Of a DNA stretch of 64,000 nucleotides, positions 1-64,000 are shown piece after piece (the stretch's first letter is position 1; each line of letters opens with the position of its first letter). The notes below the pieces were generated by a model. The model saw nothing but the letters and a program-made list of their open reading frames with translations, made no database searches and had not been told where the DNA came from. Origin of the DNA: Psychromonas sp. CD1 (GTDB taxonomy: Bacteria; Pseudomonadota; Gammaproteobacteria; Enterobacterales; Psychromonadaceae); assembly GCF_002239585.1 (NCBI RefSeq), contig NZ_NDFH01000003.1, forward strand, positions 1,116,001-1,180,000, read 5' to 3'. A program made the translations under genes and the position numbers.

Positions 1-1
1 T

Positions 2-667
2 CATGGTGAGGCATTGTTAAAACAAACTCAACAACGTATTGATGCCTATCTACCTCTTTCTTTCGGTTACAATCTGTTAAAACTAGGTAATTTGAGTTGT
101 CAAATCGATACAACTCGTTCCGCTATACCTACTCAAATCAACTGCACGACACAAGGAAAAGGCATCGGTCTTTATGCTGAATTAGATCAGCTCCCATTAC
201 AAGACTCTTGTATTGATCTCTGCATTCTTTCTCATGAACTTGATTTTTCAAACGACCCTCATCAATTATTACGTGAAATAGAGCGCGTCTTAACACTAAA
301 TGGTGTCCTTATTGTGAGTGGTTATAATCCACTAAGTGTCTTCGGTTTAAAATTGTTATGTACGCCAAAAAAAGCTCAAAGTGCACGTTTATTTGCACCT
401 AGCCGAGTTATTGATTGGTTACATCTTCTTGGTTATGAAATAAAAGAGCAACAACATTTTAATTTTCTTTCATATACAGGAAAACATCCGTTTCCGATGC
501 ATATCGAAAAATTTGCTCAACGTTATCTGCCTTTATTTTGTAGTACTTATTTTATTGTAGCCAAAAAAAGTAGCACGCCGATGACCACAATTAAATCCCA
601 CTTTAAATTTCGCCGTAAAATAACATTGCGCCAACCTGTTTCTACTCGTAATGTACACTTGAAGTAA
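2..667 (+). CDS. YafS-like SAM-dependent methyltransferase (5' end cut by window)
   Basis: Class I SAM methyltransferase-like protein, probably the orthologue of E. coli YafS, which also precedes rnhA-dnaQ. The reading frame is open to the left edge, so the N-terminus is missing; the TTG at 14 is only an internal alternative. What is visible: YNLLKLGNLS near the start matches the YafS segment FHLLKIGNLS, followed by LPLQDSCIDLCILSHELDF and DPHQLLREIERVL, the usual methyltransferase region after motif I, then VLIVSGYNPLS. The glycine-rich SAM motif is not obvious, as in YafS. The substrate is unknown. It converges on rnhA with an 11-nt gap. The family placement rests on synteny plus recalled similarity. 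Confidence 0.8.
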   Translation, partial: HGEALLKQTQQRIDAYLPLSFGYNLLKLGNLSCQIDTTRSAIPTQINCTTQGKGIGLYAELDQLPLQDSCIDLCILSHELDFSNDPHQLLREIERVLTLNGVLIVSGYNPLSVFGLKLLCTPKKAQSARLFAPSRVIDWLHLLGYEIKEQQHFNFLSYTGKHPFPMHIEKFAQRYLPLFCSTYFIVAKKSSTPMTTIKSHFKFRRKITLRQPVSTRNVHLK

Positions 668-678
668 TAACGTTTATT

Positions 679-1140
679 TTATCCTTTGTAGCCGACATCC
701 TCTTGTTGCGCGTCATTTTCAGCTGCCATTCTCGCTAAGTTATCGCAACACTCATTTTCTGGATGTCCTGAATGACCTTTAACCCAGTGCCAATGCACAA
801 TATGTTTTTCTTGCGCTTTATCAAGCTCTTTCCAAAGATCTACGTTTTTAACCGGCGCTTTAGATGCTGTTTTCCAACCTCTCTTCTTCCAATTATGAAT
901 CCACAACGTGATGCCTTGACGTACATATTGACTATCGGTTGTCAGGTCAACTTCACATTTTTCAGTTAAAGATTGTAACCCCTTAATACATGCAAGCATC
1001 TCCATTCGATTATTCGTGGTACGTAAATACCCTTCTGCAAGCTCTTTACGGTATTGATTAAAGATAAGTACGACACCATACCCACCAGGACCAGGATTAC
1101 CTAGACAAGATCCATCAGTATAAAGTTCTATTTTTTTCAT
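679..1140 (-). CDS. rnhA: Ribonuclease HI
   Basis: Cytoplasmic endonuclease that cuts the RNA strand of RNA-DNA hybrids (primers, R-loops). It is 153 aa, close to the 155 aa of E. coli. The full acidic active site is visible: D9 in [14 protein letters not shown], the Glu of NRMEMLA, the Asp of TTDSQYV and the C-terminal Asp of ECCDNLA, plus the catalytic-loop His in VKGHSGH. It is divergent from dnaQ across 50 nt, the classical rnhA/dnaQ arrangement, so the two promoters must lie back to back between 1141 and 1190. Confidence 0.97.
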
Positions 1141-1190
1141 AATTCACCCATAACTTTGCTAAACTCAATTTTTAGGCACTATAGATAGAG

Positions 1191-1907
1191 ATGATGATGA
1201 ACACAAGTAAAGTGAATCGACAAGTCGTTTTAGATACAGAAACAACAGGAATGAATAAAGATGGTGCCATTTATCTTGGTCATCGGATCATCGAAATCGG
1301 TTGTGTAGAGATCATTAATCGACGCTTAACAGGTCGTCATTATCATGTGTATCTACAGCCAGATAGAGAAGTTGATCCTGAAGCTGTCACCGTGCATGGG
1401 ATCACCGATGAGTTTTTACAAGACAAGCCTCACTTCTCCGATATTGCAGATGATTTTATAAACTTTATCAAAGGTGCTGACTTAGTTATCCATAACGCCC
1501 CCTTCGATGTTGGTTTTATGGATCAAGAATTCCGCTTTTTAAACAAAAAAACACAACCCACAGAACAAATAGCCAGCGTAACTGATACGCTAGTAATGGC
1601 AAAAAAAATGTTTCCGGGAAAACGCAATAACTTAGATATACTTTGCGATCGCTACGGCATTAATACCAAACACAGAACATTACATGGTGCATTGTTAGAT
1701 GCTGAAATATTAGCCGATGTTTATCTTTTAATGTCAGGAGGACAAAGCAAGCTAAATCTCAGCAATGATCTTGATAATATGAATAGTCATACACGCCGAC
1801 CAAGAGAATCTTCTCAGCCACTGTGCATTATTCATGCAACTGAAGATGAAAATAAAGCACATATCCAACGTTTGCAATTAATAAAGGACAGTTTATGGCT
1901 CTCATAA
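1191..1907 (+). CDS. dnaQ: DNA polymerase III epsilon subunit (3'-5' proofreading exonuclease)
   Basis: Proofreading subunit of the replicative polymerase. It is 238 aa against 243 in E. coli. DEDDh exonuclease motifs are in order: ExoI VLDTETTG near residue 15, ExoII HNAPFDVGFMDQEF near 100, and ExoIII HRTLHGALLDAEILADVYL near 160-180 with the catalytic His and Asp. The C-terminal tail, which in the family binds the alpha subunit, is present. There are three consecutive ATG codons at 1191-1199, so the start is uncertain by two residues. The end overlaps the next gene by 13 nt, suggesting co-transcription. Confidence 0.97.
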   Translation: MMMNTSKVNRQVVLDTETTGMNKDGAIYLGHRIIEIGCVEIINRRLTGRHYHVYLQPDREVDPEAVTVHGITDEFLQDKPHFSDIADDFINFIKGADLVIHNAPFDVGFMDQEFRFLNKKTQPTEQIASVTDTLVMAKKMFPGKRNNLDILCDRYGINTKHRTLHGALLDAEILADVYLLMSGGQSKLNLSNDLDNMNSHTRRPRESSQPLCIIHATEDENKAHIQRLQLIKDSLWLS

Positions 1908-2974
1908 AAAAAACATTTTTATTAATATTAATTTTCTGTGTAACAAACGTGGCGGTTGCCCATCTTGTTTATGCCCCCAATGATATTCCTTTACTCGATA
2001 ACCGCTTCCGAATTGATCCCTATACCGATAGCATAACGTTTATTTTAAACCACAGCCAAGGCAAACAACGAGTAATTTTGGTTCGCCCAGACGGGAGTAA
2101 ATTATCTCAAGAAAAACATCCTGAATCTGTTGCTTGGGTCAGTAGTAAAAAACAAGATATAATTACCATTGAAAATCCTATGGCAGGACCTTGGCAAGCG
2201 ATAGCCAACCTAGATGGACCTGATCGCATTAAACTTATCAGTAAAGTACAACTTAAAATAAAAGACTTTCCTCTAAAGCTATACGCTCAAGAGTACATCC
2301 GTACCCGAGCATCATTGTATTATGATAACAAAGTAATGACGGATCCTAGTTATCTCAAAAATGCATCCTTATCGGTCAGTTTAATAGCTCCTAGCATTAA
2401 ACTGCTTACGCTTTATAAAGATGATGGACAAAGTTATGATGCCCTACCCTTTGACGGAGATTTAACCGCACATATTTTTATCGATCTGCTGCCTGGTCGC
2501 TACCTGATCAACTTTGAAACTAAAAACAATGTTTTTCTACGTGTGGTCAATAAAGATGCGATAGTCTTTCCATCACCAATCACCTATAAAATAAAACCAC
2601 TGAAAAAGAACAGTAATATTGCAGTATTTAACTTTAAAATTAATACTAAAGAAATAGATCCAAATTCGGTAATTATCAATGGAGTGATTACCGATAAATA
2701 CCATAATAGAGTTGAAAACGTCATTTTACACAGTGTCGATAATACCCTCATTAATTCTGTTTTATCAACACAACAAAATCTAGATTATCAAAAATATAGC
2801 TTTTCAGGGAAGGTGTTTGCAACCACTCTAACTGGACGCGAAATTGAATTGCAATTAAAAAACAAACGCTTTGAATTGATCAGAAAAACTGTAAAGGTTG
2901 CCACTATAAAACCTAAAATAAGTGAGCCTATAGTCCCTGAAGCAGACAAGCTCAAGAAACAAAAAAGCCTTTAA
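1895..2974 (+). CDS. TIGR03503-family exported protein, function unknown
   Basis: A 359-aa protein with an N-terminal signal peptide (MALIKK, then a hydrophobic run, likely cleaved after VAVAH near residue 23). The rest is beta-rich with no catalytic motif I can name, and the C-terminus is lysine-rich (DKLKKQKSL). From memory it matches the TIGR03503 family, found beside dnaQ in Vibrio, Shewanella and relatives. In such proteins a C-terminal transmembrane segment may occur; none is seen here. It overlaps dnaQ by 13 nt and ends in a strong hairpin. The function is unknown; export to the periplasm is inferred only from the signal sequence. Confidence 0.75.
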   Translation: MALIKKTFLLILIFCVTNVAVAHLVYAPNDIPLLDNRFRIDPYTDSITFILNHSQGKQRVILVRPDGSKLSQEKHPESVAWVSSKKQDIITIENPMAGPWQAIANLDGPDRIKLISKVQLKIKDFPLKLYAQEYIRTRASLYYDNKVMTDPSYLKNASLSVSLIAPSIKLLTLYKDDGQSYDALPFDGDLTAHIFIDLLPGRYLINFETKNNVFLRVVNKDAIVFPSPITYKIKPLKKNSNIAVFNFKINTKEIDPNSVIINGVITDKYHNRVENVILHSVDNTLINSVLSTQQNLDYQKYSFSGKVFATTLTGREIELQLKNKRFELIRKTVKVATIKPKISEPIVPEADKLKKQKSL

Positions 2975-2995
2975 AATACGTCAAAGGCTTTTTAT
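2962..2995. terminator. Bidirectional rho-independent terminator
   Basis: Perfect 11-bp stem: AAAAAGCCTTT at 2962-2972 pairs with AAAGGCTTTTT at 2983-2993 around a 10-nt loop, with A-run and T-run on either side. It sits between two convergent genes (the TIGR03503 gene and glnS) and can serve both; the left arm overlaps the end of the first gene. Confidence 0.85.
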
Positions 2996-3011
2996 TTAAA
3001 TATTGAATAGA

Positions 3012-4667
3012 TTAAAAAGCAGCACGTAAGGCAACCGTACGATTAAATACCAAATGCTCCGCAGTGGAATCTTTGCTATCCGCACAGAAATAACCTTCAC
3101 GTTCAAATTGATATGCTTTTTCAGCTTCAACATGAAGTAGACCCGCCTCCACAAAACCATGCACGGTAACTAATGAATCAGGATTTAATGCATCCTTAAT
3201 ATTTTCGCTACTTGCAGGATTATCGATGAGAAATAAACGGTCATAGACACGAAATTCAGCTTTGTTATTATTCTTAGCATCAATCCAATGAATAACGCCT
3301 TTCACTTTCCGTCCATCTAATGGGTTTTTCCCCAATGTTTGCGCATCATACGTACACATCACTTGTGTAATATTACCTTCTGCATCCGTTGTAAAATCAT
3401 GCGCTCGAATAACATAAGCATTACGTAAACGCACTTCTTTATCTAGCACTAAGCGTTTATATTTTTTATTTGCTGATTCTTTAAAATCAGCGCGATCAAT
3501 ATATAATTCTCGAGAGAAAGGTAAAGAACGAGTGCCCATACTTTCATCTTTAGGATGATTAGGTGCCATCAATGTTTCATTTTTATCGACATCATAATTA
3601 GTAATAATTACTTTAATGGGGTCTAATACCGCCATTGCACGAGGACTTTTCTCTTCTAAAATTTCACGCACACACGACTCTAAAGATGCCAGTTCTACCG
3701 TGTTTTCTTGTTTTGTTATTCCTATACGTTTCGAAAATTCGCGTAAGGACGCAGCAGGATAACCTCGACGACGCATACCTGAAATAGTCGGCATACGCGG
3801 ATCATTCCAACCAGTGACAATATTTTCATCAATTAATGCACTTAACTTCCGTTTTGACGTTAATGTATATTGTAAATTTAAACGTGAAAATTCAATCTGA
3901 CGAGGTTTACATTCAATACTAATATTCGCTAATACCCAATCATATAAAGGACGATGATCTTCAAACTCTAACGTACATAAACTATGTGTTATTCCTTCAA
4001 TCGCATCAGAGATACAATGCGTAAAATCATACATAGGATAAATACACCATTTATCACCCGTTTGGTGATGATGTGCAAAACGAATTCGATAAATAACTGG
4101 ATCTCGCATTTTCATATTTGGTGACGTCATATCTATTTTTGCACGAAGCATCATACTGCCTTCTGCAAACTCACCCGCTCTCATTCGCGCAAAAAGATCT
4201 AAGCTTTGTGCAACAGAACGCTCTCTAAATGGACTGTTTTTACCCGGCTTAGTTAACGTTCCTCGATATTCGCGCGTTTGCTCTGCATCTAGCTCACAAA
4301 CATAAGCTTTACCATTTTCAATTAACTCAACGGCATAAGCATATAGACGCTCAAAATAATCAGAAGAATAACGAACGTTACCATTCCATTTGAAACCGAG
4401 CCACAAAACATCTTCTTTTATAGCGCGCACATAATCTACGTCTTCTTTTAATGGATTAGTATCGTCAAAACGTAAATTACATAGAGCATTCGGATAATCT
4501 TCTGCTATGCCAAAATTTAAACAAATAGATTTAGCATGGCCAATATGTAAATAACCATTTGGCTCAGGAGGAAAACGCGTTTGGATCATTTGATGTTTGC
4601 CCGTTTTAAGATCGTTATCAATAATATTACGAATAAAATTACTTGGGCTAGTGTCCACCTGAGTCAT
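3012..4667 (-). CDS. glnS: Glutaminyl-tRNA synthetase
   Basis: Class I aminoacyl-tRNA synthetase that charges tRNA-Gln. It is 551 aa, nearly the E. coli length (554). The HIGH motif is visible in [15 protein letters not shown] near residue 34-45 and the KMSKS-type loop as [11 protein letters not shown] near 265, followed by [19 protein letters not shown], diagnostic of GlnRS over GluRS. The C-terminal beta-barrel anticodon-binding domains are present. A good ribosome site (GAGGTGAACA) precedes the ATG. It is a monocistronic unit between two hairpin terminators. Confidence 0.98.
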
Positions 4668-4745
4668 TGTTCACCTCTAAAATAAAAAAGAATATAAAAA
4701 GAGATCAATCATCTTATATTCTGCGGCTAAGCTCAATAGGCAGAC

Positions 4746-4780
4746 AAAAAAAAGACGCTCAAAAGAGCGTCTTTTTTCTT
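4746..4780 (-). terminator. Rho-independent terminator of nagE
   Basis: Stem AAAAAAGACGCTC / GAGCGTCTTTTTT with an AAAA loop at 4761-4764. On the minus strand it follows the nagE stop codon by about 16 nt and ends in a T run. It also insulates glnS, whose start lies about 80 nt further left. Confidence 0.9.
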
Positions 4781-4795
4781 AAAATAGCATTAAAC

Positions 4796-6253
4796 TTATT
4801 TAACGCCTTTCATACGGATTGCAATTCCTTCGGCTTGAGGACCGATAATAACTTGTAAATTATTTTCACCCAGTTTTACAACACCCATTGCACCTAAGCT
4901 TTTAAGATCAGATTCATTAATAAGACTACGATCTTTTAAAGTTAAACGTAAACGAGTAATACAAGCGTCAATGACTTCTAAGTTATCAATACCACCAAGG
5001 GCGGCTACATATTCAACAGCCAAATCATCAGTGCTCTCGATATTTTTTACTTTTGACGGGGCTTCATCATCATCTTCACGTCCCGGCGTTTTTAAATTCA
5101 AACCTTTTATTACAGCAAGGAATATCACATAGTACAAGCCAAAGAAAACAAGGCCTTGTACGATTAACATATACCAATCTTTAGCAAGTGGATTACGCGA
5201 GGAAAGCATCAAATCCACAAGACCTGCAGAAAATCCGAAACCTGCCATCCATTGCATGGAAGCCGCAAAATACACTGACAAACCCGTTAATAAAGCATGA
5301 ATAAAGTATAAAATAGGAGCCGTGAACATAAATGAGAATTCAAGAGGCTCTGTAACACCGGTGAAGAAAGACGCCAATCCAGCAGCTAACATGATAGAAG
5401 CTACTTTTTCTTTGTTTTCAGGTTTAGCTGCCGAATAGATAGCAAAAGCGGCACCCGGTAAACCAAACATCATGATGGGGAAAAATCCAGCTTGATACAT
5501 ACCAGTTTTACCTAGAATAGCGGTTCCCGCATCAATACCCGACTGCCCACTAAGGAAATTAGGAATATCATTAATACCTGCAACATCAAACCAAAAGACA
5601 GAGTTTAATGCATGATGCAAGCCAACAGGAATCAATAAACGATTCATGAAACCATAAATACCAGCACCAATTGGGCCCATGTCCGCAATTGATTCTCCAA
5701 ATGACTGTAAACCACTAAAGATAATTGGCCAAATAGCCATTAAGATAAATGATACTACGATCATCACCGCTGAGACAAGAATAGGAATTAAGCGACGGCC
5801 TGAGAAAAAGGCTAACGTTTTATGTAATTCAACACTTGAGAACTTATTATACAAAGCGGAAGAAATAACCCCGACTAAGATCCCAACAAACTGATTATTA
5901 ATCTTAGTAAAAGCAAACGGCACATCAGAAATTGGTATACCTTGAATTTGCGCAACGGCGGCTGGCGAAAGTAACGTTGTCACCACTAAAAAACCGACTA
6001 AACCAGATAAAGCAGCTGCGCCATCTTTGTCTTTAGACATGCCATAAGCCACACCAACGGCAAATAACACTGACATATTATCTATCACCGCTGAACCAGC
6101 TTTAATTAAAAAGGCGGCGAGAGGGGACCCTCCACCCCAGCCATTAGGATCAATCCAATAACCAATCCCCATTAATATGGCAGCCGCCGGTAACACTGCT
6201 ACCGGAACCATTAAGGCTCGCCCTATTTTTTGCATATAACCAAGAATATTCAC
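4796..6253 (-). CDS. nagE: N-acetylglucosamine PTS transporter, EIICB
   Basis: Inner-membrane permease of the phosphotransferase system that imports GlcNAc as GlcNAc-6-phosphate. At 485 aa it carries an EIIC domain (residues 1-370, about ten hydrophobic segments, with the FTGVTEPLEFSFMF signature) and an EIIB domain (about 405-485, phospho-accepting Cys in VIDACITRLRL). The EIIA domain that follows in the 648-aa E. coli NagE is absent; the protein ends at a normal IIB end and a terminator, so it probably takes phosphate from a separate EIIA-Glc. The start is GTG at 6253 with AGGAG eight bases upstream. It is divergent from nagBAC, so both share the 6254-6550 control region. Confidence 0.95.
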   Translation of the reverse strand: MNILGYMQKIGRALMVPVAVLPAAAILMGIGYWIDPNGWGGGSPLAAFLIKAGSAVIDNMSVLFAVGVAYGMSKDKDGAAALSGLVGFLVVTTLLSPAAVAQIQGIPISDVPFAFTKINNQFVGILVGVISSALYNKFSSVELHKTLAFFSGRRLIPILVSAVMIVVSFILMAIWPIIFSGLQSFGESIADMGPIGAGIYGFMNRLLIPVGLHHALNSVFWFDVAGINDIPNFLSGQSGIDAGTAILGKTGMYQAGFFPIMMFGLPGAAFAIYSAAKPENKEKVASIMLAAGLASFFTGVTEPLEFSFMFTAPILYFIHALLTGLSVYFAASMQWMAGFGFSAGLVDLMLSSRNPLAKDWYMLIVQGLVFFGLYYVIFLAVIKGLNLKTPGREDDDEAPSKVKNIESTDDLAVEYVAALGGIDNLEVIDACITRLRLTLKDRSLINESDLKSLGAMGVVKLGENNLQVIIGPQAEGIAIRMKGVK

Positions 6254-6437
6254 TATTAGCTCTCCTATAATATTTACTTATTCATGATAATGGTTTCTTT
6301 TCATCGTACCGCCCAATAAAGCGTTTAAACGCGCCACGAAAAAAGAATAAAATCGATAAATTGCAAGTGCATTTCATCAACTGTAGCTATATACTTTAGC
6401 GTCTTTATCACCTCAATCAAATAGATACTCCATTTTT

Positions 6438-6453
6438 TGTGATTAAAATCACT
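6438..6453. promoter_or_regulatory. CRP (cAMP receptor protein) site in the nagE/nagB control region
   Basis: TGTGATTAAAATCACT at 6438-6453 matches the consensus TGTGA-N6-TCACA at 9 of 10 conserved positions and is symmetric. It lies about 100 nt before the first nagB start and 185 nt from nagE. CRP control of nag genes is established in E. coli, and a crp gene lies in this window. I did not find a convincing NagC operator by eye in the rest of the 297-nt intergenic region. Confidence 0.75.
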
Positions 6454-6460
6454 GATATCT

Positions 6461-7092
6461 TAAATTTCCATAGAAAATACTGGCAAGAGAACATAACTTA
6501 ATTTACGCTGTGCATTAACAATTAATTAAACTTCTTCTGTGGAGAACCCTATGCGTTTAATTCCTTTAAATAATGCATCTGATGTAGGCCTATGGTCTGC
6601 TCGCTATATCGTTAATGCCATCAATAAGTATGCCCCTACAACAGATAACCCTTTTATTCTCGGCTTACCTACAGGAGGCACCCCTCTCGCAACTTATAAG
6701 CGCTTAATTGAGCTCCATAATTTAGGCGAAGTTAGTTTTGAATATGTGGTGACCTTTAATATGGATGAATATGTAGTAAATTTCCATAGAAAATACTGGC
6801 AAGAGACCACAACTTAATTTACGCTGTGCATTAACAATTAATTAAACTTCTTTTGTGGAGAACCGTATGCGTTTAATCCCTTTAAATAATGCATCTGATG
6901 TAGGCCTATGGTCTGCTCGCTATATCGTTAATGCCATCAATAAGTTTGCCCCTACAACAGATAACCCTTTTATTCTCGGCTTACCTACTGGAGGCACCCC
7001 TCTCGCAACTTATAAGCGTTTAATTGAGCTCCATAATTTAGGCGAAGTTAGTTTTGAATATGTGGTGACCTTTAATATGGATGAATATGTAG
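6461..7092 (+). repeat. 316-bp direct tandem duplication (nagB 5' region)
   Basis: Unit 1 is 6461-6776 and unit 2 is 6777-7092. Each contains about 90 nt of nagB leader, the ribosome site GTGGAGAACC and the first ~75 codons of nagB. By eye the two differ at only about eight positions (for example CCCT/CCGT just before the ATG), so the duplication is recent or kept similar. The left boundary lies immediately after the CRP site, which is therefore not duplicated. Confidence 0.95.
6551..6817 (+). pseudogene. nagB: Truncated 5' copy of nagB
   Basis: The first copy in the tandem duplication. It starts at ATG 6551 behind GGAG and encodes [20 protein letters not shown] through TFNMDEYV, identical to the intact gene except for one residue by eye (KYAPT versus KFAPT). 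It then runs into the duplicated leader and stops after [13 protein letters not shown] at 6817, 88 aa in all. It lacks the catalytic Asp/His/Glu of the [13 protein letters not shown] segment, so it cannot be an active deaminase. It is the copy nearest the promoter and CRP site, so the full gene presumably depends on read-through past it. Confidence 0.92.
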
Positions 7093-7667
7093 GCATTTCG
7101 CCCTCTCATCCTGAAAGTTATCATAGTTTTATGTTTGAAAATTTTTTTGATAAGATTAATATTCGCCCTGAAAACATTAACCTACTTGATGGTTTAGCAA
7201 GCGATTTAGAAGTGGAATGTCAGCGTTATGAAGATAAAATAAAAAGCTACGGAAAAATTCATTTATTTATGGGGGGTGTTGGTATTGATGGGCATATTGC
7301 CTTTAATGAACCAGCATCATCACTCGCATCACGTACCCGCGTTAAAACATTAACGCCTGAAACACGCCAAGCAAACTCTCGTTTCTTTAACAATGATATC
7401 GAGCAAGTTCCAAAGTTGGCACTTACTATTGGCGTAGGGACTCTTCTTGATGCACAAGAAGTACTGATTTTAGTTAGTGGTCAAAATAAAGCATACGCTT
7501 TACACGCGGCCGTTGAAGGCTCGGTAAACCATCTATGGACAATATCTGCTTTACAGTTACATCCACGATCAATTATTGTTTGTGACGCACCATCGACTCT
7601 AGAGCTCAAAGTAAAAACATTAAAATATTTTAATGACTTAGAAATTGACAATATTCACAATATTTAA
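6867..7667 (+). CDS. nagB: Glucosamine-6-phosphate deaminase (intact copy)
   Basis: Converts glucosamine-6-P to fructose-6-P and ammonia, the last step of amino-sugar catabolism. It is 266 aa from ATG 6867, exactly the E. coli length. Visible are LGLPTGGTP (phosphate loop, about residue 37-45), [10 protein letters not shown] with catalytic Asp72, and [13 protein letters not shown] carrying Asp141, His143 and Glu148. In that motif E. coli has Asn where this protein has Ile, between Gly and Asp. GGAG six bases before the ATG fixes the start. nagA follows after 119 nt. Confidence 0.97.
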
Positions 7668-7786
7668 TGATCACATCGGCTTAGATTAAATTACGCAGAG
7701 CACCCTTTAATCTATTCTTTCATGCTCTCGAGGAAAAGAGCTAGCCCCTCCTAATAGAGCAGACTCTAACTAAGGACATTTTATCC

Positions 7787-8923
7787 ATGTACGCACTTAC
7801 TAACTGCACGATTTATACATCACAAAAGATCTTAAATGAACATGCCATCATTATTGAAAATGATCTCATTAAAGAAATTATCTGTAATGAAAATCTTAAA
7901 AAACATATTAAATGTATTGATCTACAAGGTGCGAATATCAGCGCTGGTTTTATTGATTTACAACTTAATGGTTGTGGTGGGGTAATGCTTAATGGAGCAG
8001 AAACTGAAAAAACCCTAGAAATAATGCAAGCGACCAATCTAAAGTCAGGAACAACGAGTTATCTTCCCACTTTTATTACGGATGCAGATGAAGGTATCAA
8101 ACGCATGCTCAAAGTTACCCGTAATTATATGCAAAAACATAAAAATGAAGTATTAGGCCTACATCTAGAAGGACCTTATTTAAGCATTGAAAAAAAAGGC
8201 ATCCATTGTCCTGAATATATTCGCGAAGCCGATCCTGACATGATCCACCATATCTGCCAAAACAGTGATGTCGTTAGTATTTTAACATTAGCCCCCGAAA
8301 ATAATTCTAAAGAAACTATTCAGGCACTTTGTAATAGTAATATCATCGTGGCACTCGGCCACACTAATGCCACTTACGCACAAGCCAAAGAAGGTATTGA
8401 TAATGGAATTAGTTGCGCAACACACCTATTTAATGCAATGACATCAATGGAGGGTAGAGCCCCTGGCGTCATCGGAGCTATTTATGATAATAACATTTAT
8501 GCTGGCGTTATTGTCGATGGTTTCCATGTGGCTTATGAAAGTATTCGTATCTCTAAAAAAATAATGGGTGAAAAACTTTATTTAGTAACCGATGCCACCG
8601 CAGCAGCAGGAAGCAATATTGATTCATTTGACTTTGTTGGCACTACGATTAACTATAAAAGTGGGAAATGCACCGGACCTGATGGGTCATTGGGTGGATC
8701 TGCGGTTACTATGATTGAGTCCATTCAACAAATGGTCAAATTTGTCGGAGTTGAATTAGACGAAGCACTGCGTATGGCAACCCTTTACCCGGCTAAAGCT
8801 ATTTCCGTCGATCATAGACTAGGAAGTATCATGCCGGGTAAGATTGCAAACCTCGCTGTTTTTACCTCTGATTACAAAGTATTGGCTACTATCGTAAACG
8901 GTAACTATAACGCCACAATATAA
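7787..8923 (+). CDS. nagA: N-acetylglucosamine-6-phosphate deacetylase
   Basis: Amidohydrolase that removes acetate from GlcNAc-6-P, producing the substrate of NagB. It is 378 aa (382 in E. coli). Metal- and substrate-binding signatures occur in order: SAGFIDLQLNGCGG near 55-70, LHLEGPYLS near 125, LGHTNATY near 190, ATHLFNAMTSMEGR near 210, and catalytic Asp in LVTDATAAAGS near 265. The ribosome site AAGGACATTT precedes ATG 7787. It is second in nagB-nagA-nagC. Confidence 0.97.
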   Translation: MYALTNCTIYTSQKILNEHAIIIENDLIKEIICNENLKKHIKCIDLQGANISAGFIDLQLNGCGGVMLNGAETEKTLEIMQATNLKSGTTSYLPTFITDADEGIKRMLKVTRNYMQKHKNEVLGLHLEGPYLSIEKKGIHCPEYIREADPDMIHHICQNSDVVSILTLAPENNSKETIQALCNSNIIVALGHTNATYAQAKEGIDNGISCATHLFNAMTSMEGRAPGVIGAIYDNNIYAGVIVDGFHVAYESIRISKKIMGEKLYLVTDATAAAGSNIDSFDFVGTTINYKSGKCTGPDGSLGGSAVTMIESIQQMVKFVGVELDEALRMATLYPAKAISVDHRLGSIMPGKIANLAVFTSDYKVLATIVNGNYNATI

Positions 8924-8940
8924 ATAGGCTAAAATATTTT

Positions 8941-8968
8941 ATTTTCCTCCGTGAAAACGAAGGAAAAT
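8941..8968. other. Inverted repeat between nagA and nagC
   Basis: ATTTTCCT at 8941-8948 pairs with AGGAAAAT at 8961-8968 around 12 nt. There is no strong T run, so it could be a weak terminator, an RNA-stabilising hairpin that tunes nagC expression, or a processing site. The role is inference. Confidence 0.4.
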
Positions 8969-8991
8969 ATCAACTAACTGATATCGAGATA

Positions 8992-10230
8992 GTGAACAAT
9001 ATGCAAAATAATGGCTCACCGAAAAATACTCTTATTGCAAATATTGAGCATATAAAAAATTTAAATTCCGCCACTATCTATAAGATCATTGAGAAAAATG
9101 CTCCTATTTCCCGTGTAACAATATCAAAAATAAGCCAACTAGCCCCCGCCAGCGTGACCAAAATCACACGACAATTACTTGAGAAAAAATTGATCACAGA
9201 AACCGCACGGCAAGCCTCTACAGGAGGAAGATGCGCGATTTCATTGGCACCAAATTCATCCGCTTTTAACATGCTTTGCATTAAAATTGGACAAAAAAAA
9301 TTATTGCTGACTTGTTATGACCTAGCAGGACACAAAAACCAACAAACACAAATAGATATATCCCAAAAAAGCGGTGACAAATTATTGCAAATATTACTTA
9401 ATAGCATAAACGTTTGTATAGAGCATCAACAACAACATCATAAAAAAATAAGCGCAATATCCATTACTCTTTCAGGCCTTATCGACCCAAAAAATGGCCA
9501 TATTATTTATACCCCTAACAATAAACTCGATGATCTCCCCTTAGTAAAAATACTCGAAGAAAAGTTTCAAATTCCAAGTTTTATCGGTAATCACACCCGT
9601 AGCTTGGCACTGGCAGAATATTATTTTGGCGCATCAAAAAATAGTGAAGACTCAATACTTATCAGTATTAATAATGGGGTTGGCTCAGGTATCATCATTC
9701 AAGGTAAGTTATTACTCGGAAAAAATTATAATATTGGTGAGATTGGTCACATTCAAGTAAATCCTGCGGGTAATAAATGCCATTGTGGTCATTTTGGATG
9801 CTTAGAAACAGAAGTCAGCGACCCTATTATCCTTAATAAAGTAAAACAAGCTATCCTACAAGGAGGTTTAAGCTCTCTTAATTTAAAAGATCTTAATATT
9901 GAACGTGTTTATCAGGCGGCTGCCAATAACGACCCTCTTTGTCAAAAAATAGTCGCTGATGCGACTATTTATTTAGGAAAAATCATATCTATCTTAATTA
10001 ATATGCTAAACCCTGAAAAAGTGATTATTTCAGGGAAAATAATTCGGGCAGATAAAACATTATTTAGAATTTTAAAACAATGCATTGAACATCAGACTCT
10101 ACCAAACTTTCAACGTGCAGTGCTCATCGAACCAACACAACTACAAGATAACCCTACACTACCCGCATTTTCCTTAATTAAACAAGCGATTTATGAGGGT
10201 GATCTACTACAAAAAATAAAGGCATCTTAA
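8992..10230 (+). CDS. nagC: NagC-type ROK-family transcriptional repressor
   Basis: GlcNAc-6-P-responsive repressor of the nag genes, inferred from family and operon position. It is 412 aa (406 in E. coli). An N-terminal winged helix-turn-helix (about residues 18-80, NSATIYKIIEKN and RVTISKISQLAPASVTKITR) precedes a ROK sugar-kinase-like domain with the zinc motif CHCGHFGCLE near residue 260 and GEIGHIQV just before it. The start is GTG 8992 or ATG 9001; spacing from the GAGAT upstream favours 9001. It converges on pilC with a 23-nt gap. Confidence 0.93.
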   Translation: MNNMQNNGSPKNTLIANIEHIKNLNSATIYKIIEKNAPISRVTISKISQLAPASVTKITRQLLEKKLITETARQASTGGRCAISLAPNSSAFNMLCIKIGQKKLLLTCYDLAGHKNQQTQIDISQKSGDKLLQILLNSINVCIEHQQQHHKKISAISITLSGLIDPKNGHIIYTPNNKLDDLPLVKILEEKFQIPSFIGNHTRSLALAEYYFGASKNSEDSILISINNGVGSGIIIQGKLLLGKNYNIGEIGHIQVNPAGNKCHCGHFGCLETEVSDPIILNKVKQAILQGGLSSLNLKDLNIERVYQAAANNDPLCQKIVADATIYLGKIISILINMLNPEKVIISGKIIRADKTLFRILKQCIEHQTLPNFQRAVLIEPTQLQDNPTLPAFSLIKQAIYEGDLLQKIKAS

Positions 10231-10253
10231 ATATTCTGAAAGTGAAGATACAA

Positions 10254-11489
10254 TTAACCAATAACACTGCCCAATTGAAAAATTGGCAAGTACATGGCCA
10301 CAATTAATCCCCCTACTATCACTCCTAACACCACCATAATAAAAGGCTCTAGTAAACTGGTTAATGCATCTACAGCATCATCCACTTGTTGCTCATAAAT
10401 TTCAGCAACTTTACTTAACATGGTATCTAAATTTCCAGATTCTTCACCAATCATAACCATTTGTACTAACATCTCAGGAAAAACATCCGTCATTTTCATA
10501 GCAACATTCATTTGCATACCTCCCATCACGTCAATTCTAATTTTAAGAATTGCATTACGATAGATATAATTCCCCGAGGATCCCGATGCAGAAAGTAATG
10601 CATCTATCAAAGGGATCCCAGCTGCAAACGTAGTGGATAAAGTACGAGAAAAACGAGCAACAGACGCTTTTTCTAAAATAGGGCCAACAACCGGAATTTT
10701 AAGCAATAATAGATCACATTGATTGCGTAACCTTTCAAATGCAGCATAGGATTTTTTAAAAATCCAAACACTCAAAAATAAAACAATACCCATAATATAC
10801 CAATACTCTCGAACCAGATTTGAAATTTGTAAGACAAAAAGAGTAAAGGCGGGTAATTCTGCTCCAAATCCAGCAAATATATCTTTAAATTGTGGAATAA
10901 CAAACAATAATAATAATAGCGTCACCACCGCAGCAACTGCTAATACCGCAGCAGGATAAAACATCGCTTTTTTAATTTTAGATTTTAAGGCTTCTGATTT
11001 TTCTTTATAAATGGCAATACGATCATAAATAGTATCTAGCGCTCCAGATTGTTCACCCGCCGCAACGAGATCACAATATAGAGCATCAAAATATTTAGGA
11101 TGATCACGCAATGTTTTAGCCATGCCTGTCCCCGTAGATATTTCAGTACTCACAACGTTCATTAATTCACGTAATGATGCTTTATTCGTACTTTTAGCAA
11201 TTAAAGTTAACGTTTGTACTAAAGGTACTCCAGCATCTAACATTGTGGCAATTTGACGAGAAATAAGCGTAATATCCATTGGGTTTATTTTGTCACCAAA
11301 AACAAATAAAGGCTTCGGCAGTTTTTTTATGTGCGTAACATTAATCGCCTGTTTGCGTAATTCAGTTTTGATTTCAAGAGCAGAGGTACCGTACAATTCA
11401 CCACTAACTTTTTTACCCTTCCGGTTTATTCCCTTCCATTTAAAAGTATGAATAGGGCTCATTTTTGTTTTTTTAGGGGCCAGCATCAT
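10254..11489 (-). CDS. pilC: Type IV pilus inner-membrane platform protein PilC
   Basis: Polytopic platform protein of the type IV pilus assembly machine, GspF family. It is 411 aa. Two repeated GspF domains are visible: the first contains ISRQIATMLDAGVPLVQTL (about 75-100), the second FSRTLSTTFAAGIPLIDAL (about 275-300), each followed by hydrophobic segments (about 180-205, 230-250 and 380-405). The start at 11489 or 11486 (two ATGs) is preceded by AAGGATTT, which lies inside the first copy of a 59-bp tandem repeat. It follows pilB on the same strand; no pilD prepilin peptidase follows, since nagC ends convergently. Confidence 0.95.
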   Translation of the reverse strand: MMLAPKKTKMSPIHTFKWKGINRKGKKVSGELYGTSALEIKTELRKQAINVTHIKKLPKPLFVFGDKINPMDITLISRQIATMLDAGVPLVQTLTLIAKSTNKASLRELMNVVSTEISTGTGMAKTLRDHPKYFDALYCDLVAAGEQSGALDTIYDRIAIYKEKSEALKSKIKKAMFYPAAVLAVAAVVTLLLLLFVIPQFKDIFAGFGAELPAFTLFVLQISNLVREYWYIMGIVLFLSVWIFKKSYAAFERLRNQCDLLLLKIPVVGPILEKASVARFSRTLSTTFAAGIPLIDALLSASGSSGNYIYRNAILKIRIDVMGGMQMNVAMKMTDVFPEMLVQMVMIGEESGNLDTMLSKVAEIYEQQVDDAVDALTSLLEPFIMVVLGVIVGGLIVAMYLPIFQLGSVIG

Positions 11490-11606
11490 AAATCCTTTTT
11501 AAACGTCTATTTCGTGACTTACACAGATAATGTAAGGTTATGTATATTAAATCCTTTTTAAACGTCTATTTCGTGACTTACACAGATAATGTAAGGTTAT
11601 GTATAT
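11489..11606. repeat. Perfect 59-bp tandem repeat between pilB and pilC
   Basis: Units 11489-11547 and 11548-11606 look identical base for base. Each unit, read on the minus strand, ends in the AAAAAGGATTT ribosome site of pilC. It fills nearly the whole pilB-pilC gap (pilB ends at 11610). Confidence 0.97.
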
Positions 11607-11609
11607 TTT

Positions 11610-13304
11610 TTAGGTAACACGAGATATTTCTTGTAAACCAATTAAACCCATTAAGGCTTTTTCTAATGCCGATTCACGCAATGTATGCATTCCTTCGGCT
11701 CTGGCGATCTTTTCAATTTGTATGGCATTTCCTTTGTTCAAAATAACATTTCCTATTTCTTCAGAAAAAAGCATCACTTCATAAATCCCGACTCGCCCTT
11801 TGTAACCATCATTACATTTAGAACATCCCACTGGTTTATAAATTGGTTTTTCCTGTGCTATTTGCTCGGAATTAAAACCAAATTGTTGTAATTGATCCTT
11901 ACTATACGTCTCTTTTATTTTACATTCTGGACAGAGGAGACGTGCTAAACGCTGCGCAATGATCAAAGAAACCGAAGAGGCTATATTAAAACCCTCGACA
12001 CCCATATTTAATAGACGAGTTAAGGTTTCTGATGCAGAGTTAGTATGTAGTGTTGATAACACTAGATGCCCCGTTTGGGCAGCCTTTATGGCAATTTCAG
12101 CCGTTTCTAAATCGCGAATTTCACCAACCATGACCACATCTGGATCTTGACGTAAAAAAGAACGTAAAGCAGAGGCAAAGGTTAATCCAGCTTTGACGTT
12201 AATTTGTACTTGATTTATCCCCGTTAAATTAATTTCTACGGGATCTTCTGCCGTTGATATATTTCGCTCGACGGTATTTAATATATTTAGCCCTGTGTAT
12301 AACGATACGGTTTTACCACTGCCTGTCGGGCCAGTTATCAATATCATGCCCTGTGGTTTAGCTAATGCTTTAATATATTTATCTTTTTGTTCATCACTGT
12401 AACCGAGTTTATTAATATCCAAATTACTTGCGGACGAATCTAAAATACGCATCACCACTTTTTCGCCCCACATAGTGGGCAACGTACTAACTCGAAGATC
12501 TACACTACGATTTTTTGAAATTCGCAGCTTAATACGTCCATCTTGGGGCAAACGACGCTCTGCTATATCAAGTTTAGACATTACTTTTAAACGCGCAGAA
12601 AATCGATTAGCTAACTTAACGGGGGGAGTTGCGATTTCAGTTAATATTCCATCGATACGAAAACGAATTCGATATTTTTTTTCATAAGGTTCAAAATGCA
12701 AATCAGAAGCGCCTTTACGCACCGCGTCGAGTAAAATACTATTAATATATTTTACAATCGGGGCATCTTCATCACCATTTTGAGTTTCATCTAAACGTGA
12801 ATCTGAATTATCTACCTCAACTTGATCAATATCACTCATAGCCGCATGATCAAATACAAATTCACTGCCACCAATTTTGGTTTCAATTGCTTTTTTTAAA
12901 AAATTTTCTTCGACTAATAAAGCTTCGGTATGTATGGAAAAACTAAATCCAAAATCTTCTAATGCATCTAGATTTGTTGGATCAGACAGTGCGATGTATA
13001 GTGTATTTTGTTGCAAATAAATGGGCAACGCATGATGTTTTTCTATTAAATTATCATTTATGTATTTTTCTGGAATATTATCCAAATTTAAATCAGTAGA
13101 GTCCAGCAATGGAATACCATATTCCATCTCACAAAACTGTGCCAACGCTAAACTCGTAATAAAAGAGTTTTCAACAAGATAAGAAACCAATGATTTATGC
13201 TCATTTGCCGCATTATCGGTGATTTCTTGTAGTTGATTTTTAGCGAGCAAGTCATGTGTGGCCAAACATAATGCTAGGCCACTAATTTTATTATGCACTG
13301 GCAT
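11610..13304 (-). CDS. pilB: Type IV pilus extension ATPase PilB
   Basis: Hexameric cytoplasmic ATPase powering pilus polymerisation. It is 564 aa. An N-terminal MshEN/GspE-N domain (about 1-150) precedes the ATPase core: Walker [11 protein letters not shown] near 325, the Asp box around [19 protein letters not shown] near 385-405 containing Walker B and the catalytic Glu, the His box [14 protein letters not shown] near 410, and a tetracysteine zinc motif CPECKIKE with [13 protein letters not shown] near 460-500. It starts one base after the pilA stop codon, consistent with a pilABC operon. Confidence 0.97.
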
Positions 13305-13709
13305 TTATGACGTAGTAGTAACCTTACACGCTTTCGGACCATATTCATCACTCTTTAGCTCCGCAACACATGTAAACTGACCAGTTGCATCGTCATAGTT
13401 AAGCTTAATGGACGTTCCTACACTTGAGTTACTAAATGTACATTTGATGCCTGTTTGATCAACATCATAAGAAGCACAAATTGCAGATTCAGATGACAGC
13501 CCAACAGAGGCAACATCGGGTGTTTTTCCTTCACTGACTAATATAATAAAGGAAGATTTAACTCCTGAGACTTCAGCTAACCCTCCTGTTACTTCGGCTT
13601 TACGTACATAATTTTGATAAGCAGGTAATGCGATTGCCGCTAAAACACCAATAATTGCAATGACAATTAAGAGCTCGATTAATGTAAAACCTTGTTGATT
13701 TTTTTTCAT
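13305..13709 (-). CDS. pilA: Type IV pilin, major subunit PilA
   Basis: Pilin precursor of about 134 aa starting at MKKNQQG (an upstream start adding MEKK is possible). A type III signal peptide is clear: short basic leader, cleavage G|FTLIELL with Phe+1 and Glu+5, then the hydrophobic alpha-1 helix [20 protein letters not shown]. The mature head has a C-terminal Cys pair (FTCVAEL and KACK) that would form the D-region disulfide, plus Cys pairs further upstream (AICASY, IKCTF). First gene of pilABC. The 430-nt upstream region to zur probably carries its promoter; I saw no clear sigma-54 site. Confidence 0.96.
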
Positions 13710-13985
13710 TTTTTTCTCCATGTGCTCTACTTAGTTAAACTTTTCATTTGTGTTTTGTAAAACGAAAAATAAAAAGCTGATGTTTCGTTAAATAAACACG
13801 ATTATTTACAGTGCATTACCGACACAAACATCAATCAGGATCCCATTTTCATAGTTAAAGAATCATAATAAGAATAGGACACTTATTATTTAAAAGTAAG
13901 ATAACCAATAAAACTATTTAATCCTTGTTTAGACAAAAACCAACCTTTTTTCATTCCCACAATAAAAACCAAATATTCAATATAT

Positions 13986-14013
13986 ATAGGAGTTATTTTT
14001 TACTCCTATTTTT
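13986..14013 (+). other. Terminator-like hairpin in the 430-nt pilA-zur gap
   Basis: ATAGGAGT (13986-13993) pairs with ACTCCTAT (14002-14009) and is followed by a short T run. No plus-strand gene lies to its left within the gap, since pilA reads the other way. It may terminate an unannotated plus-strand transcript or be a leader structure of zur. The rest of 13710-14139 is AT-rich, with no credible ORF; the 76-codon frame there is low-complexity. Confidence 0.35.
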
Positions 14014-14139
14014 GCTAAATTTAAAATGTAGCGTATTGCATCAAATAGATTTTATACTTACACTCTACTATCTTGCATTGAATATTTATCTTACTCATTT
14101 TATAATACTAAAAGCACACTCTAACGATGAGTTTCTCTT

Positions 14140-14574
14140 ATGTCTGATTTATTAATGCAACGCGCACATAAAATTTGTGCACAAAAAAAACTACGCTTTA
14201 CACCTAATCGTCAATTTGTTTTCCAATTAATGGCGAAACAAAAAGGTGCAATCAGTGCGTATGATTTATTAAAAAAACTAAAAAAACATGATAGTAATGC
14301 ACACCCCCCGACTATTTATCGGGCATTAGATTTTTTATTAGAAAATCACTTTATTCACCGCATTGAATCACTCAATGCTTATCTTATGTGTGATAATTTT
14401 GGTTGCGAGCATCCGATGCAATTACTTATTTGTGATCAATGTAAAAGTGTTATAGCATTAAGTGACTCTGTGATTGATGACGCATTTTTAGAGCAAGCCA
14501 AACAATCTGGCTTCAAGATAGCTAATAAAGTGTTAGAAGCACACGGGATTTGTTATAACTGTCTTACACCTTGA
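14140..14574 (+). CDS. zur: Zinc uptake regulator Zur (Fur family)
   Basis: Zinc-responsive repressor. At 144 aa it has the Fur-family winged helix at the N-terminus (RFTPNRQFVFQLMAKQ, ISAYDLLKKLKK, PPTIYRALDFLLE) and a dimerisation domain with the CxxC pair LICDQCKSV and a second C-terminal pair ICYNCLTP. It matches E. coli Zur more closely than Fur (KICAQKKLRFTP, GAISAYDLL, EAHGICYNC). It is shorter at the C-terminus than E. coli Zur (171 aa), lacking the His/Lys-rich tail. cheX follows after about 53 nt. Confidence 0.92.
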   Translation: MSDLLMQRAHKICAQKKLRFTPNRQFVFQLMAKQKGAISAYDLLKKLKKHDSNAHPPTIYRALDFLLENHFIHRIESLNAYLMCDNFGCEHPMQLLICDQCKSVIALSDSVIDDAFLEQAKQSGFKIANKVLEAHGICYNCLTP

Positions 14575-14627
14575 TTTTTTGTTCCGCATTAAAATCATTC
14601 CAATTTACTATTACGAGTATAGCTATT

Positions 14628-15092
14628 ATGAATGCAGAATTTGTAAATCCATTTTTATCCTCTTTTATTAATGTATTACAAACAATGGCACAAATAGAAA
14701 TTAAACCTGGCAGACCAAGTTTAAAGAAAAATGTAACCGCACACGGTGACGTATCTGGCCTAATCGGAATGGTTGGCTCCACCGTAAATGGTTCTTTTGC
14801 TATTAGTCTTGAAGAAAAATTAGCACTAAATATCTTTCGTTTAATGGTCGGCGATACACTGAGTAAAATTGATGATGATATTATTGATATGGTCGGTGAA
14901 ATTGTTAATATGGTTGCAGGTGGTGCAAAACGCCAACTAGGCGAAAAAGGATTCAATTTTGATATGGCAACGCCTATCGTAGTTTCTGGTCCTGCGCACA
15001 GCATTAAACATCAAGTTAATGGTGTTAAAGTGTTAATGCCTTTTAGCTCAAAATATGGAAATGCCTTTCTTGAAATATGCTTTAATGAATAA
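14628..15092 (+). CDS. cheX: CheX-like chemotaxis phosphatase family protein
   Basis: 154-aa protein of the CheC/CheX family, whose known members dephosphorylate CheY-P. Visible are GLIGMVGSTVNGSFAISL near 40-60, followed by the signature helix DIIDMVGEIVNMVAGGAKR near 85-105, matching the E-x2-N phosphatase motif (Glu and Asn in GEIVNMVAGG). The start is ATG 14628 (MNAEFVNPFLSSF); the longer frame from 14571 overlaps zur and has no ribosome site. It stands alone here, with no che genes around, so its partner response regulator is elsewhere. Confidence 0.85.
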   Translation: MNAEFVNPFLSSFINVLQTMAQIEIKPGRPSLKKNVTAHGDVSGLIGMVGSTVNGSFAISLEEKLALNIFRLMVGDTLSKIDDDIIDMVGEIVNMVAGGAKRQLGEKGFNFDMATPIVVSGPAHSIKHQVNGVKVLMPFSSKYGNAFLEICFNE

Positions 15093-15350
15093 CGTTTCAT
15101 TGAGGTAACCGTACTGCTCTGGCAATAAAATATATATATCCTCCGAGCCTTTAAATATAAATTACCTTTATATGTACACATCTTGAAAAATCTTCTTTCC
15201 AGGGAAAATTGCAGGTGATGCTAGGCCGAGAGGATCATATCTCATTATTTTACGATGTGAAGGCTGTAAATATAAAATTCTAGGTGGGCTCACAACCTTT
15301 AAAGGTTGTGCGTAAGACAAAGTAAATTTACCCGATGCCTTACGCAGACA
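15093..15350. repeat. Intergenic region with nested inverted repeats
   Basis: The 258-nt gap between cheX and ybiT holds a perfect 20-bp palindrome CACAACCTTTAAAGGTTGTG at 15291-15310, immediately followed by GCGTAAG (15310-15316) paired with CTTACGC (15339-15345). No T run follows on either strand, so it is not a classical terminator. It may be an old mobile-element end or a protein-binding site. No ORF is seen. Confidence 0.5.
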
Positions 15351-16955
15351 TTAAGCTACTTTACTCATTTCTTTTTGACTGGCAAGATATTCATCTAACG
15401 TACCTTGAAAATCGATTATTTTTTTATCTTTAATATCGATAATTCGAGTTGCTAGAGAAGAAATAAATTCACGATCATGACTCACTATAATCAAAGTACC
15501 TTCAAATAATTTAAGAGCATTATTTAACGCTTCAATCGCCTCCATATCCATATGATTAGTTGGCTCATCCATAATTAACACATTCAAGTCTGACATCATT
15601 AACTTGCCAAATAATAAGCGATTTTTTTCTCCGCCTGAGCAATTACACGCTTTTTTATTCGCATCATCGTCACTAAACAGTAATCGACCTAACATTCCTC
15701 GTACGATTAAATCACTATGACATGCACGACGCCATTGTGACATCCAGTCCATAATAGTGAGATTATTATCAAACAGCTGACTGCTGTCTTGAGGACAATA
15801 ACCAATGGTAGCATTCTCCGACCATTTTAAGACACCTTCATTGTTCTCTAGCTCATTCACTAAACAACGCAACAGAGTTGTTTTACCTGCTCCATTTTCA
15901 CCGATAATGGCCAACTTAGCACCTGCTTCCAATATCAAGTTACCTTTTTCAAATAACATTTTACCATCAAAACCATGCCCTATATCTTCTAATACCAGTG
16001 CTTGGCGATGCATCTTTTTACCTGCAGAAAAACTGATACTTGGGCTAATTCGACTTGATGATTTGACTTCATCTAGTTTGATTTTATCCATTTTTTTCGC
16101 GCGAGAACTTGCTTGTTTTGCTTTGGAAGCATTTGCACCAAAACGGTTTACAAAATCTTGTAACTCTTCAATTTCAGCACTTTTCTTCGCATTACCCGCT
16201 AATAATTGCTCACGCAATAAACTTGACTGAGCTAAAAAGTATTCATAGTTTCCAGGATAAATACGCAATTCGCCATAATCTATATCCGCCATATGTGTAC
16301 AAACAGCATTTAGAAAGTGACGATCGTGAGAGATAATAATCATGGTACATTTACGTTTGTTTAACTCACCTTCTAGCCAATTTATAGTATGAATATCAAG
16401 GTTATTGGTAGGCTCATCCAGTAATAATATTTCAGGGTTTGCAAACAAGGCTTGAGCAAGTAAAACTCGAAGCTTCCAGCCTGGTGCAACCTGTTGCATT
16501 AAACCGTAATGAAATGATTCTTCGATGCCGGCTTCAAGTAAAATTTCACCCGCACGACTCTCAGCACTGTATCCATCCATTTCTGCAAATTGACTTTCGA
16601 GATCTCCAACACGCATACCATCTGCATCAGTCATCTCAGGTTTAGCATAAATACTGTCACGCTCTTGCTTTATTTTCCATAGCGCAGTATCTCCCATAAT
16701 AACCGTATCAATCACGCTATATTTTTCAAAGGCAAATTGATCTTGACTCAGGGTGCCTACTTTAAACCCTGGAGTTATAGACACATTACCTGAAGAAGGG
16801 ATTAATTCTCCGCTAAGAATCTTCATGAAAGTAGATTTTCCACAACCATTGGCACCGATTAATCCGTAACGATTACCGTGACCAAATTTAGCAGAAATGT
16901 TTTCAAATAAAGGCTCTGGGCCAAATTGCATAGTGATATTAGACGTTGCGATCAA
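15351..16955 (-). CDS. ybiT: ABC-F family ATPase YbiT
   Basis: Soluble tandem ABC ATPase of the ABC-F group, translation factors acting on the ribosome. It is 534 aa (530 in E. coli YbiT). Two nucleotide-binding domains are seen: Walker [11 protein letters not shown] near 37 and [10 protein letters not shown] near 355; Walker [13 protein letters not shown] and [12 protein letters not shown]; signature CSGGEKNRL in the second domain. The degenerate first-domain signature [13 protein letters not shown] is typical of YbiT, and the inter-domain linker is basic and alpha-helical (about 240-300). It is separated from gorA by a divergent promoter region. Confidence 0.93.
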
Positions 16956-17066
16956 AGTAAGATTCCTAGCGTTATAAATAATATTATATTAATGAGTAAC
17001 AAAATTGAGATGCGAAAAGCATTTATTTACACCAAAAATAATAAATGTTAAATTTAAGGGAACAAT

Positions 17067-18425
17067 ATGACAAACCATAATTATGATTTCGATTATATTT
17101 GTATTGGGGGAGGCAGCGGTGGCATTGCATCCGCAAATAGGGCCGCTATGTATGGAAAAAAAGTAGCAATTATTGAAGCGCATGCACTCGGTGGAACTTG
17201 TGTAAATGTTGGCTGTGTCCCTAAAAAAGCGATGTGGTATGCGGGACAAATTGCAGATGCCTTACGCTATGCACCCGATTATGGTTTTGATGCTCCACTA
17301 CAAAAATTTAGCTGGGAAAAATTAATTGAGAGTCGTGAAGCTTATATTGCGCGTATTCACCAGTCTTATGATCGCAATCTCGCTAACAACAATGTGACTG
17401 TGATCCATGGCTTTGCGACCTTTATTGACGATCATTGTATTGAAGTTAATGGTCAACAACTACGTGCTCCACACATTAGCATCGCAACAGGCGGCCGCCC
17501 GATTGTTCCCTCTATTCTCGGCGCCGAGTTGGGTATTACCTCAGATGGTTTTTTTGCCCTCAACACTCAGCCGAAGCGCGTTGCGGTTGTTGGAGCTGGT
17601 TACATTGCGGTTGAAATTGCAGGAGTATTTAATGCGTTACAAAGTGAAACGCATTTACTTTGCCGTAAACATACAATTTTACGTAGCTTTGATAGCATGC
17701 TGTCTTCAACTTTAGTTGAAATAATGCAAACTGAGGGACCAAAACTACACACGCATAGTGTCCCAAAATCAGTCACTAAAAATGCAGATGCAAGTTTAAC
17801 CTTACATCTTGAAAATGCACAATCCATCACAGTAGATTGTATTGTTTGGGCGATAGGACGCTATCCAGCCACCGAGAATATGGGCTTGGAAAACACTCAA
17901 ATCAAACTAAATAAAAACAAATTTATCCATGTAGATAAATATCAAAATACAAATGTTTCTGGTGTTTATGCACTCGGTGATAATACCGATGAACTACAAT
18001 TAACCCCTGTTGCCATCAAAGCGGGCAGAGAGCTCGCAGAGCGACTCTTTAATGGCAAGGTTGATGCTCATTTAGATACAACTTTAGTCCCTACTGTAGT
18101 GTTTAGTCATCCTCCTATTGGAACAATAGGCCTAACAGAGCAAGAAGCGCTTACCCAATACGGAGAAGATAATCTCACGATTTATACGTCACAATTTACC
18201 AGTATGTACACCGCATTAACTACGCACCGCCAACCGACGAGAATGAAATTAATTTGTGCGGGAGTTGATCAACGTGTTATTGGTTTACATTGTATTGGCT
18301 TTGCATCCGATGAGATTTTACAGGGTTTTGCAGTAGCAATGAAAATGGGCGCCACCAAAGCAGACTTTGATAGCTGTATTGCCATTCATCCTACTAGCGC
18401 CGAAGAGCTTGTCACACTTAAATAA
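17067..18425 (+). CDS. gorA: Glutathione-disulfide reductase
   Basis: FAD/NADPH-dependent reductase that regenerates glutathione. It is 452 aa, close to E. coli (450). Visible are the FAD-binding GGGSGGIASANRA near residue 11, the redox-active disulfide GGTCVNVGCVPKKAMW near 40-52, the NADPH fold VAVVGAGYIAVEIAG near 175, the second FAD motif GVYALGDNTD near 305, and the C-terminal catalytic His in HPTSAEELVTL. SD AAGGGAACA precedes ATG 17067. Monocistronic, ending in a hairpin. Confidence 0.96.
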   Translation: MTNHNYDFDYICIGGGSGGIASANRAAMYGKKVAIIEAHALGGTCVNVGCVPKKAMWYAGQIADALRYAPDYGFDAPLQKFSWEKLIESREAYIARIHQSYDRNLANNNVTVIHGFATFIDDHCIEVNGQQLRAPHISIATGGRPIVPSILGAELGITSDGFFALNTQPKRVAVVGAGYIAVEIAGVFNALQSETHLLCRKHTILRSFDSMLSSTLVEIMQTEGPKLHTHSVPKSVTKNADASLTLHLENAQSITVDCIVWAIGRYPATENMGLENTQIKLNKNKFIHVDKYQNTNVSGVYALGDNTDELQLTPVAIKAGRELAERLFNGKVDAHLDTTLVPTVVFSHPPIGTIGLTEQEALTQYGEDNLTIYTSQFTSMYTALTTHRQPTRMKLICAGVDQRVIGLHCIGFASDEILQGFAVAMKMGATKADFDSCIAIHPTSAEELVTLK

Positions 18426-18434
18426 GTTAAATGT

Positions 18435-18475
18435 AAAGTTTGTTTCTCATGCAAAGATGGAAACAAACTTTATAT
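18435..18475. terminator. Hairpin between convergent gorA and thyA
   Basis: Perfect 12-bp stem AAAGTTTGTTTC (18435-18446) / GAAACAAACTTT (18460-18471) with a 13-nt loop. It is suited to terminate both converging genes, though the T run is short. Confidence 0.7.
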
Positions 18476-18479
18476 CTAT

Positions 18480-19331
18480 TTATACCGAAAAGGGATATTT
18501 TATTGGTTCATGGCATTGGTAACCAACCACGCTAAAATCATCCATTGTAACCCATGTTTCCAAATCTTCTAAACTCTGGATTTTAGGGTTGATGACAAGT
18601 TGTGGCGAAGCAAAGGGTTGACGTGTGAGCTGTACATCACGCATTAATGCTAATTGATCTTCATAAATATGTGCATTAACAATTTTATGATAAGCCATAC
18701 CCGCCTTTTTACCTGTTATCTGAGCCATTAACGCTAAAAAAGTAAACACTTGAACTTGATTAAAATTAAGACCTAGAGGTACATCACAAGAACGTTGATA
18801 ACTGGTTAAATGTAACGTGTCTCCTATTAAAGAGAAAGTATGCGTATGCATACAAGGACGTAAACAACCAAGATCAAATTCACCTGGATTATAAAAAGTA
18901 ATAATTTCAGCGCGATCGTCAATACCTTGTTTAAGATTATCAACCACTTTCTTTAGTTGATCTAAATGACCACCATCATGAGTTCTCCATGAGCGGGCTT
19001 GTACACCATAAACTCGCCCCATATCATCTTCACCTTTGCGCACAGGATTGCTAAGCCACGCTTTATTTAAGTTAGCATTAGCATCCCACGTTTTTGAGCC
19101 TAAAGCCCTAAAATCAGCAGCATTATCGTAACCACGAATGTAACCTAAAAACTCAGCAATGGCTGATTTATAAAAACTTTTACGCGTCGTTATCATCGGG
19201 AATTTATTGTTAGCAACATCATATTCGAGATCTGCATTGATCACGGTTAAACATCGCTTACCTGTACGTTCATTTTTAATCCAACAACCTTGCTCAACAA
19301 TACGTTTACAGAGATTTAGATATTGTTTCAT
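18480..19331 (-). CDS. thyA: Thymidylate synthase
   Basis: Makes dTMP from dUMP with methylene-tetrahydrofolate. It is 283 aa, the longer form typical of Vibrio and relatives rather than the 264 aa of E. coli. The catalytic Cys is in [12 protein letters not shown] near residue 160, and the dUMP-binding segment is [16 protein letters not shown] near 180-195. The C-terminus is YPFSV. It follows lgt by 6 nt on the same strand, the usual lgt-thyA operon. Confidence 0.97.
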
Positions 19332-19337
19332 TTTAAT

Positions 19338-20156
19338 TTAGCCTTTTTTAGATTGATGCTTATTTTTACCTGCTTTTTTATAGACATAACAGATCAAAAT
19401 AACACCTGAAATTAGCATAGGAATAGATAACATTTGCCCCATCGTTAATCCAAAACTTAAAAATCCCAGTTGCGCATCAGGCTCTCTGGCAAATTCCACA
19501 ATGATCCTAAATGAACCATAACAGGCTAAGAATAATCCAGTTACCGCTCCAACAGGGCGAGGGCGACGAATAAAAAGAGTTAAAATAATAAACAGTAGAA
19601 CACCTTCTAAAGCAAACTCATATAACTGAGAGGCATGTCGAGGCAGTGGCCCTGCATTCGGGAATATCACCCCTAAAGGAAAGTCTGTAACACGCCCCCA
19701 TAATTCGGCATTAATAAAATTGCCAATGCGCCCCGCACCTAGTCCAACCGGTAACAAAGGCATAATAAAATCACCTACAGACAGAATAGAGCGTTTGTTT
19801 TTAAATGCATAATAAATAACCGCACAAAAAACCCCTAACAAGCCACCGTGAAAAGACATACCACCTTGCCAGATTTTAAAAATATAGACAGGATCTTCAA
19901 TAAATCTAGGAAATTGATAAAACAACACATAACCTATCCGCCCCCCAAAAATCACCCCCATAAAACCATAAAAAAGCAAATCACTTGCTTGTTCCTCATT
20001 CCATAATCCATGCGATCTTTGACATTGTTTATTAGCCATCCAAAAAGCGAATAGAAAACCAACTAAATACATTAATCCATACCAACGAATATCAAGAGGA
20101 CCAATACTGATAGCGATGGGATCTATCGTAGGTAATACAAAAGTAGAAGCAGACAT
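19338..20156 (-). CDS. lgt: Prolipoprotein diacylglyceryl transferase
   Basis: Inner-membrane enzyme that transfers diacylglycerol to the lipobox Cys of prolipoproteins, the first step of lipoprotein maturation. It is 272 aa with about seven hydrophobic segments. The Lgt signature is visible: [20 protein letters not shown] near residue 140-160, plus [10 protein letters not shown] at 25 and [11 protein letters not shown] near 95-105 with the conserved His. The cytoplasmic tail is basic. First gene of lgt-thyA. Confidence 0.97.
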
Positions 20157-20321
20157 TTATTAATTCATCCGATAATGTAAATAAAACGATATAGTAACTG
20201 AATCACGCCAAAAGAGTCGAAAACGAGTCACCTATGGATAAGTGAATATACCAATGATGGTTTAATAAAATACATAAATAAATGGAATTATTAATATTGT
20301 ATTACAAAAGGAAGATAAAAT

Positions 20322-21554
20322 ATGAGCGCACCACCAAAATCCTTATTACGACGTTTAAAAACTAGTTTAGTGCTACAAATTATTATTGGTATTATCGCCG
20401 GCATTTTAGTTGCCACCTTTTCTCCAGCAAGCGCCCAATCTATTTCTTTTCTCGGTGAGTTATTTATTAAGGCATTGAAAGCCGTTGCCCCTATTTTAGT
20501 TTTTGTCTTAGTTACCTCTTCCATTGCCAATCAAAAAAGAGGGACAAGCACCCATTTAAAACCGGTGATCCATCTTTACCTTATCGGTACATTACTGGCT
20601 GCGACGACCGCAGTTATAATCAGCGTCCTCTTTCCAACAACTCTCATATTACATGCTACCGATATTCAAGCAACGCCACCTGAAGGAATTATTGAAGTTT
20701 TAAATACACTTTTATTTAAGCTAGTTGATAACCCTATACATGCTTTAAGTAGCGGTAATTTTATTGGTATTTTAGCTTGGGCTGCAGGTTTAGGTTTGGC
20801 TTTACAGCATGCATCACAAACGACTAAAACCATGATCGGTGATATTTCTAACAGTGTGACTAAGATTGTACATCTGGTGATCCGTTTTGCACCTTTAGGT
20901 CTCTTTGGCTTAGTCGCAAGTACCTTTGCTAAAACCGGTTTTTCTTCTCTAATAGGTTACTCGCATTTATTATTAGTATTAATTGGGTGCATGTTTTTTA
21001 TTGCCTTGATAGTTAATCCCGCGATGGTCTATTTTAAAATCCGTAGAAATCCTTATCCATTGGTTTTTCAATGCTTACGCGAGTCTGGCGTCACCGCATT
21101 TTTCACACGTAGCTCAGCGGCTAACATACCGATCAATATGGAATTATGTCGTAAATTACAATTACATGAAGACACATATTCTGTCTCTATTCCATTAGGA
21201 GCGACCATCAATATGGCCGGTGCGTCCATCACTATTACTGTTTTAACTCTTGCGGCCGTACAAACTCTAGGCATTGAATTTGATATTGCAACAGCTATTT
21301 TATTAAGTATTGTCGCTTCAGTTTCTGCCTGTGGTGCATCTGGCGTTGCAGGAGGTTCATTACTATTAATTCCTTTAGCTTGTAGCTTATTCGGGGTGCC
21401 CAACGACATCGCGATGCAAGTCGTTGCGATTGGCTTTATTATCGGGGTGGTACAAGATTCTGCCGAAACGGCATTAAATAGTTCAACTGATGTGCTCTTT
21501 ACCGCAGCGGCTTGTATCAGTCAAAGTGCTGCGACACAAAAAAAGAATACTTAA
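20322..21554 (+). CDS. sstT: Sodium-coupled serine/threonine symporter SstT
   Basis: Na+/dicarboxylate-type symporter family (DAACS) membrane protein importing Ser/Thr. It is 410 aa (414 in E. coli). It is highly hydrophobic, with re-entrant-loop motifs [17 protein letters not shown] near 255 and the substrate-site stretch [20 protein letters not shown] near 285-310. The SD AAGGAAGATAAA is just before the ATG at 20322. Monocistronic, with a strong terminator directly downstream. Confidence 0.93.
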
Positions 21555-21571
21555 CAAAATACTTACAAAAC

Positions 21572-21603
21572 AAAAAAGTCACTCGCTTACGAGTGACTTT
21601 TTT
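21572..21603 (+). terminator. Rho-independent terminator of sstT
   Basis: AAAAGTCACTCG / CGAGTGACTTTT, a stem of about 12 bp with a CTTA loop and a T6 run, 18 nt after the sstT stop codon. The A run on the other side lets it also stop rppH transcription coming from the right. Confidence 0.9.
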
Positions 21604-21690
21604 ACAATGACTAACCCTTTACATAAATAAAAATAATAAGATGAATAATAAAAATCATTCACTAAAAAAATATTTATCACTAGGGAATCG

Positions 21691-22242
21691 CTAATAAGTA
21701 TTTTTATTATACGTCGAAGAACGTCGATGACGTTTTTCTCTTTTCTTTTCCGAATTACTTTTCATCAGTGAAAATGTAGGGATAGAAAACTCTTTTAATG
21801 CTTTACGGTATACATCACATTTAAACTGCACAACTTGACGTACAGGGTACCAATAAGTAACCCAGCGCCAATCATCAAACTCTGGATGCCCACAGGCATC
21901 AAATGTAATGTTCTTATCATCTTTTATTAATTGTAATAAAAACCAACGCTGTTTTTGACCAATGCAAATAGGCTCTGGAGCATCCCACCGAATTAAACGT
22001 TTAGGAAGTTTATAGCGTAACCAATAACGAGTATTTGCTAAAATTTTTACGTCTTCCGCTTTCAGACCCACTTCTTCATAAAGTTCTCGATACATTGCTT
22101 GCTCTGCTGTTTCACCCGTTTTAATCCCTCCTTGAGGAAATTGCCAAGAGTGTTGCCCATAGCGTTTAGCCCATAAAACCTGCCCCATTTTATTACAAAT
22201 GATAATACCGACATTTGGACGGTAGCCGTCTGTATCAATCAC
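21691..22242 (-). CDS. rppH: RNA pyrophosphohydrolase
   Basis: Nudix hydrolase that removes pyrophosphate from 5' ends of mRNA and so triggers RNase E decay. It is 183 aa (176 in E. coli). The Nudix box is intact, GX5EX7[31 protein letters not shown] near 36-57. The start is GTG 22242 ([15 protein letters not shown]). The C-terminal tail is strongly basic ([11 protein letters not shown]). It is divergent from mutH as in E. coli, across a 762-nt gap. Confidence 0.96.
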
Positions 22243-22409
22243 ATTTATACCTTTTTTATTATTAGCATCCTATTTGAATACCTTGTTGATATCTTTTTCT
22301 CTCTAAAAATAAAGAGCTTCAGTCAGAAGATCGTTTTATCTTTAACTATAGCAAATTGCTATCTTAATTACTTCTTCTATGCATAGTTGTCAGCAACTTA
22401 TCACTCATT

Positions 22410-22516
22410 CTAAAAATAAAGAGAACCCTCTATCTAAAGGGTTCTCGATTAAAACAGCTCGTTTTTTATAAGAAAGACGAGTGATAAATAACATTGCATC
22501 AATATTTATCTCTCAC
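22410..22516 (-). ncRNA. Candidate small RNA (~105 nt) between rppH and mutH
   Basis: No ORF is present, but the minus strand shows a complete small-gene layout: a promoter (-35 TTGTTT, 17-nt spacer, -10 TATTAT), a predicted start near 22515, a 5' stem GAG-A-GATAAATA / TATTTATC-A-CTC (A-A mismatch, 12-nt loop), an unpaired U-rich middle, then a rho-independent terminator. The terminator is GAGAACCC / GGGTTCTC (22421-22446) followed by TTTATTTTT. The layout resembles Hfq-binding sRNAs. I do not recognise it as any known family (not Spot 42, CyaR, MicA, RybB or Qrr). Expression is inference. Confidence 0.5.
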
Positions 22517-22521
22517 CTAAA

Positions 22522-22550
22522 ATAATAAATATAAACTAATGAATAAACAA
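22522..22550 (-). promoter_or_regulatory. Promoter of the candidate sRNA
   Basis: On the minus strand, TTGTTT (22550-22545) and TATTAT (22527-22522) are separated by exactly 17 nt. Two DnaA-box-like sequences lie 19-39 nt upstream of the -35 element. Confidence 0.5.
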
Positions 22551-22568
22551 GAATTAATCCACGAAAAC

Positions 22569-22760
22569 TGTGCATAACTTTGTGTATAATTAAATAGACA
22601 ATTAATCCACAGTATTTAATACTACACAAAATATCGACTTACAAGTTAAATAAAATTAAATACTTAATATATAACAGTAGCTTATGTGGAATAAATTAAC
22701 AGCAGAAACATTGACTGTGCAAAAAAACAGCATTACTTGTACACATTGCTATGTGCATAA
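22569..22760. promoter_or_regulatory. Group of DnaA-box-like sites
   Basis: TGTGCATAA at 22569-22577, TGTGTATAA at 22581-22589 and TGTGCATAA at 22752-22760 each read TTATNCACA on the minus strand, the relaxed DnaA-box consensus. About 135 nt further right, a perfect 11-bp inverted repeat GAGTTATCCAC / GTGGATAACTC (22892-22902, 22910-22920) contains two more 8-of-9 matches (TTATCCACT, TTATCCACG). The surroundings are very AT-rich. Confidence 0.45.
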
Positions 22761-23004
22761 ATAAGTCGGTTAAAAAAACAACAGTGCCTGTGATTCATCC
22801 TTTTTTTGATGGTAAATTAGACATCAACATCAAAATTCACTAATCTATTCATGATCTTTTAACTTTTGTCAGAGAATTTCTTAGCGTAAAAGAGTTATCC
22901 ACTAATAACGTGGATAACTCTGTGCAACTTCATTGCAAAAGAGATGCATAACCCTAAATATTCGTTACTATAACACTTGATAACTTTTAAAAAGAGAGCT
23001 CTAA

Positions 23005-23679
23005 ATGATAACCCCCCCTCAAACCACAGCGGATTTACTCCACTTATGTGAAAATATCGCAGGCTGTTCGTTATCAGAATTAGCTCAACTTGCCAATATT
23101 CCCATGCCTAACGATCTACGTCACAATAAAGGTTGGGTTGGACAACTTATGGAGTGGCATTTAGGTACAACCGCAGGAAGTAAACCCGAGCAAGATTTTA
23201 AACATTTAGGCATTGAATTAAAAACAATTCCCATTGATTCTCAGGGTAAAGTATTAGAAACGACTTTTGTGTGTAGCGCACCTATCATTAATATCACCGG
23301 TTTAATCTGGGAAAAAAGCAATATTTATCATAAATTAAAATGTGTATTATGGTTACCCGTGCAAGGTGAAAGGTGTATCCCTCTTGCGGATCGTATTGTA
23401 GGTAATGCTTTTTTATGGGTTGCATCCGAACAACAAAATAACGCTCTTAAAAACGATTGGAATGAATTAATGGACAAAATTGCACTCGGTGAAATTGAAA
23501 ATGTCAGCGCTCGAGATGGACAAATCTTGCAATTACGCCCTAAAGCGGCCAATGGGCGCTGCCTTACCGATGCCTATGGCGCCTCTGGCCAGCTTATAAA
23601 AGTGAGACCTCGTGGCTTTTATCTAAAAAAGATTTTTACACAAGCAATCATTGATCAAGAATTTAAAATTCATCGATAA
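23005..23679 (+). CDS. mutH: DNA mismatch repair endonuclease MutH
   Basis: Nicks the unmethylated strand at hemimethylated GATC sites after MutS/MutL activation. It is 224 aa (229 in E. coli). Visible are NKGWVGQLMEWHLGT near 38-55 and the catalytic DxEx(N)K region DFKHLGIELKTIPID near 68-82, the Glu and Lys of ELK. The C-terminus is a typical MutH end (RPRGFYLKKIFT). Presence of mutH implies a Dam-methylating gammaproteobacterium. SD AAAAGAGAG precedes ATG 23005. Confidence 0.96.
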   Translation: MITPPQTTADLLHLCENIAGCSLSELAQLANIPMPNDLRHNKGWVGQLMEWHLGTTAGSKPEQDFKHLGIELKTIPIDSQGKVLETTFVCSAPIINITGLIWEKSNIYHKLKCVLWLPVQGERCIPLADRIVGNAFLWVASEQQNNALKNDWNELMDKIALGEIENVSARDGQILQLRPKAANGRCLTDAYGASGQLIKVRPRGFYLKKIFTQAIIDQEFKIHR

Positions 23680-23691
23680 TAACCTTGCTCT

Positions 23692-23793
23692 TTACTCATT
23701 TAAAACCCCAAATACAATTTCAGCGCCTGCTTTTATAAATATCACTCCCAGAATGAGAGTCATGCAGCGCTTATTAAAAATAAATAAGATCAA
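23692..23793 (-). pseudogene. Possible 3' remnant of a membrane-protein gene
   Basis: On the minus strand between mutH and uvrA there is a short frame of about 33 codons ending LGVIFIKAGAEIVFGVLNE and a stop, with no room for a complete gene. The hydrophobic, small-residue-rich end resembles the last helix of a small transporter (a LysE/RhtB-type exporter would fit). It may be chance; only the hydrophobic pattern supports it. Confidence 0.2.
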
Positions 23794-23821
23794 CTATTTT
23801 ATGATCCTCTTGCTTTAGTTA

Positions 23822-23841
23822 TACTGTTTTAATTTACAGTG
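23822..23841 (+). promoter_or_regulatory. LexA (SOS) box upstream of uvrA
   Basis: TACTGTTTTAATTTACAGTG matches the LexA consensus TACTGT-N8-ACAGTA in all but the final base, with CTGT (23824-23827) and ACAG (23836-23839) eight apart. It ends 19 nt before the uvrA ATG, so it should block the promoter or start region. SOS control of uvrA is established in E. coli. Confidence 0.85.
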
Positions 23842-23859
23842 TTTTATTAGGTGATAAAC

Positions 23860-26685
23860 ATGAAAAATATAGTCATTCGCGGTGCAAAAACGCATAACTT
23901 AAAAAATATACATTTGAGTATTCCTCGCGATAAATTAGTCGTGATAACCGGTGTTTCAGGCTCAGGTAAATCTTCACTCGCATTTGATACCTTATATGCA
24001 GAAGGACAGCGCCGCTACGTTGAGTCATTATCCGCTTATGCTCGCCAGTTTTTATCTTTAATGGAAAAGCCTGATGTTGAACATATCGATGGTTTATCTC
24101 CGGCTATTTCAATTGAACAAAAATCTACGTCTCATAATCCTCGTTCAACGGTCGGGACAATCACTGAAATTTATGATCATTTACGCTTATTATTTGCTCG
24201 AATTGGCGACCCTCGCTGCCCGACTCATCATACAAGTCTCAAAGCACAAACCGTCAGTGAAATGGTTGATGCAATTATAACGCATCCTGGGGGCAGTAAA
24301 ATGATGTTATTATCCCCAATAGTCAAAGATCGTAAAGGTGAACATGTTAAATTATTAGCAAGCTTAGCGGCTCAAGGTTTTTTACGTGTTCGTATTGACG
24401 GGGAAATTTGGGACCTTAGCGATCCTCCCACATTAGCATTACATAAAAAACACACTATTGAGGTCATTATTGATCGCTTCAAAGTTCGTAAGGATATTAA
24501 GCAACGCTTAGCTGAGTCTATTGAAACAACATTAAAATTAAGTGATGGCACGGCTATTCTTGCCTTTATGGACTCAAAAGGTAAAGAAGTACTCTTCTCA
24601 GCTAATTTTTCTTGCCCTCAATGTGGCTATAGCATTAATGAACTTGAACCTCGTATATTTTCTTTTAATAACCCAGCAGGAGCATGTACAACTTGTGATG
24701 GTCTAGGAATTGAACAATATTTTGATCCTAAACTTGCGGTCAGCGATATTAATTTAAGCCTTGCAGATGGCGCAATAACTGGCTGGGGTAAAAAATCAAA
24801 ATATTACTTTCAATTACTTTGCTCTCTTGCTCAGCAAGATGATTTTTCCATAGAAACGCCCTTTCTAAAGCTCTCCGATAAAAATAAAAAACGCATATTG
24901 TATGGCACAAATAATGAAAAAATATCTTTTGAATATTATAATGAGCAGGGTGATAGTGTCATTCGATCACACCCTTTTGAAGGTGTTATCCCAAATCGTA
25001 TTCGTCGTTATAAAGAAACTGATTCAAATACCATTAGAGAATACCTTGAAAAATTTATGGATCGTCAAACATGCTCAAGCTGTCAAGGATCTCGTTTAAA
25101 AATATCTTCACGCAATATCTTTATTGAAAATGTGAATCTTCCCTATATTTGTGCATTGTCTATTGCAGATGCACATGATTTTTTCAAAAAGTTAAAGTTA
25201 CAGGGACAAAAACAAAAAATTGCAGATAAAATATTAAAAGAAATATTAGAACGTCTCTATTTCTTAATAAATGTTGGCCTTAATTACCTAAGTTTAGAGC
25301 GTAGTGCCACAACACTCTCCGGTGGCGAAGCACAAAGAATTCGTTTGGCAAGTCAGATTGGCGCAGGATTAATGGGCGTGATGTACGTTCTAGATGAGCC
25401 CTCCATCGGTTTACACCAACGCGATAATGAACGCTTACTAAAAACATTAACCCACTTACGAGATTTAGGTAATACGGTCATAGTCGTTGAACATGATGAA
25501 GACGCTATCCGTCAAGCAGATCATATTATAGATATTGGCCCAGGAGCTGGAATACATGGCGGTGAAATAGTCGCACAAGGTACCTACAAGCAAATTTTAA
25601 AAGCTAAAAATTCACTAACAGCCGACTACTTAAGTGGTCGTAAACAAATTGCAATCCCAACGCAACGCACCCCTTTAAAAAATGAATGGATAATACTTGA
25701 TGGGGTTAAGGGTAATAATTTAAAAAATATACAGGTTAAAATCCCAGTGGGTGTGTTTACCTGCATTACTGGTGTATCAGGCTCTGGTAAGTCGACGCTT
25801 ATCAACGATACTTTATTTCCCCTCGCTCAAAGTAAACTTAATAAAGCACACCTTGAAAAAGTCGCACCTTATAAAACAATCCGTGGTCTGTCTTATTTAG
25901 ATAAAGTCGTCGATATTAACCAAAGCCCTATTGGTCGAACACCTCGCTCTAATCCTGCGACTTACACCGGTATATTTACACCGATTAGAGAGCTTTTTGC
26001 TGCCACACCCGAATCACGAGCACGCGGCTATAAACCTGGCCGTTTTAGCTTTAATGTTAAAGGTGGCCGTTGTGAAGCATGCCAAGGTGATGGTGTCATT
26101 AAGGTTGAAATGCATTTCTTACCTGACATTTATGTTCCTTGTGATACCTGTCATGGCGCACGCTACAATCGAGAAACATTATCAGTACACTATAAAGGTA
26201 AAAATATTCAACAGATATTAAATATGACTGTCGACGATGCTTTTCATTTTTTTAATATGATCCCAATGATTGCACGTAAATTAAAAACATTAATCGATGT
26301 AGGACTCTCGTATATTAATCTAGGTCAAGCGGCAACAACCCTTTCAGGTGGTGAAGCGCAACGCGTAAAATTAGCAAAAGAACTATCCAAACGAGATACA
26401 GGGAAAACTTTGTACATTCTTGATGAACCAACTACGGGTCTACATTTCCATGATATCGCTCAACTTTTAAAAATTATCCATACCTTACGCGATAACGGTA
26501 ATACCATTATTATTATTGAACATAATTTAGATGTTATCAAAACGGCAGACTGGATCATTGATTTAGGCCCTGAGGGCGGAGATGCGGGGGGCGAAGTGAT
26601 CGCTGCGGGCAGACCAGAGGATATTATCAACGTTAGAGAAAGTTACACGGGCCATTTTTTGAAAAAAAAATTGAACGCTCAATAA
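23860..26685 (+). CDS. uvrA: Excinuclease ABC subunit A
   Basis: DNA-damage sensor of nucleotide excision repair, an ABC-type ATPase dimer. It is 941 aa from ATG 23860 (AGGTG eight bases upstream; a GTG three codons earlier is unlikely), against 940 in E. coli. Two Walker A motifs are present, [12 protein letters not shown] near 30 and [12 protein letters not shown] near 640. There are two signature motifs, [13 protein letters not shown] near 488 and [13 protein letters not shown] near 830, and Walker [10 protein letters not shown] and LDEPTTGLH. The zinc modules [17 protein letters not shown] and [17 protein letters not shown] are also visible. An SOS box lies directly upstream. Confidence 0.98.
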
Positions 26686-26789
26686 TGCTTAAATTCGCCC
26701 TCATGAATATATTCATTGACACAATTTGACACACCCTTTCGTATAAAAAAGCGTATTATTACGTAATGACCCTACCGAGAAAATTATGC

Positions 26790-27518
26790 ATGAATAACAT
26801 ACATCTACTAATTGTCGATGATCATCGCGAGATCCGTGAATTATTACAACGTTTTTTAAAACAGCACCAATATCGTGTTTCGCTTGCGATTAATGGTAAA
26901 GAAATGAAAAAAACACTTAAAACAGCCAATATTGATTTAATTATTTTAGACTTGATGCTGCCTGGTGAAGATGGCTTAACTCTATGCCGTAATTTACGGG
27001 CTCAATCGAATATACCGGTGATAATGCTCAGTGCAATGGGTGAAGAAATGGATAAAATCATTGGCTTAGAAATGGGCGCCGATGATTATATAAGTAAACC
27101 TTTTAATCCACATGAATTATTAGCACGTATTAAAGCGGTATTACGTCGGGTTAATCAAGTGGGAGAACGAAGCACTGCTGCACAAATCCTTGTTTTTGAT
27201 CGTTGGACCATTGATATCACCCGTCGAGAAATAATCAATGAAGATGGTATTAATATTATTCTAAGCAGTGCAGAGTTTGATCTTTTAAAAGTGTTTATCG
27301 CTCACCCACAACAAGTTCTCAGTCGAGATCAATTACTCGATTTAGCCAAAGGCCGTGATGGTGATGTTTACGATCGTGCGATTGACACGCTAGTGAGTCG
27401 TTTACGTAAGAAATTAGAGAAAGATCCAAAGCAACCAAGTTTAATTAAAACAATTTGGGGTGGAGGTTATCAATTAACTTGTGAGGTTAAAAATGTTAAA
27501 ACTGCGCTCCTTAAATAG
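26790..27518 (+). CDS. OmpR-family response regulator
   Basis: Two-component DNA-binding regulator of 242 aa. The receiver domain (1-120) has the acidic pair VDDH at 10-11, phospho-acceptor Asp54 in LIILDLMLPGEDGL and Lys of YISKPFNP near 105. The winged-helix OmpR/PhoB domain (about 135-235) ends in TIWGGGYQL. The start at ATG 26790 (MNNIHLLIVDD) is preferred over 26766, which has no ribosome site. It resembles OmpR (LMLPGEDGL) but has different flanks and partner than ompR-envZ, so I give no symbol. It overlaps the kinase gene by 26 nt; the target genes are unknown. Confidence 0.93.
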   Translation: MNNIHLLIVDDHREIRELLQRFLKQHQYRVSLAINGKEMKKTLKTANIDLIILDLMLPGEDGLTLCRNLRAQSNIPVIMLSAMGEEMDKIIGLEMGADDYISKPFNPHELLARIKAVLRRVNQVGERSTAAQILVFDRWTIDITRREIINEDGINIILSSAEFDLLKVFIAHPQQVLSRDQLLDLAKGRDGDVYDRAIDTLVSRLRKKLEKDPKQPSLIKTIWGGGYQLTCEVKNVKTALLK

Positions 27519-28866
27519 TTTAATAGTGCAGATAACAATTGTAATGTTACTCGGTTTAAGTGCGCTCATGTTTCTTTCTTTACAACTCTATTCCTCCGAT
27601 CGTCAGCAAGCTGTACGCTCTGTTTCAACAGAGAGCACGCTACAACGAATAGGTGCTTTAATTGAAATTTTATATAAAACACCGGATGCCTTGCATCAAG
27701 AGATAGTCCTCGTCAGCCAAGGACTACAATTTAAAATTAGCCTTGATACCTCACCACTAATATTTAACAATCAACGTCCTGATCTTAGCGAACAGTTACA
27801 ATATATGCTACGTGATCAACAGATTAATGATATCCGTATTGTTTCTTACTACAAGAAAAAAGGCTGTTCACATCAACGACATAATAGAAATAGCGGAAGA
27901 CGTAATCGTCAATTAAGCGGTTCTATTTTATTATCGCCTTCACTTTGGTTAAACTTTGACTCTTCAATTAACGCACAAGTTGAAAAGATTTCATTAAAAA
28001 CCATTTTTATACTTATTGCACTGACTTTAATCATATTACTGAGTATGGCATGGCTGGTTAAACGCGCTTTAAAACCTATCGCTAAGCTTGCTATCGCGGC
28101 AGAAAGAATAGGATCAGAACGAGATTTCTGTGCGCTTGCTGAACAAGGCCCTTCTGAAATTTTACCTACGATCCGTGCTTTTAATAATATGCAGCAACAT
28201 TTATCCACTTTTATTGAAGATCGTGGAAAAATGTTAGCGGCGATTTCTCATGATTTACGTACCCCAATTACCAGTTTACGTTTACGTTTAGAATTTATTG
28301 AACCTAGTCCGGATCAACACCAAATGCTAAATACTTTAAAACAAATGGAAGATATGATCCAAGCAACACTGCGCTTTGCACGCGATGATGCCCAAAAAGA
28401 GAAAAAACAACGTTGTGATATTAATACGCTACTCTCAACGATTTGTCAGGAACGACAAGAACAAGGGATCTCAATAAAACTACAATGCCCTGATAATTTA
28501 ATTTTTAGAGTATGGCCTCTCGCGATACGTCGTGTGATTGAAAATTTAATCAATAATAGTTTAAGTTATGCAAAAGATGAAAATGGTATTGTTAATATTT
28601 CAATTTATTGCATTTTAAAAGATGAAAAATTACAGATAAAAGTCTGCGATCAAGGTAAAGGTATTGCTGAAAAAGATTTTGAAGAAGTTTTTAAACCCTT
28701 TGTTCGTTTAGATAAAGCACGTGACGTCAGTGATGCTAGTGTAGGCCTTGGTCTCGCTATCAGCCGCAGTATTGTGCAAGCACATGCCGGAACATTGTGT
28801 TTAAGCAACAACCCTAAAGGGGGCTTATGCGCCACAATCTGCTTGCCAATACTCGATAAAAATTAA
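27493..28866 (+). CDS. EnvZ-like sensor histidine kinase
   Basis: Membrane sensor kinase paired with the upstream regulator, 457 aa from ATG 27493 (SD TGAGGT). It has a transmembrane segment at about 9-31, a periplasmic sensor of about 130 aa containing a basic patch (HQRHNRNSGRRNRQ), a second transmembrane segment near 165-188 and a HAMP linker. These are followed by the HisKA box AAISHDLRTPITSLRL near 250 and the HATPase domain with N box RRVIENLINNSLSYA, G1 DQGKGIAEKDFEE and G2 GLGLAISRSIV. The signal is unknown. It converges on the S4-protein gene with a 4-nt overlap of stop codons. Confidence 0.92.
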   Translation: MLKLRSLNSLIVQITIVMLLGLSALMFLSLQLYSSDRQQAVRSVSTESTLQRIGALIEILYKTPDALHQEIVLVSQGLQFKISLDTSPLIFNNQRPDLSEQLQYMLRDQQINDIRIVSYYKKKGCSHQRHNRNSGRRNRQLSGSILLSPSLWLNFDSSINAQVEKISLKTIFILIALTLIILLSMAWLVKRALKPIAKLAIAAERIGSERDFCALAEQGPSEILPTIRAFNNMQQHLSTFIEDRGKMLAAISHDLRTPITSLRLRLEFIEPSPDQHQMLNTLKQMEDMIQATLRFARDDAQKEKKQRCDINTLLSTICQERQEQGISIKLQCPDNLIFRVWPLAIRRVIENLINNSLSYAKDENGIVNISIYCILKDEKLQIKVCDQGKGIAEKDFEEVFKPFVRLDKARDVSDASVGLGLAISRSIVQAHAGTLCLSNNPKGGLCATICLPILDKN

Positions 28867-29186
28867 AAATGTATAGCACGTCGAGGGGTGTTTATTAACA
28901 ACTCGTTATTTTCCTCCTCTTTAGCCTCGGTTTCATACTCGGCAAGTTCGCCTTGTAATACAACTTTTAAATATTGTTCATTAAAATAAACCATATCACC
29001 CGCGTACACTTTCTTGCGTTTACGCGTTTCCACATCTCCGTTAAGAAATACATAACCATCTGCAATAATTTGTTTTGCTTCACCCCCACCTGAAACTATA
29101 TTACCTAATTTTAATATTTTATAGAGTGCAACTGGCTCTTCACGGATTTCTACCAATGTTGCATAAATATCTTTTCCATCTGACAT
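28863..29186 (-). CDS. S4-domain RNA-binding protein (YbcJ family)
   Basis: 107-aa protein from ATG 29186 (MSDGKDIYATLVEIR). The S4 fold covers about residues 20-80: ALYKILKLGNIVSGGGEAKQ, then DGYVFLNGDVETRKRKKV, the pattern of E. coli YbcJ and of the YaaA/S4 group. The acidic C-terminal extension (EYETEAKEEENNE) is not found in YbcJ. Likely binds rRNA or tRNA; the exact target is not known. It lies 31 nt after thiH on the same strand, so it could be transcribed with the thiamine genes. Confidence 0.8.
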   Translation of the reverse strand: MSDGKDIYATLVEIREEPVALYKILKLGNIVSGGGEAKQIIADGYVFLNGDVETRKRKKVYAGDMVYFNEQYLKVVLQGELAEYETEAKEEENNELLINTPRRAIHF

Positions 29187-29217
29187 ATTACCACTCTCTT
29201 TTTCTTTAATGACGATA

Positions 29218-30357
29218 TTAACGTTCAATTTTAGCGTGTAATGGTCCAGATAAACACTGTTCCCAATCTTTCCAAACCACTTCATAACCAAGTTTTTTTA
29301 CACATTTGGCCATTTCAGCAGGGCTACGTTCATCTGAAATTTCAAATTGTTGTAAAGCTTTGGTACTACTTTTCGCATAACCCCCTGGCTGTGTGCTCGA
29401 TCCTGCACTTAAGGATGTTATACCCAAAGGAATAACATTATCTCGAAACGTCGCCGATTCTCGCGTAGATAGTGACAGTTCAACTTCTCCATTAAATAAA
29501 CGATAAGCACAAATTAATTGGAGTAATTGCTTATCATCCATTACTGACTTTATCGTCGCACTCCCCGCACAAGGACGTAATCGAGGAAATGAGATACTAT
29601 AACGGCTTTTCCAATATTTCTTTTCTAAATATTGTAAATGCGCGGCAACATAAAAACAATCAGTACGCCACTCCTCAAGCCCAATCAAACAAGCCAACCC
29701 CATCTTTTGTATTCCAGCGCGACCCAATCTATCATGTGTATCTAAGCGGTATTTAAAGTCTGTTTTTTTACCCTTTAAATGATGCAGAGCATAAGTAGGC
29801 TCATGGTATGTTTCTTGGTAAACCAATACTGCATCGACACCGTGCCCGATAAGATCAGCATATTCATCTTGATCTAAGGGCTGAACTTCTAAACTAATAT
29901 GTGAAATATATTTGCGCACAACTTTTAATGCTTCTTTAAAATAAGGCAAGCCTACTTTTCTCTCTGATTCCCCTGTCACTAACAATATATGCTCGAAATT
30001 CATTTTTTTTATGGCAATACACTCTGCCTCTATTTGATCTAAATCCAACGTAGTACGACGAATTTTATTGTGCATTGAAAAACCACAATAAGAACAAATA
30101 TTACTGCACATATTTGATAAATAAAGAGGAATATAAAATTGCTGTGTTTTACCAAAACGTTGCATTGTCAATTGTTGTGATTTAAATGCCATCTGCTCCA
30201 AAAAAGGTGCACCCGCTGGAGAAATTAAGGCTTTAAAGTCCTCTAAATCTAACTTCGATTTTGCTAATGCTCGTTGAACATCCGAAGCTTGTTTCGCGTA
30301 AATAGATAAACGAACATCATCCCATTGGTAATTTTTTATTTGTTTGCTAAACGTCAT
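29218..30357 (-). CDS. thiH: 2-iminoacetate synthase (tyrosine lyase) ThiH
   Basis: Radical-SAM enzyme that cleaves tyrosine to dehydroglycine for the thiazole ring of thiamine. It is 379 aa (377 in E. coli). The [4Fe-4S] motif CxxxCxxC is visible as CSNICSYCGFS near residue 88-95, and the ThiH-type GLEEWRTD and RLRPCAG segments follow. It is the last thi gene, starting one base after the thiG stop codon. Confidence 0.97.
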   Translation of the reverse strand: MTFSKQIKNYQWDDVRLSIYAKQASDVQRALAKSKLDLEDFKALISPAGAPFLEQMAFKSQQLTMQRFGKTQQFYIPLYLSNMCSNICSYCGFSMHNKIRRTTLDLDQIEAECIAIKKMNFEHILLVTGESERKVGLPYFKEALKVVRKYISHISLEVQPLDQDEYADLIGHGVDAVLVYQETYHEPTYALHHLKGKKTDFKYRLDTHDRLGRAGIQKMGLACLIGLEEWRTDCFYVAAHLQYLEKKYWKSRYSISFPRLRPCAGSATIKSVMDDKQLLQLICAYRLFNGEVELSLSTRESATFRDNVIPLGITSLSAGSSTQPGGYAKSSTKALQQFEISDERSPAEMAKCVKKLGYEVVWKDWEQCLSGPLHAKIER

Positions 30358-30358
30358 C

Positions 30359-31138
30359 TTATTCCACCTCTAAAAAAGCAGTTAAAGGACTCGATGCACA
30401 AGCAACTTGGCTTTGTCCGCCTAAGCCAGCCAAATAAGCCTCACGACCAGCTTGCACCGCTTTAGCAAAAGCACGACTCATTGCAATAGGGTCGCGAGCA
30501 ACCGCTATGGCAGTATTAACGAGCACCGCATCCGCTCCCATTTCCATGGCAAGCGCTGCGTGTGATGGGGCACCGAGTCCCGCATCGATAATAACGGGAA
30601 CGGTAGCCTGTTCAATAATTATTTCTAAAAAATCAGCGGTTTTAATGCCTTTATTTGACCCTATTGGCGCACCTAAAGGCATCACAGCAGCACAACCGAC
30701 TTCCGCTAAATGTTTACACAATACGGGATCAGCATGTACATAAGGTAAGACAATAAAACCTTCTCTTACGAGGATTTCAGCAGCTTTTAATGTTTCTATA
30801 GGATCCGGTAATAAATATTTAGGATCGGGATGGATCTCTAGTTTTATCCAATTAGTTTGTAATGCCTGACGAGCAATTTGGGCTGCAAAAACAGCTTCTT
30901 TAGCATTACGTGCTCCCGAGGTGTTCGGCAAAAGTTGCATACCATGTTCGATTAAAGGCGCTAAAATATCATCATTTTTATTTTGCATATCGATGCGCTT
31001 TAATGCCATTGTCACCAGTTCAGATTGCGATGCTTGCAATGCACTAAGCATCGTTTTTTGATCATTAAATTTACCCGTACCGGTCAATAATCGAGAAGAG
31101 AATACTCTATCTGCTATCACTAAATTATCTTTATACAT
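30359..31138 (-). CDS. thiG: Thiazole synthase ThiG
   Basis: TIM-barrel enzyme that condenses deoxyxylulose-5-P, dehydroglycine and ThiS-thiocarboxylate into the thiazole phosphate. It is 259 aa. Visible are [10 protein letters not shown] at the N-terminus, [16 protein letters not shown] near 100-115 with the Schiff-base Lys region, and [28 protein letters not shown] near 185-215 for phosphate binding. Within the thiC-E-F-S-G-H operon. Confidence 0.97.
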
Positions 31139-31143
31139 ACTTA

Positions 31144-31344
31144 CTACCCACCTGCAATTGCTTGAAAAACAGAAACAACATCATTTTCTTGAAGCTGATA
31201 AGACGCCCATTTCTGACGTTCAATTACTTGCTGCTTAACAGCCACAGCATGCCCGTCAAGATCACATTTTAATAACGAAAATAATTGCTTAATATTTAAA
31301 TCTATTTCAACATCCATCCGCTGATAATTAACATTTATTATCAT
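31144..31344 (-). CDS. thiS: Sulfur-carrier protein ThiS
   Basis: 66-aa ubiquitin-like carrier whose C-terminal Gly-Gly is adenylated by ThiF and converted to thiocarboxylate. The ORF ends [10 protein letters not shown], the required di-glycine tail. The start is ATG 31344 (MIINVNYQ), overlapping the end of thiF by 4 nt; upstream in-frame starts fall inside thiF and are unlikely. Confidence 0.95.
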
Positions 31345-32093
31345 GAAATTGCTCCACATACTGCACATTGTAAATTTTTGTTAATAGAAAATGTTTGCCA
31401 TTCCAATGTCTTTGCATCAAAAAGTTTCAACTTGTTTTTAAGCTCAGAGGGTATACCAACGATAAATTTAATCGCTTCCAATGCTTGCATCGTACCGATA
31501 ATTCCCACAACCGGCCCTAATACTCCAGAATTACTACAGTTCAAGCTTTCATCGCTGTTTTGCGGAAAAATACAATGGTAACAAGCAGAGTCCGAAAGCT
31601 TATTGTCAAAAAACATTAACTGACCTTCCATTCGAATAGCGGCCCCAACTAATAAAGGTGTTTTAGTTTGCACACAGGCAGTATTTATTTTCTGCCTAGA
31701 ATGCATGTTATCTGTACAATCTAGCACCAAATCGATCATCGACAACTCCATTGAAAGTTGCTCTTGAGACATTTCTTTATTAATACTACGTATGCGTATT
31801 TGTGGATTTAACGCCTCTAAACGTTGCTTCATGGCAAGTACTTTATATTTACCTACATCTGCGGTGCTATAAGCAATTTGCCGTTGTAAATTACTCACGT
31901 CGAGCACATCAAAATCAGAAATAATCAACGTTCCAATACCTGCAGCCGCTAAATATAATGCGGCTGGCGAGCCTAACCCTCCCATACCAATAATAAGTAC
32001 CTTGCTGTTTTTTAATTTTTCTTGACCTGTCACGTCGACATCTTGCAATAAAAGATGCCGGCTATAACGTAAAACTTCAGGATCAGTTAACAT
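31341..32093 (-). CDS. thiF: ThiS adenylyltransferase ThiF
   Basis: E1-like enzyme that activates ThiS. It is 250 aa. Nucleotide-binding GMGGLGSPAALYLAAAGIG occurs near 36-54, followed by DFDVLDVSNLQRQ. Zinc-binding cysteines are the pair in ACYHCIFP near 170 and CAVCGAIS at the C-terminus, and the acyl-disulfide Cys (C184 in E. coli) corresponds to LNCSNSGVLGPVVG. The order downstream of thiE matches E. coli thiCEFSGH. Confidence 0.96.
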   Translation of the reverse strand: MLTDPEVLRYSRHLLLQDVDVTGQEKLKNSKVLIIGMGGLGSPAALYLAAAGIGTLIISDFDVLDVSNLQRQIAYSTADVGKYKVLAMKQRLEALNPQIRIRSINKEMSQEQLSMELSMIDLVLDCTDNMHSRQKINTACVQTKTPLLVGAAIRMEGQLMFFDNKLSDSACYHCIFPQNSDESLNCSNSGVLGPVVGIIGTMQALEAIKFIVGIPSELKNKLKLFDAKTLEWQTFSINKNLQCAVCGAIS

Positions 32094-32095
32094 AC

Positions 32096-33586
32096 TTAGC
32101 TTATTTCCATTTGTTTAAATTTTTGAATAACGCTATCAAAGTTGATGGCACGAGTGATGGCGCTAACAACAGCAACACTGCCCACACCTGTTTTATAAAC
32201 TTGTGATGCTCTCGCAAGACTAATCCCACCAATCGCAACTGTTGGGGTATCCGCTAATAACTCAACATATTTTTTTAAGCGAATTAAGCCTTGCGGAGCG
32301 CTCGGCATCTCTTTGGTTTGCGTTGCAAAAACATGACCCAAAGCAATATAACTTGGGTTAAATTGCTTTGCGCGTAAAATTTCATAGTAGCCATGTGTAC
32401 TGAGCCCTAAATGTAGCCCTGCTCGATGGATAAGCTGAAGATCTGCACTGTCGATATCTTTCTGCCCTAAATGCACGCCATAAGCCTGATGTTTAATCGC
32501 CAATTCCCAATAATCATTAATAAACAAACGAGCATTGTATTTTCTACCTAATTGGATTGCTTGTATTATCTCTCCTTCAACTTGCGTCGATGTTTTATCT
32601 TTTATACGTAGTTGCACCGTCTTAACGCCACATTTTAAAACTTTTTCAAGCCATGATAAAGAGTCAAGAACTGGGTATAATCCCAAATTAAATATATTAC
32701 AACGAGGAAAATCAAAAGAAAGAAAAGATGAGATATCTAACGTAAGTTCCTCATCTGTATTTCGACTTAATGTCACAACCTTAGGAAAATAAGACTTGTT
32801 TTCAGGCCAACCTGAAACTTGCCCTTCGGCATATCCTTTACTGGTTTCTTTTAAGTAACCATTTAAATACGCTTTCGCAATAACAAAAGCATCTTCTAAA
32901 ACATATTTAAGCGATAATGCAGACGCCAACGCACAGCTTAAAATATCTTTCTTAGACTGCGTATTAGAAAATGTCAAACGCGGACTGCTTAATGCAATCT
33001 CCCGTTGCCCATCTGACCAATAATCAACACAACACCCATCAATAAAATCTGTTTTCCCTCCACATATCAGTACACTTTTACAGCCTTTGTTCAATAAATA
33101 CTGTGCACTCTGATACAAGGCATTTGGCGTAATAAGCATATGCCCAGAAAAACTAAAAATATCTTTTGCATTCATAATTAATAAATCAATCAGAGGCAAA
33201 AGATCTGTTTTAATAAGCGCATTAATCGACTCCTCCTGCGGAATTTCCTCCACCTCGTTCAATTTGCTTGGCGTATATATAATAAAAGCAGGCACGCCCT
33301 TCTGTTCTTTATAAGATCGTATCTTTTTGCATAATATATTCACTTGCTCGCGATTAGCGATGAATCCGATTTTTATAACCGATGGCTTCATCTTCTCTAA
33401 AACGTTATCGAGTTGCGCACTAAACATCTTATCCGAGACGCTCTCAACAAATACATCTTGTACACTCAGCGCACTGTTAATACGACTAGGGATTGCCCCT
33501 AATGCTATAAACGTTTGTATATCACTTTGCACACCCTCGTTCATATTACAATCTGAGTTAGTAATACTACATACCGTATTATTCAT
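32096..33586 (-). CDS. thiE: Thiamine-phosphate synthase with degenerate N-terminal ThiD-like domain
   Basis: A 496-aa fusion. The C-terminal ThiE domain (about 290-496) joins the pyrimidine and thiazole moieties: [44 protein letters not shown], and [20 protein letters not shown] are all canonical, ending VAIGGISL and SVAVVSAI. The N-terminal 1-280 resembles hydroxymethylpyrimidine-P kinase ([40 protein letters not shown]). However, the catalytic anion-hole motif GTGCTLSAA is replaced by [14 protein letters not shown], so kinase activity is doubtful. No separate thiD is in the window. Confidence 0.92.
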
Positions 33587-33606
33587 ATTATCTTTACCCT
33601 TAAACT

Positions 33607-35592
<1,986 letters not shown>

Positions 35593-35667
35593 TTACTTAA
35601 GAGAGAGAAGAATGCTTGTCGAATATTTGTGGTAAGTATAAGGTGCACCGAGGCAGTGTGCCTTTGA

Positions 35668-35753
35668 CTTGTTCCCTTCGCAGGTATTATCCTAATCAGG
35701 TTCCACGGATCCCACCAATAATAGTGATCTCAGCCCTAAGGCACTCCGACAAG
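35668..35753 (-). promoter_or_regulatory. TPP riboswitch (THI element) of the thi operon
   Basis: Read on the minus strand, the conserved blocks appear in order: GGAGTGCC, then GGGCTGAGA, then GAACCTGAT, then GGATAATACCTGCGAAGGGA. The pyrimidine-sensor (CTGAGA) and pyrophosphate-sensor parts of the aptamer are complete. It lies about 90 nt before the thiC start. The following GTGCACCGAGGCA / TGCCTTTG stretch could form the switching helix. Thiamine-PP binding should reduce thiC translation or transcription. Confidence 0.97.
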
Positions 35754-35761
35754 AAGTAATA

Positions 35762-35790
35762 AGTATATCCTTAAGGGGTAAGCTCAGCAA
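35762..35790 (-). promoter_or_regulatory. Promoter of the thi operon
   Basis: Minus-strand TTGCTG (35790-35785), 17-nt spacer, TATACT (35767-35762). A start site about 7 nt downstream would place +1 right at the first base of the TPP aptamer, which supports the assignment. Confidence 0.75.
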
Positions 35791-36106
35791 GATAAATACA
35801 GATAGGATGCGTATTGTACATAAGTCGTCGTATGCTGATAACTACCACATGAATGCTAAATAGATCATAAAATGTTTGTAAAAAAAATAAACGCGAATCA
35901 AATTTTCATTTTTGTTTTTCCCTTACCGATTAAATCGAATAAATATTATTTTATACAGCAGATTTAGTCGCACAGAGACAAATATTTTTAATAACCTAAA
36001 AGACAAAACCGTTTAACTTTAAGCTCATGCCTCATGCCTCAAAATAACACCTAAAATAATTAAAATACGCCAACCAAAAACAGAGTAAAAATAACATACT
36101 TATCGG
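35791..36106. other. Non-coding gap upstream of the thi promoter
   Basis: 316 nt of AT-rich sequence between the thi promoter and the stop codon of the DUF134/NifX-like gene. I see no ORF, no strong hairpin and no recognisable site. Confidence 0.6.
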
Positions 36107-36772
36107 CTAATGATGACAAGCACATTTTGTTTTTTTAGGAACACCTTGTTTTTCATCCATTAATAAATGAGTTTCTAACCTCGCATTTTCAAGTAATACT
36201 TCAATGTGATGACGCGTATTTCCTTGCTGTACTTTTATGCCTGCATGCAATAATTTAGCTAAAGTTTTCTCTCCGACTTTTCGTACAATAAGAGTATTAC
36301 ATTGCCTCTCTATCAATAAATTTATCAATGATTTTTTAGCGGCACAGCCTGATATATTTAAGATAGGATTTTTATACACGGCAACTTTACGGTGTTGCGT
36401 ATTATAAAATTCAAATATTTGTGCTTTGGAAAAACAGGGGGCAAGTTTTCCTTTTGTTATGGCTATAGCGTAATTCATTGTTGTTCTCCATCTGTTGATG
36501 GCTAAAACAAGAGCATCACCATTTATCAATGCTGATGTTACTTTTTTACGAGCGACTTTGAGTATATTGGCAAAGGTTTGTCTTGAAACTTGCATATGTA
36601 ACGCCGCGTTTTGCTGTGCTAAATTTTGTATATCGACTAAGCGTAACGCTTCTAATTCATCGTTTTGTAACACTATTTTTTTTAATTTTGACAATGGAAT
36701 ACCATTAGGTTTAAAAGCGTTAAATGTAGCACCTTGTTTTGGGCAAATATGCCGTTTTATTTTCGGACGCAC
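36107..36772 (-). CDS. DUF134 / dinitrogenase Fe-Mo cofactor-type two-domain protein
   Basis: A 221-aa protein with two parts. Residues 1-90 match the DUF134 helix-turn-helix family (RHICPKQGATFNAFKPNGIP, NDELEALRLVDIQNLAQQNAALHMQVSRQTFANIL), thought to bind DNA. Residues about 95-205 match the NifX/NifB-type dinitrogenase iron-molybdenum cofactor biosynthesis fold (YAIAITKGKLAPCFSKAQIF, KSLINLLIERQCNTLIVRKVGEKTLAKLLHAGIKV). The C-terminus KTKCACHH could bind metal. Such proteins are usually metal-cofactor or redox related and not tied to nitrogenase; the function is unknown. A 50-bp palindrome lies 27 nt upstream. Confidence 0.82.
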   Translation of the reverse strand: MRPKIKRHICPKQGATFNAFKPNGIPLSKLKKIVLQNDELEALRLVDIQNLAQQNAALHMQVSRQTFANILKVARKKVTSALINGDALVLAINRWRTTMNYAIAITKGKLAPCFSKAQIFEFYNTQHRKVAVYKNPILNISGCAAKKSLINLLIERQCNTLIVRKVGEKTLAKLLHAGIKVQQGNTRHHIEVLLENARLETHLLMDEKQGVPKKTKCACHH

Positions 36773-36798
36773 TTGTATAACCTTTTTATAGCAGAAGA

Positions 36799-36848
36799 CT
36801 TACACTACAATAGTTTCTGGCATATGCCAACAATTATTGTAGTGTAAG
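36799..36848. repeat. 50-bp near-perfect palindrome upstream of the DUF134 gene
   Basis: Outer arms CTTACACTACAATA (36799-36812) and TATTGTAGTGTAAG (36835-36848) are perfect complements. The centre TGGCATATGCCA (36818-36829) is itself a perfect palindrome on the same dyad axis (36823.5). Only 3 of 25 pairs mismatch, all in the two 5-nt joints. It ends 27 nt before the start codon of the HTH protein, a natural operator position, but a mobile-element end or paired half-site array is also possible. Confidence 0.85.
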
Positions 36849-36950
36849 TAAGAGAGATACCCGTATATTAAATTCAAGTAGCAGAGCCGTAATTTGATTC
36901 TTAGTTGCTGTTTTTTATTTTACTCCAAGCTCTCGAAAACGCATTAATGT

Positions 36951-37295
36951 TTATAATTGTTGTTGATGTATATTTTTACCTTCAATAAATTTTATATCAG
37001 GAAGTAATGAGGCTTGAACAATTGCTAATGCATCATTTTTCTGGTTTTGCCTAACGGTATTAACAAGCTTGGCGGAGATAAGCAGAGCTTTATGTCCTAA
37101 CGCTATTGCTTTTTGTTTCCAGTGATTTGACGTGCCACACGCTTCAAATACAATCCTGAAAGGTTTTGCTTTGACGAGCCACAAAGTAAATTCATTAGCA
37201 CTCATTTCAGTGTTGGACGTTATTTTATTTTGATAAAACACGCATACTTGTATGATATCCGTTGCTAAATAAACACCTACCGTTGTATTCTTCAT
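36951..37295 (-). pseudogene. Truncated IS110-family transposase
   Basis: 114 aa matching the N-terminal DEDD domain of IS110 transposases: VGVYLATDIIQVCVF (normally VGIDLAK, so the first catalytic Asp is lost), IVFEACGTSNHWKQKAIALGH, LVNTVRQNQKNDALAIVQA and FIEGKNIHQQQL, where homology ends at a stop codon. In the KNDALAI segment residues of the usual KxDxxDA motif are missing. The whole C-terminal Ser-containing domain is absent. It is therefore an inactive relic. The sequence between it and the palindrome (36849-36950) has no recognisable element end. Confidence 0.85.
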
Positions 37296-37400
37296 TATAT
37301 TTACTCCTAGGAATAACTTTAGGTTAGACGACTAGGTCTAATTATCTGTTAGCTATTCAAAAATAGTTCAGTATTAATTTTAAATAGCAAGGAAAGAATT

Positions 37401-37601
37401 ATGTCAGTAGTATGCTTTATACAATACAAACTTGATCCATATCAGCAGGATAAATTTAAAATATATTCAGAAGCTTGGGGAAAAATAATTCCATCATGTG
37501 GAGGTAACCTTATCGGTTATTTTACCCCTAGTGAAGGCACTAATTATGAAGCCTTTGGTATTATTTCATTCTTAGATTCAATTCCGAAGTGCATAACTTA
37601 G
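37401..37601 (+). pseudogene. NIPSNAP-family protein, interrupted
   Basis: The frame begins MSVVCFIQYKLDPYQQDKF and continues CGGNLIGYFTPSEGTNYEAFGIISF, a good match in memory to small NIPSNAP-like proteins (about 100 aa). After ISF at about 37573 the sequence becomes an IS30-like end and the frame stops at 37601 (66 aa). A ribosome site AAGGAAAG precedes the ATG. The C-terminal half is missing. The protein would be non-functional unless the short form is stable. Confidence 0.6.
37575..37597 (+). mobile_element. IS30-like terminal inverted repeat remnant
   Basis: GATTCAATTCCGAAGTGCAT and the following AAC closely match GATTCAACCTTGAAGTGCAT and AAC, the outer end of the IS30-type fragments at 48056-48175 and 58333-58452 (read on their minus strand). 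Only four central bases differ. The match is in left-end orientation and no transposase follows, so it is a remnant or a miniature element. It cuts the NIPSNAP gene. Confidence 0.55.
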
Positions 37602-37795
37602 ATTAGTTTGAAAAGTAGTCAGTTGAATATATTATCACTACTTTTCCTCCGACAAGAGATGCAAATAATGAGTTTGATTTCCATCCGGTATTTAAATAAA
37701 TAAAAAAATTCAATAGCGAAATATCAACAATGAAAATTTACAATCTATGTTTATATCCTTAGTAATAAACAGTTAGAATCTTAAAAATAAGACAT

Positions 37796-37829
37796 AAAAA
37801 AACCCCAGAGACTAGCGCCTCTGGGGTTC
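37796..37829 (-). terminator. Rho-independent terminator of the EF-G gene
   Basis: CCCCAGAGG / CCTCTGGGG-type stem (37803-37827) with an ACTAGCG-type loop and seven T's on the minus strand, about 20 nt after the stop codon of the EF-G gene. Confidence 0.92.
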
Positions 37830-37847
37830 AAGCTTAGCTAAAAAAAA

Positions 37848-39941
37848 TTATTTCTTAGCAGCTGCTTTTTCTTCTTTTACTTTTTCAATAACGCCTTCAG
37901 CAATACTACTTGGACAAGGCATGTAGTGTTTGAACTCCATAGAGAACTGACCACGACCTGATGTCATTGTACGTAGTGAACCGATGTAACCAAACATTTC
38001 TGAAAGAGGTACATCCGCTTTAATACGCACACCCGTTACGCCAGCTTCTTGACCTGCGATCATACCACGACGACGACTAAGATCACCGATAACATCACCT
38101 ACATGAGCATCTGGAGTAAATACATCTACTGCCATGATAGGCTCAAGAAGTTGTGCGCCTGCTTTAGGAATAGACTGACGGAATGCACCACGAGCAGCAA
38201 GTTCAAATGCTACTGCAGATGAATCTACAGCATGGTAACCACCATCTGTAAGTGTGATTTCAACATCTAATACTGGGAAACCAGCTAGAACACCTGTATC
38301 CATCATGCTCTTAAAGCCTTTCTCAATCGCTGGGAAGAACTCTTTAGGAACGTTACCACCAGTAACCTTTGAAGTAAATACGAAACCAGTACCTGGCTCA
38401 CCTGGAGTGATTGTGTAATCAATTTTACCAAATTGACCTGAACCACCAGATTGTTTCTTATGTGTGTAGCTATCTTCAATTGTTTGCGTGATAGTTTCAC
38501 GGTAAGCAACTTGAGGCTCACCAACGATCAAATCAACACCGTAAGTACGACGTAAGATATCTACTTTAATATCTAAGTGAAGCTCACCCATACCAGACAA
38601 AATTGTTTCGCCTGAATCGATATCTGTTTCAACTTTAAACGTTGGATCTTCTGCAACCATTTTACCGATAGCAATACCCATTTTTTCAGTTGAACCTTTA
38701 TCTCTTGGTGTTACAGAAATAGAGATCACTGGATTAGGGAAAACCATTGCTTCTAGAATAATAGGATGTTTTGGATCACATAACGTATGACCTGTTTGTA
38801 CATTAGTTTTCATACCAACGATAGCGATGATGTCACCCGCTTTTGCAGAAGTAAGCTCATTACGTTGATCTGCTTGCATTTCAACCATACGGCCAACACG
38901 CTCAGTTTTACCTGTTGCAGCATTCATAATAGTATCACCTTTCTTAAGTGTACCTGAATAGATACGTACAAAAGTAAGTGCACCGAAACGGTCATCTGTA
39001 ATTTTAAATGCTAACGCTTTAAAGGTTTCCTTTTCAGAAACGATTGCGTATTCACCCGTAGCTTCACCTTCTTCATCTGTAAGCGGTTGAGGCTCAACTT
39101 CATTTGGAGCAGGCAGGTAATCAACAACAGCATCAAGGATGTTTTGTACACCTTTGTTTTTAAATGCAGAACCACAGTACGTAGGGAAGAATTCCAATGT
39201 ACGTGTACCCTTACGAATACAACGTTTGATATCTTCAATAGAAGGCTCATCACCATCCATGTACGCTTCTAATAAATCATCATCTTGCTCAAGAGCAGTA
39301 TCTAATAATTTTTCACGGTACTCTTCAACAAGATCAACCATGTCAGCAGGAACATCTTCAATGACATAGTTTTCTGGAAGACCACTATCATCCCATATCC
39401 ATGCTTTACGAGTAAGCAAATCAACAACACCAACAAACTTATCTTCAATACCGATTGGTAATACCATAATTAATGGATTAGCCGCTAGTACTGTTTCTGT
39501 TTGTTTAACAACTCGTAAGAAATCAGCGCCGATACGGTCTAATTTATTAACAAAAATAATACGTGCAACACCAGATTCATTTGCATAGCGCCAGTTAGTT
39601 TCTGATTGAGGCTCTACACCACCAGATCCACAGAACACACCAATACCACCATCAAGTACTTTTAATGAACGATATACTTCAACAGTGAAATCCACATGTC
39701 CAGGAGTATCGATAACATTTAAACGATGCTCTTTCCAAAAACAACTTACAGCTGCAGACTGAATAGTAATACCGCGCTCAGCTTCCTGTTCCATGAAATC
39801 AGTAGTTGATTCGCCATCATGTACTTCACCCGTTTTGTGAATTTGGCCCGTCAATTTAAGGATACGTTCTGTTGTCGTAGTTTTACCCGCATCCACATGC
39901 GCGAAAATACCAATATTTCTGTATTTAGTTATGTCTGTCAT
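37848..39941 (-). CDS. Elongation factor G, second-copy (FusA2/FusB) type
   Basis: Translocation/recycling GTPase of 697 aa. GTPase motifs are G1 [15 protein letters not shown] near 14-25, the switch region [14 protein letters not shown]3 [10 protein letters not shown]4 [10 protein letters not shown]; then domains II-V with [20 protein letters not shown]. It is not in a str operon (no rpsL, rpsG or tuf nearby) and its sequence ([20 protein letters not shown], short N-terminus) resembles the second EF-G found in Vibrio, Shewanella and Pseudomonas. It may handle a subset of EF-G duties. Monocistronic. A hairpin-free 186-nt gap precedes it. Confidence 0.9.
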
Positions 39942-40127
39942 TTTTTATACTCTGTTAGTAAAAATCGTAGTCAATATTCCGCGCGCATTATACCCAAGCT
40001 TAGAGTTAAACAGAACACAGAATTTATAAAAAAGTAAAATATGTTGATTTTTTCAACAGGATTTGTATAAATATGTACAAATAAGTTGAAAAACAAGCAA
40101 TAAAACTATTTTAGTAGCATACAACCT

Positions 40128-41048
40128 TTATTGTGGGATCACAGCTAATGCAAATAAAAGTGAAAATACAAATGTTGTTAATGCAGTGTTTTTTAACTGC
40201 TCATTAAAAATGAGGCCGTTTTTAGGAATATCTTGCAACGTTCTATGCAATGCGATTGCTGTTTTGATTAAGGGGCTTATCACCAATAAAAAGATATATT
40301 GCCAAATATGCGCCGTTTCTAAACTGTAAATATAACCGATTGACAATAATGGCGCCATACAAATTAAAAATAAATGGTATTTAAAAGCAAAATCTCGACC
40401 AAACAGCACCACAAGTGTGATTTTATTCGCCATTTTATCTGTTTCAAAGTCGCGCATATTATTAATATTTAATACCGCCGCAGAAAATAAACCAATACTA
40501 CAAGCCGGGTACAGCGCCATCCAATTAAAACTTAAATCATAAAGGTATAACCCGCCTAATACGCCAAGTAAACCAAAAAAAAGAAACACTGAGATATCGC
40601 CCATTGCGCGATATCCATAAGGATAACGTCCCATTGTGTATGTAATAGCGCCAACGATAGCAAGAATGCCGAGTGTTAAAAACAACATCCAGCTAAAAAG
40701 GTCATTGCCCAAAGCCAACCATAACAAACTAAAACCTGAAATTAGGGTAATAGATATCGTAATAATAATTGCCTTTTTCATGCTTTTTAATGAGATCTCT
40801 CCCTTTTGCATTCCACGCTTAGGACCTAAACGTTGTACAGTATCGGTTCCCGCTTTAACATCGCCATAATCATTCGCTAAATTAGACAAAATTTGCAATA
40901 ACAAAGCCGTACTAAGCGACAAGATAAAAATAAAAAAATTAAAAATATGCGCCTGCAACGCAAGTGCACCTGAAATTATAATTGAAGAGCTTGCCAGTGG
41001 TAATGTTCGTAAGCGCAGTACACTGATCCAAACAGAAAATTTATTCAT
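40128..41048 (-). CDS. menA: 1,4-dihydroxy-2-naphthoate polyprenyltransferase MenA
   Basis: UbiA-family membrane prenyltransferase that attaches the isoprenoid tail to DHNA to make demethylmenaquinone. It is 306 aa (308 in E. coli). Eight to nine hydrophobic segments. The first Asp-rich motif is NLANDYGDVKAGTD near 61-74 and the second is NNMRDFETDKMANK near 193-205. It is divergent from menF across 91 nt, so the menaquinone genes share one control region. Confidence 0.96.
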   Translation of the reverse strand: MNKFSVWISVLRLRTLPLASSSIIISGALALQAHIFNFFIFILSLSTALLLQILSNLANDYGDVKAGTDTVQRLGPKRGMQKGEISLKSMKKAIIITISITLISGFSLLWLALGNDLFSWMLFLTLGILAIVGAITYTMGRYPYGYRAMGDISVFLFFGLLGVLGGLYLYDLSFNWMALYPACSIGLFSAAVLNINNMRDFETDKMANKITLVVLFGRDFAFKYHLFLICMAPLLSIGYIYSLETAHIWQYIFLLVISPLIKTAIALHRTLQDIPKNGLIFNEQLKNTALTTFVFSLLFALAVIPQ

Positions 41049-41139
41049 CTAAATATCCAAAATTAATACGCTAAATTAGCTATAGGGGTATAATCGCGTT
41101 ACATTAACAAACATCAATCTATAAATATATAAATCCTCT

Positions 41140-42438
41140 ATGCAAAACATTCAACTACATTTTAAATTGTGCATGCAAAACATCCGCAAAGCATTAGAAA
41201 ACATTGCAATGACGAGAGGAAACATCCCGACAGAAAATATATCAATAGATCTTCAACCCTTACACTTGTTGACCATATTAAAAGCTCAGCATAGTATCTA
41301 CCCAGCTATTTATTGGCACGATAAAGAACAGCAACAAAGTTTCCTTTGCTTTGGTAGCATCGAGCGCCTCCAACATATTCCAAGTGCTACAGGAGACGCT
41401 TTCTATATTGGAGGGTTGGCTTTCCAAAGCGAAGCAACACAGTGGCCCAACTTCCCAAATACCCTTTTTATTCGGCCCGCATTAGTTTTTAAAAAGGAAC
41501 ATAATAAATACACATTAACTTGTCATTTTAATGGCACATTTAGTGTCCAAGAATGTTTACATTTATTAAATAAATTAAAGCAACCATGTGCACTAAAAAA
41601 AATAAATAACCACATATTAATGCGCCAAGATATACCCTCAAAAAAACAATGGGGGACACTCGTTAAACATGCAATGCTTTGCCGAGAAGAAATGCCTAAG
41701 GTTGTATTATCCAGACAAAGTACCCTACATTGTAAGAATTCAATCAATAGCACTGATTTATTACACCAATATCAACAAGCGAACCCTAATAATTTCCTTT
41801 TTAGTTTTCAATTCGCAGAGAAACAGGTGTTTATAGGCTGTTCTCCTGAGCGCCTATTTAGTAAAGAAAAACAACAATTAAAAACAGAAGCCCTCGCGGG
41901 AACAGTGCTTAGAGGTGCAACCCCAAGTGACGATTTGCAATTATTACAGCAACTATTAAATGATAAAAAAATAAAACGCGAAAATGAGCTGGTACAACAT
42001 TATATTGTCTCTGGATTACAACATCTTAATGCTCATATTAAATGTGGCTCACCTTATGTTTTACAATTACACAAAGTGCAGCATCTTTGCGTTCCTATTC
42101 AAGCAACTTTATGTAAAAAAACCAGCACAAAAACCTTATTAGAAACTTTACACCCGACCCCCGCCGTTGCAGGATTTCCCAAACAAACGGCCTTACAATT
42201 TATTAAAGAGAACGAACCTTACGTTAGAGGCTGGTATGCAGGCACGGTCGGTTATATAAACGCCCAAAAAAGTGATTTTAGTGTCGCGATTCGTAGCGCA
42301 TTAATTTCGGATAAAAGTATCCAATTATTTGCGGGTGCAGGACTTGTTAAGGGGTCTAAAGCAAGACAAGAATGGCAAGAATTAGATAATAAAATTCAGA
42401 CTGTTTTAGCCCTTTTATCACATTTAGAAGAGAATTAA
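41140..42438 (+). CDS. menF: Isochorismate synthase MenF
   Basis: Chorismate to isochorismate, the entry into menaquinone synthesis. It is 432 aa. The C-terminal chorismate-binding domain shows PKVVLSRQ with the catalytic Lys, FIGCSPERLF, TEALAGTVLRG with the general-acid Glu, the pocket HPTPAVAGFPK, and GWYAGTVGY with IQLFAGAGLVKGS. TATAAT at 41089-41094 may be the -10 box. The end overlaps menD by one base, so translation is coupled. No ubiC/entC-like neighbours occur, so the menaquinone role is favoured over siderophore synthesis. Confidence 0.95.
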   Translation: MQNIQLHFKLCMQNIRKALENIAMTRGNIPTENISIDLQPLHLLTILKAQHSIYPAIYWHDKEQQQSFLCFGSIERLQHIPSATGDAFYIGGLAFQSEATQWPNFPNTLFIRPALVFKKEHNKYTLTCHFNGTFSVQECLHLLNKLKQPCALKKINNHILMRQDIPSKKQWGTLVKHAMLCREEMPKVVLSRQSTLHCKNSINSTDLLHQYQQANPNNFLFSFQFAEKQVFIGCSPERLFSKEKQQLKTEALAGTVLRGATPSDDLQLLQQLLNDKKIKRENELVQHYIVSGLQHLNAHIKCGSPYVLQLHKVQHLCVPIQATLCKKTSTKTLLETLHPTPAVAGFPKQTALQFIKENEPYVRGWYAGTVGYINAQKSDFSVAIRSALISDKSIQLFAGAGLVKGSKARQEWQELDNKIQTVLALLSHLEEN

Positions 42439-44153
42439 TGACGCAATTTACACATAACACTTCGAATATAAATTTATTGTGGGCGAAGCTGTGCATCGAA
42501 GAGCTGGTTCGCCATGGTGTAACTGAATTTTGTATTGCGCCAGGCTCTCGCTCAACCCCTTTAACCTTAATGGCGGCGTCTCACCCAAAGATAAAAGTAC
42601 ACCTACATTTTGATGAACGTGGTTTGGGTTTTTTTGCCTTAGGCTTAAGCAATGCAAGTAAAAAAAATGTGGCGATTATTAGCACATCAGGCACTGCTGT
42701 TGCTAATTTATACCCAGCAATCATTGAAGCAAAGCAAAGCAACATTAACCTTATCGTTTTGTCTGCGGATAGACCTCCTGAATTACTTGATTGTGGTGCG
42801 AATCAAGCCATTGACCAACATCGTATATTTTCTCATTACCCGCTTTTCTTTGCTCAAATACCCACGCCGACACTGAGTATAAGTCCGCGTTTCCTATTAA
42901 CCACAATACATCAAGGCTTACAAGCTCAGCGACAACAACAAGGTCCTATTCATTTTAATTTCCCCTTTGCAGAGCCTCTTTATCCTCAAGATAATAACCT
43001 TAATTACGATGCTTATTTAGCTTCTCTACAAGATTGGCTAACACAGACTAAACCGTTAACGCAAACACTCTCGGTGCACAGTAAACTACTTGAACATGTT
43101 GAAATAACAAATAAAAAGGTTTTAATCGTTCTAGCGCGTATGCATAACCCAGAAGAAAGCATGCAAATCGCTCAGTTTGCATCCAACATGAACTATCCTT
43201 TACTTGCTGACATACAATCATCACACGCTGGAAATATAGAGAATTTACATGCTTATGACCTATTATTAGCCCATAAAAAATGGTCGTTACTTTTAAATGA
43301 AGCAGATATAATCATTCAATTTGGAGGACAATTACTCAGTAAAAGTTTGAATGATTTTATTGCATCTTTTCATGGTAAATATTGGCTTGTTTCTTCCGCA
43401 ATGGGCCGTATTGATGCAATGCATCGAGTAGATCTTCGTTTTCACTGTGATACTATGCAATGGTTAAAAAAGTATATACCTGCAACGAAACAACTTAACC
43501 AACATTGGTTAATCAACATAAAGCATAAACATAAACAACTTAATAAACATATTTTACAACCTTTTTTAAAGGATCTGCCCTTTAGTGAAATAAGTATCGT
43601 CGCACACTTAGATAAATTGTTAATTAAAAATTCACTCTTATTTATCGGCAATAGTATGTCGATTCGACTTGCAGATATGTTTATGAATCAGCAAAATTGC
43701 CAAATTTATAGCAACCGTGGCGCCAGTGGTATTGATGGGCTGATAGCGAGCGCCATCGGTGTTGCTAAACAAAAAAACAAAAGTACGACCTTATTACTCG
43801 GAGATACTTCTTTTTTGTACGATTTAAATTCTTTAGCGTTATTAAAAAAACTTGAGCAACCTTTTATCATTATTGTACTCAATAATGATGGTGGTGCTAT
43901 CTTTAACCTTTTACCAGTACCCAAAGCGCAAAGAAAAGAGTTTTATCAGTTACCTCATGGGCTAGATTTTGCGGCGAGTTGCCAACAATTTTCGATTGAT
44001 TATTACTGCCCGGATAGTATAAATATATTTATAAAAAATTATCAACGCGCTTTAAAAGGGTCGCTATCACTTATAGAGATCCGAGTTGAAAACGAACAAT
44101 GCGCCCAACAACTTAAGCAACTTAAGGAGTTAATTTACAATGCCTCTTTTTAG
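42438..44153 (+). CDS. menD: SEPHCHC synthase MenD
   Basis: Thiamine-diphosphate enzyme adding succinic semialdehyde (from 2-oxoglutarate) to isochorismate. It is 571 aa. The N-terminal PYR domain has CIAPGSRSTPLTLMAA near 32-47 and the FDERGLGFFALG segment with the ThDP-activating Glu. The C-terminal PP domain has LLLGDTSFLYDLNSL near 450 and NNDGGAIFNLLP near 480, the Mg/ThDP motif. Inside menFDHB; it ends inside the menH start by 14 nt. Confidence 0.96.
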   Translation: MTQFTHNTSNINLLWAKLCIEELVRHGVTEFCIAPGSRSTPLTLMAASHPKIKVHLHFDERGLGFFALGLSNASKKNVAIISTSGTAVANLYPAIIEAKQSNINLIVLSADRPPELLDCGANQAIDQHRIFSHYPLFFAQIPTPTLSISPRFLLTTIHQGLQAQRQQQGPIHFNFPFAEPLYPQDNNLNYDAYLASLQDWLTQTKPLTQTLSVHSKLLEHVEITNKKVLIVLARMHNPEESMQIAQFASNMNYPLLADIQSSHAGNIENLHAYDLLLAHKKWSLLLNEADIIIQFGGQLLSKSLNDFIASFHGKYWLVSSAMGRIDAMHRVDLRFHCDTMQWLKKYIPATKQLNQHWLINIKHKHKQLNKHILQPFLKDLPFSEISIVAHLDKLLIKNSLLFIGNSMSIRLADMFMNQQNCQIYSNRGASGIDGLIASAIGVAKQKNKSTTLLLGDTSFLYDLNSLALLKKLEQPFIIIVLNNDGGAIFNLLPVPKAQRKEFYQLPHGLDFAASCQQFSIDYYCPDSINIFIKNYQRALKGSLSLIEIRVENEQCAQQLKQLKELIYNASF

Positions 44154-44928
44154 CCAACAATACGGTGACAGTAAAGCACCGACCCTGATTTTTTTACATG
44201 GTTTTCTTGGCAATAGCCACGACTGGGAGCCCATTATTGCGCACCTTAAACATCATTTTCATTGTGTTTGCATTGATCTTCCTGGACATGGAAAATCCAT
44301 CGTACAAGAAAGTGCAGACGGTAATGGTTTTACGCATTCACATCGATTAATTAACGATGTTATAAGCCAACTAAAAATACAAAATTATAGTTTCATTGGT
44401 TATTCTATGGGGGGACGTATAGCCCTCGATTATGCCCGAACACAAAAGGATAAACGCCTAAAAAGGCTATTCTTGGAATCAACCCACAACGGGCTAAGCT
44501 CTAGTAGTGACAAAGAACAACGTTTCATTCATGATGTTCAATGGGCTAAGCGTTTTGCAACTGACCCACTTAGTCGCACTATAAATAGTTGGTATGAACA
44601 AGATATATTTAAAGATCTTAGTCATCAAGAAAAAAAAGTAATGGTACAAAAGCGTATCAATAATTATGGCGTTCCGCTCGCAGCAATGTTATTAGCCACC
44701 AGTTTAGGTAAGCAGCAAGATACCTTCGATTTTTTACAAAAAACGCATCTTCCTATTTATTATTTATTTGGTGAAAAAGATACGAAATTCAAAGAAATAA
44801 GTTTAAATTTTGCATCGACAAAATATATTAAACGCAAAGAATTTATTGGATCAGGACACAATATTCATTTATATAATCCTCTACAATATGCGAATTTCAT
44901 CATTCAATGTTTTAACAAAAATAATTAA
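44140..44928 (+). CDS. menH: SHCHC synthase MenH (alpha/beta hydrolase)
   Basis: Eliminates pyruvate from SEPHCHC to give SHCHC. It is 262 aa (252 in E. coli). Alpha/beta-hydrolase motifs: FLHGFLGNSHDWEPI near 18-32 (oxyanion region), the nucleophile elbow GYSMGGRIALDYA with the catalytic Ser near 88, Asp in FGEKDTKF near 208 and His in GSGHNIHL near 240. It overlaps menD by 14 nt, indicating translational coupling. Confidence 0.94.
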   Translation: MPLFSQQYGDSKAPTLIFLHGFLGNSHDWEPIIAHLKHHFHCVCIDLPGHGKSIVQESADGNGFTHSHRLINDVISQLKIQNYSFIGYSMGGRIALDYARTQKDKRLKRLFLESTHNGLSSSSDKEQRFIHDVQWAKRFATDPLSRTINSWYEQDIFKDLSHQEKKVMVQKRINNYGVPLAAMLLATSLGKQQDTFDFLQKTHLPIYYLFGEKDTKFKEISLNFASTKYIKRKEFIGSGHNIHLYNPLQYANFIIQCFNKNN

Positions 44929-45015
44929 GCATGGTTTTATAACAGCAAAACGACATACACTTTACGAGTGAACAAATATATACAACTTAAATTAAGACAA
45001 CAAAGCAGAGACCTC

Positions 45016-45861
45016 ATGACAGATTTAGATTTTTATGCGCCAATTAGTTGGCAAAAAAGTGAATTAAATTTTAGCGATATTCTTTATCATAAAGCCGATG
45101 GAATTGCTAAAATAACCATCAATCGCCCACAAGTACGTAATGCTTTTCGCCCTCATACGGTGAATGAAATGATGCAAGCATTACAAGATGCTCGTTACGA
45201 TGCTTCCATTGGCGTCGTCATTTTAACAGGCCAAGGTCCTCTCGCGTTTTGCTCCGGTGGAGATCAAAGTATTCGAGGCGACAGTGGCTATAAAGATGAA
45301 CTTGGTGGAGGAATGCACCTTAATGTTTTAGACTTACAACGTCAGATTCGAACTTGTCCTAAACCCATTATTGCGATGGTAGCTGGTTACGCGGTAGGAG
45401 GGGGCCATGTTTTACATATGATGTGCGATCTTACTCTCGCTGCAGATAATGCACAATTTGGTCAAACAGGCCCTAAAGTCGGCTCTTTTGATGGTGGATG
45501 GGGCGCAAGTTATATGGCACGTATCGTAGGTCAGAAAAAAGCCCGTGAAATTTGGTTCTTATGTCGCATGTACAATGCCCAAGAGGCATTAGACATGGGT
45601 TTAGTAAATACTGTCGTACCTTTAGCTGATTTAGAAAAAGAAACTGTAAAATGGTGTCGAGAAATACTACAAAATAGCCCAATGGCACTACGCTGTTTAA
45701 AAGCTGCTCTCAATGCAGATTGTGATGGGCAAGCCGGTTTACAAGAATTAGCAGGTAATGCCACGATGCTCTTTTATATGACAGAAGAAGGCCAAGAAGG
45801 GCGTAACGCTTTTAATGAAAAACGTAAACCTGATTTTAGCCCTTTTGCTAGAAATCCATAG
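45016..45861 (+). CDS. menB: 1,4-dihydroxy-2-naphthoyl-CoA synthase MenB
   Basis: Crotonase-fold enzyme closing the naphthoquinone ring. It is 281 aa from ATG 45016 ([12 protein letters not shown]); a GTG start at 44968 adds 16 residues with no E. coli counterpart. Key segments: [70 protein letters not shown], and the C-terminus [14 protein letters not shown]. menC and menE, which usually follow, are not here; the next gene encodes a peroxiredoxin. Confidence 0.97.
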
Positions 45862-45998
45862 GAAGTAATTAATTAAAAATCTATTAATAGATAAAAACTA
45901 TCAAATTAATTGGTTTAAACAATTCGATTCTGCCTATATTTTCCTGCATCATCTTTGTATCAAAATGATGCAACCCTTTTACTAAATAGGAAATTCAC

Positions 45999-46601
45999 AT
46001 GGTATTAGTAACAAAACAAGCTCCCGACTTCACAGCTGCAGCTGTACTTGGTAATGGCGATATCGTAGATGATTTTAATTTTGCAAAATTTACAAAAGGT
46101 AAAGAGGCCGTTATTTTCTTTTACCCTCTCGATTTTACTTTTGTATGTCCTTCTGAATTAATCGCTTTTGACAAACGTTTTGGTGAATTCCAAGCTCGAG
46201 GTGTTGAAGTTATTGGTATTTCCATTGATTCTCAATTTACACATAATGCATGGCGCAATACAGCTATCAATGATGGTGGTATTGGTGCGGTTCAGTATCC
46301 TCTTATCGCAGATGTAAAACATGAGATTTGTCAAGCATACGGTGTTGAGTTTTCTGATGCTGGTGTTGCATTACGCGGATCGTTCTTAATTGATAAAAAG
46401 GGTGTTGTTCGCCATCAAGTTGTTAACGATCTTCCTCTTGGACGTAATATTGATGAAATGTTACGTATGGTTGACGCTCTACAATTCCATGAAGAGCACG
46501 GTGAAGTTTGCCCTGCACAATGGACTAAAGATAAAGCAGGTATGGACGCAACCCCACAAGGTGTAGCTAAATATCTAAGTGAAAATGCTGACGCACTATA
46601 A
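45999..46601 (+). CDS. Typical 2-Cys peroxiredoxin (AhpC/Prx1 type)
   Basis: Thiol peroxidase that removes H2O2 and organic peroxides. It is 200 aa. The peroxidatic Cys is in PLDFTFVCPSELIAF near residue 52 and the resolving Cys in HGEVCPAQW near 170. It resembles the Prx1/TSA branch rather than E. coli AhpC, so I assign no symbol, and no ahpF reductase is adjacent. SD AGGAAA precedes the ATG; a terminator follows at once. Possible reductants are thioredoxin or, given gorA nearby, a glutaredoxin system; this is not shown. Confidence 0.93.
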   Translation: MVLVTKQAPDFTAAAVLGNGDIVDDFNFAKFTKGKEAVIFFYPLDFTFVCPSELIAFDKRFGEFQARGVEVIGISIDSQFTHNAWRNTAINDGGIGAVQYPLIADVKHEICQAYGVEFSDAGVALRGSFLIDKKGVVRHQVVNDLPLGRNIDEMLRMVDALQFHEEHGEVCPAQWTKDKAGMDATPQGVAKYLSENADAL

Positions 46602-46623
46602 TTAATTTCTAATTAATCATAGA

Positions 46624-46660
46624 AACTAAAAATAGCCTAACTAAGGTTATTTTTAGTTTA
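46624..46660 (+). terminator. Rho-independent terminator of the peroxiredoxin gene
   Basis: AACTAAAAATAGCC (46624-46637) / GGTTATTTTTAGTT (46645-46658), a 13-14 bp stem with a 7-nt loop and internal T run, 23 nt after the stop codon. Confidence 0.8.
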
Positions 46661-46797
46661 CATATATCTATAATTATCCTGTTTTTCTCTCATATCTTTT
46701 CTATCAAAAAAAATCATATTGTAACTTACCTTTTCTCAAATTTCTTTATATACTGCTTTAGCAATAGAGTACTTTATATGTAAGGAAATAACGCTTT

Positions 46798-47019
46798 ATG
46801 CAGATAAATTACCATGATCTACAAACAGAAACACTCCACAATCTAATTGAACACTTTATTCTTCGAGAAGGAACTGATTATGGTGAACAAGAGATAAGCT
46901 TAGACAAAAAAAAGCAACAAATTTTACATCTACTAGAAAAAGGAGATATTGTTATTCTCTATTCAGAATTACATGAAAGTATTACTCTAATCACGAAAGA
47001 TGAGCTTAATAAAAAATAA
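46798..47019 (+). CDS. yheU: UPF0270 protein YheU
   Basis: Small acidic protein of 73 aa, function unknown. It matches E. coli YheU ([26 protein letters not shown] versus [26 protein letters not shown], read from memory). The final segment [16 protein letters not shown] is also conserved. In E. coli it lies with yheT-yheS near crp, and here crp is the next gene. An SD (AAGGAAATAACG) precedes the ATG. Confidence 0.93.
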   Translation: [73 protein letters not shown]

Positions 47020-47193
47020 CATTACAAAAAAACAGCCTTACTATTTAAATATACAAGGCACCAAAACTTAAAGTAATGTGTACTTTTTATTAAACGATGC
47101 AATTAATTCTTACTTTTTTTGTGGTTTTTGACAAAGCTCTAATTTATGCAATAAGAACAAACTATAAATGTTATTTGTAGGGGTGAAAAGAGA

Positions 47194-47199
47194 TATAAT
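47194..47199 (+). promoter_or_regulatory. Probable -10 element for crp
   Basis: Perfect TATAAT, 85 nt before the crp ATG; no good -35 box at 17 nt (TTATTT). The leader contains a small hairpin AATAGC / GCTATT just before the ribosome site. Confidence 0.4.
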
Positions 47200-47283
47200 C
47201 AAGCTTCAGTTAAAATCGCGTTAATCTCTTTCCATAATAATGAGAAATAGCCGTTTAGCTATTCATACCACTAAGGGAATTTT

Positions 47284-47922
47284 ATGATAATTACAAAACC
47301 TCAAACCGATCCAACGTTAGAATGGTTTTTATCACACTGTCACACCCATAAATACCCAGCCAAAAGTATGCTTATCCATGCTGGTGAAAAAGCAGATACA
47401 CTTTACTTTATCGTTAAAGGCTCAGTTGCCGTTGTCATTAAAGATGAAGATGGCAAAGAAATGATTTTATCTTACCTTAATCAAGGTGATTTTTTAGGTG
47501 AATTGGGCCTCTTTGATAAAAATCAAGAACCCACCCGTAGTGCATCGGTGAAAGCCAAATCTGCATGTGAAGTCGCCGAGATTTCCTATAAAAAATTCAA
47601 TCAATTAATAACGGTTAATCCTGAAATCTTAATGCGTCTATCGCAACAAATGGCAAACCGGTTACAAATTACTAGCCAAAAAGTAGGTAATCTTGCTTTC
47701 TTAGACGTAACTGGGCGTATTGCCAATACACTTCTTGATCTTGCAAAACAACCTGACGCAATGACTCACCCTGATGGTATGCAAATCAAAATTACACGCC
47801 AAGAGATTGGCCAAATTGTGGGCTGTTCACGCGAAACAGTTGGCCGAATATTGAAAATGCTAGAAGAACAAGGGCTTATCTCTGCTCATGGTAAAACTAT
47901 AGTGGTTTTTGGTACACGCTAG
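47284..47922 (+). CDS. crp: cAMP receptor protein CRP
   Basis: Global cAMP-dependent activator. It is 212 aa, two longer than in E. coli. The cAMP pocket is [10 protein letters not shown] with Glu72, then Arg-Ser in [10 protein letters not shown]. Two extra residues (PT region) lie just before the cAMP-phosphate-binding Arg82-Ser83. The C-helix has [15 protein letters not shown], and the recognition helix [11 protein letters not shown] in [12 protein letters not shown] is unchanged from E. coli, so the DNA target should also be TGTGA-N6-TCACA, as found at nagB. Confidence 0.97.
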
Positions 47923-47928
47923 AAATAA

Positions 47929-47970
47929 AAAGCAGTTATGAGCGATATTTTTCAAACTTTTAACTGCTTT
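47929..47970 (+). terminator. Hairpin downstream of crp
   Basis: AAAGCAGTTA (47929-47938) / TAACTGCTTT (47961-47970), a perfect 10-bp stem with a long 22-nt loop, seven nt after the stop codon. Probably the crp terminator. Confidence 0.6.
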
Positions 47971-48055
47971 AAACCCTCTCTTGAGATTTTATCTATTCCT
48001 ACCTAAAGAAAATGACTATCAAATTGGTCAGTGATGAGGATGTAAGGGTGAATTT

Positions 48056-48175
48056 AATACAGCTAAATAATAGACCGAGAAAGAAACTTTTTTTTAAAAC
48101 GCCACTTCAAATTATGGCAGAACACATAACCGCACTTGCGGCTTAGCGGTTATGCACTTCAAGGTTGAATCTGCC
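48056..48175 (+). mobile_element. IS30-family 3' end remnant, copy 1
   Basis: 120 bp that differ at a single base from 58333-58452. It encodes the C-terminus of an IS30-type transposase ([20 protein letters not shown], then HITALAA and stop), followed by what should be the terminal inverted repeat ending TTGAATCTGCC at 48175. Its outer edge directly joins the broken haemolysin gene. The rest of the element is missing. Between crp's hairpin and this remnant (47971-48055) I see nothing. Confidence 0.8.
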
Positions 48176-49115
48176 GCATTAAAGTCTTTAATTTGATTGT
48201 GTAATCTTGTTCGCTCCAATTGAGTTGAATACTTAAATTGAGGTGCCTGGCTGGCATCTGGTAAGGTAATTAATAATATATTTTTCGCTCCGGCACCCAT
48301 TAAACGAATAAGTGCACTACTAAAATCTGCCTGAACATCTTATGGGTTTCGATGATAATTCATAAAATCATTTAAACCAAATTCCAAGGTAAATAATGTG
48401 TTTTCTGGATGATAGTTTTTAGCCATTTTCATATAGGTTAAGTAGGATGTTACTGTCCATAGACTCCAGTGAGAGCGATGTATTCATTTTGTCCAGCCGC
48501 GCCACCTACAGCCCAATTATATAATGGGATGTTTTTTGCTTTTGCTAAATATTCAGTCCACACAAAACCATTCGTAAAATGTCCCAAAAACCATGCATTA
48601 CGGTTAGGAAATGTCCATTGAGAGCCATTATAAACGTTTCCCGTATCCGATAAACTATCACCGAATGCAACTATTCTATTTATTTTACGTACATTAGCGA
48701 CTTCATCATTAGTCCAAATAGAATCATTATATGACACACCATGATCAGCAGCAAAATAAGTGATATCCGCCGCATCATAATCAACATTTAGTGTTTCTTC
48801 ACAACGTTTTTTAATTTTTTGTTGCGCTTCATTGCTATAGAACATATTTTTTAATGAAAGAGAAGACCACCAATAACCAGAAATCGTATAATAACTACCA
48901 TCCTTATTAAGCGCCCACTCCCAATCAGTAGCAGGATCATCGTGATCAGTATATGGACGATACCAACAACGAATATATGTATACGTTTCAGAATGCTGAA
49001 TCTTATACACTTGTGCGTCTGTAATATTTTTAGGTGTTATAACGACTTCCGTTGCAAAAGCACTTGCTGAAAAAATAAATAGCAAGGTAAGTAATATTGT
49101 TATCTCTACAAACAC
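48176..49115 (-). pseudogene. Thermolabile haemolysin / GDSL phospholipase relic
   Basis: Homologue of the Vibrio lecithin-dependent thermolabile haemolysin (TLH), a secreted SGNH lipase. The start is intact: signal peptide MFVEITILLTLLFIFSASAFA, N-terminal domain, block I FGDSLSDTGNVYNG near residue 150. Three lesions follow. (1) After ALTGVYGQ a one-base frameshift gives a stop at 48450, the homology (VTSYLTYMKMAKNYHPEN, LFTLEFGLNDFMNY with block III) continuing in another frame. (2) An in-frame TAA follows NYHRNP. (3) The gene ends at 48175 at the edge of an IS30-type fragment, losing the C-terminus with the catalytic DxxH. It cannot make an active enzyme. Confidence 0.9.
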
Positions 49116-49366
49116 CGCGGTAACTCGCGTTACATCCTGTGTCTGTGGGGTCGCATTATAGGGATCTAAATCACATTGGCAAGTGTTTATTTTGGTTACC
49201 TATAAATAAAACACTGCTTGATTACTTATCGTACAGAACCATCAAAATATAGTACGTTTTCTATACATTCACCCTAATTAATGCAAGAAAAATTTAATTT
49301 GAATCACTTTCTCTTACCTATTAGTGATTTAAATTAAAAATAATACGATAACCAAAGACAAATGGC

Positions 49367-51292
49367 TCAATTCATATCTTTATTTGCACTAAATTCTGCT
49401 TGCATTCTCTCTATTTTTTCTTGAACGTCCATCCACAAAATTTCAACACATTCAAGTTTGTCTTTTATCTCACCCTGCTCTTTTAAAAGAGCCGTTAATT
49501 CATTTTTTTTCTGCATTTCATAAAGTGAGCTTTCTACCAACGCATTTTCTATTTCAGTTAAACGTTGCGTATATCTCTCCATATCTTTTTCCGCTACGTT
49601 CAATTGTTTCTTACACGGAGTCAATTTTTGACGAAAAGCGGCGTCTAAACGTTTTTGATCTTTTCTACTTATATTATCCACAAGCACTTTCTTGTTATTA
49701 TTTTCTGCTTGTTTTTGTATGCGTTGCTGATCTGACAACCACTTATGATAATCATCTAAATCGCCCAAAAAAGGCTCTACTTTTTTATTATCAACTAAAT
49801 AAAGCTCATCAGTTGTGGTGCGTAATAAATGTCTATCATGGGACACAACAACCATGGCTCCCGAAAACTCTTGTAATGCGAGCGTTAAAGCATGGCGCAT
49901 ATCTAAGTCCAAATGGTTAGTTGGCTCATCAAGCAAAAGTAGATTAGGTTTTTGCCACACTAATAAGGCCAAAACTAAGCGCGCTTTTTCACCACCAGAG
50001 AAGGGGGCGACTTTATCCAATGCTTTATCACCTTGAAATCCAAAACTACCCAAAAAATTACGTAACGTCAGCTCTTTCTCCCCAGGAGCTAGACGCGCTA
50101 TATGTTGCAACGGTGTTTCATCTAAGCGTAAGAACTCTAATTGATGTTGTGCGAAATAACCTATTTTAGCGTTAGGATTAATTTCTAACTTTCCTGATAC
50201 GGGTTGTAATTCATTGGCAAGAAGTTTGATTAAAGTCGATTTTCCCGCACCGTTACGCCCAAGCAAACCTATTCGACTACCCGGTACCAAATTTAATTTA
50301 ATTTGATCTAAAATTAAAAGATCATCATAGCCAGCACTGACCTTTTCCAAAGTAAGCAGTGGCATAGGTAATGAGTCTGGCTCTCTAAAGGAAAAACTAA
50401 ATTGATTATCAACATGAGCAGGCAGTAATTGCTCCATCTTTTCTAATGCTTTAATTCGACTTTGTGCTTGTTTTGCCTTGCTTGCTTTATATCTAAAACG
50501 GTCAATATAACTCTGCATATGTTGCTTTTGTAGAGCTTGCTTTTCATATGAGGCCTGTTGTTGCGCTAATTTCTCAGCGCGTTGCCGTTCAAAACTTGTA
50601 TAGTTACCAGTATATTCATGAAATTTATTTTGCTCAATATGAATGATTTTATCTACGATGCAATCGATAAAATCGCGATCGTGAGAGATAAGAATCAGCG
50701 TTCCAGAATATTGGCGTAACCATTTTTCCAGCCAAATAACGGCGTCTAAATCCAAATGGTTGGTTGGCTCATCCAATAATAATAAATCAGAAGGGCACAG
50801 CAAAGCCTGCGCCAAATTTAAACGCATGCGCCAACCACCTGAAAAGTCGCTCACATTACGTTGTTGGGCCTGCTCTAAAAAACCTAATCCAGCCAGCAAC
50901 TCGGCTGCGCGTGACTCAATCGTATAACCACCCGCGTTATCGAGCAAACCATGTAATTCTGCGATCTTAGTGCCTGCATTTTCGGCTTCTGCTTTACTTA
51001 GCTCTTCTTGTAAACGCCGGAACTCATGATCACCATCAATAACATACTGCAATGCATTTTTATCTAACGCCGGTGTTTCCTGTGCAACACTCGCTAAACG
51101 CCATTGTGCTGGAATAGTTAAATCACCACCATCAACTTGTGTTTCTTGTTTTAATAAAGAGAAAAAACTCGATTTTCCACAACCATTAGCGCCCACAAGG
51201 CCAACTTTCTGCCGTGGATTAATTGTTGCACTCGCACCTGTAAGTAAAGGTTTACCACCACGCATAAATTCAATGTTATTTGCAACAATCAT
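49367..51292 (-). CDS. yheS: ABC-F family ATPase YheS
   Basis: Ribosome-associated ABC-F protein of 641 aa (637 in E. coli). Tandem ATPase domains: Walker [11 protein letters not shown] near 35 and GRNGAGKSTL near 350; signatures FSGGWRMRLNLAQ and FSGGEKARLVLAL; Walker [15 protein letters not shown] in both. A long charged coiled-coil C-terminal extension covers about 540-640 (RQKLTPCKKQLNVAEKDMER). It is divergent from yheV-slyD, as around E. coli yheS-yheV-slyD, but kefG and kefB are absent between them. Confidence 0.95.
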   Translation of the reverse strand: MIVANNIEFMRGGKPLLTGASATINPRQKVGLVGANGCGKSSFFSLLKQETQVDGGDLTIPAQWRLASVAQETPALDKNALQYVIDGDHEFRRLQEELSKAEAENAGTKIAELHGLLDNAGGYTIESRAAELLAGLGFLEQAQQRNVSDFSGGWRMRLNLAQALLCPSDLLLLDEPTNHLDLDAVIWLEKWLRQYSGTLILISHDRDFIDCIVDKIIHIEQNKFHEYTGNYTSFERQRAEKLAQQQASYEKQALQKQHMQSYIDRFRYKASKAKQAQSRIKALEKMEQLLPAHVDNQFSFSFREPDSLPMPLLTLEKVSAGYDDLLILDQIKLNLVPGSRIGLLGRNGAGKSTLIKLLANELQPVSGKLEINPNAKIGYFAQHQLEFLRLDETPLQHIARLAPGEKELTLRNFLGSFGFQGDKALDKVAPFSGGEKARLVLALLVWQKPNLLLLDEPTNHLDLDMRHALTLALQEFSGAMVVVSHDRHLLRTTTDELYLVDNKKVEPFLGDLDDYHKWLSDQQRIQKQAENNNKKVLVDNISRKDQKRLDAAFRQKLTPCKKQLNVAEKDMERYTQRLTEIENALVESSLYEMQKKNELTALLKEQGEIKDKLECVEILWMDVQEKIERMQAEFSANKDMN

Positions 51293-51421
51293 AAATTAAG
51301 TTTCTCGACTAATAAGGATAAAAAAATACAGGGATAATAACGCAAAATAACACGATAACCACTGAAAATAGTTAATGATTTCGTTACCATCAAAATGTTC
51401 ATCATCAATTCAGAGAATAAT

Positions 51422-51652
51422 ATGGCATTATCTAAAAACAAAAAACGTTTTATAGCTGGAGCTCACTGTCCAAAGTGTAATGCACTTGACACGATTGCAT
51501 TGACATTAGAAAATGCAGTTGAAACGTTGACCTGTGTGTCATGCGCTTTTACACAAACGCAAACTCCAAAACAAGCAACCGCCGCAACACGCCAATTTGA
51601 ACAGCTAATAGGTGTATTTGATGCAACAGAAGAAAGTGAGAAAAACGAATGA
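51422..51652 (+). CDS. yheV: YheV family putative zinc-ribbon protein
   Basis: 76-aa protein from ATG 51422 (MALSKNKKRFIAGAHCPKC). It has two Cys pairs, CPKC near 16-19 and CVSC near 40-43, consistent with a zinc ribbon, and the family ending QLIGVFD. It matches E. coli YheV (KRFIAGATCPAC from memory). It overlaps slyD by 4 nt, indicating an operon; the function is unknown. Confidence 0.92.
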   Translation: MALSKNKKRFIAGAHCPKCNALDTIALTLENAVETLTCVSCAFTQTQTPKQATAATRQFEQLIGVFDATEESEKNE

Positions 51653-52281
51653 AAATTAAAAAAGATTTAGTGGTATCAATCCATTTTGGCGTCACTGAAG
51701 TCGATGGAAATACACTCGACAGTACAGAAAATGGAGCGCCACTTGATTTTATTCAAGGTGCAGGCTACCTTGTTTCTGGTTTAGAAAAAGAACTTGAAGG
51801 AAAAATGGTCGGCGATAAATTCGATGTAAAACTAGAGGCAAAAGATGCGTATGGTGAATTCAGAGAAGACTTAGTGCAACAAGTACCTCTTGATCTATTT
51901 GAAGGAGACGAAAAAGTTGAAGTCGGCATGTCCTTTCAAGCCGAGACAGATCAAGGCCAACGCACGGTTGAAGTTACAGCTGTCTCTGATGATATGGTAA
52001 GTATTGATGCAAATCATCCTCTTGCGGGTATGTCTTTACAATTTGTTGGTGAAGTTGTTGCTATCCGCGAAGCGACTGAAGAAGAGCTTGCACACGGACA
52101 TATTCATGAAGCAGACTCAAGCTGTTCTAACCACGAGACACAAAATGAACATCAATGTTGCGGTGGAGATCATAGTAAACACACAACAGGTGAACATTGT
52201 TGCTCCGATGAGTCGACTAAAGAAGAAAAAAAGAAACACATTCTTGCTGTGGAAACTGCCACTAATTTACGTTTGATGTAA
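51649..52281 (+). CDS. slyD: FKBP-type peptidyl-prolyl isomerase SlyD
   Basis: Prolyl isomerase, chaperone and nickel-binding protein used in hydrogenase maturation. It is 210 aa. The FKBP/IF domains cover about 1-150 (VSIHFGVTEVDGNTLDST, LDFIQGAGYLVSGLEKELEG, DAYGEFREDLVQQVPLDLF). The C-terminal metal-binding tail is rich in His and Cys (GHIHEADSSCSNHETQNEHQ, then CCGGDHSKH and EHCC), as in E. coli. The last ~20 residues (EEKKKHILAVETATNLRLM) extend beyond that tail. A hairpin terminator follows immediately. Confidence 0.96.
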   Translation: MKIKKDLVVSIHFGVTEVDGNTLDSTENGAPLDFIQGAGYLVSGLEKELEGKMVGDKFDVKLEAKDAYGEFREDLVQQVPLDLFEGDEKVEVGMSFQAETDQGQRTVEVTAVSDDMVSIDANHPLAGMSLQFVGEVVAIREATEEELAHGHIHEADSSCSNHETQNEHQCCGGDHSKHTTGEHCCSDESTKEEKKKHILAVETATNLRLM

Positions 52282-52307
52282 ACGTTGCATTTTAAACTGC
52301 AACGTTT
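52280..52307. terminator. Hairpin between slyD and the convergent small gene
   Basis: AAACGTTGCA (52280-52289) / TGCAACGTTT (52298-52307), a perfect 10-bp stem with an 8-nt loop at the end of slyD; no long T run on the plus side. It touches the stop codon of the convergent gene. Confidence 0.65.
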
Positions 52308-52722
52308 ACACATTGTGCGTAACAGTAGCCTCAGAATAAGGGTTAACGGCATTATGATAGCAAGCTAAAATAACCGTTCTAACCCGTTTAAAGTCATATT
52401 TCTTATCTAAGTTTTTATCGCCTTTATCAAATTCAGTTAAACGTTCTCGACGAGAAAAAAAAAGTACACGTCTTTTCTCTGCTTTAATTTGTTCAGAGGA
52501 AAGTTGTTTATCTTCTTTTTCAGCCTCTTCTGATTGTACAATCGTTTGCTTTGAGGGGGTTGAGTGCGCACTTTCCTGTTCGTCACGTAATTTTGTATAT
52601 GCAGATATAAGCTGTGTTTTAGGAATAATCGGCCGCATGACATTATCATGTTGCATCGCTTCGGTCGCCGGATGAAAAGGGATCGCAATTGCAGAAGGCA
52701 AGTACGCATTTATATTCGCCAT
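52306..52722 (-). CDS. Hypothetical protein next to an orphan flagellar-rod-like protein
   Basis: 138 aa, no recognised domain. The N-terminal third is Pro/Ala-rich (MANINAYLPSAIAIPFHP), the middle charged and probably disordered (SEEAEKEDKQLSSEQIKAEK), and the C-terminus basic (DKKYDFKRVRTVILACYHNA). It begins 6 nt after the flagellar-rod-like gene on the same strand, so the two are likely co-transcribed and functionally linked. No signal peptide or membrane segment. Confidence 0.65.
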   Translation of the reverse strand: MANINAYLPSAIAIPFHPATEAMQHDNVMRPIIPKTQLISAYTKLRDEQESAHSTPSKQTIVQSEEAEKEDKQLSSEQIKAEKRRVLFFSRRERLTEFDKGDKNLDKKYDFKRVRTVILACYHNAVNPYSEATVTHNV

Positions 52723-52728
52723 TACGAA

Positions 52729-53010
52729 TTAAACGCTAGTATCTATCAATGTTCCCAACATCTCATCAGCCGTTCGGATAACATTAACAGAGGACTTAGC
52801 TTGAAATTCTGCTGTTTTTAAATTTAGCAACTCGTTATTTAAAGAAGAAGATTGTGACCTAGCTATGTCTATTTGTGCAGAAGGTAATGCCCCGCTATTA
52901 CTTTTTTTTTCTGTAGACTCTCTACTTATTTTAGAACTTGCTTCATTTAATTGCATAGAGGCATTTCGAAGACCTGAAAGACCCGAATAAAAAGCAGACT
53001 GAACATGCAT
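52729..53010 (-). CDS. Small flagellar basal-body rod/hook-like protein
   Basis: 93 aa that combine the N-terminal and C-terminal ends of flagellar axial proteins without the middle: QSAFYSGLSGLRNASMQLNE resembles the rod N-terminal helix, and LNLKTAEFQAKSSVNVIRTA followed by DEMLGTLIDTSV resembles the FlgE/FlgG C-terminal motif. It is orphan, with no flagellar operon around. It could be a minor axial component or a domesticated regulator. Confidence 0.7.
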   Translation of the reverse strand: MHVQSAFYSGLSGLRNASMQLNEASSKISRESTEKKSNSGALPSAQIDIARSQSSSLNNELLNLKTAEFQAKSSVNVIRTADEMLGTLIDTSV

Positions 53011-53097
53011 AATAAACCCCTTACTTAATAAAAACCAACACGCTTAAAATTGTGTTTTTTACAAAAAACAAAAAGGCATCGTACAAACTTTAACCGA

Positions 53098-53862
53098 TCA
53101 GAATGCTTTTATCAAGCGACAAAAATACTCTCTTTCACTAATAAAGGGGGCATGCGCTGATTTTTCAAAAATCACTTGCTGACTATGCGCTAATAAAATT
53201 TTAATTTGGGTTATACCTTGCTTAGGGATAAGTGCATCATAGGCACCAAATATAGATAAGCAAGGTTGTTTTATTTGAGTAAAACACTCTCTTAAATCAG
53301 TTTCTTGCAGCAAACATAAGCCCCCTAACAAAGCAGCTTCATTAGCAACAAATGAAACGCCTAATGAACCTTTCATAGATCTAATATCTTCTCTTGCCGT
53401 ACTTGGTCCCTGAGTTTGAAAACTCATAAAGCGCTTTAACGTTTTATCTTTATTTTTTTTTAAATTCATTTTGAAGTTTTCAAAGATAGCGCTATCTACT
53501 CCTTCAAACGCGTTTTCACTCACAAACTTTAACGCACTGCACACCTGAATTAATTTTTTAACTTTATGAGGATACGCATAACTAGCATAAGTCGCCAACA
53601 AACCACCTAATGACCAACCACACCAAATAGCTTGATCCGGCACGACTTTCACTATCGCCTCTAACATAGACGATAATGTATATGTTGATAATGCGCTACT
53701 ACTCCCAAAACCCGGCAAATCAATTAAATGCACACGAAAATGCTGCCCGAGTGATAATTCAACTTCTTGCCAAATAAAACTATTTGTACCCCAACCATGC
53801 AATAAAACAAGATCTTCGCCTTTACCCAAAATACGACACGCCACAACTTGATCTATACTCAC
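53098..53862 (-). CDS. bioH: Pimeloyl-ACP methyl ester carboxylesterase BioH
   Basis: Frees pimeloyl-ACP from its methyl ester for biotin synthesis. It is 254 aa (256 in E. coli). Alpha/beta hydrolase: LLHGWGTNSFIWQ near 19-31, nucleophile elbow WCGWSLGGLLATYAS with Ser near 84, Asp in IFGAYDALIP near 208 and His in KSAHAPFISE near 237. It is divergent from comF, the conserved bioH/comF(gntX)-nfuA arrangement of enterics and vibrios. Confidence 0.94.
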   Translation of the reverse strand: MSIDQVVACRILGKGEDLVLLHGWGTNSFIWQEVELSLGQHFRVHLIDLPGFGSSSALSTYTLSSMLEAIVKVVPDQAIWCGWSLGGLLATYASYAYPHKVKKLIQVCSALKFVSENAFEGVDSAIFENFKMNLKKNKDKTLKRFMSFQTQGPSTAREDIRSMKGSLGVSFVANEAALLGGLCLLQETDLRECFTQIKQPCLSIFGAYDALIPKQGITQIKILLAHSQQVIFEKSAHAPFISEREYFCRLIKAF

Positions 53863-53955
53863 TTTTACTCACTTTTCTGATTAATCTCATTACTCTAATA
53901 CATAGCATTAAAATAGTAGCCATGACTATTAATCGGTACATTATATAGAGAGAAT

Positions 53956-54708
53956 ATGTATATATCTGTACTATATAAAATATTAAATCACCTAAGCGCA
54001 TACTTTTTACCTGCACAATGCCTCTTATGTCGACTGCCTAGCCAGCACGAATTGTTGTGCCAATATTGCCGAAACTTCTTACTTAAACAGAGATCATATT
54101 GCTTACACTGCGCATTACCATTAACACAGACAGAAGCTTATTGTGCTCAATGCATGCACCAAAAAGATACTTTTACACAAATTTATGCCATTAATGACTA
54201 TAAAAAACCTTATCCCGTATTAATTAAGAATTTTAAATATAAAAAAAATTTATTAAATGGGCAACTATTGGGTCAATTACTGTGTTCATCTATACAACAA
54301 AACATAAGTAAAAAGCAAATTTCCCAGATTAACTTTTTAATTCCTATTCCATTACACCATCAACGCCTTCAGCAACGAGGCTTCAACCAAGCCCAGCTAT
54401 TGGCCGACGTGATTGGAAAGGAATTATGCATTCCTATGCTTACTGAGGCCGTACAACGCATTAAAAATACCACTGCACAAGAAGGCCTTAATGAACGTGA
54501 AAGACAAACAAACGTAAAGAATGCCTTTAAATTAAACACTAAATACCAATACGCATTAAAAGATGCTTATGTTGTCATTATCGATGATGTTGTCAGCACC
54601 GGATCAACTGTCAAAAGCTTATGCTCTATTCTTTTACAAGGAGGCGTTAAACGCGTCGACATTTGGGCTATTTGTAGAACAGCACGTCAACCTCAAAAAT
54701 CGAAATAA
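53956..54708 (+). CDS. ComF/GntX family phosphoribosyltransferase-like protein
   Basis: 250-aa protein. The N-terminal double zinc finger shows four Cys pairs (QCLLCRL, LCQYC, YCLHC, YCAQC) in residues 20-75. The PRPP-binding motif is YVVIIDDVVSTGSTVKSL near 212-230, and HHQRLQQRGFNQAQLLA near 135-150 is typical of ComF. In naturally competent bacteria ComF is needed for DNA uptake; with pilABC in this window a competence link is possible but inferred. The nfuA gene follows after 129 nt. Confidence 0.92.
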   Translation: MYISVLYKILNHLSAYFLPAQCLLCRLPSQHELLCQYCRNFLLKQRSYCLHCALPLTQTEAYCAQCMHQKDTFTQIYAINDYKKPYPVLIKNFKYKKNLLNGQLLGQLLCSSIQQNISKKQISQINFLIPIPLHHQRLQQRGFNQAQLLADVIGKELCIPMLTEAVQRIKNTTAQEGLNERERQTNVKNAFKLNTKYQYALKDAYVVIIDDVVSTGSTVKSLCSILLQGGVKRVDIWAICRTARQPQKSK

Positions 54709-54837
54709 TCTCCACAAATAACATTTATTTTTCTGGTACAGACAAAATAAAGTGCAAATCAAAAAAGTCCTTTTTTACATCTTAAATTTGCATAGGTATA
54801 ATGCTTGAGTAAATGACTCAAGATTAAGGGTAAAATA

Positions 54838-55419
54838 ATGATAAAGATCACTACTGTTGCACAAATACATTTTAAAAAATTACTCGAAACTCAGAATGAA
54901 GGCACTTGTATTCGAGTTTTTGTAATTAACCCAGGCACAGCAAAAGCAGAATGTGGTGTCTCATACTGCCCTGTCGAAGCGATAGAAAGCAGTGACACAC
55001 GTTTAAATTATGATGGCTTTGATGCTTTAGTCGATAAAATAAGTGTTCCTTTTTTAGAAGATGCTTTTATTGATTTAGTCGAAGAAGATACGGGGACGCA
55101 ACTTACTTTAAAAGCGCCCAATGCAAAAATGCGTAAAGTTAAAGATGATGCACCTTTACAAGAACGTGTCGAATACGTCATTGAAGTACAAATCAACCCC
55201 AAGCTCGCTAGTCATGGTGGTTTTATAAAACTCGTTGAATTGACTGAGGATAACGTCGCAGTCATAGAATTTGGGGGCGGGTGTAATGGTTGCTCTCAAG
55301 TAGACCTTACGTTAAAAGATGGGATAGAAAAAGAATTACTCGAAGAGTTTTCTGGTGAACTGCATGCTGTAAGAGATATTACCGAGCATCAAAGCGGAGA
55401 TCACTCTTTTTATAAATAA
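54838..55419 (+). CDS. nfuA: Fe-S cluster carrier protein NfuA
   Basis: Delivers [4Fe-4S] clusters to apo-proteins. It is 193 aa (191 in E. coli). A degenerate A-type domain (1-95; [11 protein letters not shown]) is followed by the Nfu domain (about 105-193) with the cluster-binding pair [17 protein letters not shown] near 149-152. SD AAGGGTAAAATA precedes the ATG. Confidence 0.97.
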
Positions 55420-55481
55420 GAAAACAAATGAATAATATGCTTTTTTATACATACCCCTAGGGCGCTGACAAGTAAATTAGT

Positions 55482-55521
55482 ACAAAAACAAGGTAATTAC
55501 CCATTATTTTCTTGTTTTTGT
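55482..55521 (+). other. Inverted repeat after nfuA
   Basis: ACAAAAACAAG (55482-55492) / CTTGTTTTTGT (55511-55521), a perfect 11-bp stem with an 18-nt loop, in the 358-nt gap between nfuA and deaD. Probably the nfuA terminator, although the T-rich arm is inside the stem. Confidence 0.5.
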
Positions 55522-55578
55522 GCTATACCTCAAAATAATACGAGCATTTTATAATCAAATCGAGTAGACTGCGCGTCC

Positions 55579-55610
55579 CTCGTAACAAGATCCGTATGGA
55601 TCCTTACGAG
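55579..55610 (+). promoter_or_regulatory. Structured leader of deaD
   Basis: Nested stem CTCGTAA (55579-55585) / TTACGAG (55604-55610) enclosing GATCC / GGATC with a GTAT loop. A second weaker stem TGCGTTT / AAACGCA lies near 55722-55750. Together they sit in a 170-200 nt leader before deaD. A long structured leader is usual for cold-shock mRNAs, and E. coli deaD has one; regulation here is inference. Confidence 0.4.
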
Positions 55611-55777
55611 ACATTCAGATTAAACCTACTACGCAGTAATGGATCATAATTCAAATTTGCGAAATATTAAATAGTTCAACTCCAGTTGCAACTATTGAGG
55701 TGACGTAGGTATAGGCTGAATTTAGTGCGTTTATGCACCGCTAAAACGCAGAATTTACACGAAATCATGAGGCCTCA

Positions 55778-57292
55778 ATGTCAGAGTCAAATATCACACA
55801 AGAAGAAATCAGTTTTAATCAGTTAAACTTACCTGAAGCACTACTACAAGTTGTGTCCGAAATGGGTTACGAAACGCCTTCTCCTATCCAAGCTAAGTGT
55901 ATTCCACACTTATTAAAAGGTGAAGATGTTTTAGGTTTAGCACAAACAGGTACCGGTAAAACAGCAGCCTTTGCTTTACCATTACTTGCTAATATCGATC
56001 TTTCATTAAATTATCCACAAGTATTAGTATTGACACCAACACGTGAACTTGCAATCCAAGTTGCAGAAGCATTCCAAAGCTACGCACGTCACCTACCAGG
56101 TTTCCACGTGATGCCTATCTACGGTGGTCAAAGCTATAACATTCAATTTAAACAATTACGTCGCGGACCGCAAGTTGTTGTGGGTACACCGGGTCGTATT
56201 ATGGATCATCTTAAACGTAAAACATTAGATTTATCTAAATTAAGTACTCTCGTTTTAGATGAAGCAGATGAAATGCTACGCATGGGATTCATTGATGATG
56301 TTGAAACCATCATGAAAGAGATGCCTGAAAAACATCAAACTGCACTTTTCTCTGCAACCATGCCTGATCAAATTAAACGTATTACTAAACGTTACATGAA
56401 TGCACCGATTGAAGTAAAAATTAAAGCTAAAACATCAACAGTTGAAAATATCGAACAAAAATGTTGGATTGTGCGTGGTGTCAACAAATTAGACGCACTA
56501 ACTCGTATGCTTGAAACTGAAGAGTATGATGGCGTAATAATTTTTGCACGTACTAAAACAGCAACGGTCGAACTTGCAGAACGCTTAGAAGCTCGTGGTT
56601 ACCGAAGCTCGCCATTAAATGGTGATATGAATCAACAAACACGTGAACGTACTATTGCACGCATAAAATCAGGTGGCTTAGATATTTTAGTCGCAACAGA
56701 TGTTGCTGCACGCGGTCTAGATGTTGAACGTATTAGTTTAGTTGTTAACTACGATATTCCAACAGATACAGAATCTTATGTACATCGTATTGGTCGTACA
56801 GGCCGAGCTGGGCGTAAAGGTAAAGCGATTTTATTTGTCGCACCACGTGAACGTCGTTTACTAAAAGCAATTGAACGCGCAACGCGCCAAGAAATCGCTA
56901 TCATGGAATTACCAACACGTGATGAAGTAACACAAACACGTATCGAGAATTTCCAAAAACAATTAATGAATATTTGTGAAAGTGAAGATTTATCTTTCTT
57001 CCGTAACTTATTTTCACAAATTGAAAAAAATAGTGAGCTTAGTGAGCTCGATCTTGTTTCTGCATTGTTGTTCATGGCACAAAAAGAAAAACCTTTACAG
57101 CCAGTTGAAGAAAAATTTGTAGAGCCCCGCACACATGAACGCAGTTTTGATCGTGATAGTCGTGGACGTGGCAGAGATCGTGGTGATCGCAGCGATCGCA
57201 ACAGTCGTGGTGATCGCGGTTCTCGCGGTTCTCGCGAACGTAGTACAGATGCTGAACCATCGGCTTATCAGCAATTTTATGCAGTACTTTAG
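55778..57292 (+). CDS. deaD: Cold-shock DEAD-box RNA helicase DeaD/CsdA, C-terminally truncated
   Basis: RNA helicase for ribosome assembly and mRNA decay in the cold. The helicase core is complete: Q motif with [12 protein letters not shown], motif [12 protein letters not shown], Ia [57 protein letters not shown], followed by the dimerisation region to about residue 435 and an Arg/Gly/Asp-rich linker ([20 protein letters not shown]). At 504 aa it lacks the RNA-binding (RRM-like) domain that follows this linker in E. coli (629 aa). The last ~12 codons (ending [10 protein letters not shown]) are antisense to a glmU fragment, so the original 3' end was replaced. Confidence 0.93.
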
Positions 57293-57353
57293 GTAAACGA
57301 GAACACATGCGCGTACCTTTACCCGCAGCAAGAATAACAACACTCAGAGACAT
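57249..57353 (-). pseudogene. glmU: 5' fragment of glmU, antisense in the deaD 3' end
   Basis: About 35 codons encoding [20 protein letters not shown] then [15 protein letters not shown], the unmistakable N-terminus of GlmU (uridylyltransferase motif LAAGKGTRM), with its own ribosome site GAGG upstream of the ATG. Homology stops after MVQH, where the deaD linker begins on the other strand. The frame continues as nonsense antisense to the deaD Arg/Gly codons. It is a relocated fragment; a full glmU must exist elsewhere because the gene is essential. Confidence 0.9.
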
Positions 57354-57502
57354 ATTAACAACCTCAAAAAATAAAAGAGAAGATAAAAAACTATTTTAAC
57401 GGACTTTTAAAGCAGAGCGAATAATAATGTTTAATTTAACTGTCGAAAAGCACGCTTTTTCTGCATAATCTTAACCCTTAGCGGGTAAAAAAGGCATCTT
57501 TC

Positions 57503-58423
57503 ATGAAACAAAAAATATTACAAGCAATGCACGTGTTACCAACAATTGATATTAATATGGAAATTAAGCAACGTGTTAACTTTATAAAAATAAAATTACA
57601 ACAAGCGAAGAGTCATGCTCTCATATTAGGCATCAGTGGTGGTGTTGATTCAAGTTGTGCGGGTCGACTTTGCCAATTAGCTATCAGCGAACTTAACCTA
57701 GAATATAAAACAAATGCATATCAATTTATTGCTGTACGTTTGCCCTACGCGCAACAAATTGATGAAAAAGAAGCACAAATTGCTATACAATTTATCCGCC
57801 CTACACATTGTGTAACCGTCAACGTTCAAACGGGAACCGATGCTATTCATCAAGAAACGCTCAACAGTTTACGCCACAACAATATTGATATTCAAAGGGT
57901 GAACTTAGATTTTGTTAAAGGTAATGTAAAAGCACGCATGCGCATGATAGCCCAATATGAAATTGCAGGCATAATGGGAGGTCTCGTCGTCGGCACCGAT
58001 CACAGTGCGGAGAACATTACGGGTTTCTATACTAAGCATGGTGATGGTGCTTGCGATCTTGCACCTTTATTTGGCTTAAATAAACGTCAAGTTCGTGCAC
58101 TTACAAAGCAACTTGGCGCCCCACAAATACTGGTTGAAAAAGTGCCAACCGCAGACTTAGAAGAACAACGACCACTTCTTGAAGATGAAGTCGCATTAGG
58201 TATGACCTATCAACAAATAGATGATTTTTTAGAAGGTTTAAGCATTCCTCTCGATATTGAAAATAAACTCATAAAATTATACCTTACAACCGAGCATAAA
58301 CGCCAAAGCATCCCTACTCTGTACAATTTAATAATACAGCTAAATAATAGACCGAGAAAGAAACTTTTTTTTAAAACGCCACTTCAGATTATGGCAGAAC
58401 ACATAACCGCACTTGCGGCTTAG
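57503..58423 (+). CDS. nadE: NH3-dependent NAD synthetase NadE, with an IS30-derived C-terminal tail
   Basis: Final step of NAD synthesis. It is 306 aa, against 275 in E. coli. The P-loop is [18 protein letters not shown] near 47-62, [11 protein letters not shown] near 80, [21 protein letters not shown] near 155-175, [12 protein letters not shown] near 215, and [15 protein letters not shown] near 265-275. There normal NadE would end in a few more residues. Instead it continues in frame into [19 protein letters not shown] and [12 protein letters not shown], the C-terminus of an IS30-family transposase. NadE thus lost about five native residues and gained about 30; activity is likely but untested. 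Confidence 0.93.
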
Positions 58424-58452
58424 CGGTTATGCACTTCAAGGTTGAATCTGCC
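58333..58452 (+). mobile_element. IS30-family 3' end remnant, copy 2
   Basis: 119 of 120 bases identical to 48056-48175. The left part is translated as the tail of nadE; the right part contains the presumed inverted-repeat end GCACTTCAAGGTTGAATCTG, then CC at 58451-58452. An ACCGC / GCGGT-type stem inside may act as a terminator. There is no remaining transposase body. Confidence 0.8.
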
Positions 58453-58642
58453 TAGGATAACGAATTTAAAGCAAAGGTTAGACGCTCGTATCAATAGTAG
58501 ACTTAAACCAATGTAATATATTTAAAATGAAGCAAACAATGTATACGTTCGTATCTGCTTTATATCACGTCTTCATTTAATGAATCGACTTACTTTTATG
58601 TTTTTAAAGTCATTTTACTGCAAAATATTTTGTTCTAGACAA

Positions 58643-58661
58643 AATAATGAGAGTCATTATC
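58643..58661. promoter_or_regulatory. Fur-box-like site
   Basis: AATAATGAGAGTCATTATC matches the 19-bp Fur consensus GATAATGATAATCATTATC at 16 positions. It lies about 190 nt before asd in the 395-nt gap after the IS remnant (58453-58850), where no other ORF is seen. Fur control of asd would be unusual; the site may belong to a lost neighbour. Confidence 0.5.
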
Positions 58662-58850
58662 AATAAAATTCAGGTTGTATCATTAATTAAAGTAAAAGAC
58701 TAGCCAGAGTAAACAAGTTAATGCTAGATTGGAAAACATTAAACCTTTTCCACACATTTTATGAGTCTATTTTCTTATACTAACGACATAATAAGAACAA
58801 CAATAAGAGTGATAAAAGGTAATAACTCAACAATTAAGGATTTAAAAATG

Positions 58851-59963
58851 ATGAAAAAAGTAGGATTAATTGGTTGGCGTGGCATGGTTGGCTCTGTATT
58901 GATACAACGAATGTCAGCTGAAAATGACTTCTCAACCATGGAGCCTGTTTTTTTTAGTACATCCCAAGCTGGACTAAAGGCACCCTTGCATGGACAACCA
59001 GAAAATATTCTACAAGATGCATATGCACTGAAGAGCCTCAGTGAAATGGATATTATTCTGACCTGCCAAGGTGGAAAATACAGCGATGACATATACCCTA
59101 AATTACGTGCTCAAGGATGGAATGGATATTGGATTGATGCGGCATCAACATTACGCATGAACGATGACGCATTGATTGTCCTAGATCCTATCAACAATAA
59201 AGCAATACAAGAAGGCCTACAAAACGGCATTAAAACTTATGTAGGTGGTAATTGTACTGTTTCTCTACTGCTGATGGCATTAGGTGGCTTATTTGCTAAA
59301 GATCTTATCGAATGGGTTGCACCACAAACGTATCAAGCGGCATCTGGCGCTGGCGCGCGTAATATGCGTGAATTAATCGCTCAAATGGGCTCTATTAATC
59401 AATGTGTTGCCGAGCAGCTGGCCGATCCTGCTTCTGCTATTTTAGAGATAGATAGAAAAGTAGCACAGCACCTACGTAGTGACCTTTTACCTACAGAACA
59501 ATTTGGTAGCCCTCTTGCAGGTAGTTTGATCCCTTGGATAGATGTTGAAATGCCATCTGGTCAAAGTAAAGAAGAATGGAAAGCACAAGTAGAAGCGAAT
59601 AAAATTTTAGGTAAAAATAAAGACATCATTCCTATTGATGGTTTATGCGTACGTATTGGGGCGATGCGATGCCATAGCCAAGCTATCACAATGAAGTTGA
59701 GAAAAGATATCTCAATATCTACCATTGAAAAAATACTCGCCGAACACAATGAATGGGTAAAAGTAATTCCTAACACTCGAGAAGCATCGATTAAAGAATT
59801 ATCTCCAGCGGCGGTTACCGGAACATTAAATGTACCTGTCGGGCGTATAAGAAAATTAAGTATGGGCGCACAATATGTGAGTGCTTTTACCGTCGGAGAC
59901 CAATTATTATGGGGAGCGGCAGAGCCTCTACGACGCATGCTCAATATATTATTAAATCAATAA
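58851..59963 (+). CDS. asd: Aspartate-semialdehyde dehydrogenase
   Basis: NADPH enzyme reducing aspartyl phosphate, the branch point to lysine/DAP, threonine and methionine. It is 370 aa from ATG 58851 ([18 protein letters not shown]; a second ATG at 58848 is possible). The AAGGA site 58836-58840 rules out the 90-nt-longer frame. NADP fold GWRGMVGS at 8-15, active-site Cys in [15 protein letters not shown] near 135, [15 protein letters not shown] with catalytic His near 275. A terminator follows. Confidence 0.96.
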
Positions 59964-59973
59964 CATAAAATAT

Positions 59974-60004
59974 AAAAAAGCTCCTGATCATTAAGGAGCC
60001 TTTA
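59974..60004. terminator. Terminator between asd and gpsA (convergent)
   Basis: AAAGCTCCT / AGGAGCCTTT-type 8-9 bp stem with a GATCATTA loop, an A run on the left and T's on the right. Works for both converging genes. Confidence 0.8.
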
Positions 60005-60015
60005 AATAGGTGTTT

Positions 60016-61023
60016 TTAACTTTCACCTGTTTTAGCGCGAGCTAATAAATCTACCGCAGCGGCTTTAACTGCTTTTCCTTGATACAGTACATAATAAATT
60101 TGTTCACAAATTGGCATTTCAATCTGTAAATTCTTCGCTAAATTATATACTTCTTCAGTATTACGATATCCTTCAACCACTTGCCCGATTTCTTGCTGTG
60201 CTTCAATAATACCTTTACCTTTCCCAAGTGCTAAACCAAAGCGACGATTTCGAGATTGATTATCCGTACAAGTTAACACCAAATCACCTAAACCAGCCAT
60301 CCCCATAAAAGAAGCCTCTTTAGCTCCAAGTGCTACACCTAATCGCGTTAATTCAACTAAACCTCGCGTTATCAACGCAGTGCGAGCATTCGCACCAAAA
60401 CCAAGTCCATCGGCTAATCCCGCACCGATAGCAATAACATTCTTAACCGCGCCACCTAGTTGCACAGCAATAAAGTCATCGGAAACATAAGCTCTAAAAT
60501 TACTTTTATTATGTAATAAATCTGCGATTTCTTGAGTGAATTTAGTTTGAGATCCCGCAACAGCTACCGCTGTCGGTAATCCTTTTGCTACCTCAAGAGC
60601 AAAAGTCGGCCCTGAAATAACGGCTAAAGGGTAATCGTGACCTAATACATCATTAGCCACTTTTTGTAATAATCGACCCGTTTTAGCCTCTAACCCCTTC
60701 GTTGCCCAAGCAATACGATGCTGAGCAGTTAAAAAGGGTTTGATCTGCTCTAAAACCAAACCAAATACATGGCTAGGAACAACCAATAAAACGGTCTTCG
60801 TCGACATCAAACACTTTTCTAAACTCTCTTCAACCGTTAATAATTCAGGAAAAGAAATTCCAGCAAGAAAAGCCTTATTTTCTCTATCTTTTTGTAAACG
60901 ATGAACATGAGTGGCCTCATGCCCCCAGAGTGATACTAAATGTCCGTTTCTAGCCAAACATACAGCAAGAGCAGTACCGTACGATCCTGCCCCTAAGACT
61001 GTAATGGCTTTCTGATTTGCCAT
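60016..61023 (-). CDS. gpsA: Glycerol-3-phosphate dehydrogenase [NAD(P)+]
   Basis: Makes sn-glycerol-3-phosphate for phospholipids. It is 335 aa (339 in E. coli). N-terminal Rossmann motif [20 protein letters not shown] near 8-27; [18 protein letters not shown] near 138; catalytic Lys in [20 protein letters not shown] near 190; [18 protein letters not shown] near 215. It follows secB by 18 nt, the conserved secB-gpsA pair. Confidence 0.97.
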
Positions 61024-61041
61024 GAATACCTACTTATTAAA

Positions 61042-61527
61042 TTAAGAGTCTAATTTAGTACTTTCTGCCGTTTCTGCTTGTTTTTGAGCAATCGCATTTT
61101 GAAATAACGCATCAAAATTAACGGGCGCTAAATTCAATTGAGGGAACGTGCCACGAGTCACTAAATTTGCAATAGCTTCACGAGCATAAGGGAATAAAAT
61201 ATTAGGACAAAATGCATTTAAACAATGTGCCATTTGAGCGCCTTCTAGATGTCCTACTGTGAAAATACCCGCCTGTTGGACTTCACACAAGAAAGCGACA
61301 TCATCACCAATTTTCGCTGTTGTCGTCAGAGTTAATACAACTTCATAGACATTGTCTTCTAGTTTTACATTTTTTGTATCAATATCCATTGAAACTTCAG
61401 GCGCCCATTCTTTTTTAAACATCACAGGAGAGTTTGGACACTCAAAAGAAATATCTTTGATATATACACGCTGGATAGTAAATTCAATTTGTCCTGCTTT
61501 TTCTTCTTTTTGATCTGACATGTTCAT
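61042..61527 (-). CDS. secB: Protein-export chaperone SecB
   Basis: Tetrameric chaperone that holds preproteins for SecA. It is 161 aa (155 in E. coli). Visible are [19 protein letters not shown] near 13-31, [12 protein letters not shown] near 80, [19 protein letters not shown] near 98-118 and [10 protein letters not shown] near 130. MNM and M3 are alternative starts. First gene of secB-gpsA, divergent from gpmI. Confidence 0.97.
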
Positions 61528-61673
61528 CCCTTATTTATTTTAATTATTAAATTTTAATATTATTAAACACAATAATAGACTTCACTTTTACGTTGAGATG
61601 TACAGTGACAAGCCTCGCAAATGTAGTAAAATCAACATCATTAATATTTTATTTTTATCTAAAGAGGATTTAT

Positions 61674-63203
61674 ATGTTAATTGCTAAAAAACCACTTTTA
61701 TTATTAATCATGGATGGTTGGGGATATCGCCCAGACATGCCCGATAACGCAGTAGCAAATGCTCGAACCCCTGTCCTTGATAAGCTTTGCAAAGACTATG
61801 CAAACACCCAAATATCAGCTTCGGGAATGGATGTTGGCTTACCTGATGGACAAATGGGAAATTCAGAAGTAGGTCACACAAATATTGGTGCAGGTCGCAC
61901 GGTTTACCAAAATTTAACCAAAGTGACGAAATCAATTAAAGATGGTGATTTTTTTACAAATGACGTATTAGTTTCTGCTATTGATAAAGCCGTACAGTCC
62001 AACAAAGCAGTACATATTATGGCTCTTGCCTCTCCAGGTGGTGTACATAGCTTTGACGAACATATTTTAGCGGCGATTGAACTAAGTGCAAAACAAGGTG
62101 CTAAAAAAATATTTGTACATGCCTTTTTAGATGGCCGCGATACGCCACCGCGCAGTGCAGCCTCTACTTTACAAAAATTTGAAGATAAATATAAAGCACT
62201 TGGTGTAGGTCGCACCGCAACATTAATTGGCCGTTACTACGCATTAGATCGAGATACACGCTGGGATAGAGTGCAAGAAGCTTATGATCTATTAACGTTA
62301 TCAAAAGCCGATTTCCATGCTGAAAATGCATTGCTGGGTCTAGAAAATGCATACACTCGCGATGAAAATGATGAATTTGTTAAAGCGACTGTTATTGGTG
62401 AAAAAGCCGCCATTGAAGATGGCGATACATTATTATTTTTAAATTTCAGAGCGGATCGTGCGCGTGAAATATCGTATGCATTTTGTGATGCCAATTTCAA
62501 TGGATTTAAACGCGAAGCTACGCCTAATATCACCTTTGCCACACTCACAGAATACGCAAAAAATATTCTAGCGCCTGCGGCATACCCAAGTGAGTCGTTA
62601 CAAAATACTTTAGGTGAATGGTTAGCCGATCATAATAAAACGCAACTGCGTATTTCAGAAACAGAAAAATATGCACACGTTACCTTTTTCTTCAATGGTG
62701 GCATTGAAGATGAGTTTAAAGGCGAAGATCGCATACTCATAAAATCACCAGCCGTGGCAACTTATGATCTGCAACCTGAAATGAGTTCAGAAGAGCTAAC
62801 TGAAAAATTAACAAAAGCTATACGTAGCCAAAAATATGATGTTATTATTTGTAACTATCCAAATGGTGACATGGTTGGTCACACCGGTGTCTATGAAGCT
62901 GCAGTGAAAGCTTGTGAAGCCGTTGACCATTGTATCGGTCAAGTGATTGAAGCATTAAAAGAGGTCGATGGTGAATGTTTAATCACTGCGGATCATGGCA
63001 ATGCTGAACAAATGATAGATCCTAATACGGGCGGAATACACACAGCGCACACTAACTTACCGGTTCCATTTATTTATGTGGGTCGTAAAGCCAGTATGAC
63101 TGAAAATGGTCGCTTATGTGATATTGCACCGACCATGCTCAAATTATTGGACTTAGAGATCCCAACTGAAATGACTGGTAAAGCACTTATTTCATTAATA
63201 TAA
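61674..63203 (+). CDS. gpmI: Cofactor-independent phosphoglycerate mutase
   Basis: Interconverts 3- and 2-phosphoglycerate with two Mn ions. It is 509 aa from ATG 61674 (SD AGAGGATTTAT); a longer frame back to 61593 is not supported. Alkaline-phosphatase-superfamily motifs: [11 protein letters not shown] at 8-18; catalytic Ser in [16 protein letters not shown] near 60-75; [14 protein letters not shown] near 150; [12 protein letters not shown] near 395; [13 protein letters not shown] near 440. Same gpmI-envC order as E. coli. Confidence 0.97.
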
Positions 63204-63302
63204 ACCTGACAACACAGTATTTAGTTATTTTACTCAACTTATTAAAAAAACTTGTTAAAATTTCTAGATACTGACTTTTTATTGGATAAGTGTATAACAT
63301 TA

Positions 63303-63410
63303 ATGATTGATCTACGCTCTCAAAATTCTTTGCAAACAAAAACAATATCTTATATTCATTTGTTTTTATTTTTGTTTTTATTTTTATCCACACCCCAAAC
63401 CTGTGCGAAT
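63303..63410 (+). pseudogene. Truncated 5' end of an envC-like gene
   Basis: The ATG at 63303 begins MIDLRSQNSLQTKTISYIHL, followed by an alternating Leu/Phe hydrophobic core and STPQTCAN, a clear signal peptide with a cleavage site near TCAN. Position directly after gpmI fits envC (murein hydrolase activator), but no mature EnvC sequence remains: from about 63410 base composition jumps and the frame runs into a vector polylinker and stops at 63476. An upstream start at 63252 is possible. Confidence 0.55.
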
Positions 63411-63446
63411 CCCATCCCCACCCGTGCTCTTCGCGCAGCAGATTCG

Positions 63447-63478
63447 ATTCGAGCTCGGTACCCGGGGATCCTCTAGAG
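63447..63478. other. Cloning-vector polylinker sequence
   Basis: 32 bases identical to the pUC-type multiple cloning site: ATTCGAGCTCGGTACCCGGG then GATCCTCTAGAG, containing SacI, KpnI, SmaI, BamHI and XbaI sites in the vector order. The preceding ~35 bases (about 63411-63446, GC-rich, with GCTCTTC) fit neither flank and may be adapter. This is not native sequence. Confidence 0.93.
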
Positions 63479-63494
63479 ATTTAATATTAAATAT

Positions 63495-64000
63495 ATTGAG
63501 CCTGCGTTCCTGCTGGCACTCGACAGACAGCCCGAACTGATCACCGAAGCGCTGAAAAATAACATTATGCTGGTCAGCCCCACCACGCTACTGGTGGCGT
63601 TACGTACCATTGCCAACCTGTGGCGCTATGAGCACCAAAGCCGTAACGCGCAGCAGATTGCCGATCGCGCCAGCAAGCTGTACGACAAAATGCGGCTGTT
63701 TGTGGACGATATGTCCTCGGTGGGGCAAAGCCTGGATCGCGCGCAGGATAACTACCGCCAGGCGATGAAAAAACTCTCCTCCGGGCGTGGCAATTTGCTG
63801 GCGCAGGCGGAGGCGTTTCGCAGCCTGGGGGTGGAAGTTAAACGCGAGATTAATCCGGAACTGGTGGAGCAGGCTACCGCTCAGGACGAAGAGTTTCGTC
63901 TGCGTGAAGGCGACGGTAAGCAAAATAGCCGCAATGAAGACAACGATTTAGCGGCGAGTTTATCCCCCGAAGCGCAGCCGGCGCGTTTCTTTCACGGTGG
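63495..64000 (+). CDS. rmuC: RmuC C-terminal part from an enterobacterium (foreign, runs off the window)
   Basis: An open frame with no stop to the window edge encodes EPAFLLALDRQPELITEALK, NNIMLVSPTTLLVALRTIAN, LWRYEHQSRNAQQIADRASK, then LYDKMRLFVDDM and EAFRSLGVEVKREINPELVE. This is nearly the E. coli RmuC sequence (DNA recombination protein, limits inversions), residues about 300 on, with a longer C-terminus than E. coli. GC content is well above 50 % with enteric codon use, unlike the rest of the window. Its 5' part is missing; the junction lies at 63479-63495. Confidence 0.93.
   Translation, partial: MEPAFLLALDRQPELITEALKNNIMLVSPTTLLVALRTIANLWRYEHQSRNAQQIADRASKLYDKMRLFVDDMSSVGQSLDRAQDNYRQAMKKLSSGRGNLLAQAEAFRSLGVEVKREINPELVEQATAQDEEFRLREGDGKQNSRNEDNDLAASLSPEAQPARFFHG

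What the first reader, a model, noticed from the sequence alone, without database searches (positions are those of the whole stretch)
63410..64000. Vector polylinker and enterobacterial rmuC joined to the end of the chromosome segment
A 32-base pUC-type polylinker (five restriction sites in vector order) separates an AT-rich marine-type chromosome from a GC-rich gene fragment almost identical to enteric RmuC. The simplest reading is a clone or assembly chimera, vector plus library-host or contaminant DNA. A transfer event would not carry a polylinker. Any gene-context claim across this point would be false.
Basis: partly seen in the sequence, partly recalled or inferred. Interest (0 to 1): 0.8.

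Follow-up and report, generated by a model that had tools for sequence, protein, structure and literature searches.

The report
Cloning-vector read pasted into genome
The strange stretch is not biology: it is a whole sequencing read of a cloned, misprimed PCR product (vector plus Enterobacter DNA) pasted into a deep-sea symbiont genome to 'close' a gap, hiding a missing piece of chromosome.

Summary
Window 63386-64000 is the first part of a ~1.06 kb clone read: noisy start, EcoRI-to-XbaI arm of a pUC-type vector, T/A junction, a 24-nt PCR primer, an Enterobacter hormaechei-like rmuC 3' end (539/553 bases), the same primer inverted, SalI-to-HindIII arm, lacZ-alpha. The same product (601/601 identical, other vector orientation) lies in a second place, and three further clone reads sit elsewhere. 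At the four vector sites the nearest relative, Psychromonas CNPT3, has 8-39 kb that is missing here. Size and contig number identify the genome as Psychromonas sp. CDP1 (mSystems 2018), whose Methods describe gap closing by PCR, pMD18-T cloning, Sanger sequencing and manual linking. The Enterobacter genomes match the primer only at its 3' end: mispriming. It is not E. coli library-host DNA (best 82.7%). An artefact, then, with a documented cause. Its consequence matters more: four joins of a published 'nearly complete' reduced genome carry vector, and the CNPT3 segment missing behind this one holds recA and mutS, so gene absences near these joins should not be read as genome reduction.

The parts
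61674..63203 (+). gpmI (name recalled), last intact chromosomal gene before the false join
   Evidence: ORF; 90% protein identity to G010 (CNPT3)
63303..63385 (+). start of envC, cut off by the join
   Evidence: collinear with CNPT3 up to window 63385 / CNPT3 2704573; the CNPT3 ORF there scores best to murein hydrolase activator EnvC, below the curated cut-off
63386..63450 (+). noisy bases, read as the start of a Sanger read, ending in a garbled EcoRI side
   Evidence: inference: no match to CNPT3 here; the same garbled 'gattcgattcgagctcgg' precedes the arm at the C3:214.5k site
63451..63480 (+). vector arm SacI-KpnI-SmaI-BamHI-XbaI-GAT, up to the T overhang at 63481
   Evidence: the same arms with the same T/A junction in plasmid record GQ149348; pMD18-T is the vector named in PMC5893861
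63482..63505 (+). 24-nt PCR primer, also inverted at the other end of the insert and natively at C3:7110-7133
63506..64000 (+). misprimed PCR product: rmuC 3' part from an Enterobacter hormaechei-like genome (rmuC stop at window-equivalent 64004; the insert core goes on to window-equivalent 64058)

Best explanation
An assembly artefact made during gap closing. A single primer, probably designed at a contig end of the symbiont near aspA, misprimed on Enterobacter DNA in the template, its 3' bases annealing at both ends of an rmuC fragment. The product was TA-cloned into a pUC18-type T vector (pMD18-T in the paper), Sanger-sequenced, and the whole untrimmed read was placed between two contigs whose CNPT3 counterparts lie 39 kb apart. 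Shown here: vector arms, T/A junction, primer at both ends, donor identity, the boundary between primer and donor, the same product in a second place, and the missing collinear DNA. Stated by the paper: PCR, pMD18-T, Sanger, manual linking. Inferred: that this genome is that paper's assembly (by size and contig number), that the template carried Enterobacter DNA, where the primer was designed, and that the hole reflects unassembled DNA rather than a true deletion.
For: Read layout at four sites (whole-genome vector searches). Primer 24-mer at both ends of the rmuC and sbcC inserts and natively at C3:7110-7133. rmuC 539/553 and sbcC 754/781 identical to E. hormaechei DSM 14563. Donor and insert part inside the primer: 8, 6 and 9 contiguous 3' bases at three ends; at the fourth (rmuC left) 9 of the last 10 with one mismatch in DSM 14563 and 8 contiguous in two other Enterobacter genomes. 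Same 601-nt product at two sites in opposite vector orientations. In CNPT3 the flanks of the four vector sites lie 39 kb, 8-18 kb, 16 kb and 8 kb apart. G010 = 3,052,410 bp, the length printed for CNPT3 (PMC3668011); G000 = 1,688,234 bp in 3 contigs against 1,688,241 bp in three contigs for CDP1 (PMC5893861). Methods: pMD18-T, Sanger, 'manually linked', eight gaps closed.
Against: The paper's primer list was not seen. It is odd that products of one primer stand in three different gaps (C3:214k, 444k, 1179k). The insert at C3:866.9k lacks this primer. The right end of the sbcC insert lacks one A at the vector junction, which I take for a base-call error. No read data were available.
Confidence: 0.96

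Rival explanations
1. Library-host (E. coli) chromosomal DNA carried over with the vector.
For: Vector and enteric DNA lie side by side.
Against: The best of 621 matching E. coli genomes (of 5426) is 82.7% over 56% of the query; the sbcC insert matches 1 of 5426 at 80.6% over 84% (near mode). Enterobacter hormaechei gives 97.5% and 96.5%.
Confidence: 0.01
2. A real insertion in the living symbiont: horizontally transferred enteric DNA or an engineered cassette.
For: The segment is continuous with the chromosome in the held contig, and the inverted 24-mers look superficially like terminal repeats.
Against: Polylinker, lacZ-alpha and further pUC-type sequence with error-rich read ends; donor homology ends inside the 24-mer; at the vector sites 8-39 kb of CNPT3 sequence is replaced, not merely interrupted; a cloning step with this kind of vector is in the Methods.
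Confidence: 0.01
3. Contamination of the Illumina metagenome itself with vector and Enterobacter DNA, joined by the assembler rather than by hand.
For: Vector and Enterobacter DNA can occur in reagents (established knowledge, not tested here).
Against: Blocks of about 1 kb that start next to the polylinker and grow error-rich at their ends, primer-flanked inserts, and the reported manual linking of pMD18-T Sanger reads.
Confidence: 0.02

Closest known systems
Untrimmed TA-cloning vector (pMD18-T, pUC18-derived) in finished assemblies
   Same: EcoRI...XbaI-GAT-T / A-ATC-GTCGAC...HindIII arms around a PCR insert; the same arms are in plasmid record GQ149348
   Different: Here whole clone reads, insert included, were kept and used as joins between contigs
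Single-primer mispriming PCR product
   Same: Same primer at both ends, donor match limited to the 3' bases
   Different: Nothing of principle; the wrong product was accepted as gap sequence
Psychromonas sp. CDP1 assembly NDFH00000000 (Zhang et al. 2018, PMC5893861; text parts 1-4 of 6 read)
   Same: Three contigs, 1.688 Mb, gap closing with a vector of the type found here
   Different: The paper gives 99.3% completeness by 139 single-copy genes; the genome table here gives 79.91%

Membership tests
pMD18-T / pUC18-type T-vector clone | pUC18 polylinker order on both sides of the insert | tested here: met
pMD18-T / pUC18-type T-vector clone | T/A site between XbaI and SalI (GAT-T ... A-ATC-GTCGAC) | tested here: met
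   flanks; same arms in GQ149348. That this is pMD18-T itself rests on recall and the paper's Methods; no vector file was held
pMD18-T / pUC18-type T-vector clone | insert can go in either way round | tested here: met
   rmuC product in opposite vector orientations at two sites
Single-primer mispriming product | same primer at both ends | tested here: met
   2 of 2 insert kinds read to both ends, rmuC and sbcC; the third, puuP-like, shows the primer at one end only
Single-primer mispriming product | donor matches only the primer's 3' bases | tested here: met
   3 of 4 ends with 6-9 contiguous bases; the fourth 9 of the last 10 in the nearest strain, 8 contiguous in two others
Horizontal transfer / mobile insertion | insertion between otherwise adjacent host sequence | tested here: not met
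   flanks are 39 kb apart in CNPT3
E. coli library-host DNA | near-identity to E. coli | tested here: not met
   82.7% best

The most novel reading that the evidence does not exclude
A material share of the gene loss reported for the hadal symbiont CDP1 is assembly loss: near-universal genes such as recA and mutS (in the CNPT3 segment behind this join) and glmU (at a vector-free join inside the window) were never assembled rather than lost, so the published picture of genome reduction needs redoing.
Probability: 0.5. Interest if true: 0.5.

Novelty: not a real feature. Interest (0 to 1): 0.25.

Why it matters
The feature itself is ordinary contamination. But four joins of a genome published as nearly complete carry vector, where the paper reports eight closures in all, and three of them (C3:214k, 444k, 1179k) hold products of one primer with no collinear CNPT3 sequence between the flanks. 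Operon and absence claims near them are unsafe: rbsB and rbsK, which follow rbsC in CNPT3, lie in the missing segment at the C3:445k site, recA and mutS in the one at this site. Foreign rmuC, sbcC and puuP-like fragments stand in the sequence as if they were symbiont DNA.

Tried and rejected
Looked for the 24-mer as a widespread linker or mobile-element end: 0 loci in genome contigs for the 25-mer (records of the window's own genome may be left out there). Considered an inverted-repeat element because identical ends recur: rejected by the donor comparison. Considered rRNA operons as the cause of the contig breaks: an Rfam scan of CNPT3 stretches covering three of the four vector-site gaps gave 6 hits, rnpB and five tRNAs, none inside a gap and no rRNA (the C3:866.9k gap was not scanned). 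The donor of the puuP-like insert was not settled: best E. coli DNA match 77.8% over 49%, best plasmid-collection protein matches 81-88% in Klebsiella and E. coli records. recA: no match in G000, but no positive-control genome was in that call; the query comes from CNPT3. The palindrome between galK and rbsD I take, from recall, for a sugar-operon operator rather than a linker; CNPT3 has it too. No correction or later paper on CDP1 was found in the held library (searches; listings only), which lacks most subscription journals. A search for pMD18-T with vector contamination or gap closing gave 4 papers; besides the CDP1 paper none was opened.

Full report
What is there. Window 63386-64000 is the beginning of a block that continues past the window; the vector match stops at about C3:1180442 and CNPT3-like sequence resumes at C3:1180505. 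In order: AT-rich chromosome with gpmI and the first codons of envC; about 65 noisy bases; SacI, KpnI, SmaI, BamHI, XbaI; the junction GAT-T; a 24-mer at 63482-63505; an rmuC 3' end; the 24-mer inverted; A-ATC-GTCGAC, PstI, SphI, HindIII and lacZ-alpha; then rlmJ of the host. GC goes from 0.235 to 0.54-0.585 at the join. The names gpmI, aspA and lacZ-alpha are recalled; rmuC, rlmJ, sbcC and puuP come from calls.

It is not alone. Whole-genome searches of G000 with the join, the two vector arms and the first C3:214k clone find four vector sites: C3 about 214.45-216.04k (two clone reads back to back, the first with a puuP-like insert, the second with the same rmuC product), 444.58-445.72k (sbcC insert), 866.91k (one arm and a phage terminase insert; 9 phage records matched, 8 of them from Vibrio lentus at 69-70% identity) and this one. 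The 24-mer also stands at C3:7110-7133 just upstream of aspA, the only place found without vector; I infer that the primer was designed there. The rmuC product is identical over 601 of 601 bases at both sites but lies the other way round in the vector, as non-directional TA cloning gives.

Donor and mechanism. The best 80 of 409 relatives were kept from one genome-contig scan, and all 80 were scored against the insert core. On DNA the core is 539 of 553 identical to E. hormaechei DSM 14563, and 525, 523 and 517 of 553 to three other Enterobacter genomes; E. coli reaches 82.7% on the part that aligns. The sbcC core is 754 of 781 identical to the same strain and 727 of 781 to E. quasihormaechei. 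Donor and insert part inside the primer at every end: after 8 bases at the rmuC right end, 6 and 9 at the sbcC ends; at the rmuC left end DSM 14563 matches 9 of the last 10 bases with one mismatch, and two other Enterobacter genomes match 8 without a break. That is the signature of one primer priming falsely at both ends. The E. coli row is poorly aligned at the right end and is not used.

Identity of the genome. The nearest relative G010 has 3,052,410 bp, the printed length of Psychromonas CNPT3 (PMC3668011, whole text). G000 has 1,688,234 bp in 3 contigs; the paper on Psychromonas sp. CDP1 from the gut of the amphipod Hirondellea gigas, Challenger Deep, gives three contigs and 1,688,241 bp (PMC5893861, parts 1-4 of 6 read). 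Its Methods: 11 contigs ordered against other Psychromonas genomes, PCR across gaps, pMD18-T cloning, Sanger sequencing, output 'manually linked', eight gaps closed. The arms found here are T-vector arms; the same arms surround the insert of GQ149348.

What the joins hide. In CNPT3 the flanks of this join are 39 kb apart (2704573 to 2743699), those of the others 8-18 kb (C3:214k; the right flank there is one of several similar chemoreceptor genes), 16 kb (C3:445k) and 8 kb (C3:867k). The 39 kb hold, by NCBIfam, envC (below cut-off), dusA, a leucyl aminopeptidase, recA, a cinA-type amidase and mutS (on its first 408 residues only, below the whole-protein cut-off). recA had no match in G000 (no positive control in that call). 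rbsB and rbsK lie in the C3:445k gap. Together these gaps are about 72-82 kb of a size difference of 1.36 Mb, so they do not by themselves undo the genome reduction. The rest was not mapped genome-wide; inside the window there are several vector-free collinear deletions. Of 66 CNPT3 ORFs of at least 100 aa along the window, 48 are present in full, 3 in part and 15 absent from the window, envC and glmU among the 15. The vector-free deletion at 57234-57249 takes glmU and about 15% of a DEAD-box helicase, which looks more like a misjoin than like gene loss. The completeness given here is 79.91% against 99.3% in the paper; the methods may differ.

Verdict. An artefact with a documented cause, confidence 0.96; low interest as biology, of some use as a correction to a public genome.

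Noticed in passing
window 57234-57249: Against CNPT3 a vector-free join removes glmU entirely and the last ~15% of a DEAD-box helicase; glmU is normally essential (recalled), so this may be a second misjoin. Not checked whether glmU lies elsewhere in the genome.
   Followed up: partly
L017 2540-2590 (C3 about 441550): galK is cut and joined directly to a 28-base palindrome that also stands before rbsD in CNPT3; 1.6 kb shorter than CNPT3.
   Followed up: partly
L014 2420-3540 (C3 about 866920-868040): A vector arm without the 24-mer is followed by a phage terminase region, about 70% identical to Vibrio lentus phages; no CNPT3 match for this insert. Its origin is open.
   Followed up: partly
L018 4081-5608 (C3 about 7080-8607): aspA (name recalled) is inverted relative to CNPT3, and the breakpoint lies at the native primer site; possibly another gap closure.
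   Followed up: partly
L149 (GQ149348; also GQ149343, GQ149346): Plasmid records filed as E. coli plasmids from giant panda match pUC-type vector; the arms of GQ149348, the only one read, are those of a T vector; they may be cloning vectors themselves.
   Followed up: partly
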